Shown here in pieces: positions 1 to 64,000 of a stretch of DNA of 64,000 nucleotides. The stretch comes from an uncultured Polaribacter sp. Lineage in GTDB: Bacteria > Bacteroidota > Bacteroidia > Flavobacteriales > Flavobacteriaceae. The notes beneath the pieces were generated by a model. The model was not told the DNA's origin. It did no database searches and worked only from the letters and a program-made list of their open reading frames with translations. The stretch covers positions 1 to 64,000 of the forward strand of contig CANMHT010000006.1 in assembly GCA_947497755.1 (NCBI GenBank), read 5' to 3'. A program made the translations under genes and the position numbers. Positions within the stretch are counted from its first letter, which is position 1. Each line of letters begins with the position of its first letter.

Positions 1-1
1 G

Positions 2-1640
2 ATTTATGTAGGAGATGCTTCAAATGATGCATCAGCAGTAGTAATGAGTGGAGATGTTACAATGACTAATACAGGAGTAGTAACGATATCAGCAAATGCT
101 GTAACCACAGGAAAGATAACAGATTCAAATGTTACCAATGCGAAATTAGATAAGGCCAATATTCCATTGAGCGGATTTGGAGCAGCATCAGCAGATGTAG
201 CATTAGGGAACAATAAGTTAACAGGAGTAAAAGATCCAACGTTAGATCAAGATGCTGCTACGAAGAAATATGTAGATGATTTATCAAATGGGACATTGCG
301 AATAGGAGATGGAACAGGAAAGGCAGCAGAAGTTACTTTAAGTGGAGATGCGACAGTAACTAATACAGGAGCAGTAACAGTAGGGAAGATTGATGGGAAG
401 ACAGTTGATTTAAGTACAGCACCAACAGGTGGACAAGTTTTAAAATGGGACAATACCAATAGTAAGTGGATTGCTGGAGATGTAGATGGATTATCGACAA
501 ATTTATCAAACGGAAGGATTTATGTAGGAGATGCTTCAAATGATGCATCAGCAGTAGTAATGAGTGGAGATGTTACAATGACTAATACAGGAGTAGTAAC
601 GATATCAGCAAATGCTGTAACCACAGGAAAGATAACAGATTCAAATGTTACCAATGCGAAATTAGACAAGGGAAATATTCCATTAAGTGGATTTGGAGCA
701 GCTTCAGCAGATGTAGCATTAGGGAACAATAAGTTAACAGGTGTAAAAGATCCAACGTTAGCACAAGATGCAGCAACGAAGAAATATGTAGATGATAATT
801 TAGGAAATATAACAACCCTAGCTGATGGAAAGATTTATGTAGGAGATAGTAGTAATGATGCAACAGAGGTAGTTTTAAGTGGAGATGTTACAATGACTAA
901 TACAGGAGCAGTAACGATATCAGCAAATGCTGTAACCACAGGAAAGATAACAGATGCAAATGTTACCAATGCAAAATTAGATAAGGCCAATATTCCATTG
1001 AGCGGATTTGGAGCAGCTTCAGCAGATGTAGCATTAGGGAACAATAAGTTAACAGGAGTAAAAGATCCAACGTTAGCACAAGATGCAGCAACGAAGAAAT
1101 ATGTAGATGATAATTTAGGAAACATAACAACCTTAGTTGATGGAAAGATTTATGTAGGAAATAGTACTAATAAAGCAGCAGAGGTAACTTTAAGTGGAGA
1201 TGCAACGATGACCAATACAGGAGCAGTAACGATAGCAGCAAATGCAGTTACCACAGGAAAGATAAAAGATTCAAATGTTACTAATGCAAAATTAGATAAG
1301 GCTAATATTCCATTGAGCGGATTTGGAGCAGCTTCAGCAGATGTAGCATTAGGGAACAATAAGTTAACAGGAGTAAAAGATCCAACAGCAGATCAAGATG
1401 CAGCCACGAAGAAGTATGTAGATGATTTATCAAGTGGAAAGATTCGAATAGGAAATGCATCAGGAAAGGTAGCAGAAGTAACTTTAAGTGGAGATGCCAC
1501 TATAACTAATACAGGAGCAGTAACAGTAGAGAAGATTGATGGAAAGACAGTTGATTTAAGTACAGCACCAACAGATGGACAAGTTTTAAAATGGAATAAT
1601 ACAGCTAGTAAATGGGTTGCAGGTGATGATTCAACTGGAG
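2..1640 (+). repeat. Near-identical in-frame tandem modules inside adhesin gene (A modules start at 2, 518, 833, 1148; shorter B modules around 286-517 and 1426-1640)
   Basis: Direct reading: 'atttatgtaggaga...atgactaatacaggagcagtaacgatatcagcaaatgctgtaaccacaggaaagataacagat...' recurs with only a few mismatches; spacings 516, 315, 315 bp, all multiples of 3. Confidence 0.9.
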
Positions 1641-1927
1641 TAATTCCTACAACATCTCAAGCAGCAAATTACACTGTGTTAGCTAGTCAAGAGACTGTAT
1701 TTATTTCGGCAACATCTGGAGATGTAACGGTCACACTTCCAGCAGCAGTGAATGGAAAGAAAATTATTGTAAAAAAAATAGACTCTTCTGAAGTAAATGA
1801 AGTAATTGTTCAGGGGGCTTCTGGAGCTACCATAGATGGAAGTACGTCAATTTCAACAAGTGTTCCATATCAAGGTTGGATTTTACAATCTGACGGTACA
1901 AATTGGTTTATAGTAGGAGAAATTTAA
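2..1927 (+). CDS. Repeat-containing surface adhesin / phage tail-fibre-like protein (5'-truncated by window)
   Basis: Frame open from base 2; repeated GNNKLTGVKDPTxxQDAATKKYVDD and VxxSGDxTMTNTGxVTISANAVTTGKI modules; C-terminal domain (TVLASQETVFISATSGDVTVTLPAA...GWILQSDGTNWFIVGEI) typical of tail-fibre-like proteins. Confidence 0.8.
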   Translation: MYVGDASNDASAVVMSGDVTMTNTGVVTISANAVTTGKITDSNVTNAKLDKANIPLSGFGAASADVALGNNKLTGVKDPTLDQDAATKKYVDDLSNGTLRIGDGTGKAAEVTLSGDATVTNTGAVTVGKIDGKTVDLSTAPTGGQVLKWDNTNSKWIAGDVDGLSTNLSNGRIYVGDASNDASAVVMSGDVTMTNTGVVTISANAVTTGKITDSNVTNAKLDKGNIPLSGFGAASADVALGNNKLTGVKDPTLAQDAATKKYVDDNLGNITTLADGKIYVGDSSNDATEVVLSGDVTMTNTGAVTISANAVTTGKITDANVTNAKLDKANIPLSGFGAASADVALGNNKLTGVKDPTLAQDAATKKYVDDNLGNITTLVDGKIYVGNSTNKAAEVTLSGDATMTNTGAVTIAANAVTTGKIKDSNVTNAKLDKANIPLSGFGAASADVALGNNKLTGVKDPTADQDAATKKYVDDLSSGKIRIGNASGKVAEVTLSGDATITNTGAVTVEKIDGKTVDLSTAPTDGQVLKWNNTASKWVAGDDSTGVIPTTSQAANYTVLASQETVFISATSGDVTVTLPAAVNGKKIIVKKIDSSEVNEVIVQGASGATIDGSTSISTSVPYQGWILQSDGTNWFIVGEI

Positions 1928-2019
1928 TAAAAGATTGTTTTTAAGAAGAAGGAAAGTTTGTGATATTGTTTTAAGGGGCAAAAAACATTATTAATAGAGG
2001 GAAATGAGTACTTCTTCTT

Positions 2020-2050
2020 TTTTAAATTATTTAAAATAAATAATTTAAAA
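2020..2050 (+). other. Perfect AT-only inverted repeat (14-bp arms, AAA loop) between adhesin and CTD-B gene
   Basis: ttttaaattattta-aaa-taaataatttaaaa. Confidence 0.6.
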
Positions 2051-2099
2051 GCATGCTATTAAATAACTACTGAAAAGTATACAGTTTATCACTAAATAA

Positions 2100-3314
2100 A
2101 TGAATAATATGAAAAGACTACTAAATATATTTTTAATTTTATTTATATCTAAAGCTTTATCTCAGTCAACAGTAAGATCTGAAATAACAATTTTAAAGGA
2201 TACTAAAGTTTTTGTTTCTGATAATTTTGTTATAGAAAGTAATGGAGTTGTTTTAAACAATGGCGAATTAATTTTTAAATCTAACCTTACAAATAATGGA
2301 GTGTTGTCTTATACGCTAAACGACACAAGTGGTTTGGTAAAATTCGAAGGAGTAAATCAACAAGTTTTAGGTACGTCCACACCAGTATTTTATAATTTAT
2401 TATTTAATAATACTACTACAATTATTAAAAATAATTTACAAATAGACAACGAAATCAATTTTACTCATGGAATTGTAAATACAAGAGATAATGATGCAGT
2501 TATATTTTTTAATGAACAAGCTACTCATACAAACGTTTCTAATTTAAGTTTTATTGATGGAACAGTATTAAAGAAGGGAAGTTCTGATTTTATTTTTCCA
2601 ATAGGAGGTGGAAACAATTATAGATATTTAACAATAGAAAATATGAATGCAGATAATTCATTTTCTTCTTCTTATTTTTTTAATAATAGCAATTTGAAGT
2701 ATCCACATAATAAGAAAGATGATGTAATTAAGTTTATTGACACCAAAGAATACTGGGAATTAAAACGTATAGATGGAGATGATTATGTAATAATTGAATT
2801 AAGTAGAAGCCCATTAACTTCTTCAGCAGAAATAATGAATGAAGATTTAAAAAACTTACATATAGTTAGATGGGATAATGAGGAAAAATATTGGGTTAAT
2901 GAAAGTGGAATAATAAACGAAACAAATAACTCTATTAAAACTATAAGTAAAGTTTCAGGCTATGGTATATATGCACTTGCAATAGTTAATTCTGATTTAA
3001 TCTTACCTGATGATGTTGTAATATATAATAATCTTACCCCAAATGATGATGGAATTAATGATACTTTTTTAATTTCTGGAATAGAAAAATATCCTGATAA
3101 TTCTGTTAAAGTGTTTAATAGGTGGGGAAATCTTGTTTATGAAATAGAAGGATATAATAACAAAGACAAAGTTTTTAAGGGTATTGCTAATAAAGGCGGC
3201 TCATTTAATGATTCTGAGATATTGCCCTCTGGAACTTATTATTATGTTTTGACTTATACAGTGAATGGAAAAAATCTCAGAAGAATAGAATATTTATATA
3301 TAAATGGAAAATAA
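2100..3314 (+). CDS. T9SS-secreted protein with gliding-motility/type B C-terminal sorting domain
   Basis: Signal peptide; C-term LTPNDDGINDTFLISGIEKYPDNSVKVFNRWGNLVYEIEGYNNKDKVFKG...LPSGTYYYVLTY is the classic type B CTD. Confidence 0.85.
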   Translation: MNNMKRLLNIFLILFISKALSQSTVRSEITILKDTKVFVSDNFVIESNGVVLNNGELIFKSNLTNNGVLSYTLNDTSGLVKFEGVNQQVLGTSTPVFYNLLFNNTTTIIKNNLQIDNEINFTHGIVNTRDNDAVIFFNEQATHTNVSNLSFIDGTVLKKGSSDFIFPIGGGNNYRYLTIENMNADNSFSSSYFFNNSNLKYPHNKKDDVIKFIDTKEYWELKRIDGDDYVIIELSRSPLTSSAEIMNEDLKNLHIVRWDNEEKYWVNESGIINETNNSIKTISKVSGYGIYALAIVNSDLILPDDVVIYNNLTPNDDGINDTFLISGIEKYPDNSVKVFNRWGNLVYEIEGYNNKDKVFKGIANKGGSFNDSEILPSGTYYYVLTYTVNGKNLRRIEYLYINGK

Positions 3315-4251
3315 GAATAAAATATACTATAGTGTAAAAATGTTATTAATTTTAGTTCTTTTTGTTTTTATTGAACAAAGATTAGTAGCTCAACAACAAG
3401 TTCAATATACTCAATACATGTATACACCTTCTTTGGTTAATCCAGCTTATGTGGGTTTAGATGAAGAAATGAAAGTAAGTATTCTTCATAGATCTCAATG
3501 GGTGGGAATAAAAGGAGCGCCAACTTCTCAAACTTTATTTTTATCGACTCCAATTGGAGAAAGATTAGGTTTTGGATTTGGGGTAACAAGAGATGAGATT
3601 GGTCCTGCAAATGAAACAAATGCCACATTAGATTTATCATATGTTTTACAGTTAAATGATAGAGGGTTGTATTTTTCTTTTGGAATGAAAGGAGGTTTAC
3701 AATTATTGAATGTTGATTTTGATAAATTGATTACACATAATCCTAATGACCCTTCATTAAATGAAAATATTAATTCAAGAGTTACTCCTAATATTGGAAC
3801 TGGCTTTTATTTATATAGTAATGATTGGTATTTAGGGTTTTCTGCTCCAAATTTATTGAGGACTAAACATTATAACAAGTCATCAATTTCTACTGTAAGT
3901 AGCTCTACTCATTTTTATTTTATTGGAGGGAAAAGTTTTAATTTAAATAACAATACAAAATTAAAACCCGCATTTATGTTAAGGAGTGTTACAGGTACCC
4001 CAATAGCTGTAGACTTGTCTCTTAATTTTTTATTCAACAATAACTTTACTACCGGTATATCTTATAGACCTGGAGCAACAATTAGTGGTTTATTGGACTT
4101 TAAGATAAATAAACAGTTGTCTTTAGGTTATGCTTATGACTATGATATTTCAGATATTGGATATTTTTCAGGAGGTTCTCATGAAATATTATTAAGATAT
4201 CGATTTAATAAAATAATAGAAAACGTTAAACAACCAAGTTGGCTTTTTTAA
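3304..4251 (+). CDS. PorP/SprF family type IX secretion membrane protein
   Basis: QQQVQYTQYMYTPSLVNPAYVG...RSQWVGIKGAPTSQTLFLSTPIGERLGFG; paralogous to 49211-50134. Confidence 0.9.
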   Translation: MENKNKIYYSVKMLLILVLFVFIEQRLVAQQQVQYTQYMYTPSLVNPAYVGLDEEMKVSILHRSQWVGIKGAPTSQTLFLSTPIGERLGFGFGVTRDEIGPANETNATLDLSYVLQLNDRGLYFSFGMKGGLQLLNVDFDKLITHNPNDPSLNENINSRVTPNIGTGFYLYSNDWYLGFSAPNLLRTKHYNKSSISTVSSSTHFYFIGGKSFNLNNNTKLKPAFMLRSVTGTPIAVDLSLNFLFNNNFTTGISYRPGATISGLLDFKINKQLSLGYAYDYDISDIGYFSGGSHEILLRYRFNKIIENVKQPSWLF

Positions 4252-5639
4252 GGATGAAAAATATTAAAAATTTACTTTTAGTTCTTGTTCTATCTTTTAA
4301 TTATACATTAATAAATGGTCAAGAGAATTTATTCAAAAAACTAGATGACTCTATTTTTTCGAATAATTATGAATTACGAAAGATAACTGTTAATTCTAAA
4401 TCTGATGACTTTGGTGCTTTTATGTACAAAGACACACTATACTTTTCTTCTAATAGAAAAAGAAGAAAAATGATTCATTATATAAATAATGATAACACTT
4501 ATTTTTTTAACATTTATTTAGCTCCTTTTTATAATGAACAAAGTGAAAGTAATATAGCTCTATTTGAAAAGAATATAAATACAAATTTAAATGAAGCTAT
4601 ATCTTATATAACTAAAGATGGTAGAACAATGTATTATACTGCTAATGTTATAGATAAGGATACTATTAGGAGAAATTTAAGTATTATGAGAGCTATAAAG
4701 AAAGATAATATTTGGGGTGATATTGAGAGTTTACCAATTAATAGTAAATTTTACTCTAATGGACAAGCCGTACTAAATGGAAATGAAACAAAAATGTATT
4801 TTGTCTCTGATAGAGATACTTTAACAGGTTCAGATATTTACGTGGTGGATATTCATAAAGATGGTAGTTTAGGTAAACCTAAAAAGCTAGGAAACAAAAT
4901 AAACACTTCAAAAAAAGAATCCTTTCCCTTTATCACTGAAAATAATGAACTCTATTTTTCTTCTAATGGACATAATGGATATGGAAAACTAGATATTTAT
5001 TATATTGATTTAAATGATAAAGATCCTGAACTAATTAATTTAGGTTCTAACATAAATAGTTCAGCAGATGATTTTGCTTTTTTTCTTAACCCAATCACTT
5101 CTAAAGGATTTTTAAGCTCTAACAAAGAAGGTAATATTAATATTTATAATTTAATTGAGAAGAAACCAATAAAAGAAATTCTAGAGAAAAGAAAGAAAAA
5201 AAACAAAAGAAAAGAAGATAGTGTTAAAGTAAAAGAAAATAGTTCTAGATTAAAAAAAAATAAAAGACTAAGTAAAAAAAGAATAGCGTTTTATTTTGAT
5301 TATAACTCATCATATTTTAATAAATACTCAATCCAAGTATTAGATAGTATTTCGTCTCGTTTAATTTCAAATGATTTTTTAAAAATTAAGTTTTCATTTT
5401 ATTCAGATTCCAGAGGAACAAGTGAATATAATATGATGATGACAAACAAAAGATATTTTAGAGTAAAAGAGTATTTAACTCAAAATGGAGTAAATCCTGA
5501 ACGAATTTTTGGAGAAGTATTTGGGGAAACAAAGATTATAAATAAATGTGTTAATGATATTCCTTGTAATGAAGAAGAGCATAAAATTAATAGAAGAGTA
5601 GAATATTTATTCTTTAAAAAAGAAAATGAAAAAAAGTAA
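4239..5639 (+). CDS. OmpA-family protein with PD40-like repeats (short form lacking N-terminal TPRs)
   Basis: YFSSNRKRRK/YFVSDRDTLTGSDIYVVD and C-terminal OmpA domain (YFDYNSSYFNK...SFYSDSRGTSEYNMMMTNKRYFRVKEYL...INRRVEYLFF). Confidence 0.85.
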   Translation: MAFLRMKNIKNLLLVLVLSFNYTLINGQENLFKKLDDSIFSNNYELRKITVNSKSDDFGAFMYKDTLYFSSNRKRRKMIHYINNDNTYFFNIYLAPFYNEQSESNIALFEKNINTNLNEAISYITKDGRTMYYTANVIDKDTIRRNLSIMRAIKKDNIWGDIESLPINSKFYSNGQAVLNGNETKMYFVSDRDTLTGSDIYVVDIHKDGSLGKPKKLGNKINTSKKESFPFITENNELYFSSNGHNGYGKLDIYYIDLNDKDPELINLGSNINSSADDFAFFLNPITSKGFLSSNKEGNINIYNLIEKKPIKEILEKRKKKNKRKEDSVKVKENSSRLKKNKRLSKKRIAFYFDYNSSYFNKYSIQVLDSISSRLISNDFLKIKFSFYSDSRGTSEYNMMMTNKRYFRVKEYLTQNGVNPERIFGEVFGETKIINKCVNDIPCNEEEHKINRRVEYLFFKKENEKK

Positions 5640-5669
5640 GTTTTTAACCTTTTTAAATTATAAGATATA

Positions 5670-6137
5670 ATGAATATCTATTACTATTTAATAATAATAA
5701 TCTGTAGCTATATATTGTATTTAACTATAAATAATATAGTAAAACTCAAAAGGAATTTTAAGGGTTTAAAAATAAGATATGAAAATTTGTTTGATGGATA
5801 TCAAGAGTTGTGTAAAGAAAAGAGAATTATAGTAAAGAAAAATGAATTGTCTCATTTTGAGTTAGGAAAAAGTGTTAATGAATTGTGTATGATAATTTCT
5901 AAAATACGTACAGATTATACAGATATAGATGAAATCTATACTATTGAATTTTTGTTGAGTTGTTATGTTGAGGATAAAGAAAATATGTCGTTAACCGTTA
6001 AAGAGTTATGTGAGAAAAATTCATTTATCAATAATCAATACGATTTAAATGTTTGTAGTCAATTAAAAAATCGTGATAAAATAAATTTTTTAGGGTTAAC
6101 AGAAATTTTTATTAATAAAATAAAACAAAGACAGTAG
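5670..6137 (+). CDS. Hypothetical protein, N-terminal TM helix
   Basis: ORF with hydrophobic N-terminus; stop overlaps GTG start of next gene. Confidence 0.6.
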
Positions 6138-9100
6138 TGAAAAGATTATTTTTTTTAGCGGTTTTATTTTGTCAAATACAATTTTTGCAAGCACAAGCAA
6201 CCTATACTCCAGGATCATCTGCTACAGTGTTAGCTACTCAAATTACCGGAGGAGGAGTTACTATAAACAATCCAGTGATAACTACAGGTGCTTCTTCACA
6301 AGTAGGAACTTTTTCTAATGGAATTGCAGGAGCGGGTTTACAAATAGATACAGGAGTTATTTTTACTACAGGTTCAGTTTCTAATTCATTTTCAACTAAC
6401 ACTTCTACTTCTTCTATAAATGCACCTGGTGGTAATTATACAGATCCAGAATTAATAAGTCTTCAAAATAATGCTACAAGAGATGTAGTAATTTTTGAAT
6501 TTGATGTGACTTTAGATCCATTGGCATCTGTACTAACCATAGATTATCAATTTATGTCAGATGAATATAATGAATATGTATGTTCTTCTATTAATGATGT
6601 TTTTGGTTATTTTGTTAAAAACAATAATCCTTTTGCTGGTGACTTTTATGAAAACTATAAAAATATAGCACTGATTCCGGGAACTACAAATCCAGTAGGG
6701 ATTAGTTCCATAAATAATGGTTCTCCTGGAGGAGGAAACTCTGCAGCAAATTGTATTGATTTAACTCAAAGTGCTCAGTTTTTAGATAATCCAGTAGGAG
6801 GTAGTATTATTTATATGGAATATGATGGTATTACAAAAAAACTAAGAGCTACAGCAAAGAACTTAGTGCCTGGAGGAACCTATCATGTAAAATTGGCTAT
6901 TGCGGATTCAGCAGATTCTAGATATGATTCAGCTGTATTAGTTAATAAAATTAGTGGTTTTTCTGACAATGATGATGATGGAGTGTATGATATTTCTGAT
7001 GTAGATGATGATAATGATGGAATTTTAGATGCTGTAGAAGATGCCAATTTAGATAATGATGACAATCCTTTAACAAATCCATCAGATACAGATGGAGATT
7101 CGATTCCTAATCATTTAGATTTAGACTCAGATGGTGATGGAATTCCAGATAATATTGAAGCTCAAAGCACCAATGGATATATTGCTCCGTCAGGTATATT
7201 TAGTGGAAATGGATTAGATACTGCTTATGGTTCAGGATTAGTACCTGTAAATACAGATGGAGTGTTAGATGGTGCAGATTTTATGGATACTGATGCAGAT
7301 AACGATGGTTTAAATGATACTTTAGAAGCAAATCTTACCTTAAGTGGTGGTAGTGGAAATAATGGTTTAGATAATGCATTTGAGGCTATAGACAATTATG
7401 AAGATCCTAATGGAACTATAGATCATGCAAATAATTTTCCAGATGAAGATTCAGATCTTGGCACTGGAGGAGATGTGGATTTTAGAGATGCAGTTACTTT
7501 GGGAGATAATGATGGAGACGGTATAAATGATAATATTGATTTGGACGATGATAATGATGGAATTTTAGATGAAATTGAAAACACCTGCGATATAACACCA
7601 GGCTATGATGGTTATTGGCCATTTGATAATATTACAAGTGATTTCTCTGGAAACTCTCATAATTTACAAAGCGGAGGACCAGCAGTTTTTACTACCACAG
7701 CTAAAAAAGGAAGTCATGCATTGTCATTTGATGGATCTTATTTTTTACGATTTAGTAATGGTACTTTTATGAATCAGGCAATTACCAATTTTACATATTC
7801 TCTTTGGATTAATCCTAGTACATTATCGGGTACACAAATGATTTTGGATGAAGGAGGAGGAACCAACGGTTTTGCTATAGTGTTAGATGGTAGTACTTTA
7901 AGGTGTTTTGTTGGTGAAGGTGGTGCAGAGCAACAAACCACTACTTTTACCATTCCTGCAACAGGAACTTGGTATCATATTGCAGCTTCATATGCCAATG
8001 GAAACCTAACTTTTTATTTTAATGGTACACCTTCAACAGTATTAAACACAGGTTTAGGGCAATTAGCAGCTCATAGTAATGGAAGTGGATTAGGAGGAAA
8101 AAATAGTAGTAGTGTAGATGGATTATCTGGAGTGGTTAATTTTAATGGTTTGATAGATGAATTTATTCATTATCCAATAGCTTTAACAGGAACAGATATT
8201 GCACGATTATTTAATAGTCCATCCTGTACTCCACCTGATACAGATGGAGACGGTATTGCTAACCATTTAGATTTAGATGCTGATGGTGATGGAATTCCAG
8301 ATAACATAGAAGCTCAAACAACCAATGGCTATATTGCTCCAAATGGAGTATATAATGGAGCTGGTATTGATACAGCTTATCCTACTGGACTTACTCCAAT
8401 TAATACAGATGGAACGGATAACCCAGATTATTTAGACTTAGATTCTGATAATGAAGGAAATAATGATAGTACAGAAGCAGGTTTAACACTAAATGGTGTT
8501 ATAGGAGTAAACGGTTTAGATAGCGCAGTATATACCAATACAACTTATAGCGATGTTAACGGAAACATAGATAATCCAACTAGCTTGCCAGATTCTGATT
8601 CTGATTTAACAACAACTGGAGATGTAGATTATAGAGATGATACCAATGACGTATCTATCGGAACTGGAAATACCTTGTGGCTTAGAGCAGATATTGGTGT
8701 TATTGGTGGGGCAAATGTGACTACATGGCAAGATCAAAGTGACTCCAATGATGATGGTAATTTTACAAACGATAGTAATTTTACTGCTTCTGGAGGTACT
8801 ACTCCAAATGGAACTGCAAACCTGTTAAACTTTAATCCTGTTGTTAGTTTTAATCAAGCTACAAATGATAAAATGACTTTTACAGGGAATTTAAATCCTA
8901 GAAGTATGTATATTGTTTATAATGACAATTCTATTTCTTCTTATACAACTGCTTTTACTAATAATGATGGAGAAGGTATTGGGCATGGAAATAGCAATGA
9001 TTCTCAGGTTTTTAATAGTGCAAATACTCCTCAACATGTTAGAAATGGAGATAATTATGTAAATGGAAAACCAACCAATCTATTATCACATCCAAGACCA

Positions 9101-11689
9101 GATAATTTTGAACAACAAACACGTATTTTCTTAAGTAATTTATCCAATGCAAGTCATACTTATTATGTAGGTAGTGATAGAAATAATTTAGGAAGAACCA
9201 TTAACGGTAGTGTGGCAGAAATATTATTATTTACAGATGCTCATGACGATCCTACAAGGCAAAAAATAGAAAGTTATTTAGCCTTAAAATATGGGTTTAC
9301 TTTAGATAATACCGATAATAGTGGTGCTATTATAGAAGGTGATTATGTATTATCTAATAGCGTAACCAAAGTATGGGATTATACAGCCAATAGCTCCTAT
9401 CATAATGATGTAGCTGGAATTGGTAGAGATGATACGCAAGTATTAAACCAAAAACAATCTAAATCTATTAATTCTGATGCCATTATTACTATGGGATTAG
9501 GAAGCATTGCTGCTACAAATGCAGCCAATGCCAATAGTTTTACTACTGATAAAGATTTCTTAGTTTGGGGAAATAATAATATTGCTTTGGGAGCAACCCT
9601 GCAGCCTGGAGTATTATGTGCTACAAGTTTACAACTCGATAGAAAATGGAAAATTGTTGAAACAGGTTCTGTAGCTACAGTACAAATTGCTGCTACCAAA
9701 GCAACGATAGATGCACATTTGAACAATGCTAGCTTTAGCAAAGTAATTAAAGTAGCTGATAATGAAGCACTAACTTCTAATGTAGAGTTTATATCACTAT
9801 CTGTGGTTACTATTAATGGAGAGCTAAACTATGTTGGTAACTTTGATTTTAATGGTACTAAATTCTTCACCTTTGCTGAAGTTAACGGAATTACGTGGAA
9901 TGGAAGTACAAACTCTTGGTCGGGTGGTTCTGGTCCTGGTGGCGCTCCTAATACTGCTGTGGTAGATAATACTCAATTAGTAACCATCGATGCAGAAGGT
10001 ACTACAAATCATGCTACTTTAACTGCCAATGCACAAGTGGGTTGTGTATGGATCAAAGCAGGTTCTAAATTAAATGTGGCTACCAATACATTCTTACAAA
10101 TTGCTGATCAATTACAATTAGATGGGGAACTTAGAATGGTTGGTTCTGCTCAATTAATTCAAACACATACAGGTGCTAGTCAGGTTACTGGAAATGGTCG
10201 TGCTTTTATTGACCAACAAGGAACTGTAACCACTACTTTTAGATATAACTATTGGACATCTCCAATGAAAGAAGTAGGAAAATCTACATTCTCGGTAAAA
10301 GGAGTAATGAAAGATGGGACTACTCCTACTTCTGTTGATGACTTTAATTTTATGCCGCCAGATATTAACTTTGTTACATACAATGGTTCTTATAATACTT
10401 TAAATGGAGATCACAATACATCACCTATTACCATTGCTAATTATTGGATCAATAGTTTTACTAATGGTTTGGTACGTTCTAGTTGGATTCAGAAATTAGA
10501 AACAGGAATTTTAAACCCAACAGGAGGATATATCTTAAAAGGTCCAGGCGCTGTACAGAATTACACCTTTGTAGGTACTCCAAATGATGGAGATATCACT
10601 ACAGTGATTAATGGAGGATATTCTAGTTTACTTGGTAATCCATACCCATCTGCTTTAGATGCGAACAAACTATTTGAAGATAACAATTCAATAATCAAAA
10701 CTTTGTACTTCTGGGAGCATCTGGGAGATTCGGGTAATCACAATATTGGTGGTTATTTAGGTGGGTATGGTATAAGAAATGCAACCATGGGAATTGCAGC
10801 TACAGCTCCGCCAAACGGAATAGGAGGTTTGGGAGGAACCACAAAAGCACCAGGAAGATATATTCCAGTAGCACAAGGATTTTTTGTAGAAGCAACAGGA
10901 GTAGGAGGTACAATTACATTTAATAATAGTCAACGAGTATACCAAAGAGAGAATGAAGATGGTGGATCTGATTCATTCTTTTTTAAAGGAAAACAAACAA
11001 ATCCATTACCAATACTAAAAATAGGATTTGAGTATAAAAACACAGAGAATAAAACCCTGCATCGTCAATTAGGAGTTTCTTTTAAAGCAGGAAATACTTT
11101 TAATAGAGAAGTAGGTTATGATAGCGAAGTGTTTAGTTTAGATCACTCAGATGCTTACTTTAAGTTTAAAGAAAATAGAGAGAAGTTTGCTATTGTTGGA
11201 ATTGGTGAAATAACAAATGATTTAGAGTTTCCAATAGCTATTTTGGTAGGGAGTTCTGGAGATTTTAAACTGATGATAGACGAAAAGAAACACATAGATA
11301 GAAAAGTGTTTTTAACCGATAAGCAAACAGGAGATAAATATGATTTATCATCAACAGTAAATCTAAGCTTATCTGCAGGAACTTACGAAGATCGCTTTTA
11401 TATATCTTTTGGAGGAACAGTATTATCAGTAGGAGAAGATCAATTAAAAAAGCAGTTAAAGGTATATCATAATAAAAATACCAAAGAACTAATCATTGAT
11501 AAAGAGCCAGAAATAAGAATTACTTCTATTTCGCTATTTAACATACTTGGAAAAAAAATACATGTAAAGTATAATCAAGATAATCAGGTAACTAAAATTA
11601 AATTACCTATTAAAAAAACTTTTAAATCTATATATATCATAAAACTAACAACAAACAAAGGGGTGTTTACTAAGAAGTTAGTTTTTTAA
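6137..11689 (+). CDS. Large (1850 aa) T9SS surface protein: choice-of-anchor-L-like domain, Asp-rich calcium-binding (TSP3-like) repeats, LamG-like domain, type A C-terminal sorting domain
   Basis: GTG start; [22 protein letters not shown] repeats; LamG-like [19 protein letters not shown]...; C-term [19 protein letters not shown]...[10 protein letters not shown]. Confidence 0.85.
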
Positions 11690-11731
11690 AAAGGAATAAA
11701 CTTAAAAAAGTTAACAATAAAATAATTAGGG

Positions 11732-12238
11732 ATGAAAAAATATATAATTGTTTTTATTATATGTAGCCTATGTGTGGTAAATACATATGGACAAAAATGG
11801 TTTAATGGTAAAGAGATGCAAAAATTTTCATCTATAAGTATATCTACAGATCCAAATGAAAATTTTAAAAGTAGTCGTAAAAATATTGCTATCGAATATG
11901 AGCGATCCTATGAAAAATATTACGCTAGGATTGAAGCAAGATATGTAGATCACTCAGAATATTCTTATACAGATGTTAGTTTGGGTGCAGGGATACATTT
12001 TTCTTTCTTTAAACATAAAAGAGACGCTTTTTACCTTGGTATTAGAGCTGGTGCAATTTATAGAAAATCTAATATATATGAAACAGTTGGGATAGAAGCT
12101 GGTATAAATTGGAGGCTAGGTAAAAAAATGATAATAGGAGTAAGAACCACTGTAGATAATAGAACAGATATGAAGCTTTGGAATGCACCTAGTAAATTTG
12201 TAAATAGTAATTATATTAAGTTAGGTATTGTACTCTAA
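11732..12238 (+). CDS. Small outer-membrane beta-barrel-like protein
   Basis: Signal peptide, alternating aromatic beta-strand pattern, ends in LGIVL. Confidence 0.55.
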   Translation: MKKYIIVFIICSLCVVNTYGQKWFNGKEMQKFSSISISTDPNENFKSSRKNIAIEYERSYEKYYARIEARYVDHSEYSYTDVSLGAGIHFSFFKHKRDAFYLGIRAGAIYRKSNIYETVGIEAGINWRLGKKMIIGVRTTVDNRTDMKLWNAPSKFVNSNYIKLGIVL

Positions 12239-12322
12239 ATTAAAATAATTTATGTAAAACAAATAATAAAATATACACGCTTTAATTTTAACATTACAGA
12301 TAACAAATTAAATAATAAGATA

Positions 12323-12598
12323 ATGAGAAAAAAATACAACTTCATATTTTTAGCATGCTTAATGCTAAGTACATTTAGCTATTCACAACGAGGTGTTGGA
12401 ACAAGTAATCCAAATAAATCTTCCATATTAGAGTTAAAGTCAACAAAAAAAGGGTTTTTAATACCAAGATTAACAAAAGTACAAAGAGATAATATTACAA
12501 ATCCAGCAGAAGGCTTGCTTATATATTGTAAAGATTGTAAAGTAAAAACACTATATATCTTTATAGAAGGAGAATGGGGGCAATTAAAGGTAAAATAA
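12323..12598 (+). CDS. Stand-alone N-terminal 'GVGTSNPNKSSILELKSTKKGFLIPRLT' head module protein
   Basis: 91 aa; clearly paralogous to first ~90 aa of the 12657-14333 protein. Confidence 0.7.
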   Translation: MRKKYNFIFLACLMLSTFSYSQRGVGTSNPNKSSILELKSTKKGFLIPRLTKVQRDNITNPAEGLLIYCKDCKVKTLYIFIEGEWGQLKVK

Positions 12599-12656
12599 AT
12601 TGCCATTTACATTTTTTTAAACATAAATACTAAGTTAACAAGTAAATATAATTAAC

Positions 12657-14333
12657 ATGAAAAATGCAAACTTATTACTAATACTATTTATTATGCTATA
12701 TTCATCTATATATGCACAAAAGGGTATTGGAACTAATAACCCAGATAAATCTGCGGTTTTAGAGTTAAAATCTAGTAATAAAGGGTTTTTATTACCTAGA
12801 TTAACAGCAATTCAACGAGATGCTATCATTTCACCAGCAGAAGGATTAATGGTCTATTGTACAGATTGTGTGCCAAAAGGATTATATATATATACTGACA
12901 CTGAATGGGGATTGTTAAAAGGAGATACAGGTAGCGCAGAACTTAAGTATTGTAGTATACAAGGGGTAATTGCTAAAAGTGTTCCAATAACAGATGCATC
13001 TGTTAGTATAATAACAACAGAACTAGATATAGATACATTTGACACTAAAGATATTAAATCTAGTAATTTGCAAATATCAGGAGTTACAGGTGTTATAGTT
13101 AATGATCCGTCTATAGAGTATATACCAGGAGGTAATAATGTAAAAATTACATATCCTCTGAGTGGTACCATCCCAACAAAAAACTTAATGACAGCCACGT
13201 TAACCTTGCCACAAGGAATTAATTGTACTATTAATACCGAGGTCGGAGACGGATATTTTAAAATACAGCCAGAGTTTATTTATACAATAGATTCTTCTAA
13301 GAGCCCAACTAATCAAACATTGTTACAAGGTGTTATTGATGATGATATTATTTTAGAAATCCCTATAGATAATACAATCTCTAAAGGAATTGCTAATGCA
13401 TATGACAGTGATTATAGTGAAGAAATTTTGGATGATGTTGGAGGAAATGCTACTAGATTTAAAACTGCTTACCCAACCACCAATGCTAATGCAGCAAATT
13501 TAGTGGTAACAGTAAGTAAAAATACCGCTGGAGATTTCTTAGTGCCTAGATTGTTATTAGACGAAACTCAGAACTTGGTCACCTTACCAGTGTTAATTGA
13601 TGGCAATGTGTCTTCAATAATCAAAATTAATATTTATGGAAACAATAAATATACAGATTCCTATGGGAATGAATATAAACATATTGTGTCACCTGTAACT
13701 GGGAGAAAATGGTTAGATAGGAACTTAGGAGCAACACGAGCGGCAACCTCGTATACAGATTCAGATGCGTTTGGGAGCTACTTTCAATATGGACGTAAGG
13801 CTGATGGGCACGAACTTCTTAATTCGAGCACGCAAAATACCCAAATTAATTTCTCTACGCAATCAAATAAATTTATTAAACATGCGTATTGGGCAACTGA
13901 AACTAACTATACTTCGTGGGGTCAACGATGGGCACGGCCATCGGGGGCATCGAATCAGGATAACTGGAATGTATTCGATAACCCGTGTCCAGATGGGTTC
14001 CATGTGCCAATGGTGTCTGAATTCATGGCGGAAAAGGCGTGGCTTGAATCAACTCAGGGCTTTGACGCGTTTAACCCGGTTTATACTGGTAAACGCGACC
14101 ATCGTGGGAACTATGTCGAGCAGACATCGCATCATTATAAGATGAGCTATTGGGCGCTAACAAATTATAGCCCATATTCGCACGAAAAGATATATCACTA
14201 TTCGGCCGGAACATACTCGGGAAATAGGATTCGCTTATACAATCCTCATGATGTTAGTAATGCCATGAGTCACGATCCATCGGGGGCATTTGTAGGGTGG
14301 GGACAGCCAATACGATGTATTAATAATCAATAA
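12657..14333 (+). CDS. FISUMP (Fibrobacter succinogenes major paralogous)-type protein; lectin-fold C-terminus, candidate DGR variable protein
   Basis: N-term head module; C-term DSYGNEYKHIVSPVTGRKWLDRNLGATRAA...NPCPDGFHVP...YWALTNYSP...GQPIRCIN matches the FISUMP/TIGR02145 pattern. Confidence 0.85.
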   Translation: MKNANLLLILFIMLYSSIYAQKGIGTNNPDKSAVLELKSSNKGFLLPRLTAIQRDAIISPAEGLMVYCTDCVPKGLYIYTDTEWGLLKGDTGSAELKYCSIQGVIAKSVPITDASVSIITTELDIDTFDTKDIKSSNLQISGVTGVIVNDPSIEYIPGGNNVKITYPLSGTIPTKNLMTATLTLPQGINCTINTEVGDGYFKIQPEFIYTIDSSKSPTNQTLLQGVIDDDIILEIPIDNTISKGIANAYDSDYSEEILDDVGGNATRFKTAYPTTNANAANLVVTVSKNTAGDFLVPRLLLDETQNLVTLPVLIDGNVSSIIKINIYGNNKYTDSYGNEYKHIVSPVTGRKWLDRNLGATRAATSYTDSDAFGSYFQYGRKADGHELLNSSTQNTQINFSTQSNKFIKHAYWATETNYTSWGQRWARPSGASNQDNWNVFDNPCPDGFHVPMVSEFMAEKAWLESTQGFDAFNPVYTGKRDHRGNYVEQTSHHYKMSYWALTNYSPYSHEKIYHYSAGTYSGNRIRLYNPHDVSNAMSHDPSGAFVGWGQPIRCINNQ

Positions 14334-14521
14334 TACATAAAATAACATAAAAATTATCAAAAACACATGAAAAATAAAATGATGGTTTCTACGGTAAACC
14401 CTACTAATTGGTTATAGCGATAATATTTAATATAAACTTGAGTTTGGCCAATGTTTTCTAGGGAGTAAGCCTTAATTAGAATAAGTTTTAATTAGTAAAC
14501 TAAATAAAGTAAGATAAAAAA
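14334..14521 (+). other. Intergenic region between FISUMP gene and RT; possible structured RNA
   Basis: 188 nt without convincing ORF; short inverted repeats ggttt-ctacggt-aaacc and aaact-tg-agttt; directly upstream of RT. Confidence 0.3.
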
Positions 14522-15664
14522 ATGGTACAAAACTACACAAAACCCTTGCCATATATGATGAAACAAGATAGTTACCCTAGCAAGGTTTTTGCAGCGTGGT
14601 TAAGGGTTACTTTTAAGCCATTGTTATTTAAACGCTTACCAACAATAGTATATGGTGGTTTTAAACATGGGTATATTGCAAATTTTATTCAAAAGCATAA
14701 AAAAGCCTACCCTTATTTTGTAAAATTAGATATACAAAAATTTTATCCAAGTATAGATCATCATCATTTAATTGTAGAAACTCAAATGGCTTATAAAGCT
14801 TTATTAGGGTTGCATTATGTGCCTAGAAAGTTTAAACAGCAATTTTTGCCTTTTATACAGCAGTTTTTTTTAGAATTTCCGTTACAAAAGCAAGGATTAC
14901 CTTTAAATTCGTCGGTAAGTAAGGCGCTGGCACCACTATTATATGTGCCCTTTTTTTTAGAGCTCAAAAAAAATGATCAAATTAAATTTATGGTGTATGT
15001 AGATGATATTTTATTATTGTGTAACTCAAAACAAGTAGCTTTAGATACCTATATAAAAATATTTAATTATTTAAAATCTATAGAACTCTCTGTAAATTTA
15101 ACAAAATTGCAGCAAGGATATTTTAGCAGCTCGCAATTAACCTATTGTGGTTATCATTTTGCTGGGGGCTATGTTGCAATTTCGCCAGAAAAACTTGCAG
15201 TATTTAAAGCCAAAATTATATCCTATTGTGAACAAAATCTTATTGTAAACGAAACAGTTTTTATAAAAAACTTAAATAGGTTAATAAATGGTTTTGGTCA
15301 CTATTATAAAAATGCCCACGTAAAAAGTGTTTATCAAAGGTTAGATTCATTTATTAGAGCTCGCGTGCGTAAGTGCTACTTAAACTCGTTGAGATCCAAG
15401 CCAACAAATAACTATTTAAAGAGTGTTGGTCTTAGAAGCTTATTTGACATAAAACTAGCTAAAAAACCAATTATAGCTAGGCTAACTAAAAAGGACTATG
15501 CTTTTAAAGAGCCGAATAAGCAACTAAAAATAAATCGATTACAAAACGAGATTTATATACAACTTTTAGAAAAGATGATTCATCAAAACTCAGAGATAAT
15601 AGGCAAGCTAAATTTGTGTGTTAAAGAACTAGTTGCGTTAAATAAATCTTTAATGAACGTGTAA
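14522..15664 (+). CDS. Reverse transcriptase (RNA-directed DNA polymerase), stand-alone, DGR/group-II-like
   Basis: FVKLDIQKFYPSIDH (motif 3), QGLPLNSSVSKALAPLLY (motif 4), MVYVDDILLL catalytic motif at 14996-15007, YCGYHFAGGYVAISPEKL (motif 7), thumb-like LNRLINGFGHYYK...RLDSFIRARVRK. Confidence 0.9.
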   Translation: MVQNYTKPLPYMMKQDSYPSKVFAAWLRVTFKPLLFKRLPTIVYGGFKHGYIANFIQKHKKAYPYFVKLDIQKFYPSIDHHHLIVETQMAYKALLGLHYVPRKFKQQFLPFIQQFFLEFPLQKQGLPLNSSVSKALAPLLYVPFFLELKKNDQIKFMVYVDDILLLCNSKQVALDTYIKIFNYLKSIELSVNLTKLQQGYFSSSQLTYCGYHFAGGYVAISPEKLAVFKAKIISYCEQNLIVNETVFIKNLNRLINGFGHYYKNAHVKSVYQRLDSFIRARVRKCYLNSLRSKPTNNYLKSVGLRSLFDIKLAKKPIIARLTKKDYAFKEPNKQLKINRLQNEIYIQLLEKMIHQNSEIIGKLNLCVKELVALNKSLMNV

Positions 15665-15683
15665 ATAATCTTGACTTATATTA

Positions 15684-15818
15684 ATGAAAAATTATTCACA
15701 AATCTATAGGTACTTGTATATCTATAGTCAATATTGGATAATTTACAAGGTTTCAAAGCAACAATTAAACAAAATACTGACTATATTAAAAGAAGGAATT
15801 CCATTTAAAAATAGATAA
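15684..15818 (+). CDS. Possible small protein (44 aa) downstream of RT
   Basis: ATG-to-TAA ORF MKNYSQIYRYLYIYSQYWIIYKVSKQQLNKILTILKEGIPFKNR starting 20 nt after the RT stop; not in supplied ORF track. Confidence 0.3.
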   Translation: MKNYSQIYRYLYIYSQYWIIYKVSKQQLNKILTILKEGIPFKNR

Positions 15819-15830
15819 TTAAACACAAGT

Positions 15831-17195
15831 ATGTTAAGAGTATATTTATTAGCATTATTACTAGTATGTAATATGTTACAAGCGCAACATAATATAATTG
15901 GAAATTTAGCGCAATATAAAAATCAAAAAATTGTTTTATATGGCTTTAATTATGAAGAAAAAATAGAGCTAGCGAGTACAACAATTGACTCTATAGGTAA
16001 CTTTAAATTAAACTATACAGAATCTTATAATGGTATTGCAGTTTTATCAATACTTAATAAGGAACAAGTTTTGTTTGTATTAACAGAACCTAAATTACAT
16101 TTAGATAAGGGCTTCTTTGATAGAACCTCAAAATTTCCGTTTACAAATAGTAAAGAAAATTCTCTTTTTTTTAATTATAAAGAAAAGCTAAAAATAAATC
16201 AACAGATCTTGCCTGCGTTGCAGCACTTGTCGATGAGATATTATGATAATCCTTTATTAAAAAAACAAAAAAAAATTTGGAAATTAATGAAGAAAGAACA
16301 AGAAAGAATTAAACTAGAAGAAGAAAAATTTATTGCAAGTTTGCCTAAAACTAGTTATTTATCTTGGTTTTTACCTTTATATAAATTAATGCATGATATG
16401 CCTTTAACAGCCAATGTGTTTAAAGAGCGTATATCTAAAAATATAACCACCTTTAGAACGATTAATTTTAAAGATAATAGATTTAAAAATAGTGGTATAT
16501 ATGAAGAATTAATTAGAGGTCATTATATTTTTTTAGGTGCTGTATCTAAACCTATGGATACTGGCTATATTCAAATGAATAAGAGTACAAGATATTTAAT
16601 TAATAGTTTAAAAGATGACAAGATAAAACTAAACAAGACAGCAAACTTTCTGTTTAATTTTTTAGAAAAGCGTAGTTACTTTAAAGCTTCAGAATATTTA
16701 TCATTAACCTTATTAGAAGAACATTATGATTTACTAGAGAGGTCATTAATAAATAAACTTGAGGGCTACCGAAAATTAAAAATTGGAAATATTGCTCCAG
16801 ATATAGACTTAGATGCAACTACTAAATTAAGTGATATTAAAAAAACAACTTTATTAGTTTTTGTAGCGAGTTGGTGTCCAGAATGTAAATTAACTAATGA
16901 AAGATTATTTAGATATTATCTGACTTGGAAAAATAAAGGAGTAGAAATAATATATTTTAGTGTAGATACAGATAAAAATGCATTTGAAACGGTATATGCA
17001 AATGCTCCTTGGAAAGTATATTCAGATTTTAAAGGTTGGGAATCTACTCCAATAAAAGATTTTTATGTGTCAGGAACACCTACCTTTTTTTTATTGAATG
17101 AAGAGTTAAAGATTCTGTCAAGACCGAAGTCGGTTGAACAAATCAATGCCATCATAAAAAACATGAGTAGCAAAGTAAAAGGTATAGATAAGTAA
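15831..17195 (+). CDS. TlpA/AhpC-type thioredoxin-fold protein, exported
   Basis: Signal peptide; LLVFVASWCPECKLTNERLFRYY redox motif; GTPTFFLLNEELKIL. Confidence 0.85.
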   Translation: MLRVYLLALLLVCNMLQAQHNIIGNLAQYKNQKIVLYGFNYEEKIELASTTIDSIGNFKLNYTESYNGIAVLSILNKEQVLFVLTEPKLHLDKGFFDRTSKFPFTNSKENSLFFNYKEKLKINQQILPALQHLSMRYYDNPLLKKQKKIWKLMKKEQERIKLEEEKFIASLPKTSYLSWFLPLYKLMHDMPLTANVFKERISKNITTFRTINFKDNRFKNSGIYEELIRGHYIFLGAVSKPMDTGYIQMNKSTRYLINSLKDDKIKLNKTANFLFNFLEKRSYFKASEYLSLTLLEEHYDLLERSLINKLEGYRKLKIGNIAPDIDLDATTKLSDIKKTTLLVFVASWCPECKLTNERLFRYYLTWKNKGVEIIYFSVDTDKNAFETVYANAPWKVYSDFKGWESTPIKDFYVSGTPTFFLLNEELKILSRPKSVEQINAIIKNMSSKVKGIDK

Positions 17196-17202
17196 TTATA
17201 GA

Positions 17203-17442
17203 ATGAACAAAAGAGTTATTTGCCCTTATTGTAATTCTATTAATATAATAAGAGTAAAGAGAAGAAAGATTTATAAACTAGTATATAAAGCAAGACTTTA
17301 TTGTTGTCTAAATTGTTTCAAAATGTTTTTAAAAGTAAAATTTTCTGATAATGTCATTCGATTGCTTAGTTTAGCACTGTTTATAGTTTTATTTATGGGA
17401 ATACTAGTTGTTACTCTTTTATTTGATTTAATTATATATTAA
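17203..17442 (+). CDS. Small zinc-ribbon + transmembrane protein
   Basis: CPYCNSINII...YCCLNCFKMF followed by TM helix. Confidence 0.6.
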   Translation: MNKRVICPYCNSINIIRVKRRKIYKLVYKARLYCCLNCFKMFLKVKFSDNVIRLLSLALFIVLFMGILVVTLLFDLIIY

Positions 17443-17543
17443 AAAGGAAACAATTAATGTATTTTTTTTGTAAAAACTATAATTGTTAAAGTTATTATCA
17501 GAAAATTTTACTTATCAAAACACCAAGTTAAATAGAAGGTATT

Positions 17544-17684
17544 TTATTTTTTGAGTATCTTCTTTAACCAATCGGGAAGTAAATGATGAAAATGTTCTTT
17601 AAAAAAGAACAAAAATTTAATAGCAATAAAAGTAAAGATAAATACAAAAAGAATCTCTTCAGAATAATTTTTTAAGAATTTCAT
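17544..17684 (-). CDS. Possible small membrane protein (46 aa)
   Basis: MKFLKNYSEEILFVFIFTFIAIKFLFFFKEHFHHLLPDWLKKILKK; not in supplied ORF track. Confidence 0.45.
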   Translation of the reverse strand: MKFLKNYSEEILFVFIFTFIAIKFLFFFKEHFHHLLPDWLKKILKK

Positions 17685-17758
17685 GTTTTCGGGGCTTAAA
17701 TATTTTTTCGAATCTAATAAAATTATTTTATTCGTAGTATATTGAAAGACAAAATCTA

Positions 17759-17868
17759 CTAATTTGGTTTATCCTTCTTTTGGGTGCTACAAGCATTTAA
17801 AAAGACTACTAACATAAGTGATGGAAATACTATTGGGTATTTATTGATAAATTGATTTTTTTAAACAT
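17759..17868 (-). pseudogene. Short lipoprotein ORF apparently interrupted at a poly-A(7) tract
   Basis: Frame ...KNQFINKYPIVFPSLMLVVFLNACSTQKKDKPN* has a lipobox (LNAC); upstream ATG TTT AAAAAAA is out of frame by one base. Confidence 0.35.
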
Positions 17869-18096
17869 ATTTATTAGATTAATTTATAAATCAAAACTAC
17901 AATCTGTCTAAGATTCTGTCTATTTTTTAACTCTCAGTTGTTGAATAATAGTGATGAGTTGTTGCTACAGCTAAATAACGGTTTTCTGTAAGGTTTGTTG
18001 TGGAGAAACTAGTCATGTATCATATCAAAATATAATTAATAAGATTACACTCTAAAGAGGAAATTTATCGACAATCAATGATATGCATTGTTATCT

Positions 18097-18891
18097 TCAG
18101 TTATTTAATATTTTATTTATCATTTCTGCAGTTTGAGTAGGTTTTTCTAGAGGAAACAAATGCCCACCATCAAATGCTATTGTGTTAAAGTTAGGAAAGC
18201 TGTTTTTCCACCAATTAACATCCGATTTTTTAAACAAAGTACTTTTGTTGCCATAAATAAGTGTGCCTTTTAGTTTACTTATCCCCTTTGGTAGTTTTGT
18301 ATATGTAGAACGATATATTTCTGCTTCTATTTCTTTTGAAAATGCTAGTTCAAAACCATTCTTCCTTTTTTTTAGTCCATATTTAAGATAGTCTGAAAAG
18401 CAATGTTTGTTAAAATGTTGGAATAGTTTTTTGGTTTTAAAATGCTCTTTGGCGTTATTTAGTGACTGAAAAAAGGACTTTCTTTTTAAGGTTCTTTTTA
18501 CCGGACCAATATAATTTTTTAATCCAATAATTTTCATCGCTTTTATAATCCTTCTTTTCCAAGGATTGTAAAGAATGGGGTCGATCAAAATAACTTTTTC
18601 AAAGAGTTCTGGTTTTATTGATGCTGCAATTAAAATAAGAGTACCACCAGTAGAATGTCCAATTCCTATTACAGGAGTAGTAAATTTTTTTTCAATGGAG
18701 TCGATTAATTCTAACGCTAAATTTTCAAGGTTTCCAATGATTTTAAATCGATCATGTCCCATTAAATTGACATAATTGATATCTGCATTGTCAATAGAAT
18801 TAAAAAGATGGTTAAAACACTTTGCAGGAAAACCATTTGGATGGGCAAACTGAATGGAATTCTTTTTCATTTCTTTTTGTCTTAATACCAC
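18097..18891 (-). CDS. Alpha/beta hydrolase
   Basis: GIGHSTGGTLILIAA nucleophile elbow; DPILYNPW; FDGGHLFPLEKP. Confidence 0.85.
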   Translation of the reverse strand: MVLRQKEMKKNSIQFAHPNGFPAKCFNHLFNSIDNADINYVNLMGHDRFKIIGNLENLALELIDSIEKKFTTPVIGIGHSTGGTLILIAASIKPELFEKVILIDPILYNPWKRRIIKAMKIIGLKNYIGPVKRTLKRKSFFQSLNNAKEHFKTKKLFQHFNKHCFSDYLKYGLKKRKNGFELAFSKEIEAEIYRSTYTKLPKGISKLKGTLIYGNKSTLFKKSDVNWWKNSFPNFNTIAFDGGHLFPLEKPTQTAEMINKILNN

Positions 18892-18920
18892 AATGAACTA
18901 GCGTTATTGTTAGTGTTTTG

Positions 18921-20039
18921 TTATTTTTCATCCAATGTTTTTAAGAGCCCAAAACACAACTGATCAATATTTCTCATGTTATTATTAAATGCAGAAACAT
19001 TGGATAGAATTATAATTCCATTGTTATTTTTCAAATCTAAAGTCATAGAAGAAGTATATCCTCCGGTTCCGCCATTGTGCCAAATCAATTCTCCACCATT
19101 CTTTCTTTTTAAGATATGCCAACCGAGTCCTATACTCATATAGTCATTTATTTTAAATGTTGGTTTTTGAGTTAGCGTTAATTCAGTATTCTTATTGTCA
19201 AATTGAGCTAAAGCAAATTTTGATAGATCTTCTATTGTAGAAAAAATGGCTCCGCCACCAGCTAAAACATCAAAATCCCAATTGGAAGCTATTTCTCCGT
19301 CGGGTTTTAATCCTTTTATGAGTTTGTTTTTGATGTTTTCTTTTTTGCTTGTAGAGTTCACCATTTTATATTTTGCGAATATTTTCTCTTGTAATAGAGA
19401 ATCAAAGCTAGATTTTGAGATCATTGCCAATTCAAAACCTAACATTCCAGCGCCAAGATTAGAGTAGTCATACTTAATTCCTGGTTTTTGATTTAGTTTG
19501 ATATCAGATGTTAAATAATCTTTGAGTTTCTCTTTATCGTAGTCTTTGTAGGGATTGTTTTGATCTACAGACAAAAGATTTAGATTAGAAGGTAATCTAG
19601 GGAGTCCAGAAGTGTGATTAGCAAGTTGCTTAAAAGTTATTTTGTGTTGAGAATTGATTTTGAAATCAAGATAATCTTGAATATTACTATCTAATTTTAG
19701 TTTTTGATTGGTTACAAAATTAGATAATAAGGTTGCTGTAAATACTTTGGTAATTGAACCTATTTCAAAAGTATGCTTGTAATTTTCTACTAACTTTATT
19801 GTGTTATTTGTTCTTTCAATTCCAATAAAGCTGATTTTCCCTTTTTTTATTAAAGCAATAGATAATTGAGTGTTGTTTGGAAATGATTTAGTGTTTTCAA
19901 ATAGAAGTTTAGATTGCTTTTTACTAATTTTAGGATTAGAGATTTCAATCCCATTTTTAGCAATTGTTATTTGTCCGTAAGAATAACTTGAAACTGCAAG
20001 CCAGACAAGTATTGTTAAATATTTTTTCATTTTCTTCAT
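18921..20039 (-). CDS. Class C beta-lactamase-related serine hydrolase
   Basis: GSITKVFTATLL (SxxK), YDYSNLGAGML (YxN), IWHNGGTGGYTS. Confidence 0.9.
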   Translation of the reverse strand: MKKMKKYLTILVWLAVSSYSYGQITIAKNGIEISNPKISKKQSKLLFENTKSFPNNTQLSIALIKKGKISFIGIERTNNTIKLVENYKHTFEIGSITKVFTATLLSNFVTNQKLKLDSNIQDYLDFKINSQHKITFKQLANHTSGLPRLPSNLNLLSVDQNNPYKDYDKEKLKDYLTSDIKLNQKPGIKYDYSNLGAGMLGFELAMISKSSFDSLLQEKIFAKYKMVNSTSKKENIKNKLIKGLKPDGEIASNWDFDVLAGGGAIFSTIEDLSKFALAQFDNKNTELTLTQKPTFKINDYMSIGLGWHILKRKNGGELIWHNGGTGGYTSSMTLDLKNNNGIIILSNVSAFNNNMRNIDQLCFGLLKTLDEK

Positions 20040-20245
20040 AATAAATGCAACTTGATAAAGGGGTAAACGATTGATATTGCGTTATTTTTTGAAATATAAA
20101 TCAAATATTAAAATCGTCAAAAAGATTTTTTATCTTTTCTAAGTTTTTATGAATCAGGTGTGTATATTGTCAATGTTTTGTGTAAATCGAAGTACTCTAT
20201 TTTCTAATAAATGAATAGCAAAATGATATTGTTAAAGTCTGCTCA

Positions 20246-20947
20246 TTATTTTTCATCACCCAAAATAGTCATTAGATTCTCTCTAAAATTATCGCCTACT
20301 GGAATTTCAATCGCCCCAATTTCAATATCTTTTTTAGTATAAGCAGAAACTTTATGTTTGTTGATAATATAAGAGCGATGAATGCGTATAAACCGTTCAT
20401 CTAATTTTTCTTCAAAAGCAGAAATACTTGATTTGGTTACATGTCGTTCTTCTGCAAGATGTATTCGTATATAATCTTTTAAACTTTCTACATACAAAAT
20501 ATCTGCTAGGTATACTTTTACCTGTTTTCTGTCTTTGCGTATGTAAATAAACTCTTTTAAAGTTTTGTTTTCCGGCTGTTGATTCGCTATTTTTTGTAAG
20601 GCTCTAAATTTTTCAATAGCATTAAAAAAACGCTGAAAAGTAATGGGTTTAACAATATAATCTACGGCATTTAATTCAAAACCTTCTACTGCATAATCTC
20701 TATACGCTGTAGTAAAAATAACATTGGGTTTGTGTACTAGGTTTTTAAAAAAATCAATACCTTTTAAAAGCGGCATTTCTATATCTAAAAACAATAAGTC
20801 AATGGTTTCTTGTTGCAATATTTTACTTGCTTCAATAGCACTGGCACAAGAAGCAATCAATTCAAAATCATCTAACTGAGATAAGTGGTTTTGAATGAGT
20901 CCTCTTGCCAATTTTTCATCATCTATAATCAAACATTTATAACTCAT
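20246..20947 (-). CDS. LytTR family response regulator
   Basis: REC domain (IIDDEKLAR...LDIEMP...TTAY) plus LytTR (IYVESLKDYIRIHL...FIRIHRSYIINKHKV). Confidence 0.93.
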   Translation of the reverse strand: MSYKCLIIDDEKLARGLIQNHLSQLDDFELIASCASAIEASKILQQETIDLLFLDIEMPLLKGIDFFKNLVHKPNVIFTTAYRDYAVEGFELNAVDYIVKPITFQRFFNAIEKFRALQKIANQQPENKTLKEFIYIRKDRKQVKVYLADILYVESLKDYIRIHLAEERHVTKSSISAFEEKLDERFIRIHRSYIINKHKVSAYTKKDIEIGAIEIPVGDNFRENLMTILGDEK

Positions 20948-22023
20948 TTTACAGGTAGTTTTAATTGAACATGAAAATAATTTTGCCCTTTATTGATGCT
21001 TAAAGAATAAGAATCTTGATACAATAACTCTAATTGCTTTTTTACATTATTTAGTCCGATAGATTTTTTAGTTGATACATCACTTTGAGCAATAGAATTG
21101 CGAATATCAAACAAAATATAATTGTTTGTAGCTGTAATTTTAATATGAATACTTGCTTTTTTTATTTCTTGAGAAACGCCGTGCTTAAAAGCATTTTCAA
21201 TAAAAGTTAAAAGAATTAATGGTGCAATTTTAACCTCATTGATTATATTTTTTTCAAAATGAATCTCTACACGTTCGTCATACCTAACTTTTTCTAAGTC
21301 TAAATAATTGTCTATCAATTCAATTTCTTTTTGAAGTGGAACAAACTTATCATTACAACCATATAACATATAATCTAATATTTCTGAAAGTTTGGCAATA
21401 ACTTCTGGAGTTTCATCAGATTTATCAATAGCTAAAGCATATAAATTATTTAAAGTATTGAATAAAAAATGCGGATTTAACTGATGTTTTAAAGCAGATA
21501 GTTCAGAGATTTTCTTTTGTTCATTAAGTTTTATTTCGCTTTGCTTTTCTTTAAAATATTTAGCAATAATTAATAAAATAGCTGGGGTTAAAATAATAAC
21601 AGATTTTCCTGTGAAAATGCGAAAATCTAATAGCTTTTCCCAAAAAATACCATAAGAATCATACGGGATATTATTTTCTGAATCAAAGTATTTTGGAAGG
21701 TGGTAGTATTCATGATATCCAACGAATAAGACAAAAACACTTGCTAGTAGTAATAATAAACTAATTAAAAATTGGATGTTTTTTCCAGAGAGTAAAAAAC
21801 GTGGAATTAACACATGTAAACACATATAAGCTACAATTATCTGACAAATGATATATATGGCAAAATGACTTAAGACTTCTCCATAATCTTTGTAATAATT
21901 AAAGTTAACAGTGCCAACAAAATAGGCATATATACCCAACCAAAAAAGTATATGATTTACAATAGGGTTTTTAAAAAGGACAGGTGTTTTTTGTAAGCGA
22001 CTCATCAGTTTACTAAAATACAA
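20944..22023 (-). CDS. LytS/YehU-type sensor histidine kinase
   Basis: HQLNPHFLFNTLNNLYALA; IAPLILLTFIENAFKHG; coupled to downstream response regulator. Confidence 0.92.
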   Translation of the reverse strand: MYFSKLMSRLQKTPVLFKNPIVNHILFWLGIYAYFVGTVNFNYYKDYGEVLSHFAIYIICQIIVAYMCLHVLIPRFLLSGKNIQFLISLLLLLASVFVLFVGYHEYYHLPKYFDSENNIPYDSYGIFWEKLLDFRIFTGKSVIILTPAILLIIAKYFKEKQSEIKLNEQKKISELSALKHQLNPHFLFNTLNNLYALAIDKSDETPEVIAKLSEILDYMLYGCNDKFVPLQKEIELIDNYLDLEKVRYDERVEIHFEKNIINEVKIAPLILLTFIENAFKHGVSQEIKKASIHIKITATNNYILFDIRNSIAQSDVSTKKSIGLNNVKKQLELLYQDSYSLSINKGQNYFHVQLKLPVK

Positions 22024-22227
22024 CTTTATAAGAAGTAGAATAATTAAAGTAGCTTTAAATCCAGTATTTGTCGCTGAAAATTCAATATTGGTAGACCAAA
22101 CATTTATGCTTGTAAAATGTGTTTCAAGAGACCATATTAGGTCTTTTGTCTACTTTTTTAAATGTCAATACAAACCTCATATAGATTTGCTGCTTGTAAA
22201 CCAATCGTTTAATTATTTACAAATAAC

Positions 22228-24411
22228 ATGAAGAAAATCGTATTATTTTTTGGAGTATTACTAATCACTTTACCTGTAAAAGCACAATCTCAATTACAAA
22301 AACCTCGTATTGCTTTTAAAGATGTGAAAATTCAATTGGATGGAAAACTCGAAGAACCCGTATGGAGTGATTTAGTTACTGAAGGTAATTTCTTAAATTA
22401 TATTCCCAATAACGGAACATTAGCTGCTAATAAAACAGCAGTAAAAATGTTTCATAACGGTAAGAATTTGTACATAAGTGCAGTATATCATGATACGAGC
22501 TCTAAAGTGCAAATAGGTTCTTTAAAAAGAGATGATATTGGAGTTTCTGGTGCTGAAAGCGATTCATTTGCAATTATTTTAGATACTTATAATCAACAGC
22601 AAGCAGGATATTTCTTTATTGTAAATATGGGAGGTACTTTGATTGATGCATTGTTGGCAAGATCTGGAGAAGGTTTTAGGGTTAGTAGAAGTTGGAATAC
22701 CGTATGGAATGCAAAAACATCAACACAAGGAAATCTTAAAATATTTGAAGTAGAGATTCCGTTAAAAGCTATAGGTTATAAAGAGAATGCCTCAGAATGG
22801 GGAGTGATGTTTCATACAAGAAATATCAAATTAAATGAATGGACAACAAGCACTCCAATAGATCGAAACTATACGCAGTTTGATTTACGATTTACCAAAA
22901 CATTTAGCATAGAGAATTTAAAAGAAAATAAGGCTTCTCGTTTTGCCATTACACCTTCGATAACTAGCAGCTTTTCTGAAGATGTAAGAAATGCATCTAA
23001 AGAAACAACACTTAAGCCAAGTGTTGATGTACAGTTTAATCTTAGCTCTTCTCTAAAACTAGACGCAACAATTAATCCAGGTTTTTCTCAGATAGATGTA
23101 GACAGACAAGTAACGAACTTAAGTAGATTCTCAGTGTTTTTTCCAGAAAGACGAAATTTCTTTTTAGAAAATAGTGACTTGTTTACCAACTTAGGAGTAA
23201 GTGGAGTAAACCCTTTTTACTCAAGGCGTATTGGAGCGAATAGTGAGATTTCTTTTGGATTAAAACTATCTGGAAATATTGCTAAAAAAACACGTTTAGG
23301 AATATTAAATGTAGCTACCAAAGAAGAAGAAAACATTGCTGCTCAAAATTATGGAGTACTTGTAGTGCAACAGCAGCTTTCTAAAAGATTTACTGCCACA
23401 GGATTTTTAATCAATAGGCAAGAGGTAAATGGTTTTTCTTTTAAAGATGATTATAATAGAATAGTTGGTGTTAATGTAAATTATCAATCTACAAATAAAC
23501 GATGGACAGGACTGGCTAATTTGGCAAGTAGTGCTACAAGTGATATTAGTGGAGCAAATGACTTTTATAATCTTGGTGTTTGGTATAATAAAATTAATAT
23601 CTCTGGATATGCTGGAATTAGAAAAGTAGAAAAAAACTATATCACAGATGTTGGGTTTGTACCTCGTTTATACAATTACGATGCTATTTCTCAAACTGTT
23701 ATTAGAGAAGGGTATACACAAGCTAGTGGACGTATTAGTTTGACCAAGTTTTATAAGAACTCAAAGAGTATTGATCGTCATCGATATTTAAATCTCTCTA
23801 ATAATACTTATTGGGATGAGTTAGGAGATATTGCACAATCTACTTTAGTACTAAACAATGATTTAATATTTAAAGATCAATCCACTTTATACGGAGGTGT
23901 GCGTTTTGAACATGTAAACCTAAAATATCCTTTCGATCCTTTAAATAAAGGAAACGCCATTGTTGCTGGTACTTATAAATATGTTGATGTTGGTGGAGGT
24001 TATGCTTCTGCAGATAATAAAAAGCTTCAATATGGTGGTAATATGAGTTATGGAAGTTATTATAATGGTTATAAAAACCGTGTTAGTATAAATGCGCAAT
24101 ATAGATTAATGCCATTGGCGCGTTTACAACTAAGATATGAGCGCAACGGAATCGATTTGAAAGAATTAGGAAGTGATACGTTTCATTTAGCCCGTTTTAC
24201 AGGAGAGGTTTTCTTCTCTAACCGTTTGAACTGGACAACTTATGTACAATATAATACGCAATTTGATAATTTCAATATCAATAGCCGTTTGCAATGGGAG
24301 TACAAACCATTATCTTATGTTTATTTAGTAATTTCTGATAATTATTCGCAAGATATTGCGCGACAAAATTGGGGAATCGCCTTTAAAATGAATTATAGAT
24401 TTGATTTTTAA
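22228..24411 (+). CDS. DUF5916/CBM9-like outer-membrane protein
   Basis: KIQLDGKLEEPVWSDL...; SRFSVFFPERRNFFLENSDLF; C-terminal beta-barrel ending in F. Confidence 0.85.
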   Translation: MKKIVLFFGVLLITLPVKAQSQLQKPRIAFKDVKIQLDGKLEEPVWSDLVTEGNFLNYIPNNGTLAANKTAVKMFHNGKNLYISAVYHDTSSKVQIGSLKRDDIGVSGAESDSFAIILDTYNQQQAGYFFIVNMGGTLIDALLARSGEGFRVSRSWNTVWNAKTSTQGNLKIFEVEIPLKAIGYKENASEWGVMFHTRNIKLNEWTTSTPIDRNYTQFDLRFTKTFSIENLKENKASRFAITPSITSSFSEDVRNASKETTLKPSVDVQFNLSSSLKLDATINPGFSQIDVDRQVTNLSRFSVFFPERRNFFLENSDLFTNLGVSGVNPFYSRRIGANSEISFGLKLSGNIAKKTRLGILNVATKEEENIAAQNYGVLVVQQQLSKRFTATGFLINRQEVNGFSFKDDYNRIVGVNVNYQSTNKRWTGLANLASSATSDISGANDFYNLGVWYNKINISGYAGIRKVEKNYITDVGFVPRLYNYDAISQTVIREGYTQASGRISLTKFYKNSKSIDRHRYLNLSNNTYWDELGDIAQSTLVLNNDLIFKDQSTLYGGVRFEHVNLKYPFDPLNKGNAIVAGTYKYVDVGGGYASADNKKLQYGGNMSYGSYYNGYKNRVSINAQYRLMPLARLQLRYERNGIDLKELGSDTFHLARFTGEVFFSNRLNWTTYVQYNTQFDNFNINSRLQWEYKPLSYVYLVISDNYSQDIARQNWGIAFKMNYRFDF

Positions 24412-25577
24412 TCAGTGTTTTTTCTGTAATAAGTATGATCATCATATTCCATGTTTTCAGGATTAGATATTCTATAGATTATTAGACGATGATTCATGTC
24501 TCTTCTTTCAATTCTAACGTATTGCGTAATCGAGAATCTACCTGATGTTTTAGAAAATTCATCACGAATTTCATAATATGTGGCATTTTCTCTAGAGGTT
24601 TTATTATAGGATTTATCTAGGTATTTGATTGTTGTTTCTACTGAAACAGATCTAGGGAATTGTACAGTTTTGCCTTTAGTAGTAATGTTATTTGTTTTTG
24701 ACGCATCAAATTTTTGATCAAAATAAGTGATGTTGGTTTTATGTCTATAATCAATAGTTTGGGTAGCCAATAATAAGCCTATATCATCATTGCTTATTTT
24801 TCGGAAAACAATATCTTCTCTTTCAGGAATGTTGATTTTATAACTGATAAAAAGAGGTTGTCTTTTGTGAGAAAAAATCGTAAATCCATCTTCTTGAATG
24901 CGATTACTAGCTAGTATTTTTTTTGCGTCAAAATCTCCTTTTTTTGCAAGTTGCTGAATCATTGCCCATCCATATTCTTTAGCAGAATTTGTATGTGGTT
25001 TAGCAAATCGATCTTGAAATTTTTTGTTTTGTTGTTCGAGTTTTTTCTTTACCAATTCTCTAAGGTCATTAGATTTTTTAGGTAAAAAACTCTGATTAGA
25101 TTTTGTAACAAGTTCTTTTTTTAGTTGCTTTTTTAAGTTTTCTATTTCTGTATGTAATTCAGCATATCTTTTATTTTCTTTATTGTGACATTTGAGATAT
25201 TGAGAATAATATTCTTTCGATTTTTTTACGTCATCTTCATAATTTCTAATTCCATTATTATATCTGGTAATATGGCTGTTTTTCACGTAAGTATTAGTTG
25301 CCTGGTTAGCTTTTCTCTTTTCTTCTTTTAATCTTTTTTCAGAATTTTTAGCTGAGTTAAGATAAAAAGTATAAGTGCCAAATTCATATTTACATTTATA
25401 AAAAATAGTTTTCCCTTTATCTGTTTTTGTAAGCATTTTTTTTCGCTCGGCAATCAATTCAGAAAGATTCTTTTCAGTGTTTTTTTGAGCAAACGTTGTT
25501 TGTGTCAAAAAAAATGAACAGCAAAACAGAGGTAAAAAAGACAGTGTATATAATTTTTTCATGATGTGAATATACAT
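24408..25577 (-). CDS. Hypothetical secreted protein
   Basis: Signal peptide; charged coiled-coil central part; tail-to-tail overlap with 22228-24411. Confidence 0.6.
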   Translation of the reverse strand: MYIHIMKKLYTLSFLPLFCCSFFLTQTTFAQKNTEKNLSELIAERKKMLTKTDKGKTIFYKCKYEFGTYTFYLNSAKNSEKRLKEEKRKANQATNTYVKNSHITRYNNGIRNYEDDVKKSKEYYSQYLKCHNKENKRYAELHTEIENLKKQLKKELVTKSNQSFLPKKSNDLRELVKKKLEQQNKKFQDRFAKPHTNSAKEYGWAMIQQLAKKGDFDAKKILASNRIQEDGFTIFSHKRQPLFISYKINIPEREDIVFRKISNDDIGLLLATQTIDYRHKTNITYFDQKFDASKTNNITTKGKTVQFPRSVSVETTIKYLDKSYNKTSRENATYYEIRDEFSKTSGRFSITQYVRIERRDMNHRLIIYRISNPENMEYDDHTYYRKNTD

Positions 25578-25588
25578 TATTGGTGGTG

Positions 25589-27502
25589 TTATTTATTTTG
25601 ATCGTTTACCCAACAAATAGCCAAAGGCAACACAAAAGCATTGCTCTTAATGTCATTTGCTGTAAAAGTAACATAAAACAAGCCTATTTGTCTTGAATCA
25701 TCTTGGCCATAGTTTACAAAAAGATTAAATACGCCTTCTCCTTTAATTTTGGGTGAGCCAGAATAGTTGTAATAACTAATGGCATATTTCTGAGTTTTAG
25801 AAGGGAATACTCTGATGTATTTATAAGTGTCATTGCCTGTAATATTATAAGTAATTGGTAAGGTAAAAGACTTACCTGCTTTAAAAACAATAGGTTTAGC
25901 TACAATGGACTTGTCAATTTTTAAATTGAATGTACGGACATCAAATTCATCAGAAAAATTTTGTGATGTAGCATAATCAAGTACTTCAAGGTATAGGGCA
26001 CTTTGTTTATCACCTAACTTACCTGCAGCTTTAAATTTTTGTTTGGCTTTTTCAATGTCTTGTGTAAAACCACCAACACCAAATAATTGCATTTCACCTA
26101 GTTTACGCAATGCTATTGGATTTTTATCTCCTGCTAGTTTGTAGTATTTTGCAGCTAATTTCCAATCAGGGTCAATCCAATGAGGTTTTATTTGATAACC
26201 TTTATCGTAAATTTGAGCTAACTTTTCATAAGCTTTTTTATGGTTAGATTTCTCTATAGCAAGATGATAATATTTCATAGCTTTTTTAATATCTGTTCCT
26301 GGTACTCCCCAACGATATCTATATATATTCCCTAAATAATAATAACCTTCATAATCCCCATGTTTAACCATAGATAAAAAAACGATTAACCGTTCTCTAT
26401 CATTTAAGTTAGATTTTTTTTCTTTTTTTGCTTCATTTTTTAACTCTAGTTGTTTTTTTACGGGTAAATATTTCCATTTAGGATCTGCCTTTGCATATTT
26501 AAATTCAACTTTATTAATGATTTTCCATTTTTTTTCTAAACTTGGATTGTAATAAGCTTTGTCTAGTAATTTTCTTATAGAAAGAGGTGCTTTTGTATAT
26601 AAAGTATTAAAAGCGTTTAAGTCTTTAAAATTTCCAATGTTTTCATTTAAATACTTCATAGCATAATCTCTAACTCCTTTATATTCTTTACAATAGATGT
26701 TGTCGAGACATTTTGCTGCCATGAGTAATTGTAAAGCTTTGTTTTTAAAGATACCTTTTGGCTGATTATTTTGAATAATCTCTTTGTAATAATTTTCATA
26801 ACCACTTGCTCCACTATATTCAAAGGCCATGATTACAGCCTTAGAAGGGTTTTTAGGGATTTGATATAATCCATTTAAATAGATGTTTTTCATTAAGCGA
26901 TTGTATTTTGCTACAGCTTCTTTTTCTGAAGATTTTTTTGCTTTAGTATTTTTAAAAGGATAATTTTCTGAAATATATTTGGCCAAATGACTTTTTGAAA
27001 TTAGATGTTTTATACTTTCGTCAGTATTCTTTTTAATTTTAGAAGAACCAGAAAGACTTAATAAGTTTACTGCGCTAATCCAAGCGTTTACATGTTCGTT
27101 TGTTTTGTTTTTTGATTGTATATAGCCAATAATAAAAAGATCGTACGCCAATTGATCATTAATAGGAAAATAACGGCCTAAGTAATATTCTCTTCCTAAA
27201 TACATTGCTGCTTTACCACTACCTAATTTTGCTCCTTTATAGAAGTAATTAGAAAAAGTATCTTTTTGCTCGTTATTAATACAAGAAGAGCCTCTTAAAT
27301 TTAAAAGTTTAATTCCTAAGTCGAAATAAGAATCAGGATTTGAGTCGATTAATTTTTTTTCTAAACGTACAAGTTCATCAACAATTTTTTCACATTTATT
27401 GGATGATTCTTGTATTGTAAACCCAACTGTTTTTATGGGTAGTAAAAAGAAGAAACTAAAAAAACAAATGATGTTTAAAAATTGTGTTGAAGTACATTTC
27501 AT
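25589..27502 (-). CDS. Sel1-like repeat protein
   Basis: GYYYLGNIYRYRWGVPGTDIKKAMKYYHLAIEKSNHKKAYEKLAQIYDKG...ALRKLGEMQLFGVGGFTQDIEKAKQKFKAAGKLGDKQSALYL. Confidence 0.8.
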   Translation of the reverse strand: MKCTSTQFLNIICFFSFFFLLPIKTVGFTIQESSNKCEKIVDELVRLEKKLIDSNPDSYFDLGIKLLNLRGSSCINNEQKDTFSNYFYKGAKLGSGKAAMYLGREYYLGRYFPINDQLAYDLFIIGYIQSKNKTNEHVNAWISAVNLLSLSGSSKIKKNTDESIKHLISKSHLAKYISENYPFKNTKAKKSSEKEAVAKYNRLMKNIYLNGLYQIPKNPSKAVIMAFEYSGASGYENYYKEIIQNNQPKGIFKNKALQLLMAAKCLDNIYCKEYKGVRDYAMKYLNENIGNFKDLNAFNTLYTKAPLSIRKLLDKAYYNPSLEKKWKIINKVEFKYAKADPKWKYLPVKKQLELKNEAKKEKKSNLNDRERLIVFLSMVKHGDYEGYYYLGNIYRYRWGVPGTDIKKAMKYYHLAIEKSNHKKAYEKLAQIYDKGYQIKPHWIDPDWKLAAKYYKLAGDKNPIALRKLGEMQLFGVGGFTQDIEKAKQKFKAAGKLGDKQSALYLEVLDYATSQNFSDEFDVRTFNLKIDKSIVAKPIVFKAGKSFTLPITYNITGNDTYKYIRVFPSKTQKYAISYYNYSGSPKIKGEGVFNLFVNYGQDDSRQIGLFYVTFTANDIKSNAFVLPLAICWVNDQNK

Positions 27503-27697
27503 GTAGATGCTTATTTATGATTGAGTAAAAAATAGCCATTCCATTAGACTAAATTTGTAAATGTTTTAAAAGTAATTTGTCCTTTAGGATAAATTACTTT
27601 GCTCAATCAATAATAGGCATCCTCTAGCAATAAATGTATTTTTTGTCATGAATGACACGAAATACATCATGAAGAACCAAATGTAAATCAGGTGAAT

Positions 27698-29095
27698 TTA
27701 TTTTTTATTTAAAATTTCTTTTAATTGTTGTTTGTAGGTTCTGGAAAGTTTAATCCAAATACCATTTTCTAACATAAGTTGCGTGGCATTAATAATTTTA
27801 ATCGTATGAATATTTACAATAAATGATCTATGTATACGAATAAAATCTTTTGGAGGAAGTAAGGTTAAAATTTCGGTTAATGAACTTCTTTCTATTTCAG
27901 GATTATTTTTGTTTCTCATATAGATTTCAACGTAATGACCATCAGATTTTAGATACAAAATCTCATTGGTATTAATCACTGCTTTGCTTTTTAAATGAAT
28001 AAAATTATCAGTAGGTTTTTGTATGGTATGTTGGTTGTTAAATTCCTCTAGTTCTTCTTGTAATTTATCTAATTCTTTTCTATTAGTTCTGTAATTTTTT
28101 AAAATGATAAAACCAAATATTAATACAATAAAAAGTACCAGCAATACGATGAATAATCCAGATTTTAAAAACTCCTTTTTTTGGTCTTTTTCATTCAAAC
28201 GATCATTAAGGTCATTATTTTTTGCAACTCTACTTCTAGTATTTCCAGAAATGATTGTCATTGCATTATTAGGATTAATTCTTGCTCCATTTTTAGCTGT
28301 TTTTTCTAATGCATAAAACTGATCAGACAATTCTTTGTTTCCTAAATGTTTATATGCTCGTGCTAGTAAATTATAACTTTGGGGAATAGTAGGTTTAAAA
28401 TTGATTTCTTTGGCTATTCTAAGTGAAGAGTCAGCATAAGCAACAGTCTTTTGATAGTCCTTTTTTAAAATATAAATATCACTTATTCGATTAAAATTAG
28501 AGGCAATAAAATTTTTAATTGGCATTCTGCTAGTTGTATTTTTTTGCGCTTTAAATCCTTGTACAGATTTTTTAAAATAATACAAAGAACTATCTAAGTG
28601 ATTGGCTAAATAATAATTGGCTCCCATATTCATACGAGCCATATTTGCTGCTATAAAATCCTTTTCTAAAACATAATGTTTTTCTAGCTTTTTAAAGTAA
28701 TACGTAGCAGAATCGGCATAAGAAGTATGCATATGGTTTAGTGCAATGTTATTTAATAAGCCATAAAATGCCTTGATTTGTTTGTGCTTTTTAGCCAAGC
28801 TTTTTCCTTTGTAGAAAAAAACAATGCTTTTCTGAAAGTTTCTTTTTCTATTTTCAGTGACTCCTAATAAAGACAAAGCCCTTATTTGAGAAACAGGAAG
28901 TTTGTTGTTTTCAGAAATTTTTAAAATCTGAGTAGCAAATTTTTTAATGCTATCTGTACTTCTTCTATTCAGATTTACTTTCTGAAACAATGCATTGATC
29001 TCTTTTTGAGCATCAGTTTGATCCTGAGAAAATAGAAAAATACTATTGAAAAAAAAGACTAGTGAGAAAAGGAGTTTACTGGTTTTTACAAGCAT
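27698..29095 (-). CDS. Membrane-anchored TPR-LytTR transcriptional regulator
   Basis: TPR-like N-terminus, TM helix (LFIVLLVLFIVLIFGFIIL), C-terminal LytTR (EILYLKSDGHYVEIYM...DFIRIHRSFIVNIHTI). Confidence 0.85.
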   Translation of the reverse strand: MLVKTSKLLFSLVFFFNSIFLFSQDQTDAQKEINALFQKVNLNRRSTDSIKKFATQILKISENNKLPVSQIRALSLLGVTENRKRNFQKSIVFFYKGKSLAKKHKQIKAFYGLLNNIALNHMHTSYADSATYYFKKLEKHYVLEKDFIAANMARMNMGANYYLANHLDSSLYYFKKSVQGFKAQKNTTSRMPIKNFIASNFNRISDIYILKKDYQKTVAYADSSLRIAKEINFKPTIPQSYNLLARAYKHLGNKELSDQFYALEKTAKNGARINPNNAMTIISGNTRSRVAKNNDLNDRLNEKDQKKEFLKSGLFIVLLVLFIVLIFGFIILKNYRTNRKELDKLQEELEEFNNQHTIQKPTDNFIHLKSKAVINTNEILYLKSDGHYVEIYMRNKNNPEIERSSLTEILTLLPPKDFIRIHRSFIVNIHTIKIINATQLMLENGIWIKLSRTYKQQLKEILNKK

Positions 29096-29188
29096 AGCTA
29101 TTTTGATGATTATTTGCTAAAACCTAAAAATACATTTTTTTAGCATACAAATGCTCATAGATTAAACTCCTTTAATAATTAGTAGTAA

Positions 29189-29647
29189 CTACTCTAAAGG
29201 TCTAAGAAAAATAGCTTCTCTAATTACTTGCCAACGATTTTCTTCAAAACGAAGCTCAATATTGCATAAAAGTCTCATTTCTTTTCCATTCATTCCACTA
29301 TGTTGTCTTGTAAGAACACAGACAGCAGAGTTTCCAATAATATTAAAGTCATGCCAATCTGCCCAAGTGTTTAATTGAGTGTTTCCTTCTTTTGCTTGGG
29401 CAGCAAAGTGTTCTTTAAACTCTTGTTTGTTATAGGTAATTACTTTGCTGTCGGGTAGCACCAAAGTTGTATGGAAATCTTTATGATAAATAGTTTCTAA
29501 AGCTTCAACATCAAAGTTGGTTGCTCTATCAATTAAATAATCCATAGCTTTGCGAATTGCTTCTTTTGTATGGGTTTTATTTTGTGCGTTTGTAGTCATA
29601 GTAAAAATGATTAAAAATGTGAAACATAATTGTTTTAAATAAGGCAT
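29189..29647 (-). CDS. Exported SnoaL/NTF2-like protein
   Basis: Signal peptide; KAMDYLIDRATNFDVEALETIYHKDFHTTLVLPDSKVITYNKQEF... Confidence 0.7.
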   Translation of the reverse strand: MPYLKQLCFTFLIIFTMTTNAQNKTHTKEAIRKAMDYLIDRATNFDVEALETIYHKDFHTTLVLPDSKVITYNKQEFKEHFAAQAKEGNTQLNTWADWHDFNIIGNSAVCVLTRQHSGMNGKEMRLLCNIELRFEENRWQVIREAIFLRPLE

Positions 29648-29722
29648 AGATATGCGGTTTTTATCAATTAATTTATGTCTACAAAGATGCGTCGTTCAAC
29701 TAATAAAGGTGCTACCAATTAC

Positions 29723-30595
29723 TTATAAAGATGTGCCATTTTGATAATCTAAACGAAATTCAATAGGAGAAAGTCCTGTTTTTTGTTTAAAGAAACGTGA
29801 TAAGTGATTTGCTTCTGAAAAATGAAATACATGTGCAATTTCTGAAACGGTTTTTGAAGTATGGATAAGCTTCATTTTTATTTCAAATAGCAATCTCGAT
29901 TTAATAAATTCTGTTACCGTAACATTGAATTGATTTTTAACGGCCTTATTAAGAGAAATTCTACTAATGTTCATCAGTGAAGCATAATCTTCAACACGTT
30001 GATAATTGTATATGTGTTTTTCTACTAACTTTCTAAATTGATAAGCAGTATTGTCTGCTGAAATAGCTTCTTTTAAATTGTTTTGTTGTGAATAGTTTCG
30101 ATTAAGGTTGATTAAAATATAATACAAAAGCGATCTAATTATATGTACACTATCACTCTTAGGATTGACCAACTCATACTTTATTTCTGATAGTTTTAGT
30201 AAATGATTATGGATGTAAGTAGCATCAACATCCATAATAAGTGGGAATTTGGTTTGATAAAAATAGAGTAGTCGAATCAAAAAATATTGATCAGAAAAAA
30301 AATCATTTAAAAAATCATCTTGAAATAAGAGTAACTGACCTTCAAATTTTGAAAAGTCAACATGCCAAGAATGATGTTGATGTTTTGATATAAATACAAT
30401 AGAATTAGGTTTAAGTGTTAACAATTCATCATTCAATTTTAGAAAGCCATTTGCTTTTTTTAAAAAGAAAATCTGAAAATAATCTGCAGATACAGTTTCT
30501 GAACTCACTTCAAAAGGGCATTCAGACTGAAAATCAATAGTGTTAAGTAATAAATTTACTCCGCAAACTGTTTTGTCAAACTTAATATGTTGCAT
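29723..30595 (-). CDS. AraC family transcriptional regulator
   Basis: C-terminal double HTH: SRISLNKAVKNQFNVTVTEFIKSRLLFEIKMKLIHTSKTVSEIAHVFHFSEANHLSRFFKQKTGLSPIEFR. Confidence 0.92.
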   Translation of the reverse strand: MQHIKFDKTVCGVNLLLNTIDFQSECPFEVSSETVSADYFQIFFLKKANGFLKLNDELLTLKPNSIVFISKHQHHSWHVDFSKFEGQLLLFQDDFLNDFFSDQYFLIRLLYFYQTKFPLIMDVDATYIHNHLLKLSEIKYELVNPKSDSVHIIRSLLYYILINLNRNYSQQNNLKEAISADNTAYQFRKLVEKHIYNYQRVEDYASLMNISRISLNKAVKNQFNVTVTEFIKSRLLFEIKMKLIHTSKTVSEIAHVFHFSEANHLSRFFKQKTGLSPIEFRLDYQNGTSL

Positions 30596-30658
30596 AATGT
30601 ATATTGATTTAAAGTGATGGTAAACACTTTTATAAAATTAAACAAATCAATTGAGAAA

Positions 30659-31483
30659 TTACAGTTTTATAAAGTCTCCATCATTAGGAACAATAATATC
30701 AACTTGAGCTTTCTTTGCTTCTTTTCGGATGATTTCTCTTGTGGTTTTACAATGATCTAAAGCTTCCATATGTACAGCAATTATTTTGGCTTTAGGTGTA
30801 AACTTAGCCAATTCTATTGCTTTTTTTTCATCCATTAGAATAGTTTCTCCTCCAAAGACAGCACCACCAGAATTAACAATAATAATATCTGGATTGTATT
30901 TTTTGATATTGTTTTTTATTTCATTGTCAAATAAACAATCTCCAACAATGTAAATGGTAGGATATGATTTTGCTTTTAGTACAAAACCAGAAACTTTCCC
31001 CAATGCTTTTAACATATGATCAGGTCCATGTTTTCCGTTGGTTCTTATAATGGTTGTACCCTTAAATTCTTCTTTGTTTTCAATTAGAGAAACATTTTTA
31101 AATGGACTTTTTTCAAAAACACCTTTATCAAAAGGTTGCCCAAATAAAGGAATATTAGGGTTAATATATTTCTTTGCAGCAGTATCAAAATGATCTAAAT
31201 GAGTATGAGTTACTAAAATTGCATCCAGTCCATTTGTGATTTGTTTAATTGGAAGTGGTAAGTCTACCGTTGGATTTAAATTTTTATTTGGTATTACAAA
31301 AGACATAAAACTGTTTTTAGCAGACAATGAAGGATCTACTAAAAATGTTTTTCCGTTGTGGTTTATTTTTAATGTAGCATTTCTAATGAATTGAATATCT
31401 ACAGGTTTTGTTGCTGTGTTATTTAATGAGCTACATGCAGCTAAGACAACTGATGCAACTATTAATAAGAATGATTTTTTCAT
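30659..31483 (-). CDS. MBL-fold metal-dependent hydrolase (lipoprotein)
   Basis: Lipobox VLAAC; ILVTHTHLDHFD; YIVGDCLFDNE. Confidence 0.88.
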   Translation of the reverse strand: MKKSFLLIVASVVLAACSSLNNTATKPVDIQFIRNATLKINHNGKTFLVDPSLSAKNSFMSFVIPNKNLNPTVDLPLPIKQITNGLDAILVTHTHLDHFDTAAKKYINPNIPLFGQPFDKGVFEKSPFKNVSLIENKEEFKGTTIIRTNGKHGPDHMLKALGKVSGFVLKAKSYPTIYIVGDCLFDNEIKNNIKKYNPDIIIVNSGGAVFGGETILMDEKKAIELAKFTPKAKIIAVHMEALDHCKTTREIIRKEAKKAQVDIIVPNDGDFIKL

Positions 31484-31687
31484 GATAACTGATATTAAAA
31501 GTGCAAAGATCTGGTCTTCTTAACAGCTTTATTGTACCAGTTTTTTATAAATGTATACCATTTTGATAAAGTGTTAATTGTAGAACTAGCTTTAAAATAT
31601 GAGCAGGAATTTAATTCATGACAAAAATCATAAATTAAGTTTTTAAATAGAATCACCTTTGTATGGAAAATCATAAGATATATAGAT

Positions 31688-32914
31688 ATGAAATTAAAGA
31701 ATACCATTTTATTGATTCTATTTTTTATAGGATTTACAAACCTTTTTGCGCAATTAAAAGTAGACGCAGAAATTAGACCAAGAACAGAATATAGACATGG
31801 ATTTAAAACCTTATTTCCAGATAATGCAAAAGCTGCTTTTTTTACATCTCAAAGAACAAGACTTAATTTTTCGCACTCCATAGAGAAATTAAATTTTTAT
31901 ATGAGTCTACAAGATGTAAGAGTGTGGGGAGATGTTCCGCAATTAAATAATTCTGATGCTAATGGATTTAGCTTGCACCAAGCTTGGGGAGAATTATTGT
32001 TAGACTCAAATTTTAGTTTAAAGTTAGGGCGTCAAGAAGTAGCCTATGATGATCAAAGAATGTTTGGTAGTGTAGGTTGGGCACAACAAGCACGTAGTCA
32101 TGATTTAGCTTTATTAAAGTATAAAAAGAATAATTTTAAATTAGATGTTGGTTTGGCATTTAATCAATCTAAAGAAAATCTTACAGGTACTAACTTAACT
32201 ACTCCAAAAACCTATAAGTCGATGCAATATGCATGGATGCATAAAAAATGGAATCATTTTTCTGCTAGCTTTTTACTATTAAATAACGGATTACAATCTG
32301 CAAGCGGAATTAAATATAGTCAGACTATAGGTGCACATTTAAAATCTAAAAAGAACCGTTTTAATTATACTGCAAATCTTTATTATCAATTTGGAAATGA
32401 CGTAGCGAACAATGATTTAAGCGCTTATTTATTAGGTTTGGAAGCAAATTATAAAGCAACTAATAAAACAGCCTTTGGTTTAGGTTTCGAATTGATAAGT
32501 GGAAATGATTACAATACTGCAGCAGGAAAAAACAATGCATTCACTCCTTTTTATGGTACCAATCATAAATTCAATGGATTTATGGATTATTTCTATGTAG
32601 GAAACCATGCAAATAATGTTGGTTTAGTAGATTTTTATGTCAAAGCAAATTTTAAACTAAATACCAAATCTAGTTTAACAGCTTTTATTCATAATTTTTC
32701 TGCAGCAGCAGATATCAATAATACAGTTACGAAACAATTAGGTACAGAATTGGATGTGGTTTATGCTTATAAATTTACAAAAGAGATTGGTTTAAAAGCG
32801 GGATATTCTCAGATGTTTGCAGCAGACGGAATGGAAGTTCTAAAAGCAAACACAGATAATAATACAAACAATTGGGCATGGGTTATGCTAACAATAAAAC
32901 CTACATTATTTTAA
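31688..32914 (+). CDS. Alginate-export-family-like outer-membrane porin
   Basis: Signal peptide; AEIRPRTEYRHGF...FTSQRTRLNFSHS...LSLQDVRVWG-like start; LKLGRQEVAYDDQRMFGSVGW. Confidence 0.8.
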   Translation: MKLKNTILLILFFIGFTNLFAQLKVDAEIRPRTEYRHGFKTLFPDNAKAAFFTSQRTRLNFSHSIEKLNFYMSLQDVRVWGDVPQLNNSDANGFSLHQAWGELLLDSNFSLKLGRQEVAYDDQRMFGSVGWAQQARSHDLALLKYKKNNFKLDVGLAFNQSKENLTGTNLTTPKTYKSMQYAWMHKKWNHFSASFLLLNNGLQSASGIKYSQTIGAHLKSKKNRFNYTANLYYQFGNDVANNDLSAYLLGLEANYKATNKTAFGLGFELISGNDYNTAAGKNNAFTPFYGTNHKFNGFMDYFYVGNHANNVGLVDFYVKANFKLNTKSSLTAFIHNFSAAADINNTVTKQLGTELDVVYAYKFTKEIGLKAGYSQMFAADGMEVLKANTDNNTNNWAWVMLTIKPTLF

Positions 32915-32937
32915 CAAAAAAAGAGAAAATGATTATT

Positions 32938-32963
32938 AAAAGGCATTCAAATTTGAATGCCTT
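32938..32963 (+). terminator. Rho-independent-like terminator
   Basis: aaaggcattcaaatttgaatgcctttttt: perfect hairpin followed by T run. Confidence 0.85.
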
Positions 32964-33105
32964 TTTTATTTATACTAATTATAAATAAATGAGTCTTTTT
33001 TTGTTTGTGAATAATAAGTTTTAAATTTAAAAAGCTGATTGTTAGTTATTTGTGTATTTGTTTTGTGGCTGCTAGGTGTTTGGTGAAATACACTTTAGAG
33101 ACAAT

Positions 33106-33121
33106 CATGATAAATATCATG
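33106..33121. promoter_or_regulatory. CRP/FNR-family-like palindrome upstream of napD
   Basis: catgat-aaat-atcatg perfect inverted repeat, 53 bp before napD ATG. Confidence 0.45.
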
Positions 33122-33173
33122 CTTAGAGCTAACAATTATATAGAAATTTGAAATCAACCAAGATAAAAGCCCT

Positions 33174-33413
33174 ATGCCAATAAAAAGTTACTTAGCACAT
33201 CCACATAATGGTAAAAAAGAAATACTTATAAATGCATTATCAGCTTTAAGTAATTGTGAAATAATTCCTGCCGAAAATAAAGAAGTTGTGGTACTTATCA
33301 CAGAAACGGATACCGAAGAACAGGATAAAAAACTAAAAGAACAAATAGAAACCATAGATAGCCTAAAATTATTGGCTTTAGTTTCTGGATTTAACAACCC
33401 AAAAAGCAATTAA
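33174..33413 (+). CDS. napD: NapD chaperone
   Basis: 79 aa, directly upstream of napA; LAHPHNGKKEILINALSALSNCEIIPAENKEVVVLITET is NapD-like. Confidence 0.85.
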   Translation: MPIKSYLAHPHNGKKEILINALSALSNCEIIPAENKEVVVLITETDTEEQDKKLKEQIETIDSLKLLALVSGFNNPKSN

Positions 33414-33415
33414 AT

Positions 33416-35740
33416 ATGAGTGCCACTTTAACAAGTAGAAGAAGTTTTATAAAAAAAATGGCAGCTACTGCAGCAATGACAGCAGCAGCAACAATGTTTC
33501 CTGGGATTGTTTTTGCCAGTGAGCAAAATAAAGGAATACCTACAGGAGATTTAGAATGGAAAAAAGGACCTTGCCGCTTTTGTGGAGTTGGTTGTGGTAT
33601 TTTAGTCGGAATTGATAAAGGAAAAGCTGTTGCAGTAAAAGGAGATCCAAACTCTGCTGTAAATAAAGGATTACTTTGTGTAAAAGGCTATCATCAAACG
33701 ATGTGTATTCAGGCAAAAGATAGATTGGAGTATGCATTGGTAAAAAAGAATGGAAAATATGTAAAAACGCCTATAAATGAAGCGCTTGATTTAGTTGCTA
33801 GTAAAATGAAATCTACTATTGAGAAACATGGTAAAGATTCTGTAGCAATGTATACATCAGGGCAATCTACAATTCCAGAAGGGTATGTTGCTTCAAAATT
33901 TATGAAAGGTGCTATTGGAACTAATAATTTAGATTGTAATGCACGTTTGTGTATGGCTAGTGCTGTAGCCGGATTCTTAACTACGTTTGGAGCAGATGAA
34001 CCAATGGGGTGTTATGAAGATTTTAACCATGCAGATTATTTTATCACTTGGGGAAATAATATGGCAGAAATGCATCCAGTATTATTCTCTAGAATGTTAG
34101 AGCAAAAAAATAATAGAGGCGCTAAAATAATAGATTTTGCTACTAGAACAACACGTTCAAGTATGGCGGCAAATAAATCGATATTATTTGAACCACAGAC
34201 AGATTTAGCTGTAGGAAATGCTATTTGTTATGAGATTATAAAAAACGGTTGGGTTAATAAGTTGTTTATTGAAAAGTACTGTAACTTTAGTAAAGGATTA
34301 ACCAATATGGGTTATGGTATAGAAGATAAGTTTAAGTTTAAAGACAAGCCTTCTAAGATTAATTTTGAAGAATATAAGGCATTCTTAGAAGATTATACAC
34401 CAGAAAAAGTAGCTAAATATTCGAATGTTTCGGTAAAAGATATTAAGTATCTGGCTGCTATTTATGGAGATCCAAATAAAAAGGTGATGTCTTTATGGTG
34501 TATGGGAGTAAATCAACATACAAGAGGAACCTGGATGAACAATATCATCTATAATATTCACTTATTAACTGGTAAGATTTCTGAACCAGGGAATAGCCCA
34601 TTTTCGTTAACAGGACAACCATCTGCTTGTGGTACAGCAAGAGAAGTTGGGACTTTTACACACAAACTTCCAAAAGGTGTAGTAATGAATCCTAAGCATA
34701 GAGAACTTGCAGCAAAAATTTGGAAAGTTCCGGTAGAAAAGATTCCATCTAAACCAACCTATCATGCTACAGAAATGTTTAGAGCAATTGATAGAGGAGA
34801 TATTAAGTTTTTGTGGACACAAGTTGTAAATCCATTAGTTTCTTTACCAAGAACAAGTAGGTTTCGTCCTGGGATGGAAAAAGAATCTTGTTTTGTAGTG
34901 GTTTCTGATGTTTTTCCTACACCAACAACTGATGTAGCAGATGTTATTTTACCAGCATCTTGGCATATAGAAAAGTCTGGATTGTATGGTAATTCTGAGA
35001 GAAGAACACAGCATTGGGACCAAATGATAGAAGGTCCTGGAGAAACTACACCAGATGCTTGGATGACAATTGAAGTTGCTAGAAGAATGGGCTATGGAGA
35101 ATTGTTTCCATATTCAAGAGAAAATCACGTAGAAGAAATATATAACGAATACCGTCAGTTTCACAAAGGAAAAAAACACAATATGGCTCCCTTAGAAGTT
35201 TTAAAAGAACAATCTGGAGTTATTTGGCCTTATGTTGATGGTAAATCAACTCAATGGCGTTTTAATGCTAAGTACGATCCAGCTTGTTCTAATGGAGAAG
35301 AATTCCATTTTTATGGAAAACCAGATGGAAAAGCTGTGATTTGGCAACGTCCTTATGAACCAGCAGCAGAATCGCCTGATAAAGAATATCCATTTTGGTT
35401 AAATACAGGAAGGGTAATTGAGCATTGGCATACAGGATCTATGACACGTAGAATACCGGTGTTACATAAGGCGGTTCCAAATGCTTATGTAGAGTTTCAT
35501 CCAGAAGATGCCAAGAAATTGGGAGTAAGAAATGGTGAAAAAATAAAGGTATCTTCAAGAAGAGGCACTTGTATTTTACCAGCTTCTATTAATGAACGAG
35601 GACTGCCAACTAAAGGGCAAGTTTTTGTACCCTTTTTTGATGAAAACATGCTAATTAACGATACTACATTAGATGCATTTTGTCCTATCTCTAAAGAGCC
35701 AGATTATAAAAAATGTGCAGTTAAAGTAGAAAAAGTATAG
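33416..35740 (+). CDS. napA: Periplasmic nitrate reductase catalytic subunit NapA
   Basis: Tat signal SRRSFIKK; CRFCGVGCGILV 4Fe-4S motif; GLLCVKGYH; MGVNQHTRGTWMNN; GRVIEHWHTGSMTRR. Confidence 0.95.
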   Translation: MSATLTSRRSFIKKMAATAAMTAAATMFPGIVFASEQNKGIPTGDLEWKKGPCRFCGVGCGILVGIDKGKAVAVKGDPNSAVNKGLLCVKGYHQTMCIQAKDRLEYALVKKNGKYVKTPINEALDLVASKMKSTIEKHGKDSVAMYTSGQSTIPEGYVASKFMKGAIGTNNLDCNARLCMASAVAGFLTTFGADEPMGCYEDFNHADYFITWGNNMAEMHPVLFSRMLEQKNNRGAKIIDFATRTTRSSMAANKSILFEPQTDLAVGNAICYEIIKNGWVNKLFIEKYCNFSKGLTNMGYGIEDKFKFKDKPSKINFEEYKAFLEDYTPEKVAKYSNVSVKDIKYLAAIYGDPNKKVMSLWCMGVNQHTRGTWMNNIIYNIHLLTGKISEPGNSPFSLTGQPSACGTAREVGTFTHKLPKGVVMNPKHRELAAKIWKVPVEKIPSKPTYHATEMFRAIDRGDIKFLWTQVVNPLVSLPRTSRFRPGMEKESCFVVVSDVFPTPTTDVADVILPASWHIEKSGLYGNSERRTQHWDQMIEGPGETTPDAWMTIEVARRMGYGELFPYSRENHVEEIYNEYRQFHKGKKHNMAPLEVLKEQSGVIWPYVDGKSTQWRFNAKYDPACSNGEEFHFYGKPDGKAVIWQRPYEPAAESPDKEYPFWLNTGRVIEHWHTGSMTRRIPVLHKAVPNAYVEFHPEDAKKLGVRNGEKIKVSSRRGTCILPASINERGLPTKGQVFVPFFDENMLINDTTLDAFCPISKEPDYKKCAVKVEKV

Positions 35741-35743
35741 CTT

Positions 35744-36436
35744 ATGAGAAAACGATTAGGCATTATATCATTATTTATTATTCTATTTATTGCTTTTATA
35801 GCCATATGGAATTATAGTTATCAAACAGGGAAAGAAGAAGCGTATGTTCCAATTTCTAGAGAGCATTCACAAATCGTAATTCCTTCAGAAAAAGGGGTGT
35901 TTAAAAGAGCAGATCAAGCAATAAATTATGCTGATATGCCCGTAGATGAAAAACATCAAAGATCTTTAAAAACCTATTATAAGAATAGAGCATATCATGG
36001 AGCTCCTCCAAGTATTCCTCATGAAGTAAGTAGTGAACGAAATATGGGAGATAATTCTTGTTTAAAGTGTCATGAAAATGGAGGATTCACAGAAAAGTTT
36101 AAAGCATATACGCCAATTACACCACATCCAGAATTAGTGAATTGTAGACAATGTCATGTACCTCAAAAAACACAAGGATTGTTTACGGCTTTTCAGTATA
36201 GAAAAATTGAGATGCCAAAAGTTGGAGCTAATAATGCATTGTTAACGAGTCCGCCAGTAATTCCACATCAAATACAATTAAGAGAAAGCTGTTTGTCTTG
36301 TCATGCAGGACCAAGTGCACCCAAAGAAATTAGAGTATCGCACCCAGAAAGAGTTAATTGTAGACAATGTCATGTAATTAACAATAAGGAAATTAAAGAT
36401 ATTGATGTTTTTATAAGAAAGAAAAAAGATGAATAA
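35744..36436 (+). CDS. napB: NapB-like cytochrome c subunit with four CXXCH motifs
   Basis: CLKCH, CRQCHVPQ, CLSCH, CRQCH; adjacent to napA. Confidence 0.85.
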   Translation: MRKRLGIISLFIILFIAFIAIWNYSYQTGKEEAYVPISREHSQIVIPSEKGVFKRADQAINYADMPVDEKHQRSLKTYYKNRAYHGAPPSIPHEVSSERNMGDNSCLKCHENGGFTEKFKAYTPITPHPELVNCRQCHVPQKTQGLFTAFQYRKIEMPKVGANNALLTSPPVIPHQIQLRESCLSCHAGPSAPKEIRVSHPERVNCRQCHVINNKEIKDIDVFIRKKKDE

Positions 36437-37055
36437 GAGTTCTAAAATTATCGGTTTTTTAGGGAGTTTGATATTTGCACTAATCGTACTTTCATCTTGT
36501 AAGCACGAAGAGAAATATCATAGTATTACAGACAAAATAAAGGCTGAAAGCAAAAAATATCACGGAGTATCAGTTACATCTGAAGCTTATTTTGGAGATA
36601 TGAAAATGCTTGAAATATCTGAAGATGGTCAATCGTTTTTGATTCCTGATCGTAAGGGGAAATTAAAATTATACGCATGTACAGAGTGTCATAGTAAACC
36701 TTTGCAGCAAATGAAAAGCAAAGATATAAAGAAGGCACACTGGAATATCAGCATAAAACATGCAGATATGAATACAATGAATTGTGTTACATGTCATGAT
36801 CAAAAGAATTTAGATAATCTTACAAGTCTTACTGGAGTTAAGATAGATTTTAATAAGAGTTATAAGCTGTGTAGCCAATGTCATACCAAGCAATTTAAAG
36901 ATTGGAAAGGTGGAGCTCATGGAAAACAAATTGGTGGATGGGCACCTCCTAGAGCATCCATGACTTGTGTAAATTGCCATAATCCACACAATCCAAGTTT
37001 TACTTCTAAATGGCCAGAAAGATATAATTCTCAAAAAACAAAAGAACGAAAATAA
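36429..37055 (+). CDS. Tetraheme c-type cytochrome (lipoprotein)
   Basis: Lipobox LSSC; CTECH, CVTCH, CSQCH, CVNCH. Confidence 0.88.
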   Translation: MNKSSKIIGFLGSLIFALIVLSSCKHEEKYHSITDKIKAESKKYHGVSVTSEAYFGDMKMLEISEDGQSFLIPDRKGKLKLYACTECHSKPLQQMKSKDIKKAHWNISIKHADMNTMNCVTCHDQKNLDNLTSLTGVKIDFNKSYKLCSQCHTKQFKDWKGGAHGKQIGGWAPPRASMTCVNCHNPHNPSFTSKWPERYNSQKTKERK

Positions 37056-37062
37056 CTTAGGC

Positions 37063-38190
37063 ATGAGTGATACTAGTAAAAAATGGTTTTCTCTAAACTT
37101 AAATAGTAGAAGAAAACAATCTAAAAGTTCTTGTGGATGTGGAAAAACATCTGAAGGATGTAGTTCTACACATAAGAAAGAAGAGCTAAGTGAAGAAGAA
37201 TTTTTTAATGCTGCAGTAAATGCATCTATCGGAGAAGAGAGAAATAAAGATGGTTTTGATCAAGTTTTTGATGTAAAAATGAATCGTCGTTCTGCATTTA
37301 AACAGTTAACAGCAAGTTTGTTAATTGGAGCAGGTGCTGTAACTACTTCTTGTAGTGTAACCACCAGTAAAGAAACAAAAGAAAAAGCTCAAATAGATTG
37401 GGAAGAACAATTTAAAGGAAACTATAAATTAATGTCTGATACAGAAAAGAAAGAAACTGTAGATAGACTGGTAAGATCTTATCAATTAAGAACGGGAAAA
37501 ACCATTAGCATGTCTTCTAAAAATGCAGAAGAGAATGTCCTTTTTGGTTATGCATTTAATATCTCTAAATGTCAGGGATATATGGATTGTGTGAGTGCTT
37601 GTGTTGAAGAGAATAATCAAGATCGAAATTCTCAAATGGAATACATCAGAATTCATGAAATGAAAGATGGAAAAGGCTTTAATTTTAATGAAGCTGATGA
37701 TAACTATTACCACGAAGTACCAGCAGAAGGGCATTTTTATATGGGAACACAATGTTTTCATTGTGATAATCCGCCTTGTGTAGATGTTTGTCCTGTTCAA
37801 GCTACTTGGAGAGAAGATGATGGATTGGTGGTAATTGATTACGATTGGTGTGTTGGATGTAGATATTGTATGGCAGCTTGTCCATACGATGGTCGTAGAT
37901 TTAATTGGAGTAAACCAGAAGTTCCAGAAAATGAGGTAAATAAAAACCAACATTATTTAGGAAACAGAATGCGTAAAAAAGGAGTGATGGAGAAGTGTAC
38001 ATTCTGTGTTCAACGTTCTAGAGAAGGGAAAAACCCCGCTTGTGTAGAAGCATGTCCAACGGGAGCACGTGTTTTTGGAAACTTATTGGATCCTAAGAGT
38101 ACTATTCGATGGGTTTTAGAAAATAAGAAGGTATTTAGACTTAAAGAAGATTTAGGAACTGAGCCTAAGTTTTGGTATTACATGGACTAA
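37063..38190 (+). CDS. NrfC/PsrB-like 4Fe-4S ferredoxin subunit with extended N-terminus
   Basis: CQGYMDCVSAC, CFHCDNPPCVDVCP, CVGCRYCMAACP, CTFCVQRSREGKNPACVEACP clusters; internal NRRSAFKQ Tat-like motif. Confidence 0.88.
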   Translation: MSDTSKKWFSLNLNSRRKQSKSSCGCGKTSEGCSSTHKKEELSEEEFFNAAVNASIGEERNKDGFDQVFDVKMNRRSAFKQLTASLLIGAGAVTTSCSVTTSKETKEKAQIDWEEQFKGNYKLMSDTEKKETVDRLVRSYQLRTGKTISMSSKNAEENVLFGYAFNISKCQGYMDCVSACVEENNQDRNSQMEYIRIHEMKDGKGFNFNEADDNYYHEVPAEGHFYMGTQCFHCDNPPCVDVCPVQATWREDDGLVVIDYDWCVGCRYCMAACPYDGRRFNWSKPEVPENEVNKNQHYLGNRMRKKGVMEKCTFCVQRSREGKNPACVEACPTGARVFGNLLDPKSTIRWVLENKKVFRLKEDLGTEPKFWYYMD

Positions 38191-38210
38191 CAACATTAGA
38201 CAGATAAAAA

Positions 38211-39428
38211 ATGAGACGATTGAAGGTTTTTAAAAGCTTAATTAAAGACAGCTTAGATGTGATTACACATGGTTCTAAAAAGTATCATATTTGGATGGCT
38301 TTTTTAACATTTGTTATGCTAATTGGAATGTATTGTTATTCAATTCAACTAGAAGAAGGATTGGCTGTTACAGGTATGACAGATAGAGTTAGTTGGGGAT
38401 TATACATTTCAAATTTTACCTTTTTAGTAGGTGTTGCAGCAGCAGCAGTTATGCTGGTAATGCCAACTTATGTTTTAAAAGATATAGATTTTAAACAAGC
38501 TGTTTTAATAGGAGAAGGATTGGCTGTAGCTGCATTAATTATGTGTTTGGCTTTTGTTGTTGCAGATATGGGAGGTCCGTCTGTATTATGGCATATGATT
38601 CCGGGAATTGGAGTTTTCAATTTTCCAAACTCCATGCTTACATGGGATGTATTGGTATTGAATGGTTACTTGTTTTTAAATATTAGTATTCCTTTTTATA
38701 TTTTGTTTAGACATTATCAAGGCAAAGAATCTAAATCAAAAGTATATGTTCCTGGAGCAATTTTATCTGTTTTTTGGGCAGTGGGAATCCATTTAGTAAC
38801 AGCATTTTTATATCAAGGATTACAAGCAAGACCATTTTGGAATAACGCATTATTAGGACCGCGATTTTTAGCATCTGCTTTTGCAGCTGGACCAGCATTA
38901 ATCATTTTAGTATTAGCAATCATAAGAACATATACAGCTTTTAAAATAGAAGATAAAACCATAAAAAAGATAGCAATGGTTGTTACTGTGGCTGCTCAAA
39001 TAAATTTAATTATGCTGGTTTCTGAATTGTTTAAAGAATTTTATGCGCCAACTCATCATAGTGAAAGTGCTTATTATTTATTCTTTGGATTGGAAGGGAA
39101 AACAGCTTTATTACCTTGGATATGGACAGCAATCTCGTTGAATGTTTTGGCAACAGTACTACTTACATTTCATAAATTGAGAAATAATTTTAAAGTATTG
39201 TTCTTTGCTTGCTTTATCTTGTTTGTTGCTATTTGGATAGAAAAAGGTTTTGGTTTAATAGTACCAGGTTTTATTCCTGGACCTTATGGTAAAATTGCAG
39301 AATACACACCAACAGGAATTGAAATTGGAGTTACTTTAGGTATTTGGGCATTAGGAGCTTTAGTTTTTACCGTATTGGCAAAAACAGCGATAGGTATCGA
39401 AACTGGAAAATTGAGGTATAAAAAATAA
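38211..39428 (+). CDS. NrfD/PsrC-like membrane quinol-interacting subunit
   Basis: Polytopic; follows the NrfC-like gene; GLYISNFTFLVGVAAAAVMLVMPTYVLK. Confidence 0.88.
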   Translation: MRRLKVFKSLIKDSLDVITHGSKKYHIWMAFLTFVMLIGMYCYSIQLEEGLAVTGMTDRVSWGLYISNFTFLVGVAAAAVMLVMPTYVLKDIDFKQAVLIGEGLAVAALIMCLAFVVADMGGPSVLWHMIPGIGVFNFPNSMLTWDVLVLNGYLFLNISIPFYILFRHYQGKESKSKVYVPGAILSVFWAVGIHLVTAFLYQGLQARPFWNNALLGPRFLASAFAAGPALIILVLAIIRTYTAFKIEDKTIKKIAMVVTVAAQINLIMLVSELFKEFYAPTHHSESAYYLFFGLEGKTALLPWIWTAISLNVLATVLLTFHKLRNNFKVLFFACFILFVAIWIEKGFGLIVPGFIPGPYGKIAEYTPTGIEIGVTLGIWALGALVFTVLAKTAIGIETGKLRYKK

Positions 39429-39463
39429 GACTTACTTTTTAGTGAAACCTCTTTTAAAGAGAT

Positions 39464-39519
39464 AATGTTTGTAGCAGATATTTTATATTTATTATTGTAA
39501 AATATCTGCTACAAACATT
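39464..39519. terminator. Bidirectional terminator-like hairpin, perfect 22-bp stem
   Basis: aatgtttgtagcagatatttta ... taaaatatctgctacaaacatt, 12-nt loop, between convergent genes. Confidence 0.8.
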
Positions 39520-39525
39520 CTATTT

Positions 39526-40518
39526 TTATTGTAAATGATTGTCGTAATTTTCTACAGCTTGTATAATTAATTGTACAGCTTTGATATAAAATTCTTGATT
39601 AATATTTTCAAAAGTATCTGTGTGTTTGTGGTAGTCTTTATGATCCTCTACACCAAAATAGATAAACGGAATTTTTTCTTTGTGAAAAGAACGATGGTCA
39701 GAAGAATATGTCCAGTTATCTTGTGATTTATTATTTGGATCATCGTGTCCAGAAAGTAAATTTATGGTCGAATTAATTTTAGTTAAAGGTTCTCTTAACT
39801 GTGGATAATGGTATAAACCACAAGCATACAATTCGTTTTTATCATTGCGAGAAACCATATCCATGTTAATATTTAATACAATATTTTCTTTACCAAGTGG
39901 AAAATTGTTTACTAAATAGCTAGAGCCTAACATACCAGATTCTTCAGCATCAACAGTGGCAAAAACCAAAGTGTGATTTGGAGTTTTATCTTTAAAATAA
40001 TCTGCAATTGCAATAACAGCTGCTGTACCAGAAGCATCATCATCTGCACCGTTGTATATTTTACCGTTTCTAATTCCTAAATGATCATGATGTCCAGTAA
40101 TGACAATTGCTTTGTTAGATTTTCCTTTAATCATAGCTAATACATTTCCTCCAACAATAGTAGTGTCGGCAACATTGCTAGCATTTTTACCTTTTACAGG
40201 AAACATACGTTGTCTTCTTTTTCCTTTGTATGTATGTTTAAAGTTTTGGATATATCCTTCATCTAAAACAGTAGCTAAATTTAGACGTTTAAATTCGCTT
40301 GCAATGAGCTGTTGAGCTTTAATGTTTCCAGGTTTGGTAAAGCCTCTTCCTTCTAGAGAATCACTAGCTAAAATTTGAATATTTCTTATAAGCCTATCTT
40401 CATCAATATTGATGTTTGCTTTCTTTTTTACAGGATTTAATTCTGGTGTGTTCTTTGGTGGATTTGTTTTACATGAAGTAATGAATAAAATGGCAAAAAG
40501 TAGTGTAAGAATTCTCAT
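39526..40518 (-). CDS. M28 family zinc peptidase (lipoprotein)
   Basis: VITGHHDHLG, GADDDASGTAAVIAIA, DAEESGMLGS. Confidence 0.93.
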   Translation of the reverse strand: MRILTLLFAILFITSCKTNPPKNTPELNPVKKKANINIDEDRLIRNIQILASDSLEGRGFTKPGNIKAQQLIASEFKRLNLATVLDEGYIQNFKHTYKGKRRQRMFPVKGKNASNVADTTIVGGNVLAMIKGKSNKAIVITGHHDHLGIRNGKIYNGADDDASGTAAVIAIADYFKDKTPNHTLVFATVDAEESGMLGSSYLVNNFPLGKENIVLNINMDMVSRNDKNELYACGLYHYPQLREPLTKINSTINLLSGHDDPNNKSQDNWTYSSDHRSFHKEKIPFIYFGVEDHKDYHKHTDTFENINQEFYIKAVQLIIQAVENYDNHLQ

Positions 40519-40633
40519 TTGAAATGTTTTTTATCTGGCTTAAAGTTACACGAAAATAGTTAGTATTTTTTTAAGTTAAAAAAAACTAGTATCATTGATA
40601 TGTTTTAGCCCCATAACACAATTTTTATAGTCG

Positions 40634-43591
40634 ATGTTACAATCACTAAAAAAGAGTGTGCAATTATGCATATTCTTAACCTCTGTATTCTTATTTGCGC
40701 AAGAGCCAGTATCTATCCATATCTCAGAAAAAGAAGGGCTTCCAGATGTAGAAATTTATGATATGTTAGAAGATAAAAAAGGATTTATCTGGTTGGCAGC
40801 GGATAAAGGCTTGTATCGTTATGATGGCAAATCTTATGTAAATTATTCAACTAAAAACAAAAGAGGACTCTCTGTTTTTAATTTAAAAGAAGATAAACAT
40901 GGGAAAATCTGGTGTAATAATATTTCAGGTCAGTTTTTTTATGTAGAAAAAGATTCCTTGCACCTTTTTGCTGATATTAAAGATCGAGTGAATCATTTAG
41001 TGCCAAGATTTATCTTAACAGATGAACATGTAGAAATAGTAACTGACAGAGGCTATTTTAAAGCGAACTTAACAACTCGAGAAATAACAAAAGTAGCTCG
41101 AGAAAAAAAGGATAAAAAAGAAACACCTGTATACGATGTATTTAAACATAATAATTCTTTGTTTTATGCAACTACCAGAATTTATAAAGTTACCAACGGA
41201 AATACCGAATTATTAAAAGTAAATGGCAAAAGAAATGCCAGTCGATTTTTTACAATTCAAAACAACCTATATATCAATACAATTTATAGAGGTGCTCTAC
41301 AAGCAAATACAGAAAATAAAATTTTTAAGTATACAGATGGTAAGGTGAAAGAAATTTCAATACCTAAAGAGCTGAAAAACAAAAGAATTAATTTTATTGA
41401 AGAAATCTATAAAGATGTTTGGTTTGCAACCAATAAAGGTATTTTTATTTACAGTTTAATTGATGGTGAGTTTGTCCTTAAAAAGACTCTGTTTACTAGT
41501 GAATTTATTACTAAAGTTATTAAAGATAAAGACGATAATTATTGGGTCTCTACCATTGATAATGGATTATTTGTAATTCCGAATTTAGAAATAATAGAAC
41601 AAAAATTACCTCAAGAATTGCAATACATCACCACAATGACTAAAGTGGATGATTTTTTGGTTTACGGAACCAAAAGAGGGAAGATTGTTGTAAAAAATAG
41701 CAAGACCAATAAACTATTTTCTTTTAACTTACTTTCTTCTAGAGAAATTAATGATGTAGTGTATTCTAAAGATTTAAACATCATTTTAATTAGTCAAAAT
41801 TTAGATTCTTACTTATGGAATTTAAATACCAATGAATTGGCTGTTTTTAAAGGATTGTCATCATCAAAAGACATTAAAATAAGAAATAACAACGTCCTTT
41901 TTTCCGGGTCAAAAGAATCGGTATTGCTGAAAGATGCTTTCAAAACATTTATGGTTAAAAAAGGAAAGATTCACAAGCCTCAAAAAATCAATAAAACAAA
42001 TCAGAGAAAAGAAGGAGAAAGAGTCTCATTAAGAATTAGACGCTCTTATGCCAATTTGTTTGCTAAAAATGACCAGTTATATGTGAGTTATGTTGATGGT
42101 GTTTTTGTAAGTCAAAATGGAATAACTAAAGAGATTAAATTAAATAATGAATCTATTTTCGGAATCGATTTTACTCAAACGACAGACGGAATCGTTTGGG
42201 TGACTACCTTTAAAAATGGAGTTTTAGGAATTAAAAATGATCACATCGTTTATAACTATGATATTGGTAAAGGACTTTCTTCAAATCAGACCTCTATAAT
42301 TAGTGCCGATGGGAATAATTTATGGGTGGTGAATGAAAATAGTCTTCAGTTTATAAATAGAGCCAACAATACATTTAAAAGAGTAAGCATTAAAGATGAG
42401 TTATCTATCACAAAAATATCATCTATGATTGTTGATGATGATGAGGTATTTATTGCAGGGAATGATGGAATTGTAAGTTTTAATAAAGAGAGAATATTTA
42501 AAAAACCAACAGTGCCAAATCTTTATTTTACATCTGTAAAAATTAAAGATAAAGATGTTGATGTAAAACCAAGATACCAACTAAAGTATGCCAATAATAA
42601 TATGGACTTTCACTTTAATAGCAATGGTTTTATGTCTAAAGAAAATATAGTGTATCATTATAGGTTGTTAGAATTGGAAACCGAATGGAAAACAACTACT
42701 TCTAATAATGTAAGGTATCCGTCAATTCCACATGGTCAATATGTATTTGAAATAAAAGCAGTAGATAAGCATAAACTAACAGAAAGTAAGGTGCAAAATA
42801 TTCGAGTAAAAGTAATAGCGCCTTTTTGGTTGCAATGGTGGTTTTATTTGATTATAATGATTGTTATTTCTCATTTATATGCGGTAAGAATAAAACGAGT
42901 ACAACTCAAACAAAAAGAACAATTAGCAAAAGAGAAATTAGCTAATAAATTAGTGCATTCGCAATTAGAAAATTTACGTTCTCAAATGAATCCACATTTT
43001 ATTTTTAATGCTTTAAATTCTATTCAAGAATATATCATTACTAATGATAAGTATTCTGCAAGTTTGTATTTATCAGATTTTTCTAAACTGATTCGAAAGT
43101 ATTTAGATCAAAGTAGGGTTTTAGAAGTGAGTTTAAAAGAAGAAATAGAAACCTTAAAAATTTATTTAGAGCTAGAAAAGAATAGGTTTGATGAAAGTTT
43201 TCATTATCAAATAGAAGTTGACGAAACAATTGATACCACCAAAATGTTAATTCCATCTTTGTTTTTACAACCTTATATTGAAAACTCAATTAAACATGGA
43301 TTATTACATAAAAAAGGAGATAAGAAATTAAGTATTCGATTCTTTTTTAACCAAGAAAAACAGGAGTTAATCTGTGAAATTGAAGATGATGGAATTGGAA
43401 GAAAAGCTTCTTATATAATTAATAAGAGTAGAGAAAGCTATCATAACTCTTTCTCAACTTCTGCAACAAAAGACCGTATAGAACTATTAAATAGAGATAA
43501 AGAAAATACTATAAAATATCGTATCTACGATTTGCATGATGAAAAGGAAAAGTCAACCGGAACCAAAGTAATTTTAACCATACCCCAGTAG
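40634..43591 (+). CDS. Two-component-regulator-propeller + Y_Y_Y + LytS-type histidine kinase
   Basis: Propeller-like repeats (GFIWLAADKGLYRYDG), Y_Y_Y region, NPHFIFNALNSIQEYI, LIPSLFLQPYIENSIKHGL. Confidence 0.9.
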   Translation: MLQSLKKSVQLCIFLTSVFLFAQEPVSIHISEKEGLPDVEIYDMLEDKKGFIWLAADKGLYRYDGKSYVNYSTKNKRGLSVFNLKEDKHGKIWCNNISGQFFYVEKDSLHLFADIKDRVNHLVPRFILTDEHVEIVTDRGYFKANLTTREITKVAREKKDKKETPVYDVFKHNNSLFYATTRIYKVTNGNTELLKVNGKRNASRFFTIQNNLYINTIYRGALQANTENKIFKYTDGKVKEISIPKELKNKRINFIEEIYKDVWFATNKGIFIYSLIDGEFVLKKTLFTSEFITKVIKDKDDNYWVSTIDNGLFVIPNLEIIEQKLPQELQYITTMTKVDDFLVYGTKRGKIVVKNSKTNKLFSFNLLSSREINDVVYSKDLNIILISQNLDSYLWNLNTNELAVFKGLSSSKDIKIRNNNVLFSGSKESVLLKDAFKTFMVKKGKIHKPQKINKTNQRKEGERVSLRIRRSYANLFAKNDQLYVSYVDGVFVSQNGITKEIKLNNESIFGIDFTQTTDGIVWVTTFKNGVLGIKNDHIVYNYDIGKGLSSNQTSIISADGNNLWVVNENSLQFINRANNTFKRVSIKDELSITKISSMIVDDDEVFIAGNDGIVSFNKERIFKKPTVPNLYFTSVKIKDKDVDVKPRYQLKYANNNMDFHFNSNGFMSKENIVYHYRLLELETEWKTTTSNNVRYPSIPHGQYVFEIKAVDKHKLTESKVQNIRVKVIAPFWLQWWFYLIIMIVISHLYAVRIKRVQLKQKEQLAKEKLANKLVHSQLENLRSQMNPHFIFNALNSIQEYIITNDKYSASLYLSDFSKLIRKYLDQSRVLEVSLKEEIETLKIYLELEKNRFDESFHYQIEVDETIDTTKMLIPSLFLQPYIENSIKHGLLHKKGDKKLSIRFFFNQEKQELICEIEDDGIGRKASYIINKSRESYHNSFSTSATKDRIELLNRDKENTIKYRIYDLHDEKEKSTGTKVILTIPQ

Positions 43592-43598
43592 CAATTAC

Positions 43599-44357
43599 AT
43601 GAAAGTACTAATCATCGACGACGAAGCAAAAGCAAGAAATTTATTGGAGATCATTATCACCGATAAATGTGAAGACATTACAGAAATTCACAAAGCAGAA
43701 GATTTAGAATCTGGTATAGAAATAATCAACCAAGTTTCACCAGAAATTGTCTTTTTAGATATAGAAATGCCCAAATATTCTGGATTACAAATTTTAGAGT
43801 TTTTTGATGCCAAAGATGTCAATTTTCAAATCATCTTTACCACAGCATATCATCAATATGCCATCAATGCATTTAAATTAGCAGCAGTAGATTACCTCTT
43901 AAAACCCATCAATATTTTAGAATTGCAAGCAGCTGTTCAGAAAGCCATTGCACTTATTCACAAACAAAAATTTTCTAATAAGTTAGACGATCTTAAAAAA
44001 ACATTTCAAAAACTATCGCTCAATACGATAGCGTTAGAAATTCCGAAAGGAATTTTATTTGCTTCTTATGATGATATCAAATTTTTTGAAGCAGACGGAA
44101 TGTATACCAATGTTTATATGAAAGATGATAAAGTAGAACTTATCTGTAAGCCCATAAAGTTTTTTGTAGACCAGTTAGAAAACAATACGTTTTTTTATAA
44201 ACCGCATCGTTCTTATTTAATCAATATCAAACATATTAGTCAATTAATTAAGCAAGATGGTACTTATCTTTTAATGAACAATAACAAGACGATTCCAGTT
44301 TCTAAAGACAAAAGGGAAGAGTTTATTGCATTGGTAAATCAGGTATTTAACTTGTAA
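43599..44357 (+). CDS. LytTR family response regulator
   Basis: LIIDDEAKARN...VFLDIEMPKYSG + LytTR FFYKPHRSYLINIKHI. Confidence 0.93.
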   Translation: MKVLIIDDEAKARNLLEIIITDKCEDITEIHKAEDLESGIEIINQVSPEIVFLDIEMPKYSGLQILEFFDAKDVNFQIIFTTAYHQYAINAFKLAAVDYLLKPINILELQAAVQKAIALIHKQKFSNKLDDLKKTFQKLSLNTIALEIPKGILFASYDDIKFFEADGMYTNVYMKDDKVELICKPIKFFVDQLENNTFFYKPHRSYLINIKHISQLIKQDGTYLLMNNNKTIPVSKDKREEFIALVNQVFNL

Positions 44358-44489
44358 TCGATTTAGAAAAAAAGTAGATACTTTCATAAGAAAATTACGT
44401 CCTTTCATCAAACCTCGCGCTTTAAACCTCAATTGTTATTGACATTTGTTAGTAAGTTAACAAATAAATAAAATTATTCTCGTGCCAAA

Positions 44490-44558
44490 ACAGTAGTATT
44501 TAACAACGGGGGACGTTTTATATTACTGTTTTATTATCTCATAAGTTGTATGACTTAT
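44490..44558 (+). other. Two hairpins in the ~300-nt leader of adhesin operon B
   Basis: acagtagtat/atattactgt (one G-U) with a GGGGG-containing loop, then ataagt-tgtatg-acttat. Confidence 0.4.
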
Positions 44559-44655
44559 AGGGATTGTACTGTTGTATAATCTTATTTAATTACTTGTTTT
44601 TGCTTGTAATAATGTTGACTTAACATATTTAACAAATACTAAACAAATAATTATT

Positions 44656-47600
44656 ATGAGGGGTAAATTATTTTTTTTCGGTTTATTGTTAACGTCAATT
44701 ACTGGTTTCTCACAAGTAGGAATCGGAACTACGTTACCAAACGCATCTTCGCAATTAGAAATTACCGCTACAGACAAAGGAATCTTAATTCCGAGAGTAG
44801 CATTAACTGGACCAGATGATAGGGCTACAATTTCAAGTGGAAATGTAACAAGTTTATTAGTATACAATACAGCAACTGCAACGGGTATTGTACCAGGTTT
44901 TTATTATTGGAATGGAGCAAAATGGCAACAGATTTTAAATGGTGATGATATTATCGCATTAGATTCAACCAATGATGCATTTGTAAATAACACAACAAGA
45001 AATGCAGTAGAATTAACTACAAAGTCAGATGGAATAAGTGCCAGAGATATCAATACAAATTTTGTTATTCTTGATACTGGAAATGTAGGTATAGGTACAG
45101 CAACACCTAATATTTCTTCATTATTAGATATCAATGCTCCTAACAAAGGAATCTTAATTCCAAGGGTATCTTTAAGAAGTATATCAGATACGAATACAAT
45201 TTCTGGAGGAAATAGTACAAGTTTATTAATATACAATACAGCAACAATTAACAATGTAACTCCTGGTTTTTATTATTGGGATGCATTAAAATGGAATAGA
45301 ATAATCAATCAAGATGATTTAGATGCAGTAGAAAATAGTGTTGATTTACGTTTAGTTGGAGGAGAATCACATATTACAAAAGATGCTGGTGTTGGTGGAA
45401 ATGGAACAAGTGCAGGAACAGGAATTAAGAATATTTTTATAGGTGCAGAAACAGGTTTTAATAATGCCTCTGGTAATGGTAATATATTTTTAGGAGATAG
45501 AGCTGGTAGAGCAAATACAACAGGAGCAAGTAATAATTTTATTGGTAGAGAAGCTGGACTAAATAATACTACAGGTTATGGAAATTCATTTATAGGAAGA
45601 GGTGCTGGACTTTCAAATACAATAGGAAATACAAATATTTTTTTAGGGCTTTTAGCTGGAGGAAATAATGTGGAAGGAGATAGAAATATTTTTATAGGAG
45701 ATCGTGTTGGATATAATAATGGAACCAACGGAAATGATAATGTATTTATTGGTAATGCTGCCGGACATGAAAATAATGGAGCTCACAATACTTTTATAGG
45801 AACTAATGCGGGAAGATCAAATACAGATGGGAGTTTTAATCTTGCTATCGGTAATCAAGCTGGATATTCAAATACTACAGATAGTGGGAATTCGAATATA
45901 GGGTATCAAGCAGGAAGAAGGTTTATCTCTGGAGCTAATAATACGAATTTAGGATATAGAGCAGGCTTTGGTGGAGTTGATGCTACTGGAGGAAACAATG
46001 TAAATATTGGAGCAAATACAGGTTTAGAATTAACTACAGGTAGAGATAATGCATTCTTGGGGTCTCTCGCTGGACGAGTTACAACTACTGGATATAGAAA
46101 TACATTTTTAGGGTATACAGCAGGTTCTTCAAATACTACAGGATATAATAATACACTAGTAGGAGCTAATGCGGCTAGTGGTTTAACAGAAGGGAATGAC
46201 AATACCTATGTAGGTTATTATGTTGGGCCAAGGAATATAAGTACAGGAAGTTCAAATACAATATTTGGAGCTCATGCAGGAGGAAAATTATCTACAGGAA
46301 GTAATAATACTTTTTTAGGTCATCAATCAGGAATTGAAGTTACTACTGGAGCATTTAATGTAGCAATTGGTAAAGAATCTGATCGATATCTAACAACTGG
46401 AGCAGGCAATATTTCTTTAGGATATAGAGCAGGAGGATCTACTACAGGAAATAGAAATATAGTAATTGGATATCGTTCTAATATAGATCCAATAGCGAGT
46501 AATCGTTTAAACATAGGAAATTTAATTTATGGTACTGGAGTTAATACAGGAACAGAAACTATGGTAAGTAATGGAAGTGTTGGGATTGGTACTGTAAACC
46601 CTAAATCTAATGCAATATTAGATATGTCTGATGTGGATAATAAAGGAGTTTATATGCCAAGAGTTGCATTAACAGGTACTACAGATATGACTACTGTAAA
46701 TATTAATGCAATCGGTGCTGAAACATCTAAAAGTTTATTGGTATATAATACGACTAATGGCTCAGGTTTAACTCCGGGATTCTATTCTTGGGATGGTGCT
46801 GCTTGGACTGCTGTTGGAGGTAGTACATTAGGCGATTTAAGAGCTGTTGGTGATAGAAACCATATTACTTCTGATGCAGGATTTGGGGGAACAGGAACTT
46901 CTGCAGGTACAGGAGATTTTGGAATAGAGCCTGCAAGGAACATATTTATGGGAGATAAAGCAGGGAATGCAAATACGATGGGAGGTTTTAATCTTTTTTT
47001 AGGAACAAGTGCTGGTTTTAAGAATACAACAGGAGGTTCAAATATATTCGTTGGAACAAATTCAGGATTTAATAATACATCTGGTTTACAAAACTATGGT
47101 ATTGGATCAAATTCATTAAACGCAAATAGTACAGGAAGTAGTAATCTAGGTTTTGGCTATTATGCTGGTGGTGCTAATGTAGATGGAAGTCATAATATTA
47201 GTTTAGGAACATTTACTTCAATGGCTATGACTACAGGTTCTCGAAATTTAATATTGGGATATAGGGCTGGACGTACAGATTTAACTTCTGGAAACGATAA
47301 TATTCTCTTAGGTAGTAATGTGGCTATGCCAGCAGGAAATAATCAATTAAATATTGGAGGAATCATTTTTGGAACTGGAGTAAACAATGTATCAGGGACA
47401 AATGTAAGTACAGGTAATATCGGAATTGGAGAAATTGCTCCTACCCATCGCTTGCATGTTAATGGAGATATTAAAACAGAAGGAGTATTTCGTACAAATA
47501 TAAGAAACTATGCTGATTACGTATTCGAAAACTACTTTGAAGGATCATCTAACATAAATAAAACCTACACCTTTAAATCATTAAATGAAGTAGAAGCTTT

Positions 47601-47832
47601 TATCAAAGCCAATAAGCATTTACCAGGAGTTACTGGTATCAATGACTTAAAGAAAACCGAAAAAGGATACGAAGTCAACTTGTCAAAATTATCTATACAA
47701 ACTTTAGAAAAAGTAGAAGAGTTGTACTTACATACAATAGAACAGCAGAAGAAAATCAATTCTTTAGAATCAGAAAACAAAGCTTTAAAAGAGCGTTTGC
47801 GTAAAATTGAAGCTGTATTAGGTATAAAATAG
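44656..47832 (+). CDS. Modular surface adhesin with YadA-head-like repeats and S74/tail-fibre chaperone-like C-terminus
   Basis: Many GNxNxFxGxxAGxxNTTG repeats; VGIGTxxPN...KGILIPRV modules x3; C-term FKSLNEVEAFIKANKHLPGV...LHTIEQQKKINSLESENKALKERL. Confidence 0.88.
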   Translation: MRGKLFFFGLLLTSITGFSQVGIGTTLPNASSQLEITATDKGILIPRVALTGPDDRATISSGNVTSLLVYNTATATGIVPGFYYWNGAKWQQILNGDDIIALDSTNDAFVNNTTRNAVELTTKSDGISARDINTNFVILDTGNVGIGTATPNISSLLDINAPNKGILIPRVSLRSISDTNTISGGNSTSLLIYNTATINNVTPGFYYWDALKWNRIINQDDLDAVENSVDLRLVGGESHITKDAGVGGNGTSAGTGIKNIFIGAETGFNNASGNGNIFLGDRAGRANTTGASNNFIGREAGLNNTTGYGNSFIGRGAGLSNTIGNTNIFLGLLAGGNNVEGDRNIFIGDRVGYNNGTNGNDNVFIGNAAGHENNGAHNTFIGTNAGRSNTDGSFNLAIGNQAGYSNTTDSGNSNIGYQAGRRFISGANNTNLGYRAGFGGVDATGGNNVNIGANTGLELTTGRDNAFLGSLAGRVTTTGYRNTFLGYTAGSSNTTGYNNTLVGANAASGLTEGNDNTYVGYYVGPRNISTGSSNTIFGAHAGGKLSTGSNNTFLGHQSGIEVTTGAFNVAIGKESDRYLTTGAGNISLGYRAGGSTTGNRNIVIGYRSNIDPIASNRLNIGNLIYGTGVNTGTETMVSNGSVGIGTVNPKSNAILDMSDVDNKGVYMPRVALTGTTDMTTVNINAIGAETSKSLLVYNTTNGSGLTPGFYSWDGAAWTAVGGSTLGDLRAVGDRNHITSDAGFGGTGTSAGTGDFGIEPARNIFMGDKAGNANTMGGFNLFLGTSAGFKNTTGGSNIFVGTNSGFNNTSGLQNYGIGSNSLNANSTGSSNLGFGYYAGGANVDGSHNISLGTFTSMAMTTGSRNLILGYRAGRTDLTSGNDNILLGSNVAMPAGNNQLNIGGIIFGTGVNNVSGTNVSTGNIGIGEIAPTHRLHVNGDIKTEGVFRTNIRNYADYVFENYFEGSSNINKTYTFKSLNEVEAFIKANKHLPGVTGINDLKKTEKGYEVNLSKLSIQTLEKVEELYLHTIEQQKKINSLESENKALKERLRKIEAVLGIK

Positions 47833-47961
47833 TAAGTGTTAAAGATCATTAAAGTTCATAATCTTTCCATCGGGTTTAGATTAAAAGTGAGAGGCTTGGT
47901 TAAAACATAGTAATTGTAGTTGATAGCGTTTTAACCTGCTTCTCTAAAACAAACAAATGAA

Positions 47962-49194
47962 ATGAAAGCAATAAAGATTTACCTTATCATCATATTGTTT
48001 ATCCGTAGTGCTTATAGTTACGGACAAACAACAAACATAGGAGTGTTTACAGTTGTAGCAGGAACAGAAGTGAGTGTTCACGATCAGTTTACAAATGCAA
48101 CTGCTGGCTCTTTTATGAACGACGGCGACTTGTATATTCATCAAAATTTTACAAATAATGGTGCTTTTTCCTTTTTTCAAAATCATACAAACGGCACAAC
48201 ATATTTTACAGGAAATACAATACAAGAAATTAACGGAACTCGAGAAAGTAGGTTTTATAATCTCACATTTAATAATCCTACTTCATTTGCAGCAATTCAA
48301 CTAAAATCAAATATACATGTTTATAATACTGTAGATTTTAGTCAAGGAGTTGTTCAAAACGATATATACAATGGGGAGTTTATATTCGAAAATGATGGGA
48401 ATCATATAAACACGTCTAATCAAAGTTATGTTAATGGAGCAGTGCAAAAAAATGGAAGCAGGGCATTCGAATACCCTATTGGGGCTAGGGAAAAATTCAG
48501 AAAAGCTTCTATTACTGCTCCTATTAGCTTTGATGATGAAATCGTAGCGACTTACTTTCTCGAAAATAGTGATACCAAATATACACATAAATTATCTGCT
48601 GGGATTATTGATCAAATTGATACCAATGAATATTGGCTTATTGAGCAGCAGAATGGTACTTCTCAAGTGGTGTTAACACTCTCTTGGGATGAAAGTACTA
48701 CATCTTCTGCAATATTAGCTGCTCCAAAATCTGCATTGCACATTTTGCGTTGGGATGCTACTGAAGGGTTTTGGGTTGATGAAGGTGGCATTGTAGACGA
48801 AGTAAATAAAACAGTAACTACAGTTGCAGAGGTTTCGGGTTATGGAGTGTTTACATTAGGAACTATTAAAGAAGATTTAATCTTGCCTGGAGGGTTGGTT
48901 GTATACAATGCTGTAACTCCAGATGAAGATGGGAAAAACGATTTTTTCTTTATTGATGGAATAAAAGATTTTCCGAAAAATACGTTAGAAATTTTTAATC
49001 GTTGGGGAGTTAAAGTTTATGAAACTACTGGTTATAACGAATCAGATAATGTTTTTAAAGGTATATCTGAAGGAAGACTTACTGTAAGCAAACAAAAGAA
49101 GCTGCCAGCAGGAACCTATTATTATGTGTTGAATTATGAATACAATTCACAAAACATAAAGAAAGCGGGTTATTTATATCTCAACGGAAATTAA
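47962..49194 (+). CDS. T9SS-secreted protein with type B C-terminal sorting domain (paralog of 2100-3314)
   Basis: VYNAVTPDEDGKNDFFFIDGIKDFPKNTLEIFNRWGVKVYETTGYN...LPAGTYYYVLNYE. Confidence 0.88.
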   Translation: MKAIKIYLIIILFIRSAYSYGQTTNIGVFTVVAGTEVSVHDQFTNATAGSFMNDGDLYIHQNFTNNGAFSFFQNHTNGTTYFTGNTIQEINGTRESRFYNLTFNNPTSFAAIQLKSNIHVYNTVDFSQGVVQNDIYNGEFIFENDGNHINTSNQSYVNGAVQKNGSRAFEYPIGAREKFRKASITAPISFDDEIVATYFLENSDTKYTHKLSAGIIDQIDTNEYWLIEQQNGTSQVVLTLSWDESTTSSAILAAPKSALHILRWDATEGFWVDEGGIVDEVNKTVTTVAEVSGYGVFTLGTIKEDLILPGGLVVYNAVTPDEDGKNDFFFIDGIKDFPKNTLEIFNRWGVKVYETTGYNESDNVFKGISEGRLTVSKQKKLPAGTYYYVLNYEYNSQNIKKAGYLYLNGN

Positions 49195-49210
49195 CACAAA
49201 CAAGAAATGT

Positions 49211-50134
49211 ATGTTTAAGCAATTAAAAAAAATAGGAATTGGGTTTGTGTTATTAATGAGTGGTATTACTACTGCTCAACAAGATGCACAATACACGCAA
49301 TATATGCACAATACAAATGTAATTAACCCAGCTTATGCTGGTAGTAGAAATGTATTGAGCATTAATGGAACTTATAGAACACAATGGCAAGGTTTAGCAG
49401 GTGCGCCTAAAACACAAACCTTGTCTATTCATAGTCCAATGACAGAAAAAGTAGGTTTAGGACTATCAATTGTTAGAGATGAAATCGGACCAGCATCAGA
49501 AACATATATCGCTGGAGATTTTTCTTATACATTGCCATTGAATAATGGAAATACGATGTTTTCTTTTGGAATGAAAGCAGGAATTCATACACTAAATGTT
49601 GACTTTACGAAACTGAACATCTATAACCCAACAGATGGTTTATTACAAGACAATGTAACTAATAAACGATCTCCAATTATTGGAGTGGGAGCTTATCTGT
49701 ATGATGAAAAATGGTATGTTGGAATTTCGGCTCCAAATATTTTAAAAACAGAACACTTTAGACAATCGTCACTTTCTACAGCTGCAGAAAGTTTGCACTT
49801 ATATGCAATTGGAGGATATGTTTTTGATATCAATCCAAACTTACAATTTAAGCCAGCAATGTTAGTGAAAATGGCAAAAGGATCTCCTTTAGCAGTAGAT
49901 GCTTCTGCTAATTTTTTAATCAATCAGAAGTTTAGAGTTGGAGCTTCGTATAGATTAAATGCAGCGGTAAGTGCTTTAATGGGATTTCAAGTATCTAAAT
50001 CGATGATGCTTGGTTATGCTTATGATTATGATACTACAGATATTGGAAATTACAATTCTGGTTCTCATGAATTGTTAATACGATTCGAATTTTTTACCAA
50101 AGTAAAAGGAAAAGTATCTCCTAGATTCTTCTAA
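49211..50134 (+). CDS. PorP/SprF family protein
   Basis: QQDAQYTQYMHNTNVINPAYAGSRNVLSINGTYRTQWQGLAGAPKTQTLSIHSPM. Confidence 0.93.
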   Translation: MFKQLKKIGIGFVLLMSGITTAQQDAQYTQYMHNTNVINPAYAGSRNVLSINGTYRTQWQGLAGAPKTQTLSIHSPMTEKVGLGLSIVRDEIGPASETYIAGDFSYTLPLNNGNTMFSFGMKAGIHTLNVDFTKLNIYNPTDGLLQDNVTNKRSPIIGVGAYLYDEKWYVGISAPNILKTEHFRQSSLSTAAESLHLYAIGGYVFDINPNLQFKPAMLVKMAKGSPLAVDASANFLINQKFRVGASYRLNAAVSALMGFQVSKSMMLGYAYDYDTTDIGNYNSGSHELLIRFEFFTKVKGKVSPRFF

Positions 50135-50149
50135 TTCAAAATTGATTTT

Positions 50150-52072
50150 ATGAAAAATAACTATAAAAAACTGATTTTACTAATTGCATTTGTCAATTTT
50201 GGTGTACTAAGTGCTCAAGAGAAAAGAATTGCAAAAGCGAATGAAGAATATGAGAATGCAGCTTATATAGATGCTTCAGAAATTTACTTAAAGGTTATTG
50301 AGTCGGGTTTTAAATCGAATGAAATTTTATTAAAACTAGGGAATGCTTATTATTTTAACTCAGATTATGCAAATGCTGTAAAATGGTATGAGGAATTGTA
50401 TCATAGCACAAAAAATAAAGAAGATAAAAGTTATTTATTACGTTATTCTCAATCGTTAAAAGCTGTAGGAAATGCTAAAAAAGCGGGAGAGATTTATAAT
50501 GAATTTTTAAAGTTGTCTAAAATTTTAAATGATGATTTTAGAAATACTAGAGACTATTTAGATATTATTGAACTTAACTCTAATCGATATAATTTAAAAG
50601 AATTGAATGTAAATTCTAAGTTTATAGATTATGGTTCTTTTTTTAGAAATGATACACTGTATTTTTCATCAGCAAGAAATAATAGAAGTAGTATTGGAAG
50701 AATTGATGCATGGAACAATGACCGTTTTTTAGATGTATATACAACAGTTTTAGATAGAAATAAAGGGAAGTATTCAAAACCAAAGCGTTTAAAAGGAAAA
50801 GTAAATACAAAGTATCATGAATCTTCTATTGCGATTACCAAAGATGGTAAAACCATGTACTTTACAAGTTCAAATTCTAGTTTTTTAGAAAAGCCTTCTA
50901 AAAAGGCATTGACACATTTAAAGATTTATAGAGCTACAAAAGTCAATGGAAAATGGGAAAATATTGAAGATTTAACAATTAATGGAGATAACTACTCTAC
51001 AGCACATCCTGTATTGTCTCCTGATGAAAAAACATTGTTTTATGTTTCTAATATGCCAGGATCTATTGGTAAAACAGATATTTATTCTGTAAGTATTTAT
51101 AACGAAGGAGAGTTAGGAAAACCTAAAAATTTAGGGCCAAAGATTAATACCAAAGGAAGAGAGTCTTTTCCGTTTATCACAGCAGATTATGAACTGTATT
51201 TTTCATCTGACGGACATTTTGGATTGGGTGGTTATGATGTGTTTTATTTCGATTTAATAGCCAAACAACAACAATTAATTAATGTGGGTAAACCTGTAAA
51301 TAGTGCCAATGATGATTTTGCTTTTGCAATTGATAATATCACTAAAAAAGGATATGTAAGTTCTAATAGAGCAGGTATTGACAATATCTATACCTTGGTA
51401 GAAACCATTCCGATTAAAGATGTTTTAGAGTTTAATTTAACAGGGTTTGTAACCGATAAGAAAACCAAAGAACTTTTAGCCAACGCAAAAATTACTGTTA
51501 CTGATAGAAATGGAAAAATTCAGTCGATTACAGCCACCAATTCTGAAGGGAAGTTTACGGTAAAAATTAATCGCTTTAAATCGAATATAGTGAAGGCTGA
51601 AAAAGTTATTTACACACCAGCAAATAAATTTATTCCCGTAAAAGACAATAAAAAAGTAGCGCAGTTAGAATTAGAGAAAAATCAAATCGAAATTAAAGAC
51701 GGAGTAGATTTAGCTAAAGACTTAAACATTACAATTTATTACGATTTTGATAAGTCTGTGATTAGAAAAGATGCTGCTGTAGAATTAGAAAAAATAGTGG
51801 CTGTTTTAAAGGAACACCCAACAATTAATATCCGACTAAATGCACATACAGATAGTAGAGGAAGGGCATCATATAATTTAAAATTATCAGAAAAAAGAGC
51901 TCAAAGTGCTATTGATTATTTGGTTCAAAGAGGAATTGATAAAGCTAGATTGATAGGAAAAGGATATGGAGAAACAGAATTGTTGATTGATTGTGGCTAT
52001 CCAGAAAAATGTACCAAAGAAGAATATCAATTAAACAGAAGAACAGAATTTATTATTCAAGTTAAGCAGTAA
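50150..52072 (+). CDS. OmpA-family protein with TPR, PD40-like and carboxypeptidase-regulatory-like domains
   Basis: N-terminal TPRs; FNLTGFVTDKKTKELLANAKITV; C-term ITIYYDFDKSVIRKDAAVELEKIV...HTDSRGRASYNLKLSEKRAQSAIDYL. Confidence 0.93.
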   Translation: MKNNYKKLILLIAFVNFGVLSAQEKRIAKANEEYENAAYIDASEIYLKVIESGFKSNEILLKLGNAYYFNSDYANAVKWYEELYHSTKNKEDKSYLLRYSQSLKAVGNAKKAGEIYNEFLKLSKILNDDFRNTRDYLDIIELNSNRYNLKELNVNSKFIDYGSFFRNDTLYFSSARNNRSSIGRIDAWNNDRFLDVYTTVLDRNKGKYSKPKRLKGKVNTKYHESSIAITKDGKTMYFTSSNSSFLEKPSKKALTHLKIYRATKVNGKWENIEDLTINGDNYSTAHPVLSPDEKTLFYVSNMPGSIGKTDIYSVSIYNEGELGKPKNLGPKINTKGRESFPFITADYELYFSSDGHFGLGGYDVFYFDLIAKQQQLINVGKPVNSANDDFAFAIDNITKKGYVSSNRAGIDNIYTLVETIPIKDVLEFNLTGFVTDKKTKELLANAKITVTDRNGKIQSITATNSEGKFTVKINRFKSNIVKAEKVIYTPANKFIPVKDNKKVAQLELEKNQIEIKDGVDLAKDLNITIYYDFDKSVIRKDAAVELEKIVAVLKEHPTINIRLNAHTDSRGRASYNLKLSEKRAQSAIDYLVQRGIDKARLIGKGYGETELLIDCGYPEKCTKEEYQLNRRTEFIIQVKQ

Positions 52073-52094
52073 TAAAGAAGCATTACAAAATGAA

Positions 52095-52568
52095 ATGCGA
52101 AAAAAAGGTAGTATATCACAGACAGTAATAAATGAAATTTCTGAATTTCTGATTCAAGAATTTTTAGAATATTATCCGTTTAACTCGTACCAATTCTTAT
52201 TAGAATCTTTGAACGAGTTAAACCTGTCTTCTACCAACTTTGAATATACTGTAAATATGTTAGAGATAACTTCAGATTCTGATGAGAAACTTATTCAAAA
52301 CTCCCTTTGGATTGCAACCATTAAACAACGATTACTAATCAAATTACAAGAGTTGCAAATTGGAAGAGAAGAATTTAAAACAGTTTTATTAACGATAAAA
52401 TCAAATTCAGATTTTAAAGAGAAGAGCATTATTTGCAGAGTGAAGTTTACAGATTTCTCTAACAAATCTTACAAAGGAGGCCCGATAACTAAAACGATAA
52501 AAAGATCGAAAACCAAATTGATAAATTCAGTATGGCTATCGAAGATGAAACGATTTTTACATTCTTAA
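52095..52568 (+). CDS. Hypothetical protein
   Basis: 157-aa ORF co-directional with adhesin operon B. Confidence 0.55.
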   Translation: MRKKGSISQTVINEISEFLIQEFLEYYPFNSYQFLLESLNELNLSSTNFEYTVNMLEITSDSDEKLIQNSLWIATIKQRLLIKLQELQIGREEFKTVLLTIKSNSDFKEKSIICRVKFTDFSNKSYKGGPITKTIKRSKTKLINSVWLSKMKRFLHS

Positions 52569-52578
52569 AAAGTAATAC

Positions 52579-54357
52579 ATGAAATTTAATACAAGTCATA
52601 TCACATTTTTATTGCTTTTGTTTTCTTTGATAAAGAGTACTCAAGCTCAAATTTTAACAAGTGATCGAAGTGTAGATTGGACAGTTGCAGGGTTAAAAAA
52701 CAAAACTGTAGCTAATCAATTTACAATAATTGATATGGATGATTTTAATGTGGTTAATGACGGAGTAACCGCAAATGATTCTTTTTTAAATAATGCATTA
52801 CAAACCATTCCTCAAAATGGAGCTATTTTGGTTTTTCCTAAAGGAGATTTTTTATTTAATACGACAATCAATTTACCAAGTAACGTAGTTTTAAAAGGAG
52901 CTGGAGCGACAGAAACGACTTTAATTATGGATTTGTCTGGAGCAAATCATGCAATTCAGATTAGAGGAACCATATCTGCTACGGTAAGTACAACGTTTTC
53001 AGAATCGGCACTAAAAGGAGCAAACTTTATAAATGTATCGGATACAAAAGATTTTAAAGTTGGAGATTGGGTGCAAATTTTTCAAGAAGATGACCACTTA
53101 ATTACTTCTAGTTGGGCAGCAAATACTGTTGGTCAAATTTTAGAGATTTCTGAGATTGCAGCAAATAAAATTACTTTTTCTTCTTATTTGAGATTGGATT
53201 TTGATATTGCTAAATCACCAAGTATCAAAAAAATAAACCCTGTACAAAATGTTGGTATAGAATGTTTAAAAATTAAAAGAATAGATAATACAGCTCCATC
53301 ACAAACAAGTACTATTTCTTTTGAATATGCAGTAAATTCTTGGGTAACAGGAATAGCTTCAGAGAAAACGACTTTTAGTCATATTGAGGCAAAACACAGT
53401 ACTAACTTGTACATTTCAAAATCTTATTTTAATGATGCTTTTGAACACGGAGCAAATGGAAGAGCTTATGGTGTTGTATTGCATTTTACTACAAATGAAA
53501 GTTTGGTAGAGAACAATATTTTTAAACATTTAAGGCATTCAATGTTAGTACAAGCAGGAGCAAACGGAAATGTTTTTGCCTATAATTATTCTATTGATCC
53601 ATTTTGGACATCAACACCAAATGATGCGGCTGGAGATATTGTCTTGCATGGAAACTACCCACATTCTAACTTATTTGAACACAATGTTGTTCAGAATATT
53701 GTAATAGACAATTCTCATGGAACTAATGGGAAGTTCAATACTTTTTTTAGGAATAGAGCAGAGAACTACGGAATCTTTTTTAGTGCTAGCAATTCTCCCA
53801 ATCAGAATTTTATTGGAAACGAAATTACAAAAAGCTCCTTCCCTCAAAATTTGGTAAACTATACAATTTTAGGAAGCAATCACTTTGTACATGGAGATAA
53901 TAATAAAGGAAATATTGTTCCAACAGGTACAACAAATTTAGAAGATAAAACTTATGCGTATTCAAGCAAACCAGCGTATGTTTCTATGACGGATTGGACT
54001 TCAATAGGTACACCTAATGTATTAAACTCAGGAACAATTCCTGCAAAAGAAAGGTATGTTTCTGGAAACTTATTTGATGGTAATTCTTGTAATAGTACTC
54101 CGTTAAATATAGAGGAATTAGAAGAGGTAAAGATTGATATATATCCTAATCCTGTAAAAAGAATATTAAAACTAAAGTCACAAAAAATTATAAAAGATAT
54201 GAAAATTGTAAATCAATTTGGGCAATTAGTTCTTTCAGAAGAATTGAATGCTACTTCAAAAGATATTGACCTGTCAAAATTAAACTCTGGAATGTATTTT
54301 TTAAAGTTGTCATTTAAAAATGGACATAAAGCAGTAAAGAAAATAGTGAAGTTTTGA
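52579..54357 (+). CDS. Right-handed parallel beta-helix (pectate-lyase-like) protein with type A T9SS sorting domain
   Basis: AILVFPKGDFLFNTTINLPSNVVLKGAGATETTLIM; C-term IDIYPNPVKRILKLKSQKI...GMYFLKLSFKNGHKAVKKIVKF. Confidence 0.85.
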   Translation: MKFNTSHITFLLLLFSLIKSTQAQILTSDRSVDWTVAGLKNKTVANQFTIIDMDDFNVVNDGVTANDSFLNNALQTIPQNGAILVFPKGDFLFNTTINLPSNVVLKGAGATETTLIMDLSGANHAIQIRGTISATVSTTFSESALKGANFINVSDTKDFKVGDWVQIFQEDDHLITSSWAANTVGQILEISEIAANKITFSSYLRLDFDIAKSPSIKKINPVQNVGIECLKIKRIDNTAPSQTSTISFEYAVNSWVTGIASEKTTFSHIEAKHSTNLYISKSYFNDAFEHGANGRAYGVVLHFTTNESLVENNIFKHLRHSMLVQAGANGNVFAYNYSIDPFWTSTPNDAAGDIVLHGNYPHSNLFEHNVVQNIVIDNSHGTNGKFNTFFRNRAENYGIFFSASNSPNQNFIGNEITKSSFPQNLVNYTILGSNHFVHGDNNKGNIVPTGTTNLEDKTYAYSSKPAYVSMTDWTSIGTPNVLNSGTIPAKERYVSGNLFDGNSCNSTPLNIEELEEVKIDIYPNPVKRILKLKSQKIIKDMKIVNQFGQLVLSEELNATSKDIDLSKLNSGMYFLKLSFKNGHKAVKKIVKF

Positions 54358-54409
54358 TGTGAAATTTCACAGTTGTTCTCCCCTCGAAACACTTTGAAAA
54401 AAGTGTTTG

Positions 54410-54437
54410 GCCTTTGTTATTTTTAGCAAAGGCTTTT
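54410..54437 (+). terminator. Terminator-like hairpin
   Basis: gcctttg-ttatttttag-caaaggc followed by tttt; a further hairpin aacacttt...aaagtgtt just upstream. Confidence 0.65.
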
Positions 54438-54585
54438 CTGATTAAAGTGTTTGGATAAATAATAAATGTTAAAAAAAATAGTTATAATTTAAATTCTAGG
54501 TGAAAAGCTAAAATTATATGTGTAACATTACATTAGAATTTCTATATTTGGAAGCTCCTTATTACAAAATATAAATACAATCGAT

Positions 54586-55551
54586 TTGTTTAAAAAACAT
54601 ATAGTCTTTTTAATAGCGTTCTTAGGAACTTTTGTAGTAAAAGCTCAGGAGACTTTTCCAATTTATTCTGATTATTTATCAGACAATGTTTTCTTAATTC
54701 ATCCTTCAGCTGCAGGAATAGGAAATTGTGGTAAAATTAGGCTTACAGGAAGAAAACAATGGCAAGGAGTTGCCAATGCACCTGAACTACAAACTTTAAG
54801 TTTTCATAATAAATTTGGATCTAATACAGCTTTAGGTTTTGTTGCCTTTAATGATAAAAACGGATATCATTCTCAGAAGGGAATACAGGCTACTTATGCG
54901 TATCATTTAGAAATGGGTAACGGAAGTGTTTTTGAACAACTATCTTTTGGTTTGTCGGCTACTGCAGTTCAAAATCAATCAGATCAACGAACCTTTTTTG
55001 GTGATAGAACTGTTAGACAATTGATTGAAAGCACAAGTTATTTTAACGCTGATTTTAGTGTAGCTTATCACAGAGGAGGATTGTCATCTTACTTTACAGT
55101 TAAAAACCTTCTATTGTCAGCTAAAAACAATTTAAATAATAGTTTAGAGCCTTTAGATTTAAGAAATTATATTTTTAGTGCTGGTTATTATTTTGATTAC
55201 AGAGAAAAAATACAATTTGAACCTTCTTTTATGTTACAATTAAGAGAAGGTACAGGAGAAACCATCGCAGATTTTAATATCAAAGCATATAAGAAATTAA
55301 ATACGGCTACTCTTTGGGCTGCTTTATCTTATAGAAGAAGTTTTGATAAAGGAGCTATAGAAAACTTACAATATGTAACTCCGATTATTGGAGTAAATTA
55401 TAAAAATATGATGCTTTCTTATACTTATACGAAGCAATTAGGAGATATTGTTTTTGCAGATGCTTCTTATCATCAAATTACTTTAGGAATAAATGTCTTT
55501 TGTAGAAGAGCTAGAGCTGCTGCATGTCCTAATATTAATGCATCATTCTAA
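54586..55551 (+). CDS. PorP/SprF family protein (TTG start)
   Basis: FPIYSDYLSDNVFLIHPSAAGIGNCGKIRLTGRKQWQGVANAPELQTLSFHNKFGSNTALGF. Confidence 0.88.
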   Translation: MFKKHIVFLIAFLGTFVVKAQETFPIYSDYLSDNVFLIHPSAAGIGNCGKIRLTGRKQWQGVANAPELQTLSFHNKFGSNTALGFVAFNDKNGYHSQKGIQATYAYHLEMGNGSVFEQLSFGLSATAVQNQSDQRTFFGDRTVRQLIESTSYFNADFSVAYHRGGLSSYFTVKNLLLSAKNNLNNSLEPLDLRNYIFSAGYYFDYREKIQFEPSFMLQLREGTGETIADFNIKAYKKLNTATLWAALSYRRSFDKGAIENLQYVTPIIGVNYKNMMLSYTYTKQLGDIVFADASYHQITLGINVFCRRARAAACPNINASF

Positions 55552-55552
55552 A

Positions 55553-56344
55553 TTAAAAATCTAAATACTTTATAGAAACATCAATACGGTTTAAAAGAAG
55601 CTCTAATGCATTTTTCTCTGTGTTTGTATAAAACTGGTGAATTCCTGTTTTAAGACGATTAGAAAGTAAATTATGATCTTCTAAAACTCGTTTTGTTTGC
55701 TTAGCTACAGCAAATCCTGAATCAATAATGGCAATGTCATTACCAATGATTTCTTTTATTTGTGGAATCAAATAGGGATAGTGAGTACAACCTAATACCA
55801 AATTATCTATGTTTAACTGAGAAAACTTAGAGAGATGCTTTTTTAATAGAGTAGTCATTTCATCAGAAACTAATTTTCCACTTTCTATTAACTCAACAAG
55901 TCCTTCTCCGATTTGTTCTACAATAGTTACTTTGTTGTCTAAACTATTAGAGGTTGATGCAAATAACTGACTGTTTAATGTTCCTTTGGTAGCCAAAATA
56001 CCAATTGTGTTTGTAATGGTGTTTAAAGATGCGGGTTTAATGGCAGGTTCAATACCAATAAAAGGCACTTTATAAGTAGCTCTTAAATGCTGTATGGCAT
56101 TAGTAGTAGCGGTATTACAAGCCACGACAATAATCTTACAATTTTTACTTAATAGGTATTCGGTATTTTTAACAGACAAATCAATAATCTGTGTTGTTGT
56201 TTTTTGACCATAAGGTGCATGTTTACTATCGGCTAAGTATATAGAGTCTTCATTTGGTAAAAGTTGGTTTATTTCTTTCCAAATAGAAGTGCCTCCAACG
56301 CCAGAATCAAAAATACCTATGGGATTATTTTGTGTCAATTTCAT
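55553..56344 (-). CDS. murI: Glutamate racemase
   Basis: PIGIFDSGVGGTSIWKEI; VVACNTATTNAI; LGCTHYPYL. Confidence 0.95.
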   Translation of the reverse strand: MKLTQNNPIGIFDSGVGGTSIWKEINQLLPNEDSIYLADSKHAPYGQKTTTQIIDLSVKNTEYLLSKNCKIIVVACNTATTNAIQHLRATYKVPFIGIEPAIKPASLNTITNTIGILATKGTLNSQLFASTSNSLDNKVTIVEQIGEGLVELIESGKLVSDEMTTLLKKHLSKFSQLNIDNLVLGCTHYPYLIPQIKEIIGNDIAIIDSGFAVAKQTKRVLEDHNLLSNRLKTGIHQFYTNTEKNALELLLNRIDVSIKYLDF

Positions 56345-56360
56345 CTATTTACAAAAATAA

Positions 56361-56387
56361 AAAACCTGCTTTAACAAAGCAGGTTTT
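56361..56387 (-). terminator. Rho-independent-like terminator downstream of ompH
   Basis: aaaacctgcttt-aac-aaagcaggtttt. Confidence 0.8.
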
Positions 56388-56410
56388 TTAAGTTTTATCA
56401 ATAAGAAAAA

Positions 56411-56920
56411 TTAGAATCCTAATTTTTTCTTTACATCATTGTAAATGTCAATTCCTTTGTCAAATACGATCAATCCACCTCCAGGTGCAGAATTGAAAAC
56501 ATATACCAATCCTTTTGCAGCTGCAACATCTTTAATTGCTTGTTGTGCTTTTAAGATTAAAGGGTTTGATAATTCAGCTTCTTTCTTTTGTAGTTCTTGA
56601 CTAGCAAATTGTTTTGCTTGCTGAATTCTAGTAGCTTCTTGTTGAACTTCTGCTTGTCTTTTAGCGTTAGTTTCTGGAGTTTGTGCTTTAGCTTCAGCGT
56701 CGTATTTTTTAAGTTTATCTTGTAGCTTTTTCTCTAATGCAGTGATTTCATCTCTATAAGTTTTACTCATTTTTTCAAGCTCAGTTTTCATTTTTTTAGT
56801 ACCTGGCATTTCTTGAAAAAGTTTCGCAGTATCAATATGTCCTATCTTTTGAGCATTCGCAACTCCAACAGCACCTAACATAAATACAGCAACTAATAGT
56901 AACTTCTTAAATTGTTTCAT
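56411..56920 (-). CDS. OmpH/Skp family periplasmic chaperone
   Basis: AQKIGHIDTAKLFQEMPGTKKMKTELEKMSKTYRDEI. Confidence 0.92.
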   Translation of the reverse strand: MKQFKKLLLVAVFMLGAVGVANAQKIGHIDTAKLFQEMPGTKKMKTELEKMSKTYRDEITALEKKLQDKLKKYDAEAKAQTPETNAKRQAEVQQEATRIQQAKQFASQELQKKEAELSNPLILKAQQAIKDVAAAKGLVYVFNSAPGGGLIVFDKGIDIYNDVKKKLGF

Positions 56921-56956
56921 TTCTCCTTGTTTTAATTTGATTTATTTTTCTTAATG

Positions 56957-57676
56957 TTAACTTTTCTTGTTTTTATTTTTACGTTCTAATAACAACTTTC
57001 TTTTAGCGTCTCTTTCTTTTTTCTTAGCCTCTCTTTTGGCTTGAATCGCTTTTTTCTGATCTTCTTTTTTCTTACGCTTAGCTTCTCTAATCGCAGCTAG
57101 CTTTTTTTGTGCTTCTGTTTTTTTTGTAGAAGCAAGCTTTTTTGATGTTTGTATTTTTCTGTCTTTAACAATGGTAGACAAAACTAGTTCGCTAATATCG
57201 TGTTTTTTATTTGAATATAGCATCACTAATTCACTAGATTTATCAAAAACAAAATCATATCGTTTTCTTTTAGCGATTGACTGTACAGAATTGTATACTA
57301 AATCTTGAATCGGCTTAATTAATTGTTTTCTTAATAAGAACATATCTCCGTTTGGACCAAAGTATAAAGATTCTAATCTTGCTAATTCTTCTTCTTTAAT
57401 AACAATGTCTTCTTCTCTTTCTTCGATAAGATCTTTTGTTAAAATGGCTTTTTCATTAGCTAAATCGGTTTTTAGTACTTCGATATGCCTTTCAAGCTTT
57501 CTAAGCTTCTCTTTCCAAGTTTTAATTTTATCGTTTAAGTTATTTTGAGCAGTGATATATTCAGGAACATTTTCTAGAATATATTCCATGTCTATATAAG
57601 CAATGTTTTGACTTTTTTGGGCAAAGCTATTCTGAACAGTAAGTAAAAGAACGAATATAAAAATTAAATTTCTCAT
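56957..57676 (-). CDS. OmpH/Skp family protein (second copy)
   Basis: QNIAYIDMEYILENVPEYITAQNNLNDKIKTWKEKL; basic coiled-coil tail. Confidence 0.9.
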   Translation of the reverse strand: MRNLIFIFVLLLTVQNSFAQKSQNIAYIDMEYILENVPEYITAQNNLNDKIKTWKEKLRKLERHIEVLKTDLANEKAILTKDLIEEREEDIVIKEEELARLESLYFGPNGDMFLLRKQLIKPIQDLVYNSVQSIAKRKRYDFVFDKSSELVMLYSNKKHDISELVLSTIVKDRKIQTSKKLASTKKTEAQKKLAAIREAKRKKKEDQKKAIQAKREAKKKERDAKRKLLLERKNKNKKS

Positions 57677-57745
57677 AGTTAACTAATGTTTTATTTTGAA
57701 ATAATCATGCCAAAAAAGCTCATCTCAATATTTTTCACATTTTCT

Positions 57746-60352
57746 TTAGAATTGTCTACCAATAATAAAGTGTGTTTGCCATCCTGATTTTGGTGCGTTT
57801 GGAGCGTTGTTGAAAACAGGTAATGAATCAAATCCATGAGCAAAATCTATTCCCAATAAACCAAAGGCTGGCATAAATATACGAATTCCCAATCCAGCAG
57901 ATCTTTTTAACTCAAACGGATTAAAACTGCTAAAATTGTCATAAGAGTTACCAGCTTCTAAAAATCCTAAAGTATAAATAGAGGCAGAAGGTTTATCTGT
58001 AATAGAATAACGTAACTCTAACTGGAATTTGTTGTAAATTGTTCCTCCTTGAATTGAAGAAAGACGATTGTTCTCATAACCTCTTAATCCAATGGTTTCT
58101 CTACCATCTAATTGGTATGCTGCAAGACCATCACCTCCAACAAAAAATCTTTCGAAAGGAGTTGCACCAACTTTGTTATTATAATGTCCTAAAAATCCTC
58201 CCTCTACATTAGTCATTAAAACTAATTTATTAGTAAATGCTGTATACCATTTTCCTTTAAAACTTAGCTTATAATATTCCATCCACTTATACTTATCTGC
58301 TAAGTAATCGTTTTTTTCTTGAACAGTTAAATCTGCAGGTTCTGTATAATCTTTATTGTTTACTAATGAGTACGGGAACGTAAATTTTGCTCCTATACTA
58401 AATTGCGAACCATAAGTAGGAAAAATAAGAGATGGACCAGCAGAGTTTCTACTTAATTCTATATTATATGATAAGTTGTTTAAATTACCATTACTTAAAA
58501 CATCTCTTCCTACTCTAAAGCCATAATTATTTAAGTTAAAGCTTTGGTAGCTTAATGATTGAGATAATTGAAAATAATCATCTGGCCATTGTAAACGTTT
58601 TGCTAACCCTATAGATGCTCCAACAATTTTTAAACTTTGACCTCTATCAACAGCACCAGTTGTAGGGTTGAATTGATATTGATTAGAGTTGTAAATAGAG
58701 AATGAGAAAGATTGAGGCTTTTTACCACCTAACCATGGCTCTGTAAAAGAAAAACTATAGGTACTATAGGTTCTACTTGCTTGTAATCGCAATGATAATT
58801 TTTGTCCATCTCCTGTAGGTAATGGTTTGTAAGCTTCTTTTTTAAATAAGTTTCTAATAGCAAAGTTATTAAATGAAAGTCCTAATGTACCAATAAAGGC
58901 ACCACCACCATAACCACCTTGTAATTCGATCTGACTACCACCTTTTTCAATTACAGTAAAGTCAATATCTGCCGTTTTATTTTGATAATCTGGTTTTACG
59001 TTTGGAGAGACATTAGTATCAAAGAACCCAAGTTGACCAATTTCTCTAATAGAACGAATAATTGCGGTTCTATTAAATAAATCTCCTGGTTTTACTCTTA
59101 ATTCTCTATAGATTACATGGTCATTTGTTTTGTCATTACCAATTACAGTTACCTTTTTAATTTTTGCTTTTTCATCTTCATGAATTCTAATTTCTACAGT
59201 AATTGAATCATTTTCTACTTTTGTTTCAACAGCATTAACTCCAGCAAATAAGTATCCGTTGTTATGATATAAAGTATGAATATCTCTAGAATCTGGAGTG
59301 TTATTTCCTTTTACTCTCTCTTTTAAGACAGCTCCGTTGTATATATCTCCCTTTTCAATTTTAAGAATACTCCTTAGGTAATCTTCAGTGAAGTTTTTAT
59401 TACCGACAAATATAATATCGTTAAAGTAGTATTGTCTTCCTTCTTCAACTTCAATTTCAAGACTAATGGTATTATCATCGTTATAAACAAGTTTATCGCT
59501 AATAATACGAGCGTCTCTATAACCTTTTCTACTATATTGCTCTAAAATACTTTCTAAATCTTCTTTGTACTTATCTTCAATATATTTTGAGCTTTTCCAA
59601 AATCTACCAAAAAACTTTTGTTTGGTATTGCTCATTGCTTTTCTAAGTTTTCTGCTAGAAAAAGCTTTGTTACCTTTAAAGATAATGTCTTTAATTTTTA
59701 TTTTAGATCCTTTGTCTACATGAATAGCCATGTTAACTACATTAATATCAGAAGTGTCTTTTTTGGTGCTAATAGAAACTTTTGTCTTTAAAAAACCTCT
59801 ATCTGTATATTTCTTTTTGATATAGTTGTTAGAGGTAACAATTAAGTTATCTGTTACCATGGCACCTTTTTTAAGCTCAGTTTCTTTTCTTAATTCTTTT
59901 ACTTTAGATTTTTTAATTCCAGAAAAACTAACTTCATTAAGTTTTGGTAACTCCTTTACATCAAATTGTAAATAAGCTGTGTCTCCATCAAGTTTTGCCA
60001 AATACACATCAACATTGCTAAATAGCTTTGTTTCATATAGTTTTTTAATAGCACTAGTTAATTTATCTCCTGGTAATTTAATCTTTAAACCTGTTCTTAA
60101 GCCTGTATAAATCTTAACGGTTTCTTCACTAAATTTTTTAAGTCCAGTTATACTTATCCCACCTAAAGTATACTCAGCACCTTTTTGAAAAGCAATTTGA
60201 GTAGGATTGTTTTTTATTGGTTTTTTGGTAACAGGAATCGTATCGTTAGTAGTAAGTATTTCTGTCTTCTTTGTTGATGAGTTCTCTTGAGCAGTAATTT
60301 GCACAGTAAAAAAACCTAATAAAAATAGTACTATAAAAGTATATTTACTCAT
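57746..60352 (-). CDS. bamA: Outer membrane protein assembly factor BamA
   Basis: POTRA repeats and C-terminal barrel; start set at MSKYTFIVLFLLGFFTVQITAQE signal peptide rather than the upstream M in the ORF track. Confidence 0.93.
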   Translation of the reverse strand: MSKYTFIVLFLLGFFTVQITAQENSSTKKTEILTTNDTIPVTKKPIKNNPTQIAFQKGAEYTLGGISITGLKKFSEETVKIYTGLRTGLKIKLPGDKLTSAIKKLYETKLFSNVDVYLAKLDGDTAYLQFDVKELPKLNEVSFSGIKKSKVKELRKETELKKGAMVTDNLIVTSNNYIKKKYTDRGFLKTKVSISTKKDTSDINVVNMAIHVDKGSKIKIKDIIFKGNKAFSSRKLRKAMSNTKQKFFGRFWKSSKYIEDKYKEDLESILEQYSRKGYRDARIISDKLVYNDDNTISLEIEVEEGRQYYFNDIIFVGNKNFTEDYLRSILKIEKGDIYNGAVLKERVKGNNTPDSRDIHTLYHNNGYLFAGVNAVETKVENDSITVEIRIHEDEKAKIKKVTVIGNDKTNDHVIYRELRVKPGDLFNRTAIIRSIREIGQLGFFDTNVSPNVKPDYQNKTADIDFTVIEKGGSQIELQGGYGGGAFIGTLGLSFNNFAIRNLFKKEAYKPLPTGDGQKLSLRLQASRTYSTYSFSFTEPWLGGKKPQSFSFSIYNSNQYQFNPTTGAVDRGQSLKIVGASIGLAKRLQWPDDYFQLSQSLSYQSFNLNNYGFRVGRDVLSNGNLNNLSYNIELSRNSAGPSLIFPTYGSQFSIGAKFTFPYSLVNNKDYTEPADLTVQEKNDYLADKYKWMEYYKLSFKGKWYTAFTNKLVLMTNVEGGFLGHYNNKVGATPFERFFVGGDGLAAYQLDGRETIGLRGYENNRLSSIQGGTIYNKFQLELRYSITDKPSASIYTLGFLEAGNSYDNFSSFNPFELKRSAGLGIRIFMPAFGLLGIDFAHGFDSLPVFNNAPNAPKSGWQTHFIIGRQF

Positions 60353-61097
60353 TTGTTGTTTCAATTTGTTCGCTTGTTTTACCGAAGCGTCGTTCTCTAT
60401 TTTGATATTCGATGATTGCATCAAAAAAATCATTCTTTCTAAAATCTGGCCAAAGAATATTAGTAAAATATAATTCGGCATATGCCATTTGCCAAAGCAA
60501 AAAATTACTGATACGTTGTTCTCCACTTGTACGTATCATTAAATCGACATCGGGCAAATTAAATGTATATAAATGATTATTAATAACTTTTTCGTCGATT
60601 TCTTCGATTTGAAGCTGGTTATTAACAACTTTTTTAGATATGTTTTGGATTGTATTAACAATTTCTTCTCTAGAGCCATAGCTTAACGCCAAAGACAAGG
60701 TAATTCTACCGTTTGTTTTTGTCGCTTCAATAACTTCTGCTAATGCTTTTTGTGCTTTTGAAGGAAGATTATCTATATTTCCTATAGCATTAACTCTTAC
60801 TTCATTTTTTTGAAAAGTGTCTAGTTCTTTTTTTAGTGAAGTAATTAGAAGGTTCATTAAAGCATTAACTTCTAATTTTGGTCGATTCCAGTTTTCGGTA
60901 GAAAAAGCATATAAAGTTATGGCTTTAACACCTATTTCTGCAGCACCTTCTATAGTGTCTCTAACAGAGGTTAAAGCGTTTTTGTGACCAAAAACTCTTT
61001 CCATTCCTTTTCCTTTAGCCCATCGTCCGTTACCATCCATAATGACAGCAACATGCTGAGGAATCTTTTTTGAGTTTATTTGTTCTTTTTTGTTCAT
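60345..61097 (-). CDS. uppS: Isoprenyl transferase (undecaprenyl diphosphate synthase)
   Basis: HVAVIMDGNGRWAKGKGMERVFGHK; FSTENWNRP; DLMIRTSGEQRISNFLLWQMAYAELYF; internal start MNKKEQ preferred. Confidence 0.95.
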   Translation of the reverse strand: MNKKEQINSKKIPQHVAVIMDGNGRWAKGKGMERVFGHKNALTSVRDTIEGAAEIGVKAITLYAFSTENWNRPKLEVNALMNLLITSLKKELDTFQKNEVRVNAIGNIDNLPSKAQKALAEVIEATKTNGRITLSLALSYGSREEIVNTIQNISKKVVNNQLQIEEIDEKVINNHLYTFNLPDVDLMIRTSGEQRISNFLLWQMAYAELYFTNILWPDFRKNDFFDAIIEYQNRERRFGKTSEQIETTNE

Positions 61098-61101
61098 TAA
61101 A

Positions 61102-61779
61102 TTATCTAACTTCTGCATAACAAGAGGGTCTACCAAAAGCATATACTAGCGATATTCCAGTAAACATATACCAATCATTAGAGTTGCCTCCAAAGTTTAA
61201 AGATGAAATTTTATTGGTTGTATAATCCAAATCATCTTTAAAGGTATAATTGATTCTTGTTTCTAAAGCAAAACCAATATTTTCTGCTAATTTTCCTTTA
61301 AATCCTAAACCAATAGGAATAGAATAACCAATTTTTGAGTTAAAATTGTATTGTCCTGTTGCTATTTCTGAAGCAACACCATCGTAACTATATGCTGCTA
61401 CTTCTAGCAAAATATACGGTGTGTAAGCTTGATCAACAGAAGTCATATCGTACTCAAAAAAGTTGTACTCAATTCCTACAGCCAATTCTTTAAGAGAATT
61501 TTTAAAATTAAAGTTTCTGTTTTTTCGAATCTCATTACTAGACTTAGCGTCATCGCCAGAGATAGAAATTAAACTTAGATTTCCTCTTAAAGCAATTCTT
61601 GGGTTTAAATTGTATTTATAAACTAGGCTGATTCCAAAATTGTTTGGAGAAATATAGTTGGTTTTACCAACATCTCCAACATAATTAGAACCCCCAATAA
61701 ATACCCCAATTTCATTTATTTGTCCCCAAGAAATACTTGTAATACAAATAAATACTATTGCTAAAAGTTGTTTCTTCAT
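61102..61779 (-). CDS. DUF6089-like outer membrane beta-barrel protein
   Basis: NEIGVFIGGSNYVGDVGKTNYISPNNFGISLVYKYNLNPRIALRG; conserved position upstream of uppS. Confidence 0.85.
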   Translation of the reverse strand: MKKQLLAIVFICITSISWGQINEIGVFIGGSNYVGDVGKTNYISPNNFGISLVYKYNLNPRIALRGNLSLISISGDDAKSSNEIRKNRNFNFKNSLKELAVGIEYNFFEYDMTSVDQAYTPYILLEVAAYSYDGVASEIATGQYNFNSKIGYSIPIGLGFKGKLAENIGFALETRINYTFKDDLDYTTNKISSLNFGGNSNDWYMFTGISLVYAFGRPSCYAEVR

Positions 61780-61795
61780 CTTAAAAAATAGCGTG

Positions 61796-61803
61796 CAAAT
61801 ATA
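61796..61803 (-). promoter_or_regulatory. Bacteroidetes -7-like element
   Basis: TATATTTG on the minus strand (TAnnTTTG), 16 nt before the DUF6089 gene ATG. Confidence 0.35.
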
Positions 61804-61881
61804 GTTAATTCAATTTGCTTTATAAAGTTAATAACCTGTCTTTTTTGAATAACTGCTATTTTAGGGAAATATTGTTGTGTT

Positions 61882-62787
61882 TTAAGATTGGCTATGGTTG
61901 TTTCTTGTATCTTCTCCCCATAAGAGTTTGCTTCTGAGGGTTTTTAAAAATGATTGATTGGTTAATGCAATAGTTTTTATTGTGAAAGGGGCTTTTTCTA
62001 TAAAAATTTGAGTATTCTCATTAATGGTAGCAATTCTAGAGTCTAAAGACATTAAAAATTCATTTTCTCTACCACTAACTTCTAGCTTAATTTTTGTGTT
62101 TTCAGAAATTACTAATGGTCTTGCATTTAAGTTGTGTGGAGCAATAGGAGTAATTACAATACTGTTAGAATTTGGTAATACTACAGGGCCATTACAACTT
62201 AATGAATATCCAGTAGAACCTGTTGGAGTAGAAATAATTAACCCATCAGACCAGTAATTGGTTAAATATTCATCATCTAGATAGGTTTTTACTCCTATCA
62301 TAGAAGTGGTATTTTTTCTGGCAACAGTTACCTCATTTAAAGCAAAATTAATATCAGAAATCGCATCAGATTTTGGAGATGTTTTAACGCTTAATAAAGT
62401 TCTTTCTTGAATTTTATATTCTTTTAATAAAAGTAATTCTACAACATGCTTAATTTCACTTTTTTGAATGGTAGCCAAAAAACCTAACCTACCAGTATTT
62501 ATTCCTAAAACTGGAATGTCTAGATTTCTAATAAAGGTAATTGATCTTAAAATGGTTCCATCACCGCCAATCGTAAAAAAGAGATCAAAAGAATTGTTAA
62601 GTTCATTAAAATGAGAAAAAGTAGGGTACTTTTTAAGAAGTAAATCATTTGCTTGGTACAAGTCGTAAAATTCCTTTTCAAAAAAAACTACAATGTTTTT
62701 TTCTTGTAAAACGTCTAATAAAAGAAGTACTTCTTTTAAGGCATTAGTGCTATAAGCTTGTCCGTAAATGGCTACTTTTTTCATCAA
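61882..62787 (-). CDS. nadK: NAD kinase
   Basis: FTIGGDGTILRSI; GINTGRLGFLA; STPTGSTGYSLSCNGPVV. Confidence 0.95.
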   Translation of the reverse strand: MMKKVAIYGQAYSTNALKEVLLLLDVLQEKNIVVFFEKEFYDLYQANDLLLKKYPTFSHFNELNNSFDLFFTIGGDGTILRSITFIRNLDIPVLGINTGRLGFLATIQKSEIKHVVELLLLKEYKIQERTLLSVKTSPKSDAISDINFALNEVTVARKNTTSMIGVKTYLDDEYLTNYWSDGLIISTPTGSTGYSLSCNGPVVLPNSNSIVITPIAPHNLNARPLVISENTKIKLEVSGRENEFLMSLDSRIATINENTQIFIEKAPFTIKTIALTNQSFLKTLRSKLLWGEDTRNNHSQS

Positions 62788-63444
62788 CTAGGTATTTAAG
62801 AATTTTTGTAAATACTCAGACCTGTTTTTTAACTCTTCAAGATAAAAGTCATCTTTATGTTCTGTAATAATTGTATAATTATAACGCCTAAATGTTTGTA
62901 TTATCTCATTGATTTCTTGAGAAGAAATCTTTAATGTTAATTCTACTTTGTCTCCATTTGTATTAGAAATATAACAGCCAAGTAGTTTTCCGTTATTAGA
63001 CTCTACAATTTGAGAAATTTCACTAAAAGTATATTCTTTGTTCTGTTTTTCTATGATTAAAATAAATCCACCAGAATTTAAAAATGGACTATGTGAAAAG
63101 ACTTCTAAAATGTCGTTTAATTCATAATATCCAACATAGTTATTTTCTGAAATAACCGGTAAAATATTCGTGTCGTTATTGGCAAAAACTTTTAATAATT
63201 CTAAGACAGAGTTTTCATCTAGCGCATTAAAATGATCTAAAAAATCACGTTGTTCTAACAAAGAACTTTCTGTATTTTCTAAAGTAAGGATGTCACTTTG
63301 TGAAATACAACCAATAAAAAAGCCATTTTCTAAAATAGGAATATGGGTAATTGGATAGGTTTTAAAAAGCTCTAACGCCTCTTTAACAGTACTTTGTAAT
63401 GTTAGAGGTTTGAAATCATTTAATATGTACTTTGAAATATTCAT
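62788..63444 (-). CDS. CBS domain protein
   Basis: Two CBS-like repeats (VKEALELFKTYPITHIPILENGFFIGCISQSDIL); adjacent to nadK. Confidence 0.9.
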   Translation of the reverse strand: MNISKYILNDFKPLTLQSTVKEALELFKTYPITHIPILENGFFIGCISQSDILTLENTESSLLEQRDFLDHFNALDENSVLELLKVFANNDTNILPVISENNYVGYYELNDILEVFSHSPFLNSGGFILIIEKQNKEYTFSEISQIVESNNGKLLGCYISNTNGDKVELTLKISSQEINEIIQTFRRYNYTIITEHKDDFYLEELKNRSEYLQKFLNT

Positions 63445-63493
63445 CTGTTACGAATATAAGATAAAAAAGGCTAATAATTTTTACCGAATTGCC

Positions 63494-63501
63494 TACTTTT
63501 G
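63494..63501 (+). promoter_or_regulatory. Bacteroidetes -7-like element upstream of pdxJ
   Basis: TACTTTTG (TAnnTTTG) 18 nt before ATG. Confidence 0.4.
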
Positions 63502-63519
63502 CTCTTTAGATTTTTAGAT

Positions 63520-64000
63520 ATGGCAAAGTTAAGTGTAAATGTAAATAAAATAGCAACATTACGTAACTCTCGTGGTGGTAATGTGCCAAATTTATTAAAA
63601 GTAGCAAGTGATATTGAATCTTTTGGGGCGGAAGGAATAACCATTCATCCAAGACCAGATGAAAGACATATTCGTTATCAAGATGCCTATGATTTAAAAG
63701 ATGTAGTAACTACAGAATATAATATTGAAGGAAACCCGATTCCAAAGTTTATGGATATGGTTTTAAAAATTAAACCAACGCAGGTAACATTAGTGCCAGA
63801 TAGTATTGATACTTTGACTTCTAATGCAGGTTGGGACACCATTACGCATCAATCGTATTTAAAAGAAGTAATTACTGAGTTTAAAAATGCGGGAATTAGA
63901 ACGTCTATTTTTATAGATACAGATTTGAAATTGATTGAAGCTGCAGCTACAACTGGAGCAGATAGAATAGAATTGTATACAGAGGCGTATGCTACTCAAT
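63520..64000 (+). CDS. pdxJ: Pyridoxine 5'-phosphate synthase (3'-truncated by window)
   Basis: [59 protein letters not shown]. Confidence 0.93.

Follow-up and report, generated by a model that had tools for sequence, protein, structure and literature searches.

A reverse transcriptase of a non-DGR class in the gap that holds diversity-generating retroelements in two Polaribacter congeners

To our knowledge bacterial targeted hypermutation is held to have arisen once only, in the reverse transcriptases (RTs) of diversity-generating retroelements (DGRs). An accessory gene, bAvd or another, is common in DGRs without being universal. The known DGRs form one clade with an adenine bias, and the authors of that work saw no convincing DGR outside it (PMC8144416). 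Among the UG classes of RT, those of UG4 are found beside fimbrial operons, 66% with fimbrial domains (PMC8934634), and while UG4 accompanies fimbrial genes other UG classes act in defence (PMC8934634, PMC12632851).

The stretch of DNA analysed here (‘the window’) is 64,000 nucleotides from the genome of an uncultured Polaribacter, 99.6% complete and with roughly 3,400 genes. A preliminary description pointed to a FISUMP gene directly followed by an RT gene and considered the pair a candidate DGR. What is new is that the gap between FISUMP and thioredoxin-like genes is a syntenic ‘slot’, that it contains a DGR in two congeners and that in the window it contains an RT of another class. The reading we favour, with about an even chance of being right, is that this is not a DGR but an exchange slot in which an unrelated, independently working RT stands in place of a DGR-type cassette.

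The locus and its counterparts in relatives

The left flank of the syntenic locus is a gene for a secreted protein of 1850 aa (6137..11689, on the + strand, as are all features of the window given below), with a laminin-G-like domain and a weak type IX sorting tail, and it bears a weak similarity to proteins of ~520 aa encoded to the left of FISUMP genes in relatives. After it comes a secreted 168-aa protein without family (11732..12238), in the position taken by an outer-membrane beta-barrel gene in one relative (locus L256), the match being one of position. The 91-aa gene that follows (12323..12598) encodes nothing but the module with which FISUMP proteins begin, is 55% identical to 12660-12920 in the next gene and is apparently a truncated tandem copy. 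The next gene is the FISUMP gene itself (558 aa, 12657..14333), and a gap of 188 nt (14334..14521) separates it from the RT gene (14522..15664), whose 380-aa product has intact catalytic motifs and a maturase-like thumb. A second gap (15665..15830) leads to a thioredoxin-like gene of TlpA type (15831..17195), the right flank of the slot. The ORFs, coordinates and strand given for the 91-aa, FISUMP and RT genes in the preliminary description are exact. No predicted terminators beyond chance lie along these same-strand genes. The N-terminal module (residues ~6-90) has ~16 copies in the genome, on differing C-termini; they lie on contigs C1, C3, C5, C8, C9 and others, with a tandem trio at C1:275112-277159, and the module is also found at locus L062.

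FISUMP genes have an ortholog of this TlpA-type gene as their direct neighbour at 12 related loci. Of these loci 11 are from congeners and one is from another genus, and the orthologs are 40-44% identical in most and 36% in one. Two of the congeners, with loci L256 and L249, have a full DGR in the FISUMP-thioredoxin gap, comprising RT, bAvd and template repeat (TR), with the 3′ end of the FISUMP gene as VR; tblastn found no RT in the slot of the other 10. The order in L256 (genome G934) is FISUMP (8874-9767), a 183-aa ORF, DGR RT (10501-11709), bAvd (11673-12032; PF22296, 5.5e-16), TR (12225-12409) and thioredoxin-like gene (12449-13792), and TR and VR (9582-9766) mismatch at 24 of 185 positions, all except one of the 24 (23/24) at an A of the TR. 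L249 (G036) repeats this arrangement on the opposite strand, its TR being at 16571-16638; its DGR RT (17171-18375) is in two ORFs of 294 and 66 aa and apparently frame-broken, with TR and bAvd retained. Fragments of the 183-aa ORF follow RT-less FISUMP genes in three loci (L251:12104-12256, L252:9896-12278 and L257:9469-9585), possibly as further DGR targets or their remnants. L240 and L239 (G917 C47) have a FISUMP tandem array with 17 DRNLGA motifs in 36 kb and a slot without RT.

The RT at 14522-15664 is the sole RVT_1 gene found in the window’s genome, it sits in the slot, and its class differs from that of the congener DGR RTs. The plasticity of the locus, where two of the related loci have transposase-like genes, and the lack of the RT in 167 further species of its genus, from which it follows that it was acquired, could be taken to mean that it inserted at random by a FISUMP gene, with neither a slot effect nor a functional link. 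However, with one detectable RT the naive chance of its landing in a DGR slot is about 1 in 3,400 genes, so one should not simply presume that RT and FISUMP are independent, and we hold such coincidence to be quite improbable. An exchange hot spot would raise the chance of an RT landing there. The suggestion that the proximity of the two genes is meaningful has gained support from the congeners, where the same gap holds a DGR whose VR is a FISUMP 3′ end.

Class of the RT and the search for DGR components

The identification of an RT with YVDD was sound (RVT_1 8.9e-15 and GIIM 2.4e-9 in Pfam; YVDD at residues 159-162). Motif 3 reads KLDIQKFYPSIDH, with the pattern KLDI.KFYPSIDH and a short spacing to motif 4, both as in DGR RTs; motif 4 is GLPLNSSVSK, with Leu where aligned group II RTs have Gln and DGR RTs Ile or Leu. 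The nearest PADLOC class is UG38 (PDLC03777, a model without curated cut-off) at 161.5 bits, the match taking in residues 5-311 of the RT and model positions 4-308 out of 309; the second-best, UG17, gives 87 bits. Controls on the UG38 model range over 55-98 bits (group II RTs 90-98, DGR RTs ≤57, UG17 RTs 55-61). Since 161.5 bits is far under the 406-463 bits of UG17 members on their own, comparable, model, the RT is better termed UG38-like, perhaps a sister and not a core member. DGR profiles score it at 49-75 bits, lower than they score a group II RT, the UG4 model at 52 bits and TIGR04416 at 80 against a cut-off of 300.

In a tree of 41 rows, including 26 DGR RTs, 12 group II RTs and two UG17 rows, the DGR RTs are one clade (support 100/98), the group II RTs another (100/100), and the RT is outside both, on a long branch and weakly grouped with the UG17 rows (92/62). 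Topology tests reject its grouping with a congener DGR RT (p 0.023) and are compatible with its being sister to the DGR clade (p-AU 0.475) or added to the group II clade (p-AU 0.41). In fold, the model of its structure (pLDDT 76) comes closest to the GsI-IIC RT 6ar1, followed by the G2L4 RT 9d4s, with the DGR RT 8ub7 further away; this is weak evidence because the MSA was built from DGR, group II and UG17 RTs. Around the ORF there is no Rfam match to group II intron RNA or domain V. Profile and tree together place the RT in a non-DGR, UG38-like class. Phylogeny had been named in the preliminary description as a check on the RT: membership of the DGR clade fell by it, a secure place among the group II RTs did not emerge, and no intron ends were found. 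A partial sampling of ~1,000 distinct genomes yielded no close relatives; viral scans with the RT protein and two alignments returned only group II and DGR RTs and no UG38 relatives, and a plasmid and phage search only distant RTs, the matches listed there being plasmid group II introns and one unannotated phage record.

The lack of an A-rich second copy of the target’s 3′ end, and of an Avd-like accessory gene, noted earlier by eye, is borne out. When one template base (first A, then each of the other three) was allowed to mismatch freely and 13600-14521 was compared with the whole window on both strands, the scores for each of the four were 12-16, the same as for shuffled DNA, and for C, G and T this disposes of a non-A template. 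The A-wildcard scan finds the TR/VR pairs of 13 viral DGR loci (scores 51-95, with non-A mismatches almost nil) and gives 131.6 and 41.4 for the two congener DGRs. A remote template, as had been suggested, did not materialize: a genome-wide BLAST with 13680-14521 gave, apart from chance hits, only 54 bp of match in a paralog, and the sole hit of an A-tolerant 50-base pattern was to itself. Between RT and next gene, where the two congeners have bAvd and TR, there is neither, and the gaps hold no bAvd remnant; the C-terminus of the RT was considered as a fused Avd and rejected, having no similarity. Nor does the FISUMP-RT gap have a TR or Rfam match, and folding is unremarkable there (z -0.13) and in the RT-thioredoxin gap (z -0.68), dismissing a structured ncRNA in either. 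No partner gene or ncRNA for the RT was identified.

As the RT is of a different kind and template and accessory gene are absent, the locus is not a DGR. A canonical DGR at 12657-15664, and with it the candidate originally proposed, is refuted by the missing TR and Avd, the place of the RT outside the DGR clade and changes that are not A-specific (see below). Might it be a decayed or split DGR, with an RT that is sister to those of DGRs though highly divergent, and with bAvd and TR lost or the TR in an assembly gap? The sequence of motif 3 and its spacing to motif 4, the compatible sister position and the slot shared with congener DGRs would all suit that. Against these are DGR profile scores that even a group II RT surpasses, the exclusion from the DGR clade, the rejected grouping with a congener DGR RT, the maturase-like thumb and the absence of a TR from so complete a genome, so that of the readings considered here this is the one we hold least probable.

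The divergent FISUMP domain and the exchange slot

Within the FISUMP gene the constant 5′ part (12657..13745) has normal codon usage (z -0.4), whereas the FISUMP domain (13746..14309) is extremely diverged, with codon usage at z -9.7, its windows the lowest of 578, and G-rich four-fold sites; the change in composition, at about 13.7 kb, is sharp. The RT gene is mildly odd in codon usage (z -4.0). GC3 over the domain is 0.36-0.54 compared with 0.13-0.34 in relatives, and its four-fold sites, with G at 0.37 and C at 0.10, reveal a stable, non-uniform shift. That the C-terminus is of FISUMP type holds by alignment with relatives, 37 of the 38 aligned matching both TIGR02145 and PF09603; the window’s copy, too diverged, matches neither and retains DRNLGA, NPCP and IRCI. 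A C-type-lectin fold for the target’s 3′ end is supported by the family alignment and PF09603 homologs, its own structure model (pLDDT 51) being too poor to confirm the fold or to make a fold search informative. In a domain tree its branch, at 4.9, is the longest (median 0.63, next 2.25), and its partner there is a paralog from its own genome (SH-aLRT 95, with a long branch).

Adenine mutagenesis is rejected as the cause of this oddity, the four-fold sites being ~40-50% G whatever the base in the paralogs. Overprinting also fails: an open stretch of 132 codons in the +1 frame, where paralogs reach 74 at most, arises in 17% of synonymous permutations. An open +1 frame of 126 aa at 13765-14145 inside the domain is accounted for by codon usage. 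The domain also has an exact 13-bp direct repeat, CCATCGGGGGCAT, at 13938-13950 and 14277-14289, in the same frame (PSGA). No foreign donor was found. From its sequence the domain is most simply explained as imported or anciently diverged; a strand-biased mutational process behind the codon shift is possible.

Several features invite the thought that the RT itself is the diversifier of the FISUMP end and needs no TR of its own; it might, for instance, copy the target mRNA with errors, after which the cDNA would recombine with the gene. The genome’s only detected RT occupies the slot of a FISUMP-editing DGR and has Leu at motif 4 as some DGR RTs do, and the domain beside it has the longest branch, fails models that nearly all relatives pass and is shifted in composition within its own limits only. 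We nevertheless think it unlikely: the sets searched hold no close homolog of the allele, there is no TR, IMH-like or structured RNA signal, the codon shift, being stable and non-uniform, resembles foreign codon bias more than fresh random mutation, and the N-terminal module is also on many RT-less genes. That the part of a DGR is now played here by an RT of another class, which diversifies a C-type-lectin-fold surface protein with neither separate TR nor Avd, we regard as slightly more doubtful again.

Under the favoured reading of an exchange slot, the syntenic surface-protein locus consists of a type IX-type secreted protein, FISUMP genes and a thioredoxin-like gene, and the gap from the last FISUMP gene to the thioredoxin-like gene would be open to cassettes, being empty in most relatives, with a DGR in two and a single intact UG38-like RT here. 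The RT probably arrived as a stand-alone gene through recombination in a plastic locus and, lying on the same strand as its neighbours, may be transcribed with them in operon-like fashion. It would reverse-transcribe an RNA of its own in a task unrelated to FISUMP editing; to judge from its class, and from what other UG/Abi and group-II-like RTs do, defence or DNA repair is the likeliest. The unusual FISUMP domain would be a diverged one that entered the gene by exchange, with the conserved DRNLGA block as the point of entry. Against this reading stand the slim chance of a lone RT landing in the DGR slot, the failure to find a foreign donor for the domain and the domain’s grouping with a paralog of its own genome.

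Can RT classes other than that of DGRs assume their role? Relatives with a DGR and one species with a different RT in the slot constitute a natural test. The locus also points to a function for the UG38-like class, on which we found no text in the open literature. Even if the RT is merely a passenger, there is an illustration here of RT-cassette exchange beside hypervariable surface genes.

Comparison with described systems

UG4 RTs are similar in being a non-DGR class that adjoins surface-protein genes, though the low score of the UG4 model sets the window’s RT apart from them. Group II and G2L4 RTs share the GIIM thumb and provide the nearest solved folds, 6ar1 and then 9d4s; the RT differs from them in motifs 3 and 4, in its TIGR04416 score and in having no intron RNA. 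UG38 is the best-matching class, with an end-to-end match and a similarly compact N-terminus, despite a score well below member level as judged from the UG17 model. DGR RTs in general have (I/L/V)G...SQ as motif 4, whereas the window’s RT has LN..SK. Unlike the FISUMP-target DGRs of the two congeners, the window has an RT of another class and lacks TR, bAvd and an A-specific VR. Nevertheless, the synteny of the locus is plain, and like those DGRs the window has its RT between FISUMP and thioredoxin-like genes, on the same strand and with a C-terminal FISUMP domain as neighbour.
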